Assembly (NCBI GenBank): GCA_019059635.1
Contig: JAGVRJ010000001.1
Span: 248,001 to 312,000 of the forward strand
Direction: 5' to 3'
DNA: 64,000 nt
Source of the DNA: Proales similis
Lineage: Eukaryota; Rotifera; Eurotatoria; Ploima; Proalidae
Positions 1 through 64,000 of the stretch are shown in pieces; the first letter of the stretch is position 1, and every line of letters begins with the position of its first letter. The notes under the pieces are model-generated. The model searched no databases, was not told the DNA's origin, and saw nothing but the letters and a program-made list of their open reading frames with translations. The position numbers and the translations under genes are program-made.

Positions 1-1384
1 TGCACATCCTGGCGCGGGCTACGTCCAGCAACTCGCCATCAATAATCTTTACATTCAAAGTAGGCGCTTGCTCAATTGGCCTTGTCAGTGCGATCTAACT
101 CGGTCCAAATCTTAGATCCACCGGCGGCTGCTGTCGCTCAAGTATATCCATACAATGCGAACGCGGGCGCAAATCAAACTCTGATGATGGAAACGAGCGG
201 CCAACCGCAGCCTGCCAACAACGTGTTTCTATACCCGATGAGTAACGACAACACAGGCAATACAAGCAGCACCAATCGTCGTCTGACCCAAGACTGGCAC
301 GGCTCATTTCCGACTAGCGGTCATTCAGAATCATGTTTGTTGAGCTATTCTAACCAAATACAACCAGTGCGCTCATGCTCGTTCTCTCTTAGGGATGCAA
401 GAGGAGTTTCCCGAAGTCGACATGAACACGCCAAGTAATCATTTGAATGCATTTTTATCGCAAACCAATCGACAGCCATCTTACGCTCGCAATCTAGTGC
501 CTGAATACTGGTGCACCGTGTCCTATTTCGAAGGAGACTCTCAAGTCGGCGACATATTCAAAGTTCGCTCGAGCCACTCGGTGATCACAGTCGACGGCTT
601 TTTCGACTCGTCGCGCGAGGACCGCTTTTGTCTGGGCGCGCTGACCAACGTGCAAAGAACGAACGCAAGCGAAAAGGCCAGGTAATGCAATTTGAGTCGC
701 ACCCGCTCGCCCTCGCATGTCGAAGCTGATCGGCTCACACAAACAGACTTCACATCGGCAAAGGAGTTCAGCTTGAGAACTGCGCAGACGGAAGCATCTA
801 CGTTCGGTGTTTAAGCGACTACAGCGTGTTTTTCGAAAGCTACTACCTGGACAGAGAGTCGGGCCGCGAAGCATTCGACGCCGTTCACAAACTCTACCCG
901 GCCAGCTACGTCAAGGTCTTTAGTCTTCGCGAGTGTCTTCGCTGCCTCAAAGTAGCCGCCAGTTTACATCACCAACAAGAGCAACAACAACAGCAGCAGC
1001 AGCCACAACAATCAGGCCAATCAAACGGTATGCCCGTTCGTGCACTAAATTGCCTCAGTCAGACAAAACCGAGTTGAATTGTAGACATGAACGGCGGAGC
1101 AAAGGCCAACGGCTCGGGCGTGAGCGTGGACGATCTGAGGCGCCTGTGTCGTCTTCGGTTCAGTTTTGTAAAAGGCTGGGGCCCCGACTACCCGCGCAAA
1201 ACAATTCTCGAAACGCCCTGCTGGTGCGAAATTCAACTCAATCGTCCGCTTCAGTTTCTCGACCAATTCCTGAACGGTCTGAGTGTAAATAGTAGCAGCT
1301 TTACCAATTCAAACAGTGGTAAGCATCCTAGCCAATGAATCGCTTTTGCACTTTGCTCACCTGTGTTCAGCTTATCCTGAGTAG
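1..1384 (+). CDS. SMAD4: SMAD4 (co-Smad), 3' part
   Basis: Co-Smad of TGF-beta/BMP signalling; it joins phosphorylated R-Smads and enters the nucleus. The window opens inside the gene, apparently at the end of the MH1 domain (frame 2, bases 2-59), followed by a Ser/Asn/Pro-rich linker. The MH2 domain is clear: [11 protein letters not shown], then [32 protein letters not shown], a poly-Gln stretch, [23 protein letters not shown] and [17 protein letters not shown]. Exons as read: ?-59, 89-319, 393-681, 747-1027, 1085-1318 and perhaps 1371-1384. The poly-Gln stretch and the VDDLRRLC segment match the co-Smad insert, and no SSxS phosphorylation tail is present, as expected for SMAD4 and not an R-Smad. 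If the last donor (GTAAGC at 1319) is not used, the protein ends at 1338. The 29-nt intron 60-88 is tentative, as is the donor at 320 (335 is also possible). Confidence 0.93.
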
Positions 1385-3922
1385 AGCTCGCCAACTCCCG
1401 ATTCATATTCACCCGATCGTCGACATGCTCAAGAAGCCATGGCAGCTACAGGCCTTGCGCAATCATCAACCACGCTCATCTAAACTCGTGTTACGCCTCT
1501 TCTCTACTGTCTGACAAGTCGATTTAATGACCCAAGGTCAACAACTCCCAGCACCTAAGTCTCCTTCCAGCACTCACTTTGCACACATTCTCGGCCGCAC
1601 TCATTAAGAGTTGAAACCATTACGTTGCCGACGTCTGCTTTGCGATTAGCATCAAATTCTTTCATTTTTCTCTATATTTATCGCGTGTCCGTCGTGCGAA
1701 GCAACCTCGTAGTCGAGCTTAACAAAGAAACATGTTTACCATATTGCTGTTTATATAGGTTTTTGTTATTTTGCAATTATTCAGCTTGAATTCAAGCCAC
1801 ACAGACCGAGTGGCGCCAAGAGCAGAATTCGAGAATATTGGAGAAAACAACACACAAATGGAATAAAAATCACAAACAAATGATTAGAGAGAAAGAGAGA
1901 GAAGATGGACTGTGCGAATCGCGGCTGAACGCGACAAATTGAAATGGCTCGTGCAGTCTGAAATCCGTTTTTAGTGTCTTGTTCGTCTGTTCCTTTTCGC
2001 CCATTTCTCTTCGTTTTGCTTTTGCACACTTTTCTCGACTCTTTTTATTTCAGTACGATATTTATGTAAAGAGAATTTAGAAACAAGAAACCATCTTATT
2101 TTCGCGCCTTGAATCAATTTCTCTTTGGAATCAAGTAAGGGCGATCAAGGGCGGTGCGGGGGGCAGCAGTCTAGCCTCGTAAATCCCAACTCTAGCATTT
2201 CAGCGATTTATTCTCTGCTCCCTTGGGTTTGCCCTCCGTGACACCCACACCTGTGTGTCAAGTTATGAGGGGCCTACTTGCCTTAATCCGCTCAGTTCGC
2301 AAACAACTATCGATTGAATTGACAGTTTAAATTGGGCTCTAACGTCGCGAAGAGAGGGAGAGAGAGAGAGAGGGAGAGGAAATTAAAAAACGCTCGATCG
2401 ACGCGCAGAAAACTTGGAGAGCGTCAGTGTTTATGAGGCCGGGGTTCAGACATGGCTCGTCTCCTATTCATCATTGGCTTGCGCGGCTGCTTTCAGTTGT
2501 TTGATCGCCATTCGCGCTCTGCCCTGCTCGCTCGAGTCGGTAAAACGCACTCAAAGCGATTAACTCGATTCAATTCAATTGAATGAAACCCCTGGCGTGC
2601 GATTGATTGAAGCAACGGTGCCAAATTAACCGCATGGCCTCATTCATCGTCCGTCTCGGTCATAATTTCAATTCAAAAAACTTTCCATTAGTTCTGCAAT
2701 TCGATCCCATTTGTGCAAGTCGATTGAGCGACGATGGGAAAGATCAACTGCCGAGTGAACATTTGACTGCTTATGTCCTTAATGAATTGTCACCTGGCTT
2801 AGAGCGAATGATTGATCGCTCTTAGCTTGGAATTCTTCTCTAGCCGGCTTATTCTCGCCCGGCTTTGATTGATTAAACTCTGATTGAGCCCCCGCCAAGC
2901 TGACCGCTTGATCATATGCGTTGCTGTTGAGATTATTATTCATTATCTCTTTCTCTCTCTCTCTCTCTCGCTGACTCGCGTGCCCCTCGACTCGGGCACA
3001 TACCTAGCAGCCTGCAAGCGTTGACCTTTCGAGCTTTATCTGGCGGCTCGATCCAGGCCGGGTCAGCTCGTTATCAAGCCTAAAGATCGGCTAATGAGAA
3101 GATGCTCGCTTCCGCTTTCTATGCACGCGTTTTGCTCTTCCATCTTCGATATTTGAAAATTGTTTCGAGCAGCAACAAGGCCCTTTCAGAGGCCTCCGGG
3201 CCCTTCATCGCTCAGGACTGGACTGTTTAATAAACGTGCCAGAGATTTTGGTGAGGCTCAAATGTCATCATGTTGTCTGCTCAACAGTATGGCCATTATC
3301 TAACCTCAAAACTGGGTCAGACCACGACATTTAGCCGCTCGGTGTTTAGACTCGATTCGCAACGGCACCTCGGGCTGGCATGCCGATCGGTCAGCCACAT
3401 GACACGCTCATTCTCGCTTTGTGTATGAAAAAAAGCCATTCGTTGGTGATTGCGATTGAAAAATGGTCGTTAGCAACTACATGAGAGCGAGAGAGGGGCG
3501 GAAAAGAGCGACAGAGAGAGAGAGAAAGCGACGACCACACACAGACCAAGATCACAGTGAAACAGGGAGGGAGAGAGCGAGAGGGGGTGGACAAAGAGAG
3601 GGTGAGAGGCCAAATACATCGGCGCAGTGGATGCATGTACGAGCGGATGAACGATCGGTGAACTCGGCCAATCGCGCGTCTCGTTCCATATTGCTGTTGA
3701 CCGAAGCATTGTGTTGTCAATGTGTGTGTGTGTGCATACCTGAGTGAATAAATTTCCGAATGTCTCAAATTTGGGGCCGAGCCAAGCGTCCTTTGACCTC
3801 TGGTCGAAATGGGCGACATTTTGCCACCGTTCTCAGTCTATTCGTCTTTGTTTTCATTGCTTTTCTATTTATTCGCTGCGCTCGCTCATTAGCTGCATCT
3901 CGTTTCGTTTCAGACTTCAAGC
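1385..3922. other. Intergenic region, SMAD4 to afadin
   Basis: No protein-coding signal is seen. It holds purine or pyrimidine tracts (GA-rich at about 2350-2382, CT-rich at 2946-2970, GA-rich at 3485-3530) and a short GT run near 3720. A good acceptor (TTTCGTTTCAG, ending at 3914) lies just before the afadin start codon, so a 5' UTR intron of afadin probably occupies part of this stretch. Confidence 0.6.
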
Positions 3923-6900
3923 ATGTCAGCCGATGATAGGCGCGAAGTGATCAGGCTAATAAACGAATGGAACAGCAGCCGCTATGAGCTGTTCGCCATC
4001 AGCCAGCCGAACGAGCAGCTTGAGTTCAATGGCGTGATGCGTTTCTACTTTCAGGACGCCGGCGAGAAAGTGTCCACCAAGTGCATCAGAGTGGAGAGCA
4101 CGGCCAGCACCGAGGACGTGATCAAAGTGCTTATTGAGAAATTCCGACCCGACATGAAGTCGCTCTCGTCGTGGAAAGACTTTGCAGTCTACGAAGTGCA
4201 CGCGGACGCGCAGGAGCGCAAGCTGGCGCCCGGCGAGCGTCCACTGTGGATTCAGCTCGACTGGGGCAAAGACGGCCGCGAAGGCCGATTCTTGCTCAAG
4301 AACGAGAACGCCAAGACCGTTCTGCTCGACTCCGAGCAGGCCATGATCAGAGACAAGAAGCGCATGTCAAAGCGCGATCGCAAGAAACTTCAGAAGCAGC
4401 TGGAAAAACAGCAGAGCGAAGAGGCGACTCAAGGCAAAGACCAGAACAAACTGGCCGAGCATTTGTACAAAGAGGTGCCGGACAGCAATTTCACTCGTTC
4501 GATCTCCAATCCGGAGATTGTGATGGCGCGACGTCGCCAGCAAAAGCTCGAAAACAAACTAAAGCAAATACGAACCAAAGAAGGCGGCGGCACGTTGAAG
4601 ATCTACGGCGAGACGCTCAAGCCCGACATCCCTTACAAGACACTGCTCATGTCCAATCAGGACACGGCCGCATTCGCCGTCAAAGAGACGCTCGAGAAGT
4701 ACGGCCTCCGAGACGAGGATCCGGACAACTATTGCCTGGTTCAGGTTAGTCACTTGTTCGCTTTGTTAGGCTCTTGTTGGCTCGGGCTCGCTTTGTTTTT
4801 GAAACCTGTTCTGTGCAACGAGCGCTCTCGTAAAAACAATAACACAGCGCACGCGTTCACGGCGGCAGAGAAATGGGCGTTCATTATCGCTCGACGATAA
4901 GATAAGACTCGCTGAACTGAACGCTTTCTCTTTGTCTAGGTCGTGACACCCACTCGAGAGGAGCGGGAAAAGTACGCAGCGCAAATCAAAGAGTACATAC
5001 TCGAGGACAGCGCGTGTCCACTTGCCATACTGATCAAACATCCGCCCAACGCCGGCACAATCATATTTCAGCTGCGTCGTTGCACGCCGGACATTCTCGC
5101 GCTGAGAAAGCAAAAGCGAAAGCAAGAGCAAGAGCGCCTGCTGAACAATCCTCACTTGTCAGAGCAAGGCAACAACGAGGCGAACATGTCCTGCACCGAC
5201 CAGCTGCCCTACCTGGTCGAGCTGAGCCCTGATGGACGCGACCTGCCCGCGCCTCGTCTCATTCAAATAAAAGCGGACTTTTACGAGATTGGCAGCGATC
5301 CCTTCCTCGCCCATTCGAGCAATTACATTCGCCTTGACGGCGAGCGCATGCCCGGCATCGCCAAGAAGCACTGCGCCCTCAAAAAGTCGCCGGACAACAT
5401 GCAGCTGCTGTTGGTGCCGTTCGGCGAGACATATGTCAACGATCGTCTGGTCAACGAGCCAGTGCAGTTGAGTAATGAGTGCACTCTGAGAATAGGCAAG
5501 AGTGCCCTCTTTCGACTACACAACCCGAATCAGCGCGCCGAGGCACGGCTCGAGCCGGCCAGCAGCTACAACTACGGCAATCTGTTCGACGCGTCCACTC
5601 GGCAAGTTGGCGAGGCGCATTTCAACAGACCAGTGGCTGGTGGAGGCGCCAACAAGCCGTCCGAGGGCCTGCCTGGCTTGCTCGAGTTCGACGAAGAGCG
5701 AGACGACGTTCTGTTGGCCCAGATATGCAATTCGCACCCTTCGCAGTGGCAGTTTAAATTGTCGCCCGTCTACACGATTTACATGATGCTGCGCTACAGG
5801 CTTTCGCAAAAGTACCGAAGTGAGCTGACGTTCAACGAGAAGCTCGCTTCGCTCGGAATGCTCGTTCACAAAGTGGTCAATCATGTGCGCGACGCGATCG
5901 AGGCCAGTCAGCAGGATCGTCATGCTCTGCCCTACTGGCTTGCAAACGCCAGCGAGCTGCTCTATTTCCTCAAGCAGGACGTGCATTTGAGCGAAGTGAG
6001 CGAGCACGCATTTGAACTATTGGCCGACTGTGTGCACCAGGCGTTCAAGTGTTTGGTGAACATAATGCAACAGCAGCTCGAGCGGGTGCTGCCTCTCTTT
6101 TTCAATCCATCAGAGCAGGTTGACTCAATCGAGCCGGACAACAGGTTCAGTCTCTCACACGTGATCGGCGTCTTAAACGAAGCGATGAGTCTGATGCGCG
6201 GCTGTCGAGTGAACGCCGCCCTCACCATTCAGCTCTTTTCGCAGCTCTTCCACTTCATTTGCTCTTGGCTGTTCAATCAGTTGGCCATGGACACTCACGG
6301 CCTCTGCAGTGCGTTCTGGGGCCACAAACTCTCGCAGCGTCTTGGAGTCGTTCAGTCATGGGCCGAAAAGCAAGGCCTCGAGCTGGCAGCCGACTGTCAT
6401 TTGTCGAGAATCATTCAGGCCGCCTTCTTGCTCCAAGTGCCAAAACACGATCCCAACGATCTGTCTACCATAAGCGCCAGCTGCTTTGCCTTGAACTCGC
6501 TTCAAATGAAGGCTCTGCTTCTGAACTATCAGCTGGCCAGCAATGAGCCGCCGCTGTCCATGCAGCTCTGTAACAATTTGATAACTATTGCGCAGAACAC
6601 TGCCGACGAGATTCTCCGACACGAGGGACGCGAAATACAACTGCAGGAAGAGAGCGATCTCCAGCTGCCTTTCCTGCTGCCCGAGGACGGTCATTCGAGC
6701 GAATTGATCAAGGGACTGCCCGCCGGACTTTTGGACTTTTTGGAAAATCTTCAGAACGCCGGCCTCTGTTGGCTGTGGCAAAACACCCAAGGACCGGGAA
6801 ATTGGAAAAAGTTTCTGGCCACTAGATGCGAGTCGGCTCCCATTCAGTCGCCCATTCAGCCCGAGTTTGTGCGAAACGAGGCGGCCAAAGTTGAAAATCA

Positions 6901-9466
6901 CATGGAACCATCGCGTGTCGAACAAGCCAAGTTTGAGCCGAATCGTCCTGAGCCTCCTAAAGCAGAGCTAGTCAAGCAGCAGCCGCCAACGCCCCAACAG
7001 GCAGACACAAGTGGTGGGCATCTGATGAGCAAAAGCTTTCATTCTGTCGAGATGAGGTCACCGCAGCCAATCAACGGAGGAGTCATAACGCCCACGCCGA
7101 CCAACGTTCTAGGACCAGTTCCTGGCAAGCCCTCTGGGCCGAGAGTGATAAAGATTCGTCTGGCCAAGAAAAACAATGGACTTGGCCTGAGCATCGTAGC
7201 GGCCCACGGCAAGAACCAACTTCACTCTGGCATTTACGTCAAATCAGTGGTGCCTGGAGGAGCGGCCGACCAAGACGGCAGACTGGGAGCCGGCGATCAG
7301 TTGATGGCCGTCGATGAGCACAGTCTGATAAGCGTCACTCAAGAAAGGGCGGCCGAATTGATGAGTCACAGTGGCCCAGTTGTTGTTCTGACAGTTGCCA
7401 AAGAGGCGGCCACCTTTCATGAGCTGGACGTTCTTCTCAACAACTCGCCTCAACCGAACACGCCAATGACTCAGATGCAGCCCCAGCAGCAGCAGCAGCA
7501 GTCGATTCCGCCTCATTTCACAATGGCCACACTGCCTCGTAATCACCAATTCCACCACCAGCAGCAGCAGAACTTTTTCAATTCAGGCGAGCCCGTAGCC
7601 CACGTGAATGGTCATTCGGGGCCACGTATGCGCTCCATGTCACAAGAGCTGCTCAACCCAGCCCCGCCCAAATTTCCCGTCAGTCAAACAGAGCACCAAC
7701 TCGATCGGCCTCACAGCAGAGCCTATTTCCCGCCACCTGGCCAGATTCGAATGCTGCCCAATGAAGGACAAATGCGATTCGGAAGCGAAAGACCAATGCA
7801 GCATCCGATGAGTGCCCAGCCCGCTCAGCGAAATCTTCCTGCTGAGATGCGGCCAAGGTTCGGAAGTGAGCGTCCAAGCACAATGGCACCACCAAGATTC
7901 AGCACTCAGCCAAGACTGCCGCCGAGCCTCACTGAAATTGACGAGATAGACCATGAACGGCCGCAGAGTACAATCGACACCGAGCGTCTCTACGGCCGTG
8001 TGAACAAGCCGGCGCCAGATGACTTGAGAACGCCACAGCTTCGCAACATGCCGGCTCGAAGAAATCACTTTGACGAGGGCCAAAAGGCCAAATCTTACAG
8101 TCAACTCTACGAGCAAATTTGGTCAGTGAACGAAGAGTCGAGGCCAGAATCGGCTCAGGCCTGGCAAAGTCATCAGCCCCAACAGCCGTATCAGCAGCAG
8201 CAGCAGCTTTATCACCACCAACAGCCATCTCAAGAGGCTCGATCGATTCCAATTCACTTTCAAGGACCGCCAAGACCGGCATACTCTGCAGGCAGGCCTG
8301 AAATGAGCCAGCAGCAAGTGGCTGTGGCCAGATCCAATCCCAGGGTTATTCCCATTTCGCATTCTTCACGCGACTACCAGAATGACATGGTCCGCAGCGA
8401 TAACAAGCCGCCGCCTGTTCCTGCCAAGCCGAGTAGAATGTTTTTGAACGGCAACAATCCTATGACCCAATCGATGCCTCGTCTGACCGACGCGATCAGC
8501 ACTGGAATGGCCCGTGTTAAGCTTGTGAGTGAAAACGAACGCCGTGCTGGCGATGAGCAGTTCAGGCGAACACTTCTCCAACAGCGAGCCGAAATGCTGC
8601 GCCAACTTGAGGAGAAGCCAAACAGAAGCATAGACGAAGAGAACAAGCTGAATAGACTCAAGACCGAGGTCGAGTTCGACAAGCGAGTCCTCGAGTCGAT
8701 GAACAACGGAAGCTACAGTGGCACCGAAGACTCGAGCCGAGACGAGCCGGCCACTGTTCATCAACTGAATCACCATCAGCAGCAACAGCCACAACAACTC
8801 CAACAGCAACAACAACAACAACAGGTGCTCAGTTCGGTGTACAATTCGTTCAATTGCGGCAGAGTTGGCAGCGAGTCGAGCACCAATCTCAACGATTCAG
8901 AGGGCAGCCGAACTCCCGAGCGAAGTATTGAAAGAGACTTGATCCAGAGCGAAGCGAGAGCCGATCTTTCTTCGAACAGCGTCGATCGGCCACAAAAACA
9001 CGTCAAGTTCATGAGCGAAGCGCAAGTAATGGAGCATAGAGAGCAACACTTTACAGAAGAAGAAGAAGAGGAGGAGGAGGAAGAGGAAACAGAGTCGAAC
9101 ACAAGCTCGTCGTCGCCTCCTCCGCCACCGCTGCCAAGTCAAGAGCCACCGCAGCCACCTCAGAATAAGCGCGTGATGTTCAGCGACAGCAGCAATTTAT
9201 TTCAATTTGATCCCAAACAACTGAGCACAAATGACTCGCCGTCGGTGATCGGCGCCAACGAGATATACGTCGATCGACGATTGAAAATGAAGCAGCAGCA
9301 AATGCTCGAGAAGCCAAGCACGATTGAGGGCGAGAAGTTGACGTTCAAGGAGAAAATGCGTCTGTTCGCGCAGCAGTCAGGCGAGAACCAAATGACCGAG
9401 TCGGAAGCGCGTCTTAAAGCGTCACGCAAGCAGAGGGAGATTGAGACTCGATTTGATGTCAAATAA
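3923..9466 (+). CDS. AFDN: Afadin / canoe, junction-actin scaffold
   Basis: Links nectins, Rap1 and Ras to F-actin at adherens junctions. Two exons (3923-4744, 4940-9466) give 1782 residues. Domains in order: RA1 at about 35-125 (GVMRFYFQDAGEKVSTKCIRV, EKFRPDM), an SFTR/RSISNPE-like linker, RA2 at about 230-370 (cut by the only intron, 195 bp), FHA at 385-470, DIL/cargo-binding domain at 545-870 (CRVNAALTIQLFSQLFHFI, EKQGLELAADCHLSRI), PDZ at about 1007-1100 (GLGLSIVAAHGKN, GIYVKSVVPGGAADQDGRL). A long disordered tail with poly-Gln and an acidic run near 1647 follows. The end (LTFKEKMRLFAQQ, KASRK) matches the conserved vertebrate C terminus, so the gene is complete. The start is the first ATG after a likely 5' UTR acceptor and matches the family MSA start. 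ZO-1, a known afadin partner, is the next gene on the same strand. Confidence 0.97.
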
Positions 9467-12400
9467 GAAGCACGTCTCCTCCGGCCGCAGCCAGCCGAAC
9501 GCACTTATTCTAACGAGCGTAAAGAGTATTCCTGTCCAAGAGCGTAATTGAAAGCAATCGATCAAAATTCTGCCTCTTTTGTTCACTTTTTATTCGGTTT
9601 ATATTTGAATTCTTAATTAAATGCTTTGGCAAACAAACAAGCATAGAGAAATTCGGCTGAATATGCCAATTAAATGAGACAGACAGAGAGGGAAAGAGTA
9701 GAGAACGTGAATAGGAATTTCAGCGCAGAGTAGAGAGAGAATGGCATGGACAGAAGAGGAGGAAAGGGCGGAGAGAATAAATTGAAAGGAAAAGAGTGAC
9801 CGGTTCATTCAAGTCGGGCCTCGTTTTCATTCATTCAGTCGAGTTTCGATCTTGTCCCTTAATAGATTCAATCCTGTCATTCACTTGCTCTGAGGCTTCC
9901 ACCGTCCAGACTCGATTACGAGCAAAGCAATTGCGTCCGAGCGGTTGAGTCGACCGCTCCGCAGTTCAAACACACAACGCATCCATTTGTTTGAATAAAA
10001 TAGAAATTCGGCCGCTCTGACACAATTGAATCGCATCATGAGAACGCGTCAGATGGCTTTGTCGGAGCACGACCAGACCGGCCCAGTCGAATGTTTCTTT
10101 TCGGCTGCGAATTAGAATTGGCCAACGTGACATATGGCTGAAGACGGCGATACGCGGATTTGGCCAGTTTCAATTACGACGCTGCTAATTCAGAGAAGAG
10201 TGCATGCGATTGCCTCAACTGTTCTGCGGCTTCTGTGTACGCTGGCCTCGATTCTAAAGCGGCGTTCCAGTTCAATAGGCTTCTTTTCTCGATTCTCTCT
10301 AGTATTTATTAAAAACTAAGAAACACTCACGAACAGAACACACAGCGTCCAACTCAATCAAGGTTTTAATGACTTGGTGGGCGGAGGTCAAGAGAGTCGC
10401 GCATACTTGTGTGTGTTCGGGAAATGAATCGTGTCCATCAGTGCGAACGATGCTTGAGGCGGCCGCGCCGTCAATCAGTACCGACTGCTGGCATGCAGGT
10501 CACCTGCCATTTTGAATGCCTGCACTCCCCTCCTCCCTCCCCTCTCTCTCTCTGATGATCGCCCCCCTCGGGCTTTTCGACCCAACACATGAACGCCTCT
10601 ACTACTTTCTTCAGTCACTCGCTTCTCGTCGTCATTTACTCATTTGACTAATTGTTTCCACATTGTTTTTGTATCTTTGGGTTCTTGACAAGCTCGTGCG
10701 CTTTGGCTCGAATCCCTGTTTTCGACCCATCGCCGTCAAGTCGCTTATTAATGAATATTTTTATTGAAATCGAAAGGCTTTAATTTGATAAGCAAACCAC
10801 ACATTGTGCGTTGTGATTGCGTCGAATTTTTCTTTTCGTCATTTATTTGCTTTGCCCGGTTTCTATTCATCGGCGCTCATTAGAAGTGAATGCCACTCGC
10901 AAAGTAGAGTGAACGGCGCCGACCTACGCGCCGATTGAGAAGCGACCACCACCATCGCTGGCGGCCAGCAACCTTTTCATCGTCGTCGTCGTCCTCCTCC
11001 TCATCACCATCATCATCATCATCATCATCGTCATCATCATAATCGTCCTCCTGGCCTAAACAGAGACACACGCAACACTATTTGCTATCCGATCGCGCTC
11101 ACGGCGTCGCCTCTAATCTGGGCAGCATTCTTCAAGCCATCTAACATGAGTTGGCCTCTAACGAACGGATTTGAGAGCCTAAGAGTGCCGCTGTGATGCA
11201 AGCGCGAGCGGAAGGGATTTAAACGCGGCCACTTGATCTTTTTTGCACGGACACGAGAAGCAAGTTGGCCGTCGCTGCATGCACGTTCATAGAATAGATA
11301 TTCAAGAGCGATTAGGAGCGTTAATTCGGCTCGTCGTCGCCGGCGATTATCGTAATCCAACCGACTGACCAGCTCGGTCGGACCCGCCTAGGCCAAGATA
11401 AGCGCTCAGATATAATTGCTTGTCAATTATTATTCGTTCAACCTCTAAAATGTAGGTTACCATCGCCAGTTGGGTCCAGGTGTGTCCGCTTGTGTGCGTG
11501 TGTCGATTCGTATCACTTGCTGCAATCGGAGCGAGTCGTTCTCTGATCGCCTGTAATTTTGACATCGCACACAAACGCCAACAAGCTTTAGGCCATCCAC
11601 TCTTTTCCACGCATGCATCGATACACTGGTAAGCTGCCGTCGGACGAACAAACATTGCCTCAGGTGTGTCTCTCACTTGTTTTGGCTTGTCTACTGCTGC
11701 TGCTGCTGCTGCTGATTAGTGGTGGTCGTCATGGGCACCGTCGCCTCTTCCGGCTACGTCAATTGAGTCGGTCAATTCGCATTGCGGAAACACGGGCTTG
11801 TTTAACTCGTCTAGCCGAACGACTTCGTCTGCTCAGCGTTCGCTTTCATTCGATTGGTTCTCACTTCGGCTATTTGCTCTCTGGTTGAGCAAGCCGCCGC
11901 CTGACTGGACACGACAACCGATTCGCTCATCAACAGACTCCGGTCACTCAGACTAGGCAGCCGGCCAGTGAGTCAAGACGACGATCAACACTTTTGAAGA
12001 GTTTATTACTTAACCGAATGTTTTCTGTTCGTGCGTTTCTCTTTATCTGCCCGGATTAGGGCCGCTGGAATGGAAGAGATTAGCGCGCTGTGAACACGTT
12101 CGTGGTCGGCGCATCCAAAAACAACACGTTCCAGGACAATGTTCAACTCTATTCGGTTCTCTCTCTCTATGTCATTTAGGAGCGCTGCATTGCTTTGCTA
12201 GAGCGCTCACTCGATTCAAGCTGTGAACCGCACCTGAACTCGTTAATTTGTTTCAAACAATGTTCAAGGCGTGAGCGCCTGGTGAGAAGATTGGCCAGTG
12301 CGAATTGGTTATTTATTTGTTCGCCTGATAGGCTCTACAACTTGGCGGACATGAGGATTATTAAAAGGCGAAACGTGAGACAACAATGTCAACGTACGCG

Positions 12401-12634
12401 AGAGAGCGACCAAGGGAGAGAGAGAGGGAGCGTGGGGAGTGGAGGGGGTCACTGAGAGAGAGAGAGAGCGCATTGTTTGGTCAAAGGTGGAGAGAAGGCC
12501 AAGCGACCAATAGAACGCGATTGTCCTCGATTCGAAGCAAATGTCATCGCATCTTAAACTCACCGGCCATTTTTAACTTGGCGTAGATTCGTTAGATGTG
12601 CAACTAGCCAGAGCATAGAGAGAGAGAGAACAAC
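9467..12634. other. Intergenic region, afadin to ZO-1
   Basis: 3.2 kb without recognisable coding sequence. It carries a trinucleotide CAT/CGT tract at about 10980-11045, a short CTG run at 11694-11714 and GA-rich tracts around 12415-12470 and 12617-12630. It must contain the ZO-1 promoter and 5' UTR. Short open frames here are low-complexity and have no family likeness. Confidence 0.55.
10978..11045. repeat. Trinucleotide CAT/CGT tract
   Basis: Imperfect run of CGT and CAT/CAC units (cluster of ATC-type repeats). On the minus strand it reads as an Asp/Glu run within a short open frame, which is an effect of the repeat and not a gene. Confidence 0.8.
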
Positions 12635-15600
12635 ATGAAAATAAAGGAGACCGTCAGCGCCCTGGTACCGCATGGTCGACATCACGCTTCAACACCGCCG
12701 ACGCTGGACTCGTCCGTGGCCGATGCCAGTCTCTACTTTAGATGGCAGCAGCTCAATGTCACCCTGCTCCGAGTAAGTGGCTCCTCGTTGCGCTCCTCTT
12801 CGCCTTTGTTTGACATTGGCTTAATTGAAGAATCCAACGTACGGCTACGGCATTGCGATCAGTGGCAGTCAGTCTGGCCACGTGTACATATCAGATATAG
12901 TTCCGGGCGGGCCGGCCGAGGGCAAACTAAAGTAAGTGTTGTGTTGGCGTGCTAAACGCACCTGCACGTCTAAACTCATAAATTAAGAGTGGACGATCAA
13001 ATCCTCAGCGTGAACGGACTTAATGTGGAGAACGTCGAGCACTCGTTTGTGATCCGGCTTCTAAAAGAAGCTAAAGAGTTCATTCATTTGGTCATAAAAC
13101 GTCAAGTGAAACAAGAGCGGCCGCCGGACGAGTCGACAATAGAAGCGCCCAAGCATCAGACGGCTATTCAGCGCACCGCTGAGACCATCATAAATCACTT
13201 GAAGAACGGAACCAAGCCGAGCGACTTTCCCTCGGCGGCCACTCTACTCTCGTGCATGAAACCAATGAAGTTGACTTTGGAGCGCACGGACAAGAAGCAG
13301 CCGTTCGGCCTCGTGCTCGGCTGCAAGTTCTACGTCAAGGAGATTCTGGCCGACAGCGTCGCCGACGGAATGGACCAGATCCGCCAGGGCGACATTGTCC
13401 TCAAGCTAAACGATCTGCCCTACGAACAGATGAATCTCTATCAGGCGAATCGAATCCTCTCTCGCACCAAAGAGAACAAGATCAGTTTGATTCTGAAACG
13501 AGACTCGCTCGAAGAGGCCGGCGGCCAAGTAGTCGAGTCGCAGTGCGAGCCCGAGAAAGAACAGGTGGACGGCATGCTTGAGCAAGTGCAGCAGCCCGAA
13601 GAGACAGTGCCTGTGCGTGAGACAATGGGTCGAGTGTCAGACCACTATGAGCCGATTCGATCGGAGCTTTCGTTCTCTTCTCCGCTCTCGCAGCCGTTCA
13701 AGCCCGCGACGCAGAGTCACCATCAGCAAGCACGGTAAGTTGACAGGTCGTTTTGACACGTTCGGGCGTGGTCAAATCTACGCCTTCTCGGACGCAAATC
13801 AATTAACTTTGTCTCTTGATCGCAATTTCAGCACGTACGAGGAGCGTTTGGACACGCGCACGGCCGTGTTCGCGCGCGAGAACGGAATCGGCATTCGACT
13901 GGCAGGCGGCAACAAAGTTGGCATTTTCATTTGCGACGTGCAATACGGCAGTCCGGCCGAACGAGCCGGTCTGAAGGTCGCCGACAAGATCCTGCGCGTC
14001 AACGGAGTTGACTACAACGAGCTCACTCGAGAGCAGGCCGTGCAGCACATTCTGGGCCTCGAGGCGCTCATCGAGATGAAAGTGGCGCACATGCCGCACG
14101 AGTACGAGGCGTTCGCGTTCGACACAATGGGCGGCGACTCGTTCTACGTGCGCACTCACTTCAACTACTCGAGCAGCAATCCGACTGACCTGAAGTTTCG
14201 CATCAACGACATTCTGCACGTGAGCGACACCCTGTACAACGGCGTCATAGGCCAGTGGGTGGCCAGTGCACTCGACAAGCCAGACGAGCGAGGCACTGTG
14301 CCAAACGAGTCGAACGGCGAGCAGCTCGTGCAAACCGCGCCCACCATTGAGCAAAAGCAGGAGAAGAGCGAGTCGAAGGTGATGAGCATGGGCGCCAGCG
14401 CTCGCATGTCCCTTCGCAAGCGCCTAAAAAAGGCCGGAGTCGGCGAACGGTCCAAGTCGGCGGGACGAAACGAGCCCTCCAAGCCGGACGTGCTCAAGCC
14501 CAACACATTCCAGAGCAGCAAGCATCTCACCTACGAACGTGTTGTCCTGCGCGGCGTCAATTTCAAGCGGCCTGTCTGCATATTTGGTCCCTTGGCCGAC
14601 ATAGCCCGCGAGAAGCTTCGCTCTGAGCTGCCCAGTCGATACGAGCTGCCCGACTCCTACTCGAGCATGGACGCCACCTCTGGCGTCATCAAATTGGCCA
14701 GCATCAAGCACATAATCGAGAACGGACGCCATTGCCTGTTGGACATCACTCCCAATGCGGTTGACCATCTCAACTACGCGCAGTATTTTCCCATTTGCAT
14801 CTTCATGCAGGCCCAGTCCAGACAACAGGTCAAAGAGCTGAGAATGAAGCTGGCAGCGCCGCGAAAGAGCTCGCGACGTCTGTTTGACTACGCCCAGCGG
14901 CTCAAGTCGCAGTATTCGCACCTGTTCACCTGCGAGCTTGAGCTCAAGAGCGACAAATGGTTCCGCGAGTTGGTCGAGCTTGTCGACAGCCAGCAGTCGC
15001 AGCCGGTCTGGGTCTCCTACGAGCTCGACAAGCTCTCGGCCGAGCCGTCCGTCAACGGAGGCAAGAGGCCGCACGACTTGCGTCCGATGCGCCCGGCCAT
15101 GTTCGACGACAACTTTGAGCTTCCGCTGAACGCCCATGCGGCTCTGTCTGCTTCGTCTACGTACAGTTTGTACGAAGAGAGCAATTACCGATCGAGCGTG
15201 GCAGCCTCGGACAGCGACATGGCGTCGACAGCGTCGCCGGCCATGGCCAACTACCAGATGACGAGCAGCTCGTCAATGTACGGCATCTACTCGTCCAACT
15301 TTCGAACTGTGAGTCGAACGCCTAACAAGACCGAGCTAAAAGGTCAAGAGCAGACCTCAACTCCCTACGAGCATTCGGTCTACTCGCAGCTCAATCGCGT
15401 CCAGTCCGATCCCAATCTGGCCGGGCCCGATGAGCAAAATGATGAGCCGGATTATTTGGCGCCAGCCGCCTCTATTGCCGACTCAAAGTACGCGACCATC
15501 TCGTCCAAAACTTATCCCAAGCTGTTCGAGCAGCAAGTAAGGACTCGAAACGGCTACACCAGTGGCCCACAGTCGGCCAGCGAGCTCACAATCGGCAACA

Positions 15601-17310
15601 TGAGCGCCTCGATTGCCAGCTTCAAGGTGAAAAGGGACCCGGTGCCCAGCAAACAAGCATCGGTCGGATCCCTTCTCCAACCGATCAAGTGCGCCGAGGA
15701 CGTGAGACGTGAACTGGAAGAGTTGAAACTGAACGGAGTCAGAAGCATCCAAGAGCAGCTTCGAAACGAGCTCTCTGATCGAATCGGCTGCAGAGGCAAA
15801 GATTTGCCTGACACAACCACCAGGTGAGTTGAGCCTTGATGAATTGGGGCTCCAACAGCTCTTTAACTTGACTCCATTCGTTTTTTTTAGACCTGCAAAG
15901 CCAGGCAAGGAAAAGGTGAGTGCAGCGAGCAGGCTGTTCGAGAACGTCGGCGCCAAGCCACCTCCGCCCACACTGCCGAAACCAAAGTTCATTCTGCCTC
16001 AGACTTCGACGACAAGCATGATTCTGCAGCGAAATTTAAAGTCAAAATCTGAGCTTAACATTGCGACCGGAAACTCGACGTCGTCGCCGTCGTCGGCCGA
16101 AACGTCTCCCTCGGCCGACGCAGTCAAATCGCCGATGAAAGAGTTGAGCAAACCGAGCGAGCCAGCGCCGAGACGTCCATCGGACCAAGCGTCCGTCAAC
16201 AAGCTCTCGCAGCGATTCAAGGCCAAACTGATCGAGAACGGCTCACTGGTGTCGTCCAGCCAGGGCTATTATTCGGACACGTGGGACTCGCACTCGTCCC
16301 GTCAGTCGTTTGACATGGACCATAACAACGGCTTCAGGAAGGCAGCGCCCAACTTGAGCAGCGGCGCCCAGCTCGAGCAGCAGTCCACAGTCACTTCGCA
16401 GAGCCTCTCAAGTGACGAGAACGAGCCCATCGCGACCAACAATCAGTTCAATACGAATCCGACCTCGAGCGGAAGCACAGTCAGCACCACGAGCGGCCAC
16501 AGCAGCTGTGCGCCTGACTCGACCACAATGAGCTCGAGCAGTTCCAACAGCTTTTCGGCCGGCGCCAACCGTTCCAAGCGCACGCCGGTCGAATTGCCAA
16601 TATTCTATCAGAACTCGCGTCCTGAACTAGCGCAGATCAACGAAAGCACTCAACCGGCCGCCAACTGCAGCCAGAACTCGTAAGTCCCTTGTTTTCCCAA
16701 CTTGAGTCCACGCCTTGGCTTTCAACTTGGATTGAACAGGAACAACAGCAACGAGAGCCCTGATGCCCGCACCAACACCTACACAGCGCATTACAACGAC
16801 AACGGCGTGTACCGAAAGCTCTCGCTCGACTCGAACAGCAACTGCTCGATAATTGCGAGCGCCAACGGCATATTCGACCACAACGGCGGAGTGCTCGAGT
16901 CGGCCGACACGGGCGTCAGTCTGAACGTGCCCGAAGGAGCGATCGCGCCCGGCTGCAGCTTTGACTTGTACTTCAAAGTCTGCCACTGCAAATCAAAGAT
17001 CACCAACGGCAAAGGCGAGCTGCTCACCAACCCGATAGTGATGTGCGGCCCGCGCGGCATCAAATTCCTCAAGCCAGTCGAGCTTGTCATTCCGCACTTC
17101 ATCTCAATCGACGGCCACAGCTGGTCGTACGCGTTCAAGACGAGCGCCACCGAGAGCAGCTTCACAGGTTTGTGTCCTTCAGTTTCTAGCCTGAGAGGCA
17201 AACCTCTAAAACGAGCGCTTGTTTCAGATGATCCGTACAATTGGAACATGATGCGATTTCACAAGAAGACGCTCATCAATAGCGTCACTGTGCTCATCGA
17301 CACCTTTTAA
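12635..17310 (+). CDS. TJP1: ZO-1 / Tjp MAGUK (polychaetoid-like)
   Basis: Membrane-associated guanylate kinase scaffold of tight or septate junctions. Seven exons: 12635-12772, 12831-12931, 12988-13734, 13832-15823, 15891-16679, 16740-17167, 17228-17310; 1425 residues. PDZ1 at about 37-125 (GYGIAISG, VDDQILSVNGLNVENVEH), PDZ2 at 170-250 (FYVKEI, GDIVLKLNDLPYE), PDZ3 at 335-420 (GIGIRLAGGNKVGIFI, ILRVNGVDY), SH3 at about 428-495 (DSFYVRTHFNY, ISDTLYNG-like), inactive guanylate kinase-like domain at about 560-730 (RPVCIFGPLADIAREKL, LLDITPNAVDHLNYAQYFP). A disordered Ser-rich region and a C-terminal ZU5 domain (about 1295-1410) follow. The ZU5 domain marks it as the ZO-1 type. An in-frame stop at 12605 precedes the chosen ATG. 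The last intron (60 bp) has no stop in frame and could be misread as coding. Confidence 0.96.
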
Positions 17311-17612
17311 ACGAAGCACCTGATCAGATGAGCACGTTCTCCATTCATCCCTTTCTCTGTTTTATTCAGCCAATTGCTTGTTGTATTTTAAGACCGCCGC
17401 CCATTCAACTGCCGGCTCCTAATTCTTGACCCCTTTCCATCACTCCCAAGAGCTCCAACTGCCCATTCTATTGGTTTCTGTTATTAGCCTGGCTGTCAGC
17501 TCTACTTTGAGACTTGGTGCGGTTCTGAGTAATGCTCGACGGCTGCTGCTGATTATCATGATGATTCTTTTCTTTCTATTTTAAATCGAACTTCTTTGAA
17601 ACGAAAAAAGCA

Positions 17613-17649
17613 AATAAAAATCGAAATTGAAAACTAGAAGCGATTTATT
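17613..17649. other. Interleaved poly(A) signals of ZO-1 and SLC52
   Basis: AATAAA on the plus strand at 17613-17618 serves ZO-1. Its reverse complement TTTATT at 17644-17649 serves the convergent riboflavin transporter, whose stop is at 17665. With usual cleavage 10-30 nt downstream, the two 3' ends would overlap by a few tens of bases. Confidence 0.6.
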
Positions 17650-17664
17650 AGAAAAGAGTGCGAG

Positions 17665-19117
17665 TCAAGTTGAACAATATTGACTGGCAGTTGTACACGA
17701 GGGCAGTTCTGTGAAAAGATTCAAGAGGTTGACTTTGGCGTAGACCAGAAGGCCGCCGATGAACTGGCCGGTCAGATTGGAAGCGCCCATAATGAGCAGC
17801 ATTCGCACGCCGTACTTTTCAAGCCGACTTGTGATCAAGCAGCGCAGTCGAATGTACAAGAACGAGAGCGCCACCCAGCCGATCACAATCAGCACCGAGC
17901 CCAAGTCCGAGTTGAACAGGATCGGACAAGGACTCTGAAATGCGGTGAAGACCACGTAGGCGCTGAGCGCCAGCGCCAACAAGAATTCCACTGTTATCCG
18001 TCGGATGCTCACCTCGTACGACCAGATGGAGAGGAGAATGGCGATCGGCAGCGAAGCGTAGCCTTTTTTATTTTCACTTAAAATTCATCTCCAGGCTTGG
18101 CAAGCGGCTTACTTAGATTGACGGCGAGGAAGAAGGCCGTCTTGCCGTAGGGCAGTACAGAGTACGATTGGATGCCGGGCAGGTAGCCGTAGAAGAAAAA
18201 CGTGATCACAAACACGAGACTCTGCAAGTAAAGCACTTCGATCAGATTTGATCGAGTGGCCGCTTTCTCGTCCGTCTGCTCACGATCAACGTTGGTGTAG
18301 TGTTTTCGCGCAAACTTTGACTTGTCAATCAGAACAAACGCGGCCATTGCCGCGGTCAATATCAGCAGAATTATCAAAAAGTAGGCGCGAACGTCGAACA
18401 GGAGCTGGCCACCATTCGCCTCGCTCGTAGACGAGTTGGTCTGGTTTGAGCACTGGGAAGAGTCGCTGCCGCCTTGAATGAGGGCCAGCACGGCCGGGAT
18501 GAGCGCGGACAGACCCTCGCCGACGTAGTTGGCTATGATGTACTCCTTGGCCAGTCGTTCGGCCAAAAAGGGCAGAAATGTGATTGTTGACGTTCCGTCT
18601 TGAACAAACCGCTAATTAGAGACAGCGCGAACATTCAAGCCAGAGTCATAAGAACCTAATAGGGCAAAGGCGAAGTTGATTATGTAGAGCGGAATGCTTC
18701 GACGTTCTTGCATGAAAACGACCGTCCGGTCCCAGAAGAAAGCGAGAAGGAGACAAGCGAGCAGGCCCAGTGGAAGAATGACGTAGATGGTTCGCGCAAA
18801 TGTGACATGGCCAGGAGCTAGTCGACGCAGAATGATGAATATCACCGAGCCCGACTGAGCGATTTGATAGATGATGCTCAATATCGACGGAATTCGCCAG
18901 CCTTCGGGCAGCTTCTCGATCATTATGGGCAGTTCGCACCAGACCGCTTAAATGAGTCAATAATTGGTCAATCACTTGCGAGGGCAGATTCACTCGAGCA
19001 GACAAACAAACCTGACAAGTCGAGCCATGACGCGCTTGAGAAGAGGGCGACCAGACCGAACAGTGGCCAGCTTACCTTTTTGCTGAACTCTCTAAAAGCG
19101 CGCTGCATTCGTCTCAT
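17665..19117 (-). CDS. SLC52A: Riboflavin transporter, SLC52 family
   Basis: Multi-pass plasma membrane carrier for vitamin B2. Four exons on the minus strand, 19117-19012, 18946-18656, 18598-18113 and 18062-17665, give 426 residues (human members 445-469). Family marks, in order: SSASWLDLSAVWCELPIM, EKLPEGWRIPS, DGTSTITFLPF, NYVGEGLSALIPAVLALIQG, SYSVLPYG, and a long C-terminal membrane block with FQSPCPI. About 11 hydrophobic segments can be counted. A hydrophilic stretch rich in Asn, Ser and Thr (near SSQCSNQTN) after the GEGLSALIP motif carries N-glycosylation sequons. All introns are 49-65 bp. The start ATG at 19117 lies only 114 bp after the stop of the upstream RING gene on the same strand; a second Met three codons on is also possible. 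Confidence 0.93.
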
Positions 19118-19231
19118 TCGATGCGAAATGTGATAAAAGGTCTGCGTGCGCTTGAACTTTGGAGAGTTTAACCTTTACGAGTTGACTTTAAATCTGGTTT
19201 TGTTTAAGCATCGAAAACAAGTTTGAAAAGT

Positions 19232-20956
19232 TTATTGACGACGCTTGGCACTTATTTCAAAGACTTTGAGAGTTGTTGGAAAAAAGACGTAAAAACGATT
19301 CTTCTGGCTAGAAAGTATTTGAGCGTCCGGTTGGAGTTCGCTGAGAACGAGCTGTTCAAGGTTGACCATGTTGTGTCCGATCAGGTCGTAGGCGAGCAAG
19401 AGCTTGTCTTTGATGAATACAAATTTGCCTTTTGGTGAGATGGCGAATCTAGAGCCCACGTCCACAGAAAGGCCAAGTCTCACCACCTTCTCCTTGGTCT
19501 CGTCCTCTGGGTCTTTTTTGAGTTTGAACAGCATTGTCTCGTCTCTTTGAAAGCCAATGTAGTAGTTGGAATCGTGTCGAGCGATTGTCTGCACTTCGTC
19601 GTCGAATCTCAACTTCTTCGCCAGCACACTATTGACCGGTTGCTTGTGTGGCTTGCAGCCCCGGTCGAGCAGTTCGCCCGCATAGATTGACATCAAAACT
19701 GTGTCCTCTCTCCGGACGATGTAAACAGAATTGTCCACGCAGAACGCTCGTTTCAAGCTGTAGTCTAACTCGCATCTTTTCACCAGATCGAGATTCTCTC
19801 TGAACGAATACACAAACCGGCCGATTCTGACCACAAGCGTGTCTTTTTCTGCGTTCACCTGAACGCTTGGTTGCTCCACAAATGTCTTCCTCCTAACGTT
19901 AATACCAGAGCGGTTGCGCTCTTTAATAAATAGCCAGTTTCGATCGTAGGCTGCAAGTCTCAACCGAATCCAGCCCTTAGATCTTTCAAATCCGACCAGA
20001 ACGAATACGCTCCCGACTGGCACAAAGTAAACCTCCTCCAATCGAACACGAAAGAATTGCGGAGCTTTTGTTTTTAGATCGAACACGGCTCGAACTTTAA
20101 GCGAATTGCAATTCTCAACTCCCCAATCTACTGGTGTCTCTTGCTCTTCGCTCGCTGAAACAATATCGCTCTCATTCAGCGCAAAATTCGACGAGTCAGT
20201 CTCTGTGCCCATACTTGCATCCTCAGGCAAGTCTTGGTCGATGTCAACCGGCTCGGGGCTCGATTCACTCGGAAAGGTTTGTGAGCAGGTAGCCTGAGTG
20301 CCTGACACCGAGTCAAGACTGAATGTGAATCCGCAATGCTGTTGGTCAAGCGCAAACTGGCTTTCTTCAAACTCGAGTCTCTCCAGCGGCTGAACGGCTT
20401 TGGCCATTTTGGCCTGGAGCCAGTCGACCTGATCAAGTAGGCATTCGCCGTCTTGTTCTGCGGAGCTGGCATCGCACAGATGCGATCGCAATCTCCTCTT
20501 TAGCTCGTTAAACGAATGCTGTTCGTTGTCTATGTGCGACATGAGAAGCTGTTTGCTGGTGGCTGCTTGGCTTTGGACTTGCTGAATGCAGCGATCCCGC
20601 ATCGCATTTATCTGCTGAATTAAAAAGCTGCTGCGGCTGTTTATCTTGGCCTCCAGAGTCGAGCATCGCTCGTCGATCTCCTTGTCTGGCTGCTTGAAAA
20701 ACTGGTCGAGTGCGTCGAACTTGTCCATCAGCTCGACCTTGGACGCGGTGAGACAGCGGGCCACCATGTGTCCGATCGACTTGTTGGGCGGAAAGTTCTT
20801 GAACTCGCGAAAGCTTGAGCCGCACTCGGCGCAAGTGCTCTCGTTGTCTCCGATCTGCTTTTGGATGCACCGCGAGCAGAACGTGTCGCCGCACGGAAGG
20901 ACCCGGGCGTCCTCGAACAGTCGCGAGCAGAAAGTGCAAATCGCCTCTTCGGCCAT
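19232..20956 (-). CDS. RING / coiled-coil protein (TRIM- or NHL-like)
   Basis: Single-exon gene, 574 residues, probably an E3 ubiquitin ligase. The N-terminal RING has C7-x2-C10, C22-G-D24, C27-x2-C30 and C42-x2-C45. The usual fourth zinc ligand, His in LPCGHTFC-type RINGs, is Asp here (LPCGDTFCSRC). Residues about 75-200 are helical and probably coiled coil, with many Gln and hydrophobic heptads. There follows an acidic Ser/Glu linker and a beta-rich C-terminal half (about 290-574) with repeated short strands that could be a beta-propeller, though no NHL motif is certain. The poly(A) signal AATAAA overlaps the stop codon. It is divergent from the esterase gene, with 268 bp between the start codons. 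Orthology is not assigned. Confidence 0.8.
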   Translation of the reverse strand: MAEEAICTFCSRLFEDARVLPCGDTFCSRCIQKQIGDNESTCAECGSSFREFKNFPPNKSIGHMVARCLTASKVELMDKFDALDQFFKQPDKEIDERCSTLEAKINSRSSFLIQQINAMRDRCIQQVQSQAATSKQLLMSHIDNEQHSFNELKRRLRSHLCDASSAEQDGECLLDQVDWLQAKMAKAVQPLERLEFEESQFALDQQHCGFTFSLDSVSGTQATCSQTFPSESSPEPVDIDQDLPEDASMGTETDSSNFALNESDIVSASEEQETPVDWGVENCNSLKVRAVFDLKTKAPQFFRVRLEEVYFVPVGSVFVLVGFERSKGWIRLRLAAYDRNWLFIKERNRSGINVRRKTFVEQPSVQVNAEKDTLVVRIGRFVYSFRENLDLVKRCELDYSLKRAFCVDNSVYIVRREDTVLMSIYAGELLDRGCKPHKQPVNSVLAKKLRFDDEVQTIARHDSNYYIGFQRDETMLFKLKKDPEDETKEKVVRLGLSVDVGSRFAISPKGKFVFIKDKLLLAYDLIGHNMVNLEQLVLSELQPDAQILSSQKNRFYVFFPTTLKVFEISAKRRQ

Positions 20957-21224
20957 CTCTTGTCTTCTCTGACCCCACTCTTCTACGTTCTCTATCTATT
21001 CTTACAACGATTCGCTCGTGAGTTCTGATTCTAGTCATGGAGTCGTGAAATGTGTCCGTATCGCTCTTGTGCGCGAACTGTCAAGCGATGCGAATGCGCA
21101 CAGCGGCTCTAAGAAATGATAAAGAAAAATTCTTCGTGAATCTAAACATTTGTGCGTCAATTTCAAGCTCTCGAATTGAATGGCTGCCAAAAGTCAATCG
21201 CGTTGGGTGTGACCTTGTCGCAAA

Positions 21225-22446
21225 ATGTTCTCATCTCTTTCATTGGTCTTGTTCTCTTTGCTCGCATTTGGTAAGTGGCCAACTCGGCTCATACTCGATC
21301 TGATCGTGACTGTTGATTGCAGGCCGCTGCACTGGGGCCGTTCGAGTCGAGATTCGAATCGATCGAGTGCCGGACTATTACACGCCACTGGACGAGGCCG
21401 TGTTCATGGCCGGCACGTTCAATTCGTGGCGAGCCGATGATCCGAATTTTCAATTCAAACTCAATCTAAACGGAACCGGTGCATTGAGCATTGATTTGGC
21501 GCCGGGCAATTACGAGTTCAAGTTCACTCGTGGATCGTGGCAGAGCACAGAGACGCAGGCGGACGGAGGCCAGCTCTCCAATCGAAAGCTTGCCATCACC
21601 GCTCAAACCGGACCGTTGTGCTTCTCGATTCAAAACTGGCAGGACATGAATGGCGTTCACACTGCGTCTGGTTTTGTGCGCATTTTGTCGCAGCGCTTTG
21701 CCTACCCGCAGTTCAATCGAACCAAACGCGTGCTGGTCTACTTGCCGCCGGATTACTTTGCGCAGAGCGAGAAGCGCTATCCGGTCTTTTACATGCACGA
21801 CGGCCAGAACGTGTTGGACACGTATTTCGCCTTTGGCGAAGAGTGGGCAGTGGACGAAAGTCTGGAGAGATTTCACAGCCGCTCGTTGCCAGTTCCGATT
21901 GTGGTCGCCATCGAGACTAAAGGAATCGGCCTGAGCGGCGAGAGACTGGACGAGCTCACGCCATTTAAACATGCGCAGTTCGGCGGTGGCAGCGGCGAGC
22001 TCTACCTCGATTTCATAGTCAACGAGCTCAAGCCATTTGTGGACACGACATTCCGCACTCGGCCGGAGCGCGCCTCGACCGGCATCATGGGCAGCTCGCT
22101 GGGTGGCCTCATGTCTCTGTACGCGGGCCTCACTCGTCAGCAAGTGTTTGGAATCATCGGCTCCTTTTCTCCTTCGTTGTGGTTCAGTGAGCAGATCTAC
22201 GATCTGGCTCTCAACGTCACTTGTCTCTATCCGACCGAGACGCGGCTCTACTTTGTCGCCGGTCGAAACGAAAGGCCTTTCACTGTGCCCGACATGGAGC
22301 GAATGGTCAAAATTCTGGCTCAGCGAGGCTTCAGCAACATAAGATCGCGCGCGTCCCAAGACGGCCAACACCGCGAGTGGTTCTGGCGACGCGAGTTTCC
22401 GGACGCTTTTCAGCACCTGTTCTCGCTCTTCTTCCCCGTCAACTGA
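21225..22446 (+). CDS. Secreted Fes/esterase-D-like alpha/beta hydrolase
   Basis: Two exons, 21225-21270 and 21323-22446; 389 residues. Exon 1 encodes a signal peptide (MFSSLSLVLFSLLAF), so the enzyme is secreted or vesicular. Residues about 22-105 look like a CBM48/CBM20-type beta-sandwich (EAVFMAGTFNSW, GNYEFKFTRGSW). The rest is an esterase-D/enterochelin-esterase domain: YLPPDYF, YPVFYMHDGQNV, GEEWAVDESLERF, nucleophile Ser274 in GSSLGG, FSPSLWF, and His365 in QDGQHREWFWR. Overall it resembles bacterial carbohydrate-ester or siderophore-ester hydrolases. The substrate cannot be inferred. The 52-bp intron and signal peptide make it a proper eukaryotic gene, not contamination. A bacterial origin by transfer is possible but not shown. 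Confidence 0.88.
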
Positions 22447-22481
22447 TCGCACCCATCGCCGTTGGTCGGCTGTTGGTCGAC

Positions 22482-22487
22482 AATAAA
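22482..22487 (+). other. Poly(A) signal of the esterase gene
   Basis: AATAAA, 36 bp after the stop codon of the esterase gene, followed by a T-rich stretch. Good position for 3' end formation. Confidence 0.6.
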
Positions 22488-24133
22488 ATTTTTCTCTTCA
22501 ATTCTCTTTTCGTGCCAGTCACACAAAGATAGACGAGCTAGATTTATTTCGATTTTGCGCCCTTGCCTGGCCGATAGAGCCCGATAAAAGCGTATTTTAG
22601 AACGGGTTTCACTCGTCGACAGAACTGCTAAACAAAATAAATAAAAGGCAGCAAAACAACAAGAATGCGCGGCGGCAGGCACTCTAAGACGTCGAGCTTG
22701 TGATGCCTAAGCAAAGCAATCAGGTCATAGGCCGAGTGGGCGATAAGCGAGCCAAGAATAGGGCCGAGCCGCCTGACGCGAGATTATTGCCGGATAAGAC
22801 TGGCCAGATGTGCCGCAAATGAGCAAATAGGGCATGATAATGCGCCCTAATAGATAAGCGGCGCACTGAAATGAAATTAGTAGCAGCAGCACCGTCAAGA
22901 GAACATAATTCCTTTGCTTTCAATCCTGTCGGCCTGTGGCCACTCGTTGCTTATGAAACCGACAGATACCAGATTAACTGCGTCACTTTGGCTCGTTCTT
23001 TATTTATTTCTAGTTTTTTCTTGTTAAATAATCAATGATTGGACAAAGGCAAGCTAGCTCAAGATCGGGCCTGGCTTTAAACGAGCGGCAGCAGCCTCGA
23101 TCTGCATTCTAAATTTAGCCGCATGCTTTATTGCCAGTCGGATCGTGCAGCAATTAGAGAGTTTTGGGTTTGTTCACGAATCGACCGAAAGTGTGACTGG
23201 AACACGGCAAGCGAATAGGCCCTGGATCGCAAACGCGCTTGCCCGTCGATTGGCAGAGGAGCAATGATGACCAAGAAGAAGGGCAGAGAGAGACGACGAC
23301 GACGACAAAAGAGACAAAAAGATTAATCAGTGCGACAAGAGGGAGGCGCTGTTCCCTGTTTGTTTTAGTCGCAGTGACAGTGGCGAGCGAGAGCGCGCGT
23401 CCATTATTTTCTCGTCTACTGTGCAGAGATTTGCATGATTCAACTCGTTCGTGTGTGGCATAAATTAACTTGAGCCTGGCTGATGGCATTAGAGGCCAAC
23501 AACGGCAACAGGGCGCTTACAAATCAATCGATATCTGCTGCTGCTGCTGCGGCGAATTAAAAGTAATCAATATCAGAGGGCGATTATGTGTGTAGAGCGG
23601 GCCGCAATTAGCATAAACGGCCACCGCGAACCATTTTAGATGATTATGTGCGACGAATGGCATAATTCAAATGGCAGATTAGCATGAAAAATGCTGGCCG
23701 CTTCCGTGCGCATGGCGGAACTAAGTGCAAGATGCCAATTCAGTTTATTCCCGGTCCATGCTACTGCGGCCGATTTAGCATAATTTTATTCCAAACTAGC
23801 GGCGCATCTTGCCTGGCATGCAAACCGAATCATTTTCTCTGCCTCATCATCTTCGCCTTCTCTTCTGATTTTCTCTGTTTGTGAATGCGAGCGAGCGCGC
23901 GTGCTTGTGTATGCGTGTGTGTGTGCGCGCGCATCTTGCTCGATGAGAGATGATGATGAGAGGGGCGCCCGAATGCCGCTGACAGTTTGAATTGCGGCAA
24001 CTGCGAATTTATTATGCTTATGAAAAAACGGCCCGAGTGCGGGTCCAGAGCTCGAACGGGCGCGCATAAGTAAGAATTCTACGCTCGCTCGATCGCAAAT
24101 ATCTTGTACATCGTCATCATCTCATCCATCAAC

Positions 24134-24166
<33 letters not shown>

Positions 24167-24822
24167 CTCGTAGTCGTCGTGTTGATGATGATCATGATGA
24201 AAAGCGCGCGCGGAACGAAATATTTTATGCTGCAGCCGCCAAAAGCAAAATTTGGCCCGCTCGCGCTCATTCGCTGGTTTCGAGCTTGTACTGGCGCTGC
24301 TGCAGAGGCGGCCCCAGTCTTCTGAGTGTGTGTCTGTGTGTGTGTGTGTGTGTGGCTGAGTTTAAGCAGCCGCATCGAATGATTCAGGAATTATCGACGT
24401 TGTTAATTATGTGCGAGTGAGGAGCGGCAGTAGCTGCAGAAGCAGCAGCCGCGGCAGCAGCAGCAGTGGTAGCAGAAACCGGCGAAGAGCGAGGCATTCA
24501 TATTAGATAACCTAGTCGAAGCGTAAACGAAAATCAGAACAACGACGACGGCAACAAAGACGACGGACGCTAATAGCCTCAAGTTTTTCCTTTAGATTTT
24601 GTTCGACCATTGGAACGCCCCTGAATGCATGTGGTGAACGAGCTGGCATGCGAATAGAACAGGGCGCGCTCGCAAGCAGATTGACCCGACGCGAATAGAA
24701 TACGAGCGAGAAGCGCGTTCCATTTCCACGCCCATTTCTTGCACAGAAATTGAGGCCCAACAAGCAGCAGCAGCAGCAGCACTAGCAGCCAGAGTCAGCC
24801 AGCCAGCCTCCAATCAAGCGCC
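22488..24822. other. Intergenic region upstream of Galpha-q
   Basis: 2.3 kb with no coding likeness. It contains CTG/CAG runs (23538-23552, 24430-24470, 24763-24783), a CGT/CGC tract at 24138-24182 and a GT microsatellite at 24325-24352. It should hold the promoter and 5' UTR of the G protein gene. Confidence 0.5.
24325..24352. repeat. GT microsatellite
   Basis: Near-perfect run of GT dinucleotides with one C interruption. Confidence 0.85.
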
Positions 24823-26139
<1,317 letters not shown>

Positions 26140-28212
26140 CCTTGTCGGCACGCACATCCAGACCACAGCCGAGGGCTGCTGGACAGACCTTTCCTCCTGC
26201 TCCATCAATCAATGGCCACAATGTATCGACTCGATCTGAAAATTATGAGAGCCGCCAAGTCAACATCATCCAAGATCACCGACCTAAGCAGCCGGAATTG
26301 AGCACACACGCTCCCTCCCAGCACGAAAGGAGGCACGTAGCTGCCCTCAGTTCTGCTACCGCCACGAGTGATCGTGTCATTTAGTTCATCTCGCTTCTCC
26401 TTCCTCAAATTTACTTTTCGTCTTTCGCTCTCGTTTCGTTTTTTTTTTTCTCTCTCTGTCTCTTCTCTTTTTTTTTTACACACACACACGCCCAAGACAC
26501 AATCCTTAATTTGCTTCTTCTTTTTCTTCTTGCTCTCACTCATTCTATAGTCTCAACAACTTGTCCGTTGTTGCAAAATCAACTCACAATCATCAACAAC
26601 ACAACAAAATCACGACCGCAATCAACACCAGCAGCAGCAACAAACGCACTAAATTCAATCATTTATCTCAACTTGGTGTCTTGGCCATTCGATATATATA
26701 TATTAGTTACGATTTCTGTCGCCATCTCTGTAACTCGTTACAATCTTCGGCTCTTTTTTTTTTTTTTTTCTTTTATTTTATTTCTCTCTTCCTCTCAAGA
26801 GCGATTCGTTGCACACCAAAAAAAAATTTCTCGAAATGTTTCATCTGGCTTTTCTTTTATCTCAAGCTCATTCGTTCTTACTGCCTCTTTCGTTCGGCTC
26901 TATTTCCTCTTCTCTCTCTCTCTCTCTCTCTCTGATCTGAAATGAACTCTCAATCCAGCTTGTAAATGAATGAATCGCTGTCCAAGAGGAAACAAGAAAG
27001 AAAAACAAACGCAAACAAACAACAAACGAACCAACGTCAGTAACAGCAGCAGCAAATTGGTCTCTGATCGGCCATCCGCTTCAGTGCGCTCGAACGCAAT
27101 ATATTCGCGCGCGCATCATTCATCCACTCTATAATGAATTAGAAGCAGGCAAGCAAGGCAGCCAGCAACGCTCGGAGAATAAATAGTCAGCTGCGCGATT
27201 AATTTACAACGGAATGGCAGCGAGTGCCGGCACCCACATGACGAGACGAACGACTTGGGCAGCTGCAGATAGAATTGATCAGGCGCCAGTAGAGTAGTTG
27301 GGCAGCACAGCGTTTCTACAATTGAATGCTTGTTTGCTTTAAGTTGGCGCTCATCAATCACGCTCATCAATCTGGGAACCAGAGAGCCCGCGCTGCCCTC
27401 ACTGTCTCTCATGTTCTCCGTATCCTGCCACTTGGACTCGCGCAAGCAGCACCAAAGTCAATCATTTTACGGTCGTGTGCCTTGTTCAAACGGCACTAGC
27501 AGAATTCAAGGCGCTGCAGCAGCGTCCAGTCTGCGTTTTCTGCAAAGCTCAACAGTCGGGCCCATCTATGCGCCCGTCTCCGCATTCACCGTTGGCAAGC
27601 CCTATTCTCAAGCAGGGCCCCACAGACATGATCCAGCGTCACCGACCTTACTTTTCTGGCGAACAGCACTCGTCACCTGAGAATTGTCAGCCTGACCTTC
27701 TTCTATTTATTTTCCTGAGCTTCTCTTTAGTGAACGAATGAATGCTTAAACGAATGGGAGAATGAACGGATGAATGGATGAGCAGACCAATCTCGTGTTT
27801 CCTTCTCACAAACGCTTCTCTCCTTCTCTGCTCCATTTTGAATGTGTTACCATCAATTCATACAGAAGCTTGTGTCATTCGCTTGAACGCCGCCGACTTT
27901 TTCTGGCTTGATCTCAGTTAAATGCTTTTTTAACACACAAATTTGCCTCTCATCCATCACAAGCCCATTGTCTCAGCCTGTCTGTCTTTCTCAAGCTGTC
28001 TCTCCCACTCTCTCAATCTCTATTCCTCTTCTATGAAAATTTTCTTTATTTCTCATTTGCTCTATTGACCAATTTACATTATTTTTATTTTGAAAATCTT
28101 TTTCTTCTCATTTTACTCTCAAGCTCTCAAAAATTGAGTACGAACTTGAATTCAATGAATTTTTATGCCGAAAGAATAAAAGAAAAAGTAATAAAAACGC
28201 ACTTTCACTTGC
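26140..28212 (+). other. Long pyrimidine-rich 3' flank of Galpha-q
   Basis: The 2.1 kb after the Gq stop is T- and CT-rich on the plus strand, with T runs at about 26430-26440, 26467-26477 and 26754-26769, a CT microsatellite at 26911-26934 and a short TA run near 26692-26702. AATAAA hexamers on the plus strand at 28175-28180 and 28190-28195 suggest a long 3' UTR that runs almost to the end of the convergent convertase gene. No protein-coding likeness is seen. Confidence 0.5.
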
Positions 28213-29967
28213 TCACATAGAGCCGTAGAGCACCAGTCGAGCGGCCGTCAGAGTGACAGGACAGTCGGAGCAGTGGTTGTCGAGCTGAAGGAGCCACTCG
28301 CCGCCTGGCTCCTCGGCCCAGTACTGAACGCTCATGAAAGGCCATTGGTCGAATCCGTCCTCACTCGAGTCGAACGGCCGTCTGTGCAGCAGTGTTGACC
28401 ATGTGCCTGAGGCGGACCTCAGGCGAATGCTCAATTCGCCTCGATTGGCTGTTTTTATTCCAAGTCTTGCGACCACATGCTCCAGCCTTCTCAAGTTGGG
28501 CACGCAAGGACTTTGAACGCGCACGGTGTAGACAGCACTGCTCTTGGCGCCGATAATTCTCGTCTGATTCGGCGCAACGCCCATCGAGATAGTGCAGCTA
28601 AGCTGGGGAGGTACATTGGTCCACACTTTGGCCAGTTCGACCGCCTTTCCGGCATTTATGAGGCCAAAGCCGAACTGGTTGTGAAATCTGAGGCCTGCTC
28701 CGTTGCTTGACCATTTGTGTGAGCGCATCGGCTCACTGCTGCTCGTGCGAACCAGAATGTGTTGAACGTCGCGCCAAGTGAGACTGGGCGCCGCTTCCAG
28801 AATCAGCGCCACAATTCCGGCCGCGATCGGTGCCGACGCCGACGTGCCCGTGTGCTGCCTCGTGCATTTACTGTGCAAATCGGCGGTCACGATCGCCGCT
28901 TGCCTTTGCGGTCCACTCGAGTAGGTCGATACCAATATGTTGGAGCAGCGCTCGCTAAAATGAGGCACTTGGCCATCGCGATCTACTCCAGCGATAGTCA
29001 CCGTGTAGATGCTTGCCGCGTATCCGTCGCAATTGCAATCGTCCAGGTAACGGCCACCGTTGCCCGCCGCCCAGACGTAAATGGCCCCTTTGCCTGTGCG
29101 ACCTCGAGTAACGCCGAATTCGAGCGCATGCTCGCTGAGCCTTCCCGGTCCGTCCACAGACATTCCGTTGTCGAGCGGACCCCACGAGGCACTGTAAATG
29201 TCCACCAAGGCCAAGTTAAAAGTGAGCGCCTCCGCTTCAAGTCGATCGGTGATTGGACCGTCAAGCAGCCGAATGCCGCCCACCCGGCTGTTGAACGCCA
29301 CGCCAGCGCCGCAGAACGAGTTGTTCAGCATGGACGCGATCTCGCCCGCGCAACGCGTGCCGTGCTTGTTCTCGTCTCTTGAGTCGTATCTGGGCTCCGG
29401 GTTTGAGTCGTTGTCGTTGAAATCAAAGCTCGCTCGCGGCTCAAAGTTGCCCCACAAATCGGGATTTCTCATTTCGATTCCATCGTCGATCACCGTGCTG
29501 ACTATGCCACGTCCGGTGTAGCCCATCAGCCACGCGGCAGTGATGTTCAGCTGCGAGCCCTGAGCGCAGCCGTCGTTCAAATACCACTGGCTGGCCCATT
29601 CAGGGTCGTTGGGTGTAAAAACTTTGCTCGGTCGGCAAACTCGGTCGACGCCTCGTTTCACTCTGAGCAAATCTGATCTAATTTTGAACAGACGAGCTGA
29701 GCCGGACCAATCGCGAGGCAGAGTTCGCTTTTGGATCGGAGCATTGCTCCTGCCGAGTATGACGAAGCGATCAAAGAGAAGCTTTTTCACTTCAAAGTGA
29801 CTGGGCAGGCCGGACAGAAGGTCATCATCAGTTTGGTCCTTTATCTCGAATGCAAACTCGTTTCCAGCAAACGCTAGACAACAGGCGACCGAGAATACGG
29901 GCAAAAGCAGCAGACACCAGCACATTGGACCAGTGGGAACATTGCGAACCTGGGACGGGTGGCCCAA
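28213..29967 (-). CDS. Kexin/furin-type proprotein convertase
   Basis: Calcium-dependent subtilisin-like protease that cuts proproteins after basic pairs in the secretory path. Single exon, 584 residues. A signal peptide lies at about 15-35 (MCWCLLLLPVFSVACC), so Met15 may be the true start. The prodomain ends at RVKR105. Catalytic residues: Asp161 in VIDDGIE, His202 in KHGTRCAGE, oxyanion Asn303 in AAGNGG, Ser376 in GTSASAP. A P domain follows (about 455-584, GELSIRLRSASGTWSTLL, GFDQWPFMSV). The protein stops right after the P domain (LVLYGSM), so there is no Cys-rich region and no membrane anchor; it should be soluble. Lack of introns sets it apart from most neighbours and hints at a retrocopy. 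Whether it is closer to furin or PC1/3 cannot be told by eye. Confidence 0.92.
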   Translation of the reverse strand: MGHPSQVRNVPTGPMCWCLLLLPVFSVACCLAFAGNEFAFEIKDQTDDDLLSGLPSHFEVKKLLFDRFVILGRSNAPIQKRTLPRDWSGSARLFKIRSDLLRVKRGVDRVCRPSKVFTPNDPEWASQWYLNDGCAQGSQLNITAAWLMGYTGRGIVSTVIDDGIEMRNPDLWGNFEPRASFDFNDNDSNPEPRYDSRDENKHGTRCAGEIASMLNNSFCGAGVAFNSRVGGIRLLDGPITDRLEAEALTFNLALVDIYSASWGPLDNGMSVDGPGRLSEHALEFGVTRGRTGKGAIYVWAAGNGGRYLDDCNCDGYAASIYTVTIAGVDRDGQVPHFSERCSNILVSTYSSGPQRQAAIVTADLHSKCTRQHTGTSASAPIAAGIVALILEAAPSLTWRDVQHILVRTSSSEPMRSHKWSSNGAGLRFHNQFGFGLINAGKAVELAKVWTNVPPQLSCTISMGVAPNQTRIIGAKSSAVYTVRVQSPCVPNLRRLEHVVARLGIKTANRGELSIRLRSASGTWSTLLHRRPFDSSEDGFDQWPFMSVQYWAEEPGGEWLLQLDNHCSDCPVTLTAARLVLYGSM

Positions 29968-30245
29968 CTGGGAGCTGCTAACTCAATAAAAAAAAAAAGA
30001 AGCCGACTCGCAAATTAAATTCAGATCGTCAAGCATCCAAGGCAATCAGAGCTGACTGCAGCATTGATTAGAGCGCACCGATGACGGGCAATTATCGGCA
30101 GCAAGACAAATACGATTGCACATTGAATTCTCAAAAGCGTTCACAAAACGAGTTCACTTGCAGCAGCTTGTGCGAGTCAAAAAAGCAAAAAAGGAGAAAG
30201 AAAGTTAAGAAAGAAAGACAGAGCGAGAGAGAGAGAGAGAAAGAA

Positions 30246-31024
<779 letters not shown>

Positions 31025-31265
31025 ATGCAAGCCTGCGCGGACTTTTCTCTCCTCGGCTACTTCTTCTATTCTTCGTTTCTATCGTTCTTTCGCCTAATTT
31101 AATCACTTGAATGAATAAATTCTCGACTCGACGGCGTCCAACGTCACGGCGCTAAAAAGAACCAACAAAACACATTCTCAGCTCGTGGCATTTCTTCTTT
31201 ATTCTCATTTTAGCAATTAAGAGCTCGATGACGGCCTCACAAAAACAGCATCAAACGCAAGACGT

Positions 31266-32205
31266 TCAATTTGCATCCGGCGTCGAGTGTTGCTTCAGCG
31301 CCTGGCTCAGCTGCTCCATCGGCGAGGCGAGCGTGTTTACAACCAGGCCAAGCTGCGAGTTGAGTAAACTGGTCAGCTGTCCCCTCACGTTATCCAAGCT
31401 GGTCAGCTCGGCCGCCCGTTGCACTCCGTTCTTGGTGAGCAAATGCTCGTATACTTTGCCGCCTTGAGGTCACTTTGGTTAGACATTCTCGTTTCCTGCT
31501 GTTTCTAATTTTGGGCACTCACCAAGCAAAACCATGTGTGGCATTTTCTTGAGCAGCAGCAAGTTGCTGTTCAGCGCGTCGAACTGACAAAACACGTAAA
31601 AGTTGCGTCCGAGGGCATTTTTCACAATTGGCTCTAGATTGGCCAATTCTGGATGCTTCCTTATGACCAGGCTGGACAGAGGAGAGCAAATTAGACCGAC
31701 GCCAGACCTCAGCCAGAGTTCAATTCACGTACCTCATCACAGTTGTGTTAAAGTTCCAGAGAATGGTGTTGGTCTTTTTGAATTCGATGCGGTTGCGACG
31801 AAGCACTTCGCCCAGACAGTCCAGCTTGTGGCAGATGAGCATGCACTCGTGCTTCTGCATTAGGTCCCAGGCAAAGTCGGACAAGAAGTGCTCGAACTCG
31901 ATCGCGTCGTCCGGATTCCATTTGAGTCTTTTGGCGAGGCGCTCTTTGTCGCCGGCGCACAGATCGGCCGGGTCGGGCAGCTCTCTCACGATTACCGGCT
32001 TGGTCAGTTCTTCCAAATAGCGGCCGACCTCGTGACGAGGCAGAGGAATCTTAAAACTGAACTTTCCCTTGTACCGCACCGACTGGTGCCAGAGGCGCGG
32101 AGCGATCAGGTCAACTTTTCCAACAACATAAGCTCAGCTTCACCGAACGCGTCCGAACGGACAACAAAGGCACTCACGTTTGGTCAAAAGCGCTTTTGAG
32201 TTCAT
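31266..32205 (-). CDS. MRPL10: Mitochondrial ribosomal protein L10 (uL10m)
   Basis: Stalk-base protein of the large mitoribosomal subunit. Exons on the minus strand: 32205-32178 (28 nt), 32114-31733, 31671-31523, 31462-31266; 251 residues (human 261). The core ECMLICHKLDCLGEVLRRNRIEF, then TNTILWNFNTTVMRSLVIR, LGRNFYVFCQFDALNSNLLLLKKMPHMVLLGG and LTSLDNVRGQLTSLLNS follows the uL10m pattern (AVCQNV, RHQLRKH, LLPLFVG, LLGGCID, TSLPLVQGEL). The first exon is short, and the mitochondrial presequence is not obvious, so an upstream start is possible. The poly(A) signal on the minus strand is TTTATT at 31198-31203. It is convergent with UBE2F (241 bp between the stops). Confidence 0.82.
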
Positions 32206-32438
32206 CACGTCCACTTGAAGCAATCAATTGAATTGGGCAAAACGATCGCCCGTCGACGCAGAGTGGAAAATGGGCGAAAAAAGACGAAATGAGCTAGAAA
32301 AAAAACGGACTCTTGATAGTCGAATTATTATTATTATTGCTCTGCGTTTTAGAATGCAAATAAAGCGTTGCAAACGCGCAATTTAATCAAATTAGAGGAA
32401 AAAACTGAAGAGAAACTCAGAAGAGACGACGCGGGCTA

Positions 32439-33050
32439 TCAGTTGCGGAGTGAGGCGAGCCGTTTGGTGAGGACGTCGTCGTCTTCCTTGGTCCTTGTGC
32501 TTGAGGAAGCTCCGATGGCACCAAGGCCCGCAGTACTCGGCGCCTCGCTCATCTGGTCCATTATTTCGAGGCCATTCTCGTCCGCCACTTGCTTGATGAG
32601 CGAGTCGACTTCGGCTTGCGGCGCGGTCAGAGTGGTCGCCGACGACATGCTGCCCTCTAGCACGTTGGTCTTGACGTCCAAGTCCATGAACTGCTTTTCG
32701 AACGCGTCCATGATCTTGGAGACCTTCTCGAGGTCCATGCTGGCCATGGCGCTCTCCAGCGACCGGGTCACGCTGGCAATGTTCTTGGCCACTCCCTGCA
32801 TGGCGACGGCGCTCTTCACCTTGGAAGAGACCGCGTCCACTCTGGACGCCAAGCGCAGGAAGTTCAAATACTCGTTCTTCTTGCGGATGGCGTTCTCGGC
32901 GTAGATTCGCGCGCCTTCCACGTTCTTCTGCTCGATGGCTTTTTTCACTTTTAGGCGTTCGACTTCTTGCTGCTTCTGCGCCTTTTGGGCCAACTTGTCG
33001 AGCTGCTTGGCGCTCATTCGCAGCTGAATCAGAGTGTCCTCGATGCCCAT
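32439..33050 (-). CDS. CHMP1: ESCRT-III subunit CHMP1
   Basis: ESCRT-III family protein for multivesicular body sorting and abscission; it recruits VPS4 and spastin. Single exon, 203 residues (human CHMP1A/B 196/199). Seen: basic N-terminal helix [28 protein letters not shown], the family run [44 protein letters not shown], acidic C-terminal half and a MIT-interacting motif at the very end ([13 protein letters not shown]). It is transcribed toward MRPL10 on the same strand with 233 bp between, and divergent from RRP1 (391 bp between the start codons). Confidence 0.97.
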
Positions 33051-33441
33051 TGTTCTAATGCTGTTCAGACAATTGAATTCTACGCTTGGTTATTTGGCCT
33101 TTATTGCCTCTCTATCGCCTGTCTTGTTTTGCTTCAGCTCTGTGTGTGTTGTCAACTTTTAACTCTTTATTTCTAAGGCCTGTGATTAAAGCGAGATTAT
33201 TAATCATTTTGGAAGGCATAATGCACAAGAGTGTCTAGAATGTCTGCTCGCTCGCTCTCTAACGACGATGACTATGTTGCAAGACAAATAAATTGCGAAC
33301 ACATTGAAATTATTGAGTTGCGAGCGCGTGCGAGTCGGTGTCTGTGCGGCCAATTTCGACCCAAAAGAGAACTGTAGACTCAAATCGATCTCGCTCGAAT
33401 CTAGAGACCCGTTCAGGCAGAGGAGAGAAGAAGAGACCGCG

Positions 33442-34893
33442 ATGGACGCAGAGAAGGCATTTGCGATCAAACTGGCCGACAACAACCAGACGGTGAGAGA
33501 GCGTTCGCTTAAAAAACTCCGCAACTACTTGAGCACAAGATGCAGTGGCCAGAACTGCTCACGTAAGCTGCACTGATTTGCGCCACGTTCGCTCGCTCAA
33601 AATTAGTTGGCCGACAGATCGCTTCACTGAGGAGGATTTTGTCAAACTGTGGAAGGGACTTCACTACTGCATGTGGATGTGCGACAAGCCAATACCACAA
33701 GTGAGCTGCGTTTCCGATTGCATTCGCCGTTCTTTATCGATCGCCGGACAGGAGCGACTGGCCGAGAACATTTCAGAGCTGATCAGCGCCTTGAACGAGC
33801 TAGACGAACAGGTGCTCCTGTTTGTCAAGGTCTACTTCATCACAACCCTGCGCGAGTGGATGGGCATCGACAAGTGGCGAATAGACAAGTTCCTCATGGT
33901 TCGTTTTCAGTCGACTGCTTGTCGTCCTCTTGAGACTAAACAGATTTTGCGCAGCTAATGAGACTCATGCTCAGACGCTCTCTGGCCTATCTGGCGGCCA
34001 GAAAATGGAACAAAGCGCTCGTTCAAGCGTTCAACAAGCTGCTGCTCGATTATCCATTGAACGTGAACAACGTCGCCTATCCGGACGGTAATTGCCCTCC
34101 CCCTCCTAGCCGCGACTGTCTCTTCCAAGTCGCTTCCAAGGCGTCAGCTTCCATTTGAGCGACATTTACATCGAAGAGCTCACCCGAGTCGGCGAGACTC
34201 TCAAACCCAAACGAGCCGTGCTCCTTCTCCAGCCGTTCGTCCGCTTGTTGGCAGTCTCCAAAAAGTATGTACTGGCCCATAGCGACCGACCTTGAATTTA
34301 TTCATCAAATCTGCTTGGGCACGTAGGAAGACGTTTGTTCAGCATGTTAAATCACGTCTGTTTGAACAGATTATCGAATGCTCGGACGTCGGCTTGACGC
34401 CCGACGTAGAGCAAGAGCTCGAGAACATAAAAGCCAACGGCCTTCAACTCTACGAAGAAGAGGACACCAGCGAGTTCAGCATCAAGGTTAGACACGGCCC
34501 TAGAACGGTTCTAGCTAGTTCTTATGTTGAGTTGCAGTTCGACTACACACTCATCTCAGAGCGCCTGTTCAAGGCCGCTAATCGCAAGGACTGCTTGGAA
34601 AGGAATCGAGCTTCCATCTACGATCTGGTCAAAAAGTAAAATTTTGTGGCCGCGAAAAACAAGAGACAACGAGAGATGATCTGATCACAATTCGAAGGTT
34701 CGAAGCGCTCGCCAAGGGAGTCTATCCGATCGACGATTACAACTTGCCTGATTTGTACGAAGAAGAGGACATCAAGTTTGAAGAGCGCCTGGCCAACGAG
34801 CTGCGCATGACCCAGAGCTCCAAATCGAGCGGCGCCAAGCAAGCGAGCGCCACAAGCAGCAAGAAAAGAAAGGCCAAGAAAGGCAAAAAATAA
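33442..34893 (+). CDS. RRP1: Ribosomal RNA processing protein RRP1 (NNP-1/Nop52)
   Basis: Nucleolar protein needed for 27S pre-rRNA maturation and 60S assembly. Eight exons: 33442-33562, 33618-33700, 33752-33898, 33955-34087, 34141-34264, 34327-34486, 34532-34635, 34698-34893; 355 residues. Family marks: FAIKLADNNQTVRERSLKKL, FVKLWKGLHYCMWMCDKP, REWMGIDKWRIDKFLMLMR, VSFHLSDIYIEEL, LQFDYTLISERLF, ALAKGVYPIDDYNLP, and a Lys-rich nucleolar tail. All introns are 45-62 bp. The acceptor of exon 7 could also be 6 bp later (34537), but the chosen one keeps the conserved LQFDY. The start MDAEKAF is preferred over an upstream in-frame Met at 33304 because RRP1 proteins begin with this helix. Confidence 0.95.
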
Positions 34894-35046
34894 ATCGATG
34901 TATCATAGACCGGTTCGATCTATCTTTTCTCCTCAATGGATTGTTGAACGAGAATTGGCCTCATGTACTTTATTAAGAAAAGTAAAAAGGATTTTCTTCG
35001 TCCTTGGCCTCTGGCGGACGTTGGTCTCAAGCAAGTTGGCCAGAAA

Positions 35047-36902
35047 TTAACAAATGGTGCTGGCATAGGGCGGTCTGCTACTTGGACATACGCACACGAA
35101 CGTGGGCGACGGATTCACGCAAGTGCAGCCGGGTATGTTGGCGGTCAGAGTTCCGGCCTCGACTGGAATGCACTGGCTTCCGGGTCGTCTGCAAGGGTTT
35201 GAAAGACACGGATCAGGCTGACATGGACTGCCGAAAAAGCCCTGTGCGAGCAAAATAAAAATAAGTGCGAGGCTTAGATCGAGAGAAATGAGCAGTCACT
35301 GACCGGTGCACATTGACAAACGAATCCAGATCCGTTGGCCTGGCACACAGAGCCTTGGCCACACGGGTTGCTGCTGCACGGATTCACGTCTTTGAAGAGG
35401 CGAGTTTAAGATTAGATTGTGAAAAATGCAAGACTGTGTGAGAATTAGGCTCGCCCTCTCGCCACCGCCGCCGCTGCCGCTGCCGTGGTCGACTACTCCA
35501 AAAAATAAACGAATAGCAATTAGCAGAGCAGCGAGAGGGCCGCTGTGCTCTATTCAGTCTATTTACCGGGCGGGGGCGAGGGCGGCACGGGCTGCGGCCG
35601 GTTGGATAGGAAATAGGCGGCGGCGAGGGCGGCTGGAATAGCGGGCAATAACGAGGCCGAGACGATTGGCAATATGACGGGCAGGAGGAGGGAGTTCAAG
35701 TCATTGCCACCAGCAAGTGTGATCAGAGCTATAAATGTCGGCCGCATGTTCGTTCGTGTTCGATCAGGGCACCTGTTTGATCACTTACAAGTTTCACAAT
35801 TTGGTCCCACAAACGGTCCGTCGCACCTTTGAAAAGGAATTGGAAAGCAAGGCCAAACGGGCGTCTGAGGCTGCATCTTACTCGCAGTAATAGGCGTCGA
35901 CCAGGTCATAGCAAGTGCCGTTGTTCTGGCACGGGTTTGTTTTTATGCCGGCCACTTCAATGTCGCATTCGTTTATTTCTTTGATTCAGATTCGATTAGA
36001 TTGTGACCATTCCCACACTGGTTCTAGGTCTTACCGTTCTGGCAGTATTGGCCATAGAATCCGTTCTTGCACTGACACGTGTACCCGCTCGGCTCGGTCG
36101 CCGACGGCCTACAAAGGCCCTGATTCTCGCACAAATTGCCTGCGCATTTGTCAATGTCTAAATTGAATTAATTTCATCAACGGTAATCAAACGCACATTC
36201 GAACGCAGGTCAACTTACAGGTCTCGCACTTTTTGCCAGTATACGAGCCGAGGCTAATTGAGCCTTGTGAAGCAAAGCGCAAGAGCCGATCCAAGAGAGA
36301 GGGCAATCACTTACCAAATGCCTTTGAGATTTCATTTTCAATTAGGAAATGAGAATAACGGCAAGACTACTCACATCTGTAATCCCAGGTGTTGTTCCTG
36401 TTCACACAGACGCCGTTGTTTAAGCAGGGAAACGAGCTGCAGGGCTGAGGCGGAGCTAGATTCTTAGATTGAGGAAAGCGAAAGGCGCAGAATAGCTCAA
36501 GAGCGAAATCGAACCGTTCTCGCAGTTGACGCCGTAAAAGCCGCTGTAGCATTGGCAGTGGTAGCTGGCCTGTTCGAGCAAAGGCTGGCCAGGCTGGCTG
36601 AGAGTCTTAACGACGGGGAAGCAGGCGCCGTTCGGACTGCATGGCTTGTCATTGCATGGATTTCTCAACTGACAGCGAGCGCCCACATATTCGGGACTGC
36701 AGAGGCAGTTGACTTGACCGTTGGGGCCGATCTCGCAGACGCCGTTCACGCCACACAAGTTCGGAGTGCAGACTAACCAAAGAGCGATTAACAATCACAG
36801 ACATCGACAACATGACTGGGAAGACTGCTCACCGGTTTGAGCGGCGATTGAGCTCGGACTGGTCGAGAAGGCGGCGATCAGGATAAGCGACAGGTAAATC
36901 AT
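35047..36902 (-). CDS. Secreted EGF-repeat protein A
   Basis: Eleven exons on the minus strand: 36902-36833, 36772-36515, 36455-36375, 36321-36315 (7 nt), 36253-36219, 36157-36035, 35978-35882, 35826-35789, 35728-35567, 35389-35304, 35241-35047; 383 residues. A signal peptide (MIYLSLILIAAFSTSPSSIA) is followed by about seven EGF modules, one of the calcium-binding kind (EINECDIE...). Exon 9 (162 nt, phase 1 at both ends) interrupts the EGF array with an uncharged hydrophobic stretch of about 30 residues and a short Pro-rich piece; it could be a membrane segment. The last domain has a CTCVNPSPTFVC pattern shared with paralogue B. It looks Notch/Delta-like only in its EGFs; no DSL domain or anchor is seen otherwise. 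The function is unknown. Poly(A) signal TTTATT at 34969-34974. Confidence 0.85.
35567..35728 (-). other. Possible cassette exon of EGF protein A
   Basis: Exon of 162 nt that begins and ends in phase 1, so its removal keeps the frame. It encodes a hydrophobic stretch (LLLPVILPIVSASLLPAIP and on) plus NRPQPVPPSPPP. Paralogue B has no counterpart and joins the flanking EGF exons directly. The intron after it (177 nt) is the longest in the gene. Confidence 0.65.
36315..36321 (-). other. 7-nt microexon of EGF protein A
   Basis: GCATTTG, with acceptor CTCAAAG before it and donor GTAAGT after it. It completes one Cys codon, encodes Ile and starts the next Cys codon (C-I-C of an EGF module). Flanking introns are 53 and 61 nt. 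The paralogue has GCACATG at the same place and phase. Confidence 0.82.
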
Positions 36903-37137
36903 TTTTATTCATTGAAATATCCTGGCACCTTGTCGTCTTTAAATAGGTGCGCGCCGAGTTGCTCGGACGTTGATTAGAATCGGCAAACGCCAGTATTTGG
37001 TGTCAGGTTACACGGGTGGTCGCCAAGTGACCAAACGCGCGGCGGTTTACGTAACATGATCTCAACTGTGAGGCTGACCAGCATCGGCCCAAAACAAGAA
37101 GATTTCATTAAATTTTTTTTTTGTGTGTGTTTCAATA

Positions 37138-37143
37138 TTTATT
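37138..37143 (-). other. Poly(A) signal of EGF protein B
   Basis: TTTATT on the plus strand (AATAAA on the minus), 127 bp after the stop codon of EGF protein B. Confidence 0.5.
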
Positions 37144-37269
37144 CGAGAGAAGAATTTGGGCCACGAGCAAATATTTAATTGCTGGCCTTTGATTGCAAGA
37201 GTTGTGTGGAACCTCAATCAGCAGAGGCGAGCAAGCGCCAGAGAGAGAGAGAGATCGCGCACGACTGGA

Positions 37270-38763
37270 TTAGCAAAGCACACTTGCGTAAATGGGCGAG
37301 GCTCCGCCACAGATGCAAATATAGGTCGGCGTGGGATTAACGCAAGTGCAAGTCTCCGAGATCTGGATGGTGCCCGGCTCGATGGGCAAGCACTCGCTGT
37401 CTGGCCGACGGCACGGGTTGCTCGAGCACGGGTCCGGTATGCACGGAGAGCCGAAAAAGCCCTGTTTTGAAAAGGCAATTTCGAAATCGACGCCTATTTG
37501 ATGCTCATGCGCCGCAGTTTGTCCTTACCGGCAAGCATTGGCATTCATAGGTGCCAGTAGTTGCATTTGAGCTGCAAATGGCGCCTCCTCCGCACGGATT
37601 GTTGGTGCACGGGTCAACGACTATTCGACGTTCAGTGTTCCTTTTCTGTTCATCCCTGTCATTTAGACTGCCAACTTACATGTTTCACAGTTCACGCCCA
37701 CGTACGGTCCCTTACAGCTGCAGAGCACAAGTTGAAAAAGAAGCAGAGCGGTAGAACAAAACTGCACTCACTCGCAAAAGTAGCCGTCGATCAGGTCATA
37801 GCAAGTGGCGCCGTTCAGACACGGACTCGTAAATTGGCCGTTGACTTCTACGCGGCACTCGTCAATTTCTACAACCAGCCCCAATCACTAGCTCGGTTCA
37901 TCTCGCTTTTCGCTCATCACAAAACAAACCGTTCTCGCAATAGTCGCCGAAAAATCCAGACACGCAGCCGCATGTGTAGTTCTTTCTGTCTGGCACTGGC
38001 CTGCAAACGGCGCCGTTCTGGCACAAATTGTTCGCGCAGTAGTCGATGTCTGTTCAGGGTGAGTTGAGGCTCAAACTGAGAACAAGAGGAATCATCTTAC
38101 ATGATCCACAGTTGGGGCCAGTGTATGGGCCGACACTTGCCAAAGCGTTAGAGTAAGGCAATCTTGGTGAAAGGAGTGCGAATGAGCAGTTACCATGTGC
38201 CTAAGGGTAAACAGAGTTGAAGTAAATTGCTGTTCGCACGAAAGAGAGCAGAATTCAAACTTACATCGATAGTTCCTCGTGTTTGGTATTTCGGTGCAAA
38301 TGCCACCGTTGAGACAAGGCTGTGAACTGCAGGCGGTCGGAGTGACTTTTCAAATCACCGAGCTCAATAGAAGAAAGACTAGATTCACATCTGCATCACA
38401 AACCGATGGCGCAGGTGGGTCCGGCGAAGCCAGAGTAGCACTGGCAGTAGGGAACCACTTGCTCTTGTGGCACTCCATTGATGCTAAGCTGCTGAACAAC
38501 TGGATAGCAGGCGCCGTGGCTGTTGCAAGGGTTGGCGCTGCACGGATCAGTGAGCTGGCATCTAGAGCCAACGAATCCGTCGCGGCAGTTGCACGTTGCC
38601 ACGCCGTTGAGCAGCTCGCAGTCTCCGTTGCTACCGCAAAAGTTCGGCGTGCAGCCTTGGTCGAGCGTTAGGCAAAGAATTGAAAAAGCGGCACGTTCAA
38701 CTGACTTTGTGCAAAGACAAGCAAGGCCGAGGAGGAGAGCAAAATGGTTAACTTGAGCAGCAT
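37270..38763 (-). CDS. Secreted EGF-repeat protein B (tandem paralogue of A)
   Basis: Ten exons on the minus strand: 38763-38706, 38655-38404, 38345-38265, 38200-38194 (7 nt), 38135-38101, 38049-37930, 37868-37772, 37717-37680, 37620-37529, 37461-37270; 323 residues. Signal peptide MLLKLTILLSSSALLVFAQ, then EGF modules (CTPNFCGSNGDCELLNG; NPCNSHGACYPV; QPCLNGGICTE; NLCQNGAVCRPV; a calcium-binding EIDECRVEV; NPCGGGAICSS) and the same Cys-rich end as A (CTCVNPTPTYIC). Five of its exons have exactly the length of the matching exon in A (81, 7, 35, 97, 38 nt), which shows a recent tandem duplication. It lacks the hydrophobic exon of A. Probably a secreted matrix or cuticle/ligand protein; the role is unknown. 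Confidence 0.88.
38194..38200 (-). other. 7-nt microexon of EGF protein B
   Basis: GCACATG, with acceptor CCCTTAG and donor GTAACT; flanking introns 64 and 58 nt. It encodes the C-T-C turn of the third EGF module, matching the microexon of protein A in place, length and phase. Confidence 0.82.
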
Positions 38764-39189
38764 TGCAAAATTGAAGAGAGAAAGCCGAATGAGCCGGGCC
38801 ACAAAGCGGACAAGGCAATTTATAAGCTCTGCAATCAACAGCTCGAGGTGCGTATCGGTCACGTTCGATCAATTAAGCCCAGTCCTTAACACGTGCCCCA
38901 CAAGCAATAATCCAGCCCCAAGCGGCGGCCTTCTCCCCCTTTTTCTCGCGCCGCAAAATTCTTCTATTTTCTTTTTTTCATTTAAGTTTTACTTTTGTTT
39001 CAAAAAAAAAGCTTCGAAAATCGAATCGCGCGTCGATTCGCTCCATTCCAAATCCATGTCAACAAGTTTCGTTTTTCGCTTCTCTTTGTTTCTATTTGCT
39101 ATTCGCTCGCTCTCGTATTTGCTCCCGATTTTTCGTGTCGCTCGAGGGCACTTTGTTGAATCGCACTATGCACTCGCTCGTTTGATTCG

Positions 39190-40376
39190 TCACGTTTGGT
39201 GGCCGGCTAAGCGCATTAACTGTTTCATGTTGCTGATTTTCTCGTCTAGCTCGCGAAGGCTTTGCTCGAATAGCTCGTCCATGTGCTCAGCCGACGAGGA
39301 GCCACTTGAGCTCACTTGCAAAGTGCTTATCGACAAATCGTCCACATTGATGGCAATTTTCTCTTCTTCCTCGTCGTCGTCGTCGTCGTCTTCGTCGTGG
39401 TCAGCGGTGGGCCAATTTGAGGCCGCTTTTAGCGCCAGCTCCCAGCCACAGTTCGAGCTGAAAGCGCTCACTCGCTTGTACGGACGAAATGCGTTCAAGT
39501 CAAACGACTGAAAAGACGAGTCGGCGTCAATGAGCGTGCTGCTCGACCGGGTGACTACCAACGGCTCGCAACCTTTCACTCGTTCCAGTGTCTCTTTGAC
39601 GCTTTCCATGCAGCTTTTCAGACAGTCGAAGTTGTCCCTCGTTTTGCTCGTTGTGCGGTAAAACTCCTCGTGCGGCTCCGTTCGCATTCTGCTCTCGGCC
39701 ATTCGTCTCGCCTGTTGCCCATCCAGTTCTCTGATCAGATGACCAACCACCGACTCCACCTCACTGGCAAAGTAGACCGACTGAAAGCGAAATTCTGAAC
39801 GTCTGTCTGTTTGTCTGCTTACCTGAACGCTTGATTCAACTTCAAGTTCTCTTGGCTCTTCTGATCCAGTTCTGACTGCAAAAGTTGACACCTTTTCCTG
39901 CTCTCGTCCAGCTCGGTCTGGAGCTGACCAACTCGACGCGATTGCTCGACGTCAATCGGCTCTTGCTTGGGCTTCATGCGCTTGAACGCTTGTTTGAGCT
40001 CACTCAACTCATTCTCAACGTTGCTGAGCTTCTTCTCCAGACCAACACCGCTGTTCAGTTTGATTCGGCTCGCAATCAAATTGCCCAGCGCCTGGTAGAC
40101 CCCGGTCCTTGGGATCTGCTCCGCTCTTCTCCCTTCGCTCTTTAAACGCAGATTGCACTGAGACCTGTTCGTTCGTTCTGCTTGCTGTTTCTCTTCGACG
40201 CATGTGCGCTTGAGCGGCTTTTTTACTCCTCCGGCCGCGTCAGTTTTGTTGCTCGCACGTCCAACAGGAATCGTCGATTTACGCAATGTTCCTGCACAAC
40301 GCGATTTCGCAGTCGATTGCACGCCTCTGACGGCAGGCGTGGTTTGCGATGCTCTTCGCACCGGCCGTTCGTTCAT
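39190..40376 (-). CDS. Coiled-coil protein, family not recognised
   Basis: Two exons, 40376-39823 and 39763-39190; 375 residues. The first 90 residues are basic and disordered (MNERPVRRASQTTPAV, KSRCAGTLRKSTIPVGR). A coiled coil of about 75 residues follows (KKLSNVENELSELKQAFKRM, QLQTELDESRKRCQLLQSEL). The C-terminal half has a helix around EVESVVGHLIRELDGQQARRM, a possible domain with FDLNAFRPYKRVSAFSSNCGWELALKAASNWP, an acidic run of Asp/Glu and a final helix (ELDEKISNMKQLMRLAGH). The layout recalls kinetochore, centrosome or motor-tail proteins, but no named family fits. An in-frame upstream Met at 40460 would place the X-box just before the start, so the start is not certain. The X-box suggests ciliary or centriolar use. 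Confidence 0.7.
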
Positions 40377-40452
40377 TCTCTCTTTCTCCTTTGCAGAGTG
40401 AGCGCGCGCACACGTACAGGCACTAGACGGCTCTAAATGGCCGAATTTGCCT

Positions 40453-40466
40453 GTTGCCATAGAGAC
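40453..40466. promoter_or_regulatory. RFX X-box upstream of the coiled-coil gene
   Basis: GTTGCCATAGAGAC fits the X-box RYYNYY-N2-RRNRAC at every position. It lies 76 bp before the chosen start codon of the coiled-coil gene (minus strand). RFX sites close to the start codon mark ciliary genes in animals. An 18-bp stretch around it is shared (16 of 18) with the site at 50548-50565. Confidence 0.6.
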
Positions 40467-40699
40467 TGCAATGCGCAGCCAAAATGAAAGTGACCTCTCT
40501 CGGACCAAGAGACGGAGAGAATAATTTCGCATTTTTATTCTTTCTCTTTGAGTTCTCTAGGTTCGCAAGGCAAACAGACAAACGAGTGACACAAAGAATT
40601 GAACATTGAGCCGACAAAGCAGATCATTGATTAAGTGCTCGAGCCCTTGCAAATGTTTTAGAACGAAGATTGAGAAGGAATGGAGTCGGCTTGGCTCGC

Positions 40700-41535
40700 T
40701 CACTTGGTCTGTTGGGTCTGAAGCCAACGCTGGTAGTCTTGGGCAGACTGGTCCTTGAACTCGTTGGCGATCAGTTGACTCATTAGATTCGATCGCTGCC
40801 TGAGAGAGGACCAACCAGTCAAGAGATTTCGTGCCAAAACCGAACTAGGCCTAAATGCTTACTTTTGATTATCGCGAACGTCGTTTGCCACCTGCGCCGG
40901 CAGTCGGTTCTGTTTTGACTTGACACTGATCGGGTTCATGTAGTTGCGCAGCTGGCCGTACTTTCTCGGCTCTTCGATCTTTGCATGTCTGTCGGAAAAC
41001 GAAATGAATTCAAGCTTAGAGTGACTAGAGGCCAAATATTCTTACTCGAACGGAACAGGAGGCTGGGCGGCGTCAGGCGCTTGGATGTTATTTACATTGA
41101 CCTTGTTCTCGTGTGCGAACCAGGCGGGCACTTTGAACTCGTAAGGCCTTGAAAAGTTGAGTTGAGGCTTGAAATAGTCGACAGGGACGCGGCTTACTTT
41201 GTTTCGCTTGGCGGCTGTGAGCTCACGAGCTCGGTCTGCATATCGCTCCACCAGGACGGTATCGGATAGGCCTTGGGCTCCTTGGAGACTTTTATGTCGC
41301 GGTGGTAGAGAAGACCTTCGCGTCCGCCCAATTTGGACAGACGAACGAACTCGGAGTCTGTGTCTTTGAACCAGATCTGCGGCTGCCGGGCAAGCTCCTC
41401 TTCGGTGTCCATCACCCCGTTCAGGTAGGGAATGTTGGAGGGCGGCGGTGCGGTCACAAGCGGCCTCTTCTCGTCCTTGAGCGGAGCATGCACGAACCAA
41501 ACCTCATCGCCGGGCTTTCGATCCTTGTACGACAT
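40700..41535 (-). CDS. C7orf57: C7orf57-like protein
   Basis: Four exons on the minus strand: 41535-41198, 41147-41046, 40988-40863, 40799-40700; 221 residues (human about 295). The core NIPYLNGVMDTEEELARQP, then IWFKDTDSEFVRLSKLGGREGLLYH and AYPIPSWW matches the vertebrate C7orf57 pattern of a [20 protein letters not shown] block followed by YSLPDWY. The C-terminal half is shorter, basic and helical (KYGQLRNYMNPISVKSKQNRLP, NDVRDNQKQRSNLMSQLIAN). The molecular function is not known; the human gene is, to my knowledge, most active in ciliated tissue and testis. It is head to head with SPAG16, 287 bp between the start codons. A minus-strand poly(A) signal is at 40534-40539. Confidence 0.8.
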
Positions 41536-41639
41536 TTTGCCTATTGAGTGTCTAAATTCTTGCTTGTTGCTGTTGTCGCCGATTTGGTCTCAAACTCGTT
41601 TGCCTGCGTCTGCTTGTTTGGCTCTTTTATGCGCGGCAA

Positions 41640-41653
41640 GTAGTCAAGGCAAC
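41640..41653. promoter_or_regulatory. Imperfect X-box in the C7orf57-like/SPAG16 promoter
   Basis: GTAGTCAAGGCAAC: the right half GGCAAC is a perfect X-box half site; the left half has one mismatch to RYYNYY. It lies 104 bp before the C7orf57-like start and 169 bp before the SPAG16 start, so it could serve both. Confidence 0.35.
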
Positions 41654-41822
41654 GCCGAGTTTGTCTAAATCCCACTCGCTTGAGCTCGCTTCGATGCGAA
41701 GCGCAAGTACACACACACACACAGACCTGACACCCGACAAGGAGACAAGAGAGAGTGCGCTAGTGTGACCAACAGAATCCAACGAGCCAGAACACAAACG
41801 GGCCAGCCAGAAGAGCAAGACG

Positions 41823-44122
41823 ATGGAAGTGACAAGCATGCAGACGTTGCCCGTTCGTTCAAGCGACACGCGGATCGAAACGATCGACCTGAAAAACATC
41901 GACAACCTTCCCTACTACGTTGAAAGTGAGACGCTCATGATTCGGGTGTGAGGCCGGCCTGTAACCGCTTTCCGCTTTGCAGAGGAATACGTCAAGCACT
42001 TTGAGGACGACTTTAGCTACGAGGAAGTGCCGGTCGAGGAGTTTTTCGAAAACGGTAGCTACAGAATCAGTGCTCTCTTCTCGAGCAGCGTTCTCAATTC
42101 TCGCCACAATTTAGAAAAAGACGAGCCGTTCGAACTGGCGCTGAACAAAATGGAAGAAAGCTCAAAAGACAAAGCGACCGTAAATAAGTTTGAGTCTGAA
42201 GATGAGCATTGGGCGCAAATTGAACTTCTCCTAAAGGTGAACTCGGTGCCCAGGGCCGATATGAGCACTGTGCCCGAGTGCACAGACGACTTTGTGCGCA
42301 ACTTTCTGGTCAAGCTCGGCCTGCACCGCAGCTTAGACGCATTCCAGAACGAATGGTACGCGGCCGTTCAGTCCGGCAAGCTAAAGCCAGAGCAGGCCGG
42401 CCACGTGCCCAATATTTACGCGCAGAATCAGAGCCTTAACAATCAAATAAAATTCCTGGAAGCCGAAGCGGAACGCTTTAAAACAGCTGCGAGGTGAGTG
42501 CGCAGCTCGAGTGGCGCTAGTCGATTTTATTCAAATTGAAAGCGAACCGAGCAGAAAGGCCAAGGAGGAGTTTGTGAAAATGAAAAAGGAACGCGACTAT
42601 CACCGTATGCATCACAATCGAGTGGCACAAGAGAAGAACAAGCTTCTCAGCGAATTGAAAGAGATGCGCTCGCAGCAAGAAGCGCTCGGTCCAATCATTC
42701 ATCAGATGAAGCAGCGCTATGAGAGTGTGATCAGAGAGAAGGCTGTAAATCAGCTGCAAAAGGAGAGAATTCTTAACGAGCTGAACACTCTAAAGCAGCT
42801 GGAGCGCACAGGCCTTAAATCTGCCAGCCAGAAGGAGCAGCAGATCGGGCCGACTCAAAAGCGGCTGGAGGAATGCCGCCGGCTTGAACTCAAATCCAAA
42901 GAGGCGAGCGAGTCGACGTCGGCTGCTCATGCAAATGATTCGCAGTTCCCTGCCGAGAGCAGCTATAATCCGATGCTGAACGCAATCAAAGACAAAGTGC
43001 ATTCAGGAAATAATCTTCGTCTTTCCCAGACCATTCAGGCACACGACATGCCCGTGAGCTGGTAAGTCGCTGGACTCAAAGTCTGCGAGACTTTAGACGA
43101 CAAGGCTCTTGTTTTGAAGCATCGCAATTCACCCGCGCAAAATGATCGCCGTGACAACGAGCGACGACAAATGCTGGAAGATGTGGACCATTCCGGACGG
43201 CCAGATGATTATGAGGGGCGACGGCCACACAGACTGGGTCTCTTCCTGTGACTTTCACCCGAGCGGAAAGACGCTGGCCACAGGCAGCGGCGACTCGAGC
43301 GTAAAAATCTGGAACTTTGAGGACCAAAAGTGTGCGCACACTTTCAAAGAGCACACTCAAGCAGTGTGGAGTGTGAGCTGGCACACTTGCGGCTCGTTCC
43401 TGGTCTCAAGTTCGAAGGATAAAACCTGCAAGATTTGGGACCTTGGCAGGTAAGGCGCCAAGGCCAACTGCTCTCTAATCAACTCTAAAAACGAAACTGA
43501 AATGAAGCATGCGGTGTCGGTACACTCTGCGGGGACACGCTGACTCTGTCAACTCGGCCGAATTTCTGCCATACTCAAACACAATCCTGACAGGCTCGAC
43601 GGACAAGACCATATCTCTGTGGGATGCACGAACGGTAAGCGCTCGTTCGACGTTTTGTGTGTGTCAAGTTTACCAACTCCACAAACAAAGGGTCTGGCCG
43701 AACACACATTCTACGGACATTTAAACAGTGTTAACCAGGCCACGTTCAGTCTGAAGGGAGACGTGGTCGTTTCTTGCGACTCGCTCGGAATCGTCAAGAT
43801 CTGGGACGTTCGCAAAGTAGCCAATCTGGAGACGCACGACTTGGGCCCTTTTCCGTCCAATTCTGTAACAATCAATCCGAGCGGTTGCTAAATACTTTCT
43901 CAATGCCTTAATGCCTGATCAGCAGCTAAATATGCGTTTTTTTCAGGCACAATGGTGATGATCGCCAGCGATGACGGTTCGCTCAAATCGCTTAACCTAC
44001 AGTCACAACAAGTCGTTCCGATGGCTGCGCACGAGGATTCGGTAAACTGGGTAAAGTTCGATCGGACCGGAGCCTATCTGCTGAGCGGAGGAAACGACAA
44101 CACCCTGCGAGTTTGGTCATGA
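41823..44122 (+). CDS. SPAG16: SPAG16 / PF20, axonemal WD40 protein
   Basis: Central-apparatus protein of motile cilia and sperm flagella. Seven exons: 41823-41925, 41983-42493, 42543-43061, 43120-43449, 43508-43634, 43691-43883, 43947-44122; 652 residues (human 631). N-terminal acidic region, a LisH-like helix pair (DDFVRNFLVKLGLHRSLDAFQNEWY), a coiled coil at about 205-375 (KMKKERDYHRMHHNRVAQEKNKL), then seven WD40 repeats from about 378 (CIAIHPRKMIAVTTSDDKCWKMW, GHTDWVSSCDFHPSGKTLATGSGD, and on to LLSGGNDNTLRVWS). The acceptor of exon 4 restores the first WD repeat exactly. The presence of this gene means the animal makes 9+2 axonemes somewhere, perhaps only in sperm. Poly(A) signal at about 44149-44154. 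Confidence 0.96.
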
Positions 44123-44267
44123 GAGATTGGCCCTTTTTTTTTTGAATCTAATAAACGCTAATAAATGCACAGCTGAGTATCACCAAAGACGATTTGAATA
44201 GCAGGAGCGTGCCAAAAGTTTTTATAAAAGCAGGCGAATGGCGATCATCACAAGGCGATTTATTCTC

Positions 44268-45343
<1,076 letters not shown>

Positions 45344-45485
45344 TTTATTGAAAAAAAAAAAAAAAGTTCGAGATGAGGCAATTCACATGGCCCTTGAAAT
45401 GCATGGTCTACACGATGGCGCCTTTCAGAACAAACAATACATTTGCCTCTTGTCGAGCTCAAGTTCAATAGAACTTCAAACCACT

Positions 45486-45491
45486 TTTATT
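45486..45491 (-). other. Poly(A) signal of the KCC gene
   Basis: TTTATT on the plus strand (AATAAA on the minus), 91 bp after the KCC stop codon and before the METTL1 start. Confidence 0.5.
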
Positions 45492-45582
45492 CTTTCAAGA
45501 ACTAGATTCACTCATTTCATGATAAAAAGAAAAATTTTGTTTGTTAAATAGACGAGAGGCGTCAAATGACCGAGGGTGAAGC

Positions 45583-48500
45583 CTAAGAGAAAATGGTGAT
45601 CACCTCGCGACCGGATCCGCGCACCAGAAGGGTACGTTTGAGTCCCTGTGCTACCGCATGAAGGTAGAACATGTCTGAGATTCAAGCGTGAGAGAAGTGA
45701 AGCACAGTGTTCATCCGAGCACTTACAAGGGTAGTCAGCGGAGCCGGGCCGCTTGGGAGGCGGCGGTATGTTGAGCAGAACCAGAGCGGCGTCCTTCGAC
45801 CGCTCTCTGATGTGTCTGTTGAGTTCAATGGCCGAGTGCATTTTGCGGTCTCCTTTACTCGCCGGTCTTTTTATCGAGTTTATTCGGTGATTGTGAATTG
45901 TGCCCGGCGTGAACGTGTACTGATTCGAGTCTGTGGAGATGCTGGCGCTCAGCAGATTCCTGTTCGCCTCATGGTCTTTTAGGAGGCTGTCGCGACGCGC
46001 TCTCTCCATCAAAATTTGCGGCTCGTTGTCAATCAGACTCTCTTTGATGTTCAGCTCCTTGATCATTTGCTCGCGCTGCTTGTACTGCAGCGTTTTCTCG
46101 TACGTGTACGCCGATATCTCTCCCTCGTTCTAAATGGGCAACAAGTTTATTCGCAGTGAAGCGACACTACCCAAGCTCACTGACCATTTCGACCACGTTT
46201 ACTTCGGCGTCAATGCGCAGCTGGTACATGTAGTTCATCAGGTCGTTCTTTATCTTGATGCTATTCTCTTCTGCTTTGGCCACTGTGAACAGGCGAAGTT
46301 TGCATTTGTGCCAGATGCGATGCTTCTTGAGCAGGAACACGAGCAAGAGCAGCAGTCCGCCGTCTTGAATTATCCACCACAAGTCGATTGTGCCCGTTTG
46401 CGTTTGAGTTTTTGAATTTATCGGCCAGCTGTCCACGCCCTTGGTGATGATGAGTGAAGAGTCTCGTGCCTTGGTGTAGCGCAAGATTTCTGGCAACTTT
46501 GAGTTCAACTGTCTGTACACTGGCATTTGGCGGGCATTGAGACTTACGGACAAAAGAGCCGACGGCCAACATCTCCGGGTCTTCAGGACTCGAACTTGTC
46601 TTGGGCCCGCTGGCGAAAAAAGCGTCGTTCCATTTGTCAGGCCAATTGAGAACGACCGTGTTTGGTCGTAGGCCTCCCAGGCCTTTGGTCTGGATGCTGG
46701 CCGCACGCATTGAGCAGTCGAATCGAGAGATGAGAGTTGACAGGCACTTACAAGTAAGAGAAGCCCTCCTCGAGCTTCTCGGCCACCAGGGTCTCATGGA
46801 AGCCCTTCACCTTGTACTTGTTCATTACCCGCTTGATGGCCGTCTTGCAAGACTCGGCAAACTCCTTCTTCTCCAGATAGTTGCCGTCTATGACACTGGC
46901 GCATACGATGAGGCCTTTGCCGGCCTTGAGTTGCGACACCAAGCCGAGCGAGTTCTGATGCGAAATGAAAATCTTGTGCTCTGGATCATTTTGGTCCGAG
47001 TGGGCCAAGTCGTTTTCGCTCGTGATCTCGGAGGTCTGCGGCGAGAGTCGGTGTCTATCGTCCATTTCCATGCATCGAAGGAAGAGCATTATTTGCGGTC
47101 GCCAGTTCTTCACGTGCGGCTCCGACTCCTCGAGGCGAAGCAGAGCGTACCGAGCCGCACTCATCGACAGACCGCGTATGCCATCGCCCCACTCTTTCTC
47201 GGCACTTGGCCAAGTCAAATGAATTGAGCGGTTGCGCTTCTATTTTTAGCTCGATGGCACCTACCCTTTGAACTCGATGTACTTGTAGATGAGAATAGCG
47301 AGGAAGACGGCCAGCAGCGCGTAGTACCAGTTGATGATGAACATGATCGCCAGACACATGAGCAAGCCCAGAACCGACAACGTCCAGTGGTAGTAGCGAA
47401 ATCGGGGCCGCCAGCTGGGCGCTTTCAGCAGCGTTTGCAGGGCACATGCCATGTTCACGAACGCGTAGCACATTAGGAAGAACATTGAGATGAGCGGAGT
47501 GAGATCGTCGACGTTGCCGAGCATTATGCCACACCAGCAGATGGCCAATGTGAGAACAAGAGCCCTGATCGGCTCGCCGCGATGCGTCACTGACAACGGC
47601 TTGAGGAACGGCACCAAGTCGTCTTTGGCCAGCGCTTGCAGAATTCGCGGCGCTCCTGTCAGACTCTGAAGAGCGGCGCCGAACGTAGACAGAAAGGCGC
47701 CCGTGACCACAATCAGACGGTTGGGCCAGGCCAGAATGCCTGTCACCAGCTTTTTGTTGATGCTGTTGCCGAACTTGTCGCTGAGCAGGAGACGATCAAT
47801 TGTCGAGCCGAACACGAGGATGACCGTCATGACTAGCAATCGTGATTGTTCAAATTTGCTTCTAAATGATCAATATTCGCGCCTACTCACAGACAAGCGA
47901 GGTAGAGATCACGGCGGCGATTGTTCCTTTGGGGATGCTACGCGAGGCGTCTCTCAAATCGCCGGAGAGATTCGTGCCCGTCAGAATGCAGGTGACCGCC
48001 GGGAAGAATATGCCTACCAGGATCAAGTAGGAGGTGGCCTGGTTGGCAACCACCTCGACCGACGGTATTCCCTGCTCGCCGGGCTGCACTTGGCCAACTT
48101 GAACGTAGCGAGGTAGCAGGTTGTTGAGCAAATTGCTTCCACTCCTCACGCCGGGTATGCCCGAACGCAGCCGCACGCTTCCGTCTTTCTTGAACGTCTC
48201 GCACAGCTCCGCGTAATCCGACTGCTCCAAATGGGACTGCAGGCCGCTTTGTTGCTCGTGCTCGCTGTTTAGCGCCACACTGAGATTGGTGGCAGTCACG
48301 TGCTCTTCTTCTAGTCTCCTCAGCTCGTCCGGTTGGGCCTGGCCACAGTACGCTCGCCAGAGCGGACAAACAAACGTCTCATTGTTCAGCTCGCAAATCG
48401 CCTCGTTTGTGCAGAAGGGCACGTCGTTGATCACAAATCCTTGATAGCGAATCAGACGGCTCTCGTTGAAGACGCAAATGCTACGCAACGCACTGAATGA

Positions 48501-49522
48501 GCTCACACTCGCCGGCGGCCAAACGACTTAGAACCTACTTGAGCTGGTGCTCGTCGACCGCTGTGTAGACAAGACCGGCGTAGATGGAGGCCACTGCGAT
48601 CAGAACGGCGGCGAGCGAAACCGGCGCGAACTTGCTCACAAATTTGATGCCCACAAACACAATGAGGCCCACGATGATCAACAAGACGCTTCCGTAAATG
48701 CGAAAGTTGTTGAAAGCGTCCGCAGGCACGTCAATGTCTCCGATCAACGTCATTCCGGGCGCAATGTATTTCTGTCATTTTAAACTTGAATTCAAACTCT
48801 TGGTCAAGTCGACAAGTCAATCAGATGATTACCAGAAGAATCTCGATCGCACCGACGATGTACATGGACGCTCCGATTGTGTTGGCCATGTAGAAGAGGA
48901 TGCCAACAGCGCCGCCGAACTCAGGGCCGAGTGAGCGCGAAATCATGAAATAAGGTCCTCCGGCCGGCACAATACCGTTGGTGGCTATGGCGCTTGTCGA
49001 TATTGCAGTGAGAAGAGTCTAGACGAGACAGTTTTGACAGGGCGCAGACACAAGAACCAGCATGAGACTTACACAACAACAGCACATGGAGACGATGAGT
49101 AGAGCCTGGAGGACGCCTGCGTTGCCCACAATCCAGGACATTCGGATGAAGAGGATCACGCCCAGGATGTTCTGCACGCAGGGAAGGAACACTCCCAGAG
49201 TAGTGCCAAGCTTGGCCTCCTGCGAAATCGCACGCTTGATGAAATTGCGAGCTGCATTCGTCAAAAGTTACCTTTTTCTTTCGGCTATTCGAACTGGCCT
49301 CGTCTTTGAGTGGAGGCAGAGCGGCATTGAAATCAAGCAGACTGCTCATGTCCGAGCCGAGCGATTCCCGTTCGCCGTCTGACATCTTTTAATTGCCGGC
49401 TCGTGTGAGTAAAGCACAAGTACACACGCCAAGAGGCTGGGTCTTACATCAGTGTCGTTCAACTGCAGCTTTACTTGAGGGCCATTAACGGCTCTAACTT
49501 GATCGCTTTCGAATCGACTCAT
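45583..49522 (-). CDS. SLC12A: K-Cl cotransporter, KCC type (SLC12A4-7-like)
   Basis: Electroneutral K+/Cl- export for cell volume and neuronal chloride. Twelve exons on the minus strand: 49522-49448, 49385-49272, 49219-49073, 49018-48833, 48771-48539, 48480-47891, 47832-47265, 47204-46752, 46696-46548, 46519-46185, 46129-45727, 45674-45583; about 1114 residues. Twelve membrane segments follow a short N-terminal tail: [40 protein letters not shown], a long loop with Cys and sequons between about 260 and 390, [21 protein letters not shown]-terminal marks: [57 protein letters not shown], and REVITIFS at the stop, all KCC and not NKCC. Ser replaces the Thr of the RRMHTA-type phosphosite (RKMHSA). 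The intron 46520-46547 would be only 28 nt; a donor at 46595 in the same phase is the alternative. Confidence 0.95.
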
Positions 49523-50634
49523 TTGTGTGTGATATGTCTGTTGGAACAAATTAATTCTCCTATTTGCCGCGCGTCAAGCGATTGCTCAAGTTTTCATTTG
49601 TATAAAAAAAGAACAAAAAATCTAAACAAATTTAAGAGCTAAATGCGTTGACCACAATGTTCGCGATCATTCTATTTGCTTTAGTTGCTTTCTTGAGCGA
49701 AAAGACCCAACTCGAAAGAATTCTCGACTTGTGCATTCGCTGGGCGAGTATACAACATTTGTCTTCACTTTGCGAGTATACAAGCTACGGCTGGTGACCG
49801 GCCGAATCTATTACTCGAGTCGATGAATTTGGAACGCCTCCCGGATTATCCGTGTCTGCCTCTCTCCCTCTTTCTCTCTTTCTGCGTGTTTCTCTATTTT
49901 TCTCTTTTGATCGCCGACGCCAATGTTTTCGAGTTTACATTAAAAATGTGCATAAAAACCGTTCGATTCGACCTCTAGGCTTCGCCGTGTTTGTTTGCTG
50001 GCGTGCGAATTGATGCCAGACTAAGACAGCTCTTAATTATGTGCTTCAGAAGCCGCCTATTCTCGAAACAAGTTGCATTCAAGGCCTCTCAATAGGCTCG
50101 TGTGCACTCAGCATTGGCTTCGCACGCCTCCTTTCTTTGCATTTTCGCCAATCGCTGCCTCTTTGCCCAAATTTTCAAGTCTCTCTCTCACTCTGCCTCT
50201 CTTTTTCTCCTCTTGTCTGTTTTCCCTCTCTCTCTCTACCTCTGTTGCACAATGTGTTCGGTTGGGTTCTCTTGCTCTCTTTGCTTTTCACTTGCTGGTC
50301 TCCAAAGTTCACCAAGCTGTTCTGAGACGCCCTTGGCTATAGAATCTAATTACTTGCTCAACAACAACAGCCCTCGGCTTGCCTCCTCCAAGGCCCTCAC
50401 TCGCACTAGTCGTCGGTTTTTGTCTGATAATGTTCAGATTGGCAAGGCTAACCCACTGAGCTATCTTTTTTTATCCTTGATAAGAATCCAATGACTGAAG
50501 GTTACCCCACAATTGGGCTTCTTGTCACACAACTCGCGAAATGAGCATTGCCATAGAAACAGCAAAATGAGCACTCAATTCAGCAACCTTCAGATTAATT
50601 TCATGAAAATATTGCCAAGTCGGTCTGAGTCCAG
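49523..50634. other. Intergenic region before the nuclease-ATPase gene
   Basis: 1.1 kb, AT-rich near 49600-49660 and CT-rich at about 50175-50250. No coding likeness. It includes the X-box-like site at 50547-50560 and is the promoter region of two divergent genes (KCC and the nuclease-ATPase). Confidence 0.5.
50547..50560. promoter_or_regulatory. X-box-like RFX site upstream of the nuclease-ATPase gene
   Basis: ATTGCCATAGAAAC fits RYYNYY-N2-RRNRAC at every position and lies 74 bp before the ATG of the nuclease-ATPase gene. It resembles the site at 40453-40466 beyond the 14-mer. Confidence 0.5.
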
Positions 50635-52896
50635 ATGGATGACTGGCTTCTAGAACACATTGACGACTTTTTAAAGAGATTAGAAGATCTGCGTCAGAAT
50701 GACGAACATGTGCCTTTTTACCCTTACTGGGCTTTTGAGCATTTTGACAAGGAAGGTGACAAGAGTGAAACAAAATTCTATTGGACGCTGATCGAGAACT
50801 TAGTTGAAATGAAGCCCGAAGAGAGGAGAAAGTGCTACGTTTTTGCCGGACTCGATGGAATATTCAATTGGGGCCAAGAAAACCTAGCGAGCAAATTTCG
50901 TGTATGTGACGTGTGCATTATTCAAGGTGAACAAATGTACTTGATCGAGGTAAAAAAGCAAAAAATCAAAGGCGCCGAAAAGCAGCTTACGAGTACGTTC
51001 GCCTCACTCGGGCATCTGGCCTCTTTCAAGTCTTACGTCTCAGTGGATGCCAAACAAGAGAGAATAGGGAGCAGCCGTAGACTCGGCTCTGTGGAGGAGC
51101 TTTTACAGGAAAAATGTCAACACGTCCCTATAACCACGGCGAACATAAAGAAGCAGATGGATGATATGATCGAAAAGCTGCCCAGCTTGAGCAGTACCAG
51201 CATAAGCAAGGTGTTCGGACATGCATTGGTTAGCAAGATGAGAGAAAAAGTCGGCTCACTGGGCAGTGCCCAAGACTCTGAGCTGAGATGGATGCTGAGA
51301 GAAAAGTTAGATGAAAAAGACATTTTGATCACCAACGCTGACATGATCAAGAGCATCTTGCGCAAGTTTTTGCAATTTTTTTACAAACAAGATGAAAGCT
51401 TGTCGAGAGCAATCGAAGAAAAGAGGCCCGTCGCTGAAATATTCGATCTTGCCTTCGATCAGCTTCTAACAAAACGGGCTTCACTGTTCGCAGGCCGCTT
51501 TCTCAAACGCTTGCGCCAAGTACAAAACTACCCGCAGCCCCTGAGAGTGCTAATAAGCGGTCCAGCCGGCTGCGGAAAGTCCTATATTCTTCAATATTTA
51601 TTTAGGACGTTTATTCAGCAGCCAGCCAGAGTGAGCTTTCACAACAACAACGAAAAGTACCTTATACTGATCTGCGGCACTGAGTTTTTCCTCCGGAAAA
51701 TTGACGAGCAGCATCAGACAAGCGAGAAGGTGCTCTATTTGTGGCATAAGGGAAAAAAGTCAATTAGAGAAAAGCTGAGGCGAGCCGAGACGGAGCAGAA
51801 ACAGTTTCTGGTGATAAAAGCTGATTCAAAGCAGCCGTTTCAAATTCTGTCCGAGATCGTAGAAGAGAGTTCGCTAAACAAACGACTAATTGCTGTTCTA
51901 TACGACGACATGATGATTAATTTATATCAGTACATGCGACATGGCCCTCTGGACAATTTTCACTTTGGATCGCTGAACAAATTCATCGAATCGAAATTGA
52001 GATACTTTATCGCCACGATCGACATTGACCAGTTTTACTGCGTGAACAATGGCCCACAATTAGGGGAGCAGCAAATAATTCCCGGGTTAGATTTGCGCCT
52101 ACAAGTCTACCAGCTGAGCCAGAGCTGGCGCTATTCCAAACGCGTATATGATTTGATTCACCTCTACCATAGCTGGTTGAGTTCAAACAGAATTCACTCG
52201 GTCTACAGAGCGATTGAGTTCTCATGCTTTAACTGCTTGGACATGCAAGCCAAATTGAAGTGTGGAGAAAGCTCGCAGGACAAGACGCTCGTTGCTCCCA
52301 TCAAGGACTTTTTTCAACTTTGCAAGAGCCTTGGAATTCAAGCCTTGGACTCCATCAACTTGAACGATTCATTCAATGAGCTTTGGTCAAGGCTGTTTGT
52401 CAATCGGGCAATCAGATTTGGATTGTCGCACCTCTACCAGAACTATTCGGATGGCCAAGTCCAAATTAGATCGTACGAATCAGATGAAGATTTGCGCGAA
52501 ATTTTAAGAGAAATAAAGAGAGACGTTGCAGATTTGCACGTGATTGTGAACGGTAATCGCAATCTACTAGCTGACGATGGAATGCATAAATGTTTAAGAG
52601 ACATTCTGTGCAATACGCTCGAGGCCGAGCAATTCAGCCATCTGTACACGTTTGAAAAGGGCGACAAGCATGAAAAGGCCAAATGCCGAAGGTTATACTC
52701 GAGTGAATATGCAACATTGGTTTGTGTCTTTCCGACAAGAATCCAGCTCAATTCGACAAATCGCAACGAGCATTGGCGATTCGAGCCCTATTTCATGCTG
52801 TCCAGAGCAACAGTGAACCTCAAGATTGTTTACAAATCATGCGGCAAGTGCGACTGCAAAAAGGATAAGTGGGAGCAATGGCTACCCGTGCGTTGA
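50635..52896 (+). CDS. NERD-like nuclease fused to SF1 helicase-like ATPase
   Basis: Intronless open frame of 753 residues; an in-frame stop at 50626 fixes the ATG. N-terminal part (about 40-130): a PD-(D/E)xK/NERD-like pattern with Glu45 (SETKFYWTLIENL), Asp92 (RVCDVCII) and E105-V-K107 (MYLIEVKKQ). A helical middle (150-290) follows. The P-loop part has Walker A GPAGCGKS at 309-316, a Walker B-like LIAVLYDDMM (Asp424-Asp425, where SF1 helicases have Asp-Glu), a motif III-like FIATIDIDQFY at 458-467, a motif IV-like LSQSWRYSKRVYDLI at 494-508 with Arg499, and a motif VI-like YFMLSRATVNLKIVY at 719-733 with Arg724. The end is Cys-rich (CGKCDC). This order resembles prokaryotic NERD-UvrD fusions and, more loosely, Schlafen C-terminal helicases. 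No metazoan family is recognised. Codons look more A/T-ending than in the neighbouring genes (by eye). The function is unknown: nucleic-acid defence or a domesticated mobile-element gene are guesses. Confidence 0.75.
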   Translation: MDDWLLEHIDDFLKRLEDLRQNDEHVPFYPYWAFEHFDKEGDKSETKFYWTLIENLVEMKPEERRKCYVFAGLDGIFNWGQENLASKFRVCDVCIIQGEQMYLIEVKKQKIKGAEKQLTSTFASLGHLASFKSYVSVDAKQERIGSSRRLGSVEELLQEKCQHVPITTANIKKQMDDMIEKLPSLSSTSISKVFGHALVSKMREKVGSLGSAQDSELRWMLREKLDEKDILITNADMIKSILRKFLQFFYKQDESLSRAIEEKRPVAEIFDLAFDQLLTKRASLFAGRFLKRLRQVQNYPQPLRVLISGPAGCGKSYILQYLFRTFIQQPARVSFHNNNEKYLILICGTEFFLRKIDEQHQTSEKVLYLWHKGKKSIREKLRRAETEQKQFLVIKADSKQPFQILSEIVEESSLNKRLIAVLYDDMMINLYQYMRHGPLDNFHFGSLNKFIESKLRYFIATIDIDQFYCVNNGPQLGEQQIIPGLDLRLQVYQLSQSWRYSKRVYDLIHLYHSWLSSNRIHSVYRAIEFSCFNCLDMQAKLKCGESSQDKTLVAPIKDFFQLCKSLGIQALDSINLNDSFNELWSRLFVNRAIRFGLSHLYQNYSDGQVQIRSYESDEDLREILREIKRDVADLHVIVNGNRNLLADDGMHKCLRDILCNTLEAEQFSHLYTFEKGDKHEKAKCRRLYSSEYATLVCVFPTRIQLNSTNRNEHWRFEPYFMLSRATVNLKIVYKSCGKCDCKKDKWEQWLPVR

Positions 52897-52927
52897 ATAG
52901 AATCCAGAAATGGTGCGATTCTATTCA
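52894..52927 (+). other. Perfect 11-bp hairpin on the stop codon of the nuclease-ATPase gene
   Basis: TGAATAGAATC, a 12-nt loop, then GATTCTATTCA. The first arm contains the TGA stop. It could form an mRNA stem-loop or mark the edge of an inserted unit. Confidence 0.7.
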
Positions 52928-53922
52928 GCGTTCAGTGATTTAGCTTGTGTAGACTAAAATCTGTCGATTGTGCTAGTTGCAGAATCAAAAGTAAATAGAT
53001 TAGCTCAAATTGTTCTCTAAGATGGCCCTGCCAGCTCTCAGCTAACTCTCTTCCCCGAGCCATTTTAATTGGTGCAATTAGCTCATTTAATTCAAAGTCT
53101 AAGGCTGGATCAGCAATCCAGGTTGGAAATAAAATCGATTGTTTGAGTCTTGTGGGCGGCTAGATTGTGGATTAGGGCATCTTTCATGCAAATAAATTTT
53201 ATTGGAAAAAAGCCTGAAACGGACGCTGAATCGAATTAAAATACGAAGAGCACGACCAGAAGGGTACAACCAGAAGGGAGAACAAGAGTCAGACAAGCAA
53301 AGATTAAAGCAATAAACTGCAATCTAAAGACGCTTAATAAAAACCGGTTTGGCCAATCTGAAGCCCGTTCAACCTTGATCTCACATAAATAAGTTTACGA
53401 TCACAAGGGTGTCAGTGAACGCTTATCGCTCTGTGTTTGTTGAATCGCTAGTTAGATATGATAAAATCGATGTCGAGGATAGGGAGAAAGAGAGAGAGAG
53501 AGAGGGAGGGAGAGGGAGACGAGGGAATAGGAGAATGGGTTTATAAAACCTGCTTTCCCAATTCATTTTCTCATTTCATTTGGACCCGTCAGACGATATG
53601 GGACGCCGCTCGGCCTATTATACAGATTAGAGTTCAAGCGAGCGGTGCTTGCTCAAATGAACGAGCCTAGCTGGCTAATGACGATCAAAGGTGGTGGCAA
53701 TCGACCGACGAGCAGAATGTTGCAGCCGATTTACATCAAATTGCGTCGTCGAGTCGAGTTAGCCAATGTCCGCTAATGCACGTTAATAAGTCCGATAAGA
53801 ACGTTGATCGCGTTTATGACCACACACAGCTAATCGCCACTTGGCCACAATTTAAAAGCCTCTCCTCGCGACCGACTCGTTTTCTTTATTGTCGTTGTTG
53901 TCGTTAGAACTGACCGAACAAG
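52928..53922. other. Intergenic region before the ZIP gene
   Basis: About 1 kb without coding likeness. It has several AATAAA-like hexamers (for example near 53190 and 53312) and a GA tract at about 53484-53520. Confidence 0.45.
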
Positions 53923-56648
53923 ATGAAGTCGTCGACTCTCTCGCTCCTCGTTTTCCTCTCGCTGTCCATGTGCGCTCATGGAACCATTTACGACCAGTTC
54001 CGCGTAATGTTTGGCAACGCGTCCACGTTGCAGACCTACGACATGGACCAGATCAGCACTCAACTGCTCAGTCAAGTCAACTGTGCACAAATACTCGGAC
54101 TCGACTGCTTTAACGTAAAACTCCGACCTGAGCCTTGAAAACACGAACCAGAAGCGAGTAAACGCTTCTGTTCTGATTTAGTGCTTGAGCAGCAGTCGGC
54201 TGCAGGCCAACTCTCTGATCGGCTCGATCGTAAGCCAACACGAACTGGAGCAAGTCAGTGTGGTAGTCTTCTGCTATTTGATGAACCTTAACCAACACTG
54301 TCACGGTACGCTTCCGATTCTGGCACATTTTGCTTCTAAATTCTAAACCGGTCCACTTTGCTTGAAGCCAATTCGATTCCCAACTACAACCAATGCTACT
54401 ATGAGCTCACCAATGGAACCGACTCGATCAGCCAGCAACGGCTAAGTGTGAGCTATTTGAATCGAATCCAGTTTGGCTCGTGCCTCGAGTGACTCTTCAA
54501 ATAGGAGCTGATTGACGCTCGGCTAAAGAGCATCTATCCGTCGTACAGTTTGTACCCGTCGTCGTCCGCTGATCTGACTGAAGAAAACGTAAATTAAAGC
54601 CTAAAAATCGGCACTGGCCTGTTCGAGCGTTTATTCACTCGCACCATTCACTCAAGTGCATCGATGCCAGTCGACTGATCCAAAAGCACTCGGGCACTGG
54701 GAACGGCCAAGTCGCTGGGCAGCAGGCAGTCAACCGCCTCTTTGCCGAAATTGTGTTCAAGCTCTACAACAAGATGAAAATTGGCTGCGACCTGCCCTAC
54801 TCGAACTGGTTCATAGATCGGCTCTTCTCCTCAAACGGTCGCCTCAACAGCTACATGAACACAAGCGGTGAGAAAAACGTCAATCTAATTCACCGGTTGA
54901 ACATCGAAGCTTCAACTTGAACTTGAAAGATCTCGAAGTAATAATGAACAAGTTGGAGCTGCGAACAAGCGTGAGCAGTGCTCAGAAGCCGAGCGCCAAA
55001 CTTGCCAAGTTCCTCAATTTCTACTTCGGAATCGAACCGTCCGAGTCAAAGGCGGCGCACGAAATCAGCAAGAGGGAAATAAGAGATCTGGCGGCGCCCG
55101 ACTTTGAAAAGTGCTACGATCTTGATCAGCTGAAGAGCATATTCTCGCTCGGCCGGTCGATGAGCAAGAACGAGTTTGAGAAAGTTGCACCAGCGTTGAT
55201 TTTCATGCGCGCCGAGAACACGTGCTCTCACACAAAGGCTTACCGCAGCGCTCAACTAAAAGCAGACACGGTCGGAGTGACGCCATCAGAAAGTAAGAGC
55301 GATTCATCAACTGCTATGCTGGTTTAACATTGGACCCTAAAGAGTACGGCTACGGCACCATCGCGGTCGTGATTGTCACTCTGCTCGCACTGCTGGGCAT
55401 CTTCCTGCTGCCCTGCTTTAAGCGTCAGATCTACGACACGGTGCTGATCGCATTGTCGGCGTTGGCTATAGGCTGTTTGCTCAGTGATGCGATGCTGCAC
55501 ATTCTGCCCGAAGTGCTCGGCGTCGAGTCAGATGAGGACGGCGACGAGAAAGAAGGAATCGAGGTGCCCGACTTTGCCATCAAAGTATGCGGGACCATTT
55601 TCGGTGAGCGAATCGTTCGTCTGCACACAGCCCTCAGCTCTCTAATCTCCCAGTCCGTGCAAAGCACTCTGGCTCGTCTGGTTCATCGAGACCGTGCTGC
55701 ACAAGGTGTTCGGCGCCCACGTAAATAAACGCTCAGCCTGAAACAGTGCACAGACGATCCTGAAATTTTGGCGTTCAGGGACACGGACACTCGCACTCAC
55801 TTGCGCCTACAACAAGCGCCAAAGTGGACATGGACGTCACAAATGCTGCGTCAGAGCCCAACACGGACGACTACTACTTTCCGTATCCGCAGGCGAACTC
55901 CAACTCGCCTACAACCGGCTGCTGGTTCTCTTGTGCCAATTTGAAACGAGTTAAAACAGCTGGTGAGTGCCACTCATTCAGTCAATAGCTTTCTCAATTA
56001 ATGGCTTGTTTGCAAGCGTGGATTATTTTAATGGGCGACTCGATTCACAACTTTGCAGGTGACCGAGCAAGCGATTTTTTTCTTTGCTTTTAAAACGAAC
56101 GCGGCGATCTAGACGGACTGGCTATCGGAGCGTCGTTCTCTCAATCACTCAAACTGGGCATCTCTACCACAATCGCGGTCGTTTGTCATGAAGTGCCACA
56201 CGAGCTAGGTAGGTCGCGGCAGCGAAAGGATTGAGCGCGCTCATTCAGAGAGACGTTTAAAGGAAACTATGCGGTCTTGATCAAGTACGGTATGTCACAC
56301 TGGCAGGCGCTGATATTCAACCTGCTGTCGGCATGCACTTGTCTGGTCGGCTTTTACATCGGCGCATCGATCACAGCCAATCCCCAAGTGACACTCTGGA
56401 TATTCACAATCACCGCTGGCATGTTCATCTACATCTCGCTGGTCGACTTGGTAACTCTCAAGCAGTCACAGCTGCTCTCAAATCAAGTTAACGCCGCTCT
56501 CTCTCTCTCTCCCTCTGTTTAGCTGCCAACTTTGATGCCCAGAGACAAGTGGAGCTGGAAACTGTTCGCTTTGGTCAACATATTCATGTTCATCGGGTTC
56601 TTGATCATGTTTTTGCTCGTCATATTTGAGGACAAGATAAAAATTTAG
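53923..56648 (+). CDS. SLC39A: Zinc transporter, ZIP4/ZIP12-like (SLC39A)
   Basis: Imports Zn2+ into the cytosol. Thirteen exons: 53923-54114, 54182-54305, 54368-54447, 54505-54588, 54657-54867, 54930-55292, 55343-55603, 55665-55720, 55779-55962, 56017-56058, 56113-56208, 56263-56450, 56523-56648; 668 residues. Signal peptide 1-21, a large Cys-containing ectodomain with the PAL motif ([11 protein letters not shown]), then eight membrane segments: [32 protein letters not shown], a His-rich cytosolic loop (GHGHSHSL), [10 protein letters not shown], and the metal-site motif HEVPHELG at about 558-565. The usual HEVPHELGD continues as [12 protein letters not shown], so the Asp is Asn here. The long ectodomain with PAL places it with ZIP4/ZIP12 and not with the short ZIPs. 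Poly(A) signal at 56688-56693. Confidence 0.94.
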
Positions 56649-58415
56649 AATTCGCTCGCTAGGCCACACCTGACGCAGACATTGCGCAATAAAGTTTTCT
56701 ATTTGCAAACTCGACTCAGACCAAAGTCGATCGACTCGACAAGACCAAGGAGACCAAACGGCGATCAGCTTGTTGTCGTTGTTGTTTTTAATCGGGTCCA
56801 GAACGGAGCAGGAAGACTCGCTCGCCATTTGACACTTAAATTGTTTCCTTTGGTTGACGTAAATTAAAATGAAACTCGAATGGCCGACAAGATGTGAAGA
56901 TAAGCCGTTTGCATTAGCGCTTGCCACGCGCTTGCCGCTAATACCCGTCGGCTTGAATTAGAAGCAAACTAATAGAAAGGGCGCAAACTGAGCAAAGCGG
57001 GTTAAAGAGAGTTGAGCCGAGCTTAAGCGCTAGTTGCAAGTGGCAGTGTTGTCTGCTCGGCAAACAAACGTCACTTGCATTGATGTAGGCCGGCTTTAAT
57101 AAAGTCCACGTTTCCTGGCCGTTGCTCGAGGCGGCATAATTAGCATGGGCCATTTCCAATGGCCTCTCGCATGCTATTTGTGTAATTAAATTCGGCTTGT
57201 TTCTAATTTAATCGACTGCATGGTCGCGAGAATGAAGCACAGCGTTCAGTCAATCATTCTTTCTTTCGTTTGCTTGAAAATTGAGAATTAAGGAGAGATA
57301 GCGCCCGCGTGCTAGTAATTAAAGCGCAGAGACGAGTCCTGAACGGTGCAAGCCATCACTTGACTGAAACCCGACCAACGCAGATTAATAACACACGCGC
57401 ACAGACACACGTTGAAGCAAGAGCTTGTTATTCTGCTTTGCCTTTTATTCTGAATTGCGATTTATCGTAGGATTTTCGTTTTGAGTTTCTCTTAAGCTCA
57501 TGCAACAATGAAATTACAAACCAGATAACGAAATAGAAACCAGACAGACAGAGAGGCAAGTAACAGAGAGTAGCCACTTGAGAGAAAAAAAAAACAGTAA
57601 AAAATTGAAAAAGGCAAAAAAGCAAATTAGCGAGAAAGAGAAAGAGATACTGAGAAATAGATACTGAGAATAGAGGCCGAAGAGAGAGAAATTAAAACGA
57701 GTGAGATGAACATACTGAGGGATGTTGTTGCACTCTCCTTGTCGTTTTGAGCAAGGAGAACCGACGTTTGCACCGCACGCAAGCATATACGCATTGAATT
57801 GCTTCTATTTGAACTGTTAAATTGTGGCAGCTGGCCGAGGCTGATTGCAGCACTGTCGGCCAAATTGCTTTACTGATCTAGTTGAGTTGGTGGCTGAATT
57901 TGGGACTCGGCACAATTTCGAACTGTGATTAGACGTTCACTGACCACCATTAGGATTAGGAGATGTCGGCGCAAGCGCGGAGGATGGCATCAATACTAAC
58001 TGGACGTACGACGGTTGGACCTTGGCCGCTTAGATTTGAATCAAATAATAAATTCATCGAAATGAGAGACACGAGCAGGCGAGAGTAGCATAATATGGAG
58101 CCAATGGTGAGGACACAATGGGCCGCCGCCGTTGCCGCTGCTCATGAAGATGATGATCTCGACTTGGGTGTCGGTGGAATAACAACAAACAATTGTGGAA
58201 AAGGCTAACAAGGAGAAGAAGTAATAGAGGAAGCGAGCGAGCCGAAACATCGCTCAGGTCGGAAATAGGACAAGCGACGCCTGAACTGGACGCCCAGGGC
58301 TTAAATCATAGGCCATTATCGAACGAATACTACTAGTCGGTGACTGATTGATTCACGCATAATTGGCATGAGCAAGCGCCACCGCTGAAACAATTTGAAA
58401 CGAGACCAAGCGTGG
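56649..58415. other. Intergenic region after the ZIP gene
   Basis: 1.8 kb. Apart from the ZIP poly(A) signal at 56688-56693, nothing definite is seen. It includes A-rich and GA-rich tracts at 57580-57700. Confidence 0.45.
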
Positions 58416-59804
58416 TCAGTCGTTTTCGATCTGATCCAAGTCTAGCTCGTCGATCGTGCGACTGGTGCGGCCGGCGGCGGCCAATCGCAGCTGGTAGCGG
58501 GTGGTGGGCGCAACCAACTTGCTCGACTCGTCTTTCACTCCACCGGTCTCTTCTGGCTCGGGGCTGGACGCCGGACCGACTTGATGCAAATTACTCGAGT
58601 AGCGCGTCTGATAGTGGTGACACGGCCCGCGCTCGTTTAGTGCCTGCCTTGTCTGCTTGTCGTGTGCGGTGCCATTGGCGCCTCCTAACTCACCGCCAAC
58701 ACTGCAGCCGCTGGTCGACACCACGTCCGCCGAATGATATGATGAGTAATAACCGCTGCTCTTTTCCATACTGTCGTCCATGCCGTCTGACTCGAATTCT
58801 TCGTCTGCACCGCTATCCCACTCGTTTGCCAGCTGCCACTTGTCGCCGTTTGACTTGGACGCCGATGCGGCCGCCAACGCTGAAGACGACGACGACGACG
58901 GTTTTCGGTTCTTTCGCAACCGCTCAACTTTGGCCTTCTTTTCGCCCAGCTCAGCCGTGTCCTGGTCGGCGAGCCGTTTCATTTTCATCAGATTCATACT
59001 AGGCCGATTCTGTTGCAAGTAGGGATGGTGTTTGATCAAAAACTTTCGAGTTGAGCGCGTCTCCATCGTAATGTGACTGAATATGGGGTCGTCGTCGGCG
59101 TTGGCAGAGGCACCGACCGGAGGCATGAGCGGCGAGTTGGTGGCCGTCTCCGAGTCCCAGTCGGCCGCTTCATTCAATTCGTCGGGCACAGGCGTGTGAC
59201 TGGAGACCAAGCGCAGAGGACTGCTCGACGACTCTTTTCCACTCTCGTCGATTGGCACTGTGCCCTGCTCGCTAAGCTGAATCATGCGGCGAAAATTGCT
59301 GCATAAATGCTGCTCGTTAGAGCTATGCTTAACGCCGCTGCTAGAGCCGGCGCCGTTCGAGCGCTTGCTGCTACTGCTCGCCTCGAGCTTTTTAAACGGA
59401 AGAAACGGAGTGAGCGCTTCTCGTTCGTGCACCTGTTCGGGTGTGCTCGGCGCGCCCTTGAGCCGAGTAGCCGGGAACGAGGCGAAATACTTGGCAATCA
59501 GCGAGAAGTTGGGCTTTTGACCGGCGGAATGCAGCGAAGCGGAAACGTTCGACGAGCCGGCCGAGGACACAGACGAAGCAGACGAGGTGGGCCGCACCGG
59601 GATTGGCTTGACTATTTTGCCCAGCGAGTGCTGATGCTGTTGGCTAGATGCGCGTCTTCCGCCCTCCGAGCAGCGTTGTCGCGCCGCTCTATTTCTGGTC
59701 AGCACCGAGCTGCCATCTTGACGAGAGCTGAAGCAAGCGGCGGTCGGCGACAAATCTGACGCTCCCTGATGGTGGTGCCCAGGCGCGCTCGACTTTACCT
59801 TCAT
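58416..59804 (-). CDS. Unrecognised Ser-rich nuclear-type protein
   Basis: Open frame of 462 residues from Met at 59804 (485 if the Met at 59873 is used; a CTGCAAG acceptor sits just before 59804, so an upstream 5' UTR intron is likely). Composition is Ser-, Pro- and basic-rich with little fixed structure. Short ordered-looking pieces: KPNFSLIAKYFASFPATRLKG, LTPFLPFKKLE, ETRSTRKFLIKHHPYLQQN, a bipartite basic stretch KMKRLADQDTAELGEKKAKVERLRKNRK that may be a nuclear signal, repeated YQTRYS / TRYQLRL motifs, and an acidic end DELDLDQIEND. I do not recognise the family. Consistent codon use across the whole frame and the lack of stops for 1.4 kb argue for a real gene; more exons upstream are possible. 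Confidence 0.6.
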   Translation of the reverse strand: MKVKSSAPGHHHQGASDLSPTAACFSSRQDGSSVLTRNRAARQRCSEGGRRASSQQHQHSLGKIVKPIPVRPTSSASSVSSAGSSNVSASLHSAGQKPNFSLIAKYFASFPATRLKGAPSTPEQVHEREALTPFLPFKKLEASSSSKRSNGAGSSSGVKHSSNEQHLCSNFRRMIQLSEQGTVPIDESGKESSSSPLRLVSSHTPVPDELNEAADWDSETATNSPLMPPVGASANADDDPIFSHITMETRSTRKFLIKHHPYLQQNRPSMNLMKMKRLADQDTAELGEKKAKVERLRKNRKPSSSSSSALAAASASKSNGDKWQLANEWDSGADEEFESDGMDDSMEKSSGYYSSYHSADVVSTSGCSVGGELGGANGTAHDKQTRQALNERGPCHHYQTRYSSNLHQVGPASSPEPEETGGVKDESSKLVAPTTRYQLRLAAAGRTSRTIDELDLDQIEND

Positions 59805-62800
59805 TCTTGCAGCGCCTGTCGTTCCTTCTCCCTGGATGGGTGGGGTTGTGGAAAATGTGCTTTCTCTAAACAATACTTTAAAGTGAATATAAACGTATTT
59901 ATGGCGGCGCTGATTGAATGAGGGGCCAAGATGAGGAATATTTGAATCGGAGGGTAGAAACTAGAAATGGAGAAAGATGAGCGCAGCGAAATGGAGGAGA
60001 GAGAGAGCGAAAAAGAAAGCGTGCCGGCGCGGATATGCTCTCTCGCTCGCTAGTGCGCTCTTTCGCTCGACGTCGTCGTCGTCGTCGTCGCCGAGAATAA
60101 TTGCGAGAAGTGACGACAATACGAATATAAAGTGGTTAAATGGCCTGCGCAAATATTTGCTACCACAAGCTCATGGAGGGACACAAGGCTCGTAGATGCG
60201 GGCGCTCATACCTGAATGGACGAGTCAAATCGCTATGACCGGCGCGTCCACTCTGCGTCAATGAGCTGCCTTATTATGATAATGACGGTTAACACTGCTT
60301 CTGGCTACGATCACGATGCCGTTTCCTACTTGGCTACAGCCGAATGCCGATTCGTGCCGGTCAAATTATGGAAAACAAAACGGTCAAAGAGAGAAATAAA
60401 GACCCAACGAGCTGCTGGGACGTTAGTAATCGATCAGTTTGGCGAATAAACGATCAGATCGCGCGCATCGCATGAATGAAGAGCCACTCGACGGAACAAA
60501 GATTGGCGAAGCCTCATTAACTTTTATTATTTAAAACGGCGCGCACACACACACACACACAACTCTCGTCGTCTCCGTTCTAACTGCTTTCGCTCTCTTT
60601 CTCTCACACACATACACTCTCTCTCTCTCTCTTTCTGTGCATGTCTATGAATTCCAGTGCAAACGTCGCCTCTATTACGGGCTTGCGCCTGTTTGCGACG
60701 CGCTATTGGTTGGTTGCCAGTGCGCGCGTTCTGTGTGCAAATGCGTTTAAGCACGCCCATTGCGTTGTGGTCATGCGGTCCGCCGCCCGCACGAGCTGGC
60801 ATTCGCGTTTGTTCTTCAGTTTCCTCCCTGTTAAATAGAAGGTTCGCTCGCTCACCTCGCACGCACAATACACGTCCGGCATCGAAACCTTAATTAAGGC
60901 AAATTTGCTCTCAAACAGCTGATTACACTCGGCACATATTAGCATAATAGGCCGATTATAAATAGAAAGAAGGAGAGAGCGAGTGAGAGAGAGATAATTA
61001 TGGGGAGGTTGTGTGCCGGCCTGAATAGAATATCTTATGCTAAACTTGACGGTCTGGAAACAAGCATCTGGTCCAGAGCGGGCGCTGGTTATAATCAAAT
61101 GTCATTGAGCTCACGCTGAAAGGCGATGAGAGCGGCAAATGAGAAGACTAAATGCGACTTTTGCCTGAGCATGGAATCGCCGAGTCGATGAATTAGTTGA
61201 CAGGAACGGTTTGAAGATAAATCGGTGGTACGATGAAGAGAGAAATTTGCCCGACCAAATATGGACGGCGCCAAAACTGACTGAGGGCTAATCGCATTCG
61301 ATCGCTAGATGGATATACACAGCGGCGAGCAAACACACTCACCATCTCAAGTGGCCCTGTCGGGCAGATTCGATCGATGATAAGAATTAATTAGGCTATG
61401 CGGAGGTTGATCGGCAAAATGGCTGGCTAGCATGCTCGGCTAGAGAAGAGCGTGGAAAGAAACAGCGAGCGAGAGAGCCAAGGCGCCGAAGAGAAGAACG
61501 AGGAGGGGGGGTTGGCTCACTCACACACACACATATACACGCACAGACAGGAACGCTTTGAAAATGCAATTAGTCGAGCTCGAAATCGAATTAGGGATGC
61601 TCGAGAATGGGCGGGCCTAAATTGCGAAACTCGTCAACTGACTGCACTTGACGGCCACCACCACCACTGTCGCGTTGTCCGACAGTAAACAGCATAAAAG
61701 CAAATATATATTTTTGGACGAGGGAGTCAGCTGCCCGCTGAGCCATTCACGCTCTCATGCTCATTATTCTGCGCCTGCTCCCTCATCCCCTTCTCTCTCT
61801 CTCTCTCTCTCGCTCTCTGGTAAATATTTAATAACAACAATAATCTCATTGTGCTCGTTGGTTGCCTTAGTTATGCGCGCTTGTCATCGCGCCTCAAGAG
61901 ACCTGTTTATTTACACAACTCATCGCCGGGTCGCTCATCTAGGCCATCGGGCGGGAAGTGCAGATCGCAATGACTGGCTTAGTCCGTGTTCAAAACATAC
62001 GAGCCGCCCGATTCTGCTGATGCGTCTTGGCTTGCTCGGGCTTGATTCGCGTCGTTCATGCCAACCTTGTTCGTGCGCTGATCGCCTCGAGTCGTGCCTA
62101 ATGATTAATGTCAATCGAGGCTAAAATGTTTCGCTCGCAGCGTGCATGCTGCCAAGTCGACGCTTTTCCGATCTAATTCGCCTGCCTGCCTGCCCGCATC
62201 TAATGTTGTCGATGCTGTATAAAAGGGGTGGATATGGTAATAGCTGCCGATCTCTACGGCCGATGCTGCTGCTGCTGCTGTCGGTGGTGGTGATGGCGGC
62301 TCGGCGAATCCTTTAAATTTATTCAATTTGTGCTACAATGATAATTTTCTGACGATACGATAAGCCGGTTGAGAAATATCGATTGCACTTTTGACCCAGT
62401 CGGAAAAGTGTAGCGAGCGCGCTCAGTCTCCCCTCACGCACACAATCATCAAGTGCTTTGGCATGAGATACGCAGACGCTACACAAACAGCAAACATAGG
62501 TGGTAGAAAACGCGGTAGTGGCAGCGGCAGCAGTGATCCAGTCTAGATTAGGGTTAAATCTGCAAAGCGACTGCTGCCCGAGCTTGAAATTGGGCTTTTT
62601 AATTTCGAACCAGCACATTTTCGCGTCATTCTCGCTCTCAGTTCATTCCCAGGGCAGAAACGGAATCAAGCAGGCAGCAGTTTGAACAAAAGATGTGGAG
62701 GGATGCCATAAATTATAGACGCCTTGAATGTTTATTCGGCAAACGAGTCGGCGGCCGCAATTATGATGATCATGATGATGATGATGAAGGCCCTTGTGCA

Positions 62801-64000
62801 CATACACGCCGCATGTCACTTAAATTGGCGCATGACCGCCCAACTTCAGTTCACTAATTAAACTCAATCGACAACGAGCATCGAGCCGTGTCATTGTAGA
62901 TAAAAAAAAAAGCTCGCTGGAGTATGATGATGATGCTCAACTCCGCCTGAACCTCCTTCACCCTTCTGCATCTGTCCGCCTCAAACCTCTCTCTCTCTCT
63001 CTGTGCGCACCGTCTTTTTTTTTTACTCGCTCTTGTTGGCTCTTAGTTTGTGATTTAAGCCCCATATATTGTTTTCCTTAAGTTTAATTTGCTTGCTCGC
63101 GTACTGAAACCAAGCCATGTCGATCCGATCACTGCATTCGGCCGCTTTTGTTTTCTCAGTCAAACAACAATAACAAGAAGCGAATGATCGTTCATAACCT
63201 CGCTTCTTGAGCTGCCGTGTGCACGAGGAAAATGGAAGGGGGCGGCGTTAAAGCGGGGACCAAGGTCTACCCGTCAACATGCGCTCCTTCTCACGTCAAA
63301 GCAAACTCTAATAAAACTGAACGCGGCTCACAGTCAACGAATGCTCGTTCTATTGGTTCAAATGGCGATATAGAGGCTAAACGCAAAAATGTAAATTAAA
63401 AGCAAGAGCACAGCAAAAACAACAAAAAAAAATGCTTATCGACGCCATTAATTTAATCGACCCTGTGCACCCTTGGCAGCGAAAATTAAAGCTTCTTAGG
63501 AAGGAGGCAATTAGATAAAAGAAGCAGTTGAAACAGACGCATTAGAATCGAGATCTAATATCAGTTTGAGTCCAAATGGCGAAAATAGGCTTTAGCTGCT
63601 GAATGGCTTCTATTCATGCATTTGGATCAAGAGAAACCGATTCTATGTGTGCGTGTGTACCAATTCAAGCGTCGTCGTCGTCGTCGTCGTCGGAGAGAGA
63701 GAGAAAGCAATTCTTAAAAAAGTCAGTTTTAAACCTAGAATCCTGGCGCAATAGAAAGCACCGAGAAGGCTTTTCCTACCGCACCGACCTTTCAATCGTT
63801 GTTTAATCAGTCAGAGAGAATGTGACGGAAAGAACGAAAATGAAAAAAATCGATTGTTCTCGAGCACAGACCTGAACAAACGTCTAGCTGTGCCCACCCT
63901 GTGACTTGCCACTGCCTGGTTCTATCAGTCTGTCTTCCAGGCTGGCATTGTCTGCAAGCTAAAATAGCTTGCCTCTCTCAAGCACATCTCTAATTCTGGC
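59805..64000. other. Non-coding tail of the window
   Basis: 4.2 kb with no open frame that resembles a protein family. Simple repeats: CGT at 60070-60090, CA at 60542-60560, CT at 60616-60632, CT at 61795-61812, a CTG run at 62264-62280, ATG/ATC tract at 62763-62788, CT at 62989-63003, CGT at 63672-63691. Probably the regulatory region or large first intron of a gene outside the window. Confidence 0.5.

Follow-up and report, generated by a model that had tools for sequence, protein, structure and literature searches.

Does an uninterrupted frame in the genome of the rotifer Proales similis encode a nuclease fused to a helicase-like ATPase, and what would such a gene be doing in an animal? An earlier note on this DNA had described an intronless gene for a NERD-like nuclease joined to a UvrD/SF1-like ATPase, with microbial transfer, domestication of a mobile element and a divergent Schlafen-like factor as possible sources. 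The window, which is the whole stretch of 64,000 nucleotides analysed, corresponds to positions 248001-312000 of contig C1 in a genome of 32.7 Mb in 15 contigs. The reading of the gene that is developed below is summarised by the following features, all on the forward strand.

50635..52896, +, uninterrupted ORF of 753 residues plus stop, ATG to stop in a single frame
50752..51069, +, putative PD-(D/E)xK/NERD-like nuclease region, residues 40-145 (E45, D92, E105, K107), predicted boundaries
51070..51522, +, mostly helical region without a match, residues 146-296 (middle slice, 239 of 2000 shuffles; mostly low pLDDT over 168-273)
51523..52074, +, predicted RecA-like domain 1, residues 297-480 (P-loop; hhalign 291-356, probability 57%)
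51559..51582, +, Walker A / motif I GPAGCGKS, residues 309-316 (Pfam P-loop matches)
52075..52893, +, predicted RecA-like domain 2, residues 481-753 (0 of 2000 shuffles for slice IV-VI and for slice VI; HMMER 606-632 and 712-735)

Genomic setting, reading frame and codon use

Mixed repeats of CCTAAA/CCCTAAA and TTTAGG type occur at both ends of C1, and because these are telomere-like, a bacterial contaminant is unlikely. The telomere-like contig ends of the genome are a mix of TTTAGG, TTTAGGG and TTTTAGG units with no single clean repeat, and the sampled stretches G000:C9:700001-710000 and G000:C10:1-1500 consist of N alone. The genome gave no exact match to the nematode SL1 sequence and no candidate for the arthropod cuticle family PF00379, for which no control was positive either. 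Neighbouring ORFs in the window are animal-like and include a proprotein convertase, a PDZ-guanylate kinase protein, an FHA-DIL-PDZ protein and an Snf7 protein. Among these animal-type genes, a single-frame putative esterase of 377 residues (PF00756, Pfam E 1.3e-27) is present at 21313-22446 of the window; this family is commonest in microbes.

The gene is indeed one uninterrupted ORF. Its open frame spans 755 residues, and shuffling the bases of the region 300 times never produced one longer than 230, but by its lack of introns the gene does not stand out in this genome. A sample of 20 genome stretches (190 kb; 19 readable, one of N only) contains 28 stop-to-stop frames without overlap that reach 300 residues, against nine in the window, and four that reach 750, against three. 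An intron-free frame of 753 residues is therefore unremarkable by these counts, which cover stop-to-stop frames only. Whole domains within one frame are also seen in other ORFs of the window. The impression that the codons look different holds against the eight ORFs of the GC-rich window (GC3 of 0.547 versus 0.61-0.81), yet the value is ordinary genome-wide: in a sample of 52 frames with 200 residues or more, GC3 is lower in 37% and the codon score in 27%. Ordinary codon use and the absence of introns thus do not point to recent transfer, and recent transfer from a microbe is unsupported; the gene may stem from an ancient transfer or belong to a eukaryotic family of long standing.

Searches with the whole protein and with two of its parts found one copy of the gene in the 32.7 Mb genome; the sole other match (query residues 31-150) has an E of 0.48 and lies on C14. 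The 5 kb surroundings of the gene yielded self-matches only, so that the flanks are unique in the genome search, and inverted pairs near the gene are short or simple-repeat only. At the 3' end, the stop codon lies within the first arm of a hairpin at 52891-52930, whose two arms are 14 nt each with 93% complementarity around a loop of 12 nt. RNA folding of 52880-52945 gives a z of -4.1, with one of 200 shuffles equally stable, and beyond the stop the same frame stays open for 13 more codons.

Curated models, homologue searches and structure models

The P-loop is seen by Pfam, with every match under its curated cut-off; the best over this region are AAA_16 (2.3e-5), AAA_23, ATPase_2 and NPHP3_N. 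Residues 1-150 gave weak matches to Pellino_RING (0.0012) and Vta1 (0.026). PF08378, PF00580, PF13361 and PF13538 had no Pfam match at E up to 10, whether the query was the full protein, its residues 1-150 or its residues 281-753, in a scan in which HMMER filters remove most matches above about 0.1, and PF08378 (NERD) had no match in the genome at E 0.001. The curated NERD and UvrD models of Pfam, none of which was listed, do not recognise the protein. A match to the Schlafen core nuclease was likewise absent with the whole protein and with residues 1-150. NCBIfam and PHROGs returned mainly weak P-loop matches (best 0.007 and 0.026, respectively), in addition to a weak PHROG match to a Holliday junction resolvase over residues 90-119 (E 0.27). 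In PADLOC, mad8 matches over the P-loop, and the candidate model PDC-M29B matches residues 69-139 (E 4.1e-6) when residues 1-150 are scanned alone. PDC-M29B itself went unmatched in 18 genomes searched at E 0.001 and in 398 searched at E 1e-6, where no control genome was positive either, and it is not named in the literature searched.

Homologue searches were likewise negative. In the protein collection, none of 7997 scored candidates reached E 0.01 with the whole protein, and none of 5605 reached E 10 with residues 40-460. Plasmids and phages gave six weak records each (best E 0.8 and 0.1, respectively) and no homologue, and no relative was confirmed in viral_contigs or in genome_contigs (viral and prokaryote). 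In the PDB, the best matches by sequence have E values of 0.068 (over the P-loop), 1.2 and 0.1. No animal NERD-UvrD protein is mentioned in the titles and abstract openings listed, in literature that covers few subscription journals.

The AlphaFold2 model of the protein alone (pLDDT 37.2) is unusable. Feeding the bacterial family described below into AlphaFold2 produced a model with an SF1-like helicase fold, which is partly circular because that family was fed in; in the putative nuclease region its pLDDT is 72-85 over residues 41-70 and 76-84 over 91-110. Structure comparison of this model mainly covers residues 271-751. The top Foldseek match is SLFN11, with alignments that start at about residue 399 of SLFN.

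Resemblance to bacterial NERD-UvrD proteins

PF08378 is matched in 149 of 299 Bacillota genomes. From 16 listed NERD loci with frames of 507-768 residues, the 14 with a P-loop were kept (L140 and L150, which have none, were left out), and 12 of the 14 form alignments A1 and A2. A profile of 12 NERD loci brought 1784 proteins, of which the best 120 were used. The 14 loci and the 120 best listed proteins, which overlap (P0001 is the protein of L138), make up a 134-row profile, 108 rows of which were kept by the hhalign filter, and alignment A3 comprises 58 of the 120 proteins at less than 60% identity to each other. The best PADLOC model of seven listed proteins and three loci is RTasNERD-Hel in nine cases and NERD+UvrD (C3a187) in one, P0001 and L138 counting as the same protein; Pfam finds NERD in 3/3 and UvrD_C_2 in 2/3 of the bacterial relatives scanned. 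Twelve longer Bacillota NERD loci (774-826-residue frames) were also tried, with no match by HMMER and a single, misplaced one by hhalign; they are uninformative on the helicase because they were cut to 635-684 residues and 11 of the 12 showed no P-loop.

The putative catalytic residues named in the earlier note, E45, D92 and E105-V-K107, are present in the protein, as is the Walker A motif. RecA-like domain 1 would hold the P-loop, an Ia-like stretch (342-353) and the motif III-like D465-Q466, and RecA-like domain 2 the motif IV-like R499, the stretch 606-632, the V-like K675-G676 and the VI-like 718-733. The proposed order of helicase motifs stands for D465-Q466, R499, K675-G676 and Y719/R724-A725, but the register of motif II varies between alignments. 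The double aspartate put forward as Walker B is present at residues 424-425; the DEGQD of the family lines up with residue 397 or so in A1 and about 429 in A3.

By HMMER, the 134-row profile finds the P-loop of the rotifer protein (301-335), a stretch at 606-632 and motif VI (712-735), in the order of the family. Three hhalign matches keep that order, at 291-356 (probability 57%), at 67-112 across the nuclease signature (0.6%) and at 714-735 (0.3%), and a fourth, at 578-606 (0.2%), is out of order. Profiles of individual slices were then compared with 2000 shuffles of the matching segment of the protein. Shuffles scoring at least as high number 0 for IV-VI, 0 for VI, 3 for IV-V, 8 for all after the P-loop, 17 for NERD, 20 for the NERD core, 173 for Ia-III, which is not significant, and 239 for the middle. 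When the full protein is shuffled around a fixed P-loop, the counts are 0 for IV-VI, 0 for VI, 39 for NERD and 147 for the whole profile. The nuclease region therefore reaches a p of 0.01-0.02 only (NERD slice).

Set against 410 other genome frames of at least 100 residues, the protein comes first with the VI slice and with the whole profile, second with IV-VI and with the slice covering everything after the P-loop, and tenth with NERD. None of 87 other E. coli frames outscores the protein with slice VI, with IV-VI or with the whole profile, and one does for NERD (4.3 versus 2.4 bits). Among E. coli helicase proteins, the motif VI slice places Rep, UvrD and RecD above it (11-13) and RecB below (1.1).

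Two further comparisons were negative or weak. A home-made local alignment gave 12, 46 and 81 of 200 shuffles, and automatic blocks gave 13 of 1000 shuffles for the C part and 825 of 1000 for the N part, which lacked the catalytic block. In the MAFFT alignment A3, where identity to the bacterial family is 16-21%, E45, D92, E105 and K107 align with family invariants; counts of matched invariants were rejected as evidence because shuffled proteins match as many.

The statistics thus show a P-loop domain and, at the level of sequence, C-terminal motifs IV-VI that resemble the NERD-UvrD family beyond chance, although the likeness of the whole protein lies at the limit of detection; for motifs IV-VI of the predicted second RecA domain this is a resemblance by profile, not by curated model. 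Resemblance of the nuclease region is weakly shown, and a helicase-like nature of the motor part has moderate support. The nuclease plus UvrD/SF1-like ATPase first proposed is the reading with the most support, though in part only: the profile slices find motifs IV-VI (0 of 2000 shuffles) and, weakly, the nuclease region (17 or 39 of 2000), but curated models do not recognise the protein.

Alternative explanations, proposed function and known systems

The reading that we favour, with moderate confidence, is that the gene codes for a highly divergent fusion of nuclease and helicase which would work like bacterial NERD-UvrD proteins, and that it is a long-resident host gene, not recent microbial DNA. 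It was weighed against a P-loop ATPase of STAND or AAA+ type, acting as an ATP-driven switch and not as a translocase, with an unrelated N-terminal domain and motifs due to chance or convergence. This explanation, which appears rather unlikely, accounts for the best Pfam matches over the P-loop and for the double-aspartate Walker B, which is common in STAND proteins, and it is in keeping with shuffles matching as many invariant columns and with the 147 of 2000 shuffles for the whole profile with the P-loop fixed. However, no shuffle of 2000 equals the protein for slices VI and IV-VI, with which it comes first and second, respectively, among 411 natural ORFs, and the local HMMER matches follow the helicase order.

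That the protein is a divergent relative of Schlafens, carrying a helicase domain of group 3 (DUF2075) and perhaps cleaving tRNA, is very improbable. The SLFN-g3 helicase profile reaches E 0.12 over the P-loop (12.1 bits versus a cut-off of 24), SLFN11 tops Foldseek for the family-assisted model, and the DUF2075 slice after the P-loop is equalled by 24 of 2000 shuffles. In contrast, the DUF2075 motif IV-VI slice is equalled by 989 of 2000, which makes the resemblance lean to the UvrD side, although the DUF2075 profile is shallow (12 proteins). The Schlafen alignments begin past the N-terminal core, and SLFN-g3 is unmatched in the genome at E 0.001. Scored with the whole NERD-UvrD profile, 9 of 12 DUF2075 proteins exceed the rotifer protein, and none does for VI or IV-VI; compared with the rotifer protein in their own right, these twelve gave an HMMER match at the P-loop only, hhalign adding a weak out-of-place match. 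Domestication of a viral or mobile-element gene is scarcely more probable: one odd gene without detectable relatives would fit, but the viral contigs provide no confirmed relative and phages and plasmids weak matches only, a single copy with unique flanks was found, and the nearby inverted pairs are short or simple-repeat; the analysis gives this origin no support.

In the nuclease-helicase fusion that we favour, an N-terminal PD-(D/E)xK-type nuclease with a metal site of E45, D92, E105 and K107 would be joined by a helical linker to a C-terminal SF1A-type ATP-driven motor. By analogy with the bacterial relatives, the motor may load on single-stranded nucleic acid, travel by ATP hydrolysis and present the strand to the nuclease, as part of nucleic-acid defence or of repair. 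Membership of the NERD-UvrD family, the origin of the gene and its role are unproven. More tentatively, and doubtfully, an animal lineage may keep a single-copy, long-assimilated and functional nuclease-helicase of the bacterial anti-phage kind beneath the reach of curated domain models; if so, similar genes of other animals may have escaped notice. If real, the gene would give animal biology a candidate nuclease-helicase of the bacterial-defence type and would indicate that a gene can drift beyond domain libraries yet keep its motif order, a test case for how enzymes of nucleic-acid defence or of repair persist in an animal with a small genome.

Among known systems, eukaryotic Dna2 pairs a PD-(D/E)xK nuclease with an SF1 helicase in one chain, as proposed here, but the genome has a separate Dna2-family match, above cut-off, on the same contig, and the gene is therefore unlikely to be Dna2 itself in a displaced form. 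That match (G000:C1:3351562-3352195) consists of two pieces about 65 bases apart, perhaps separated by a short intron, the smaller of which reads through one TAA. Group 3 Schlafens (SLFN11/SLFN14) would share the SF1-type C-terminal helicase fold of the family-assisted model, whereas the DUF2075 motif IV-VI profile gives no signal and the N-terminal core of SLFN is not in the alignments. Nhi-like anti-phage systems combine nuclease and helicase in one protein (PMC12904381), as in our reading, and a review table lists NERD for them (PMC10952713); the PADLOC Nhi model is absent among the matches of the animal protein. Bacterial NERD-UvrD proteins (PADLOC RTasNERD-Hel and C3a187; Pfam PF08378, often with UvrD_C_2) are shorter (556-633 residues in the 120 best listed relatives versus 753) and 16-21% identical (A3), and the animal protein differs in its longer unmatched middle, its varying motif II register and its lack of a curated-model match; the two share the order of nuclease, P-loop and III/IV/V/VI-like motifs and the same E, D, E-x-K set.
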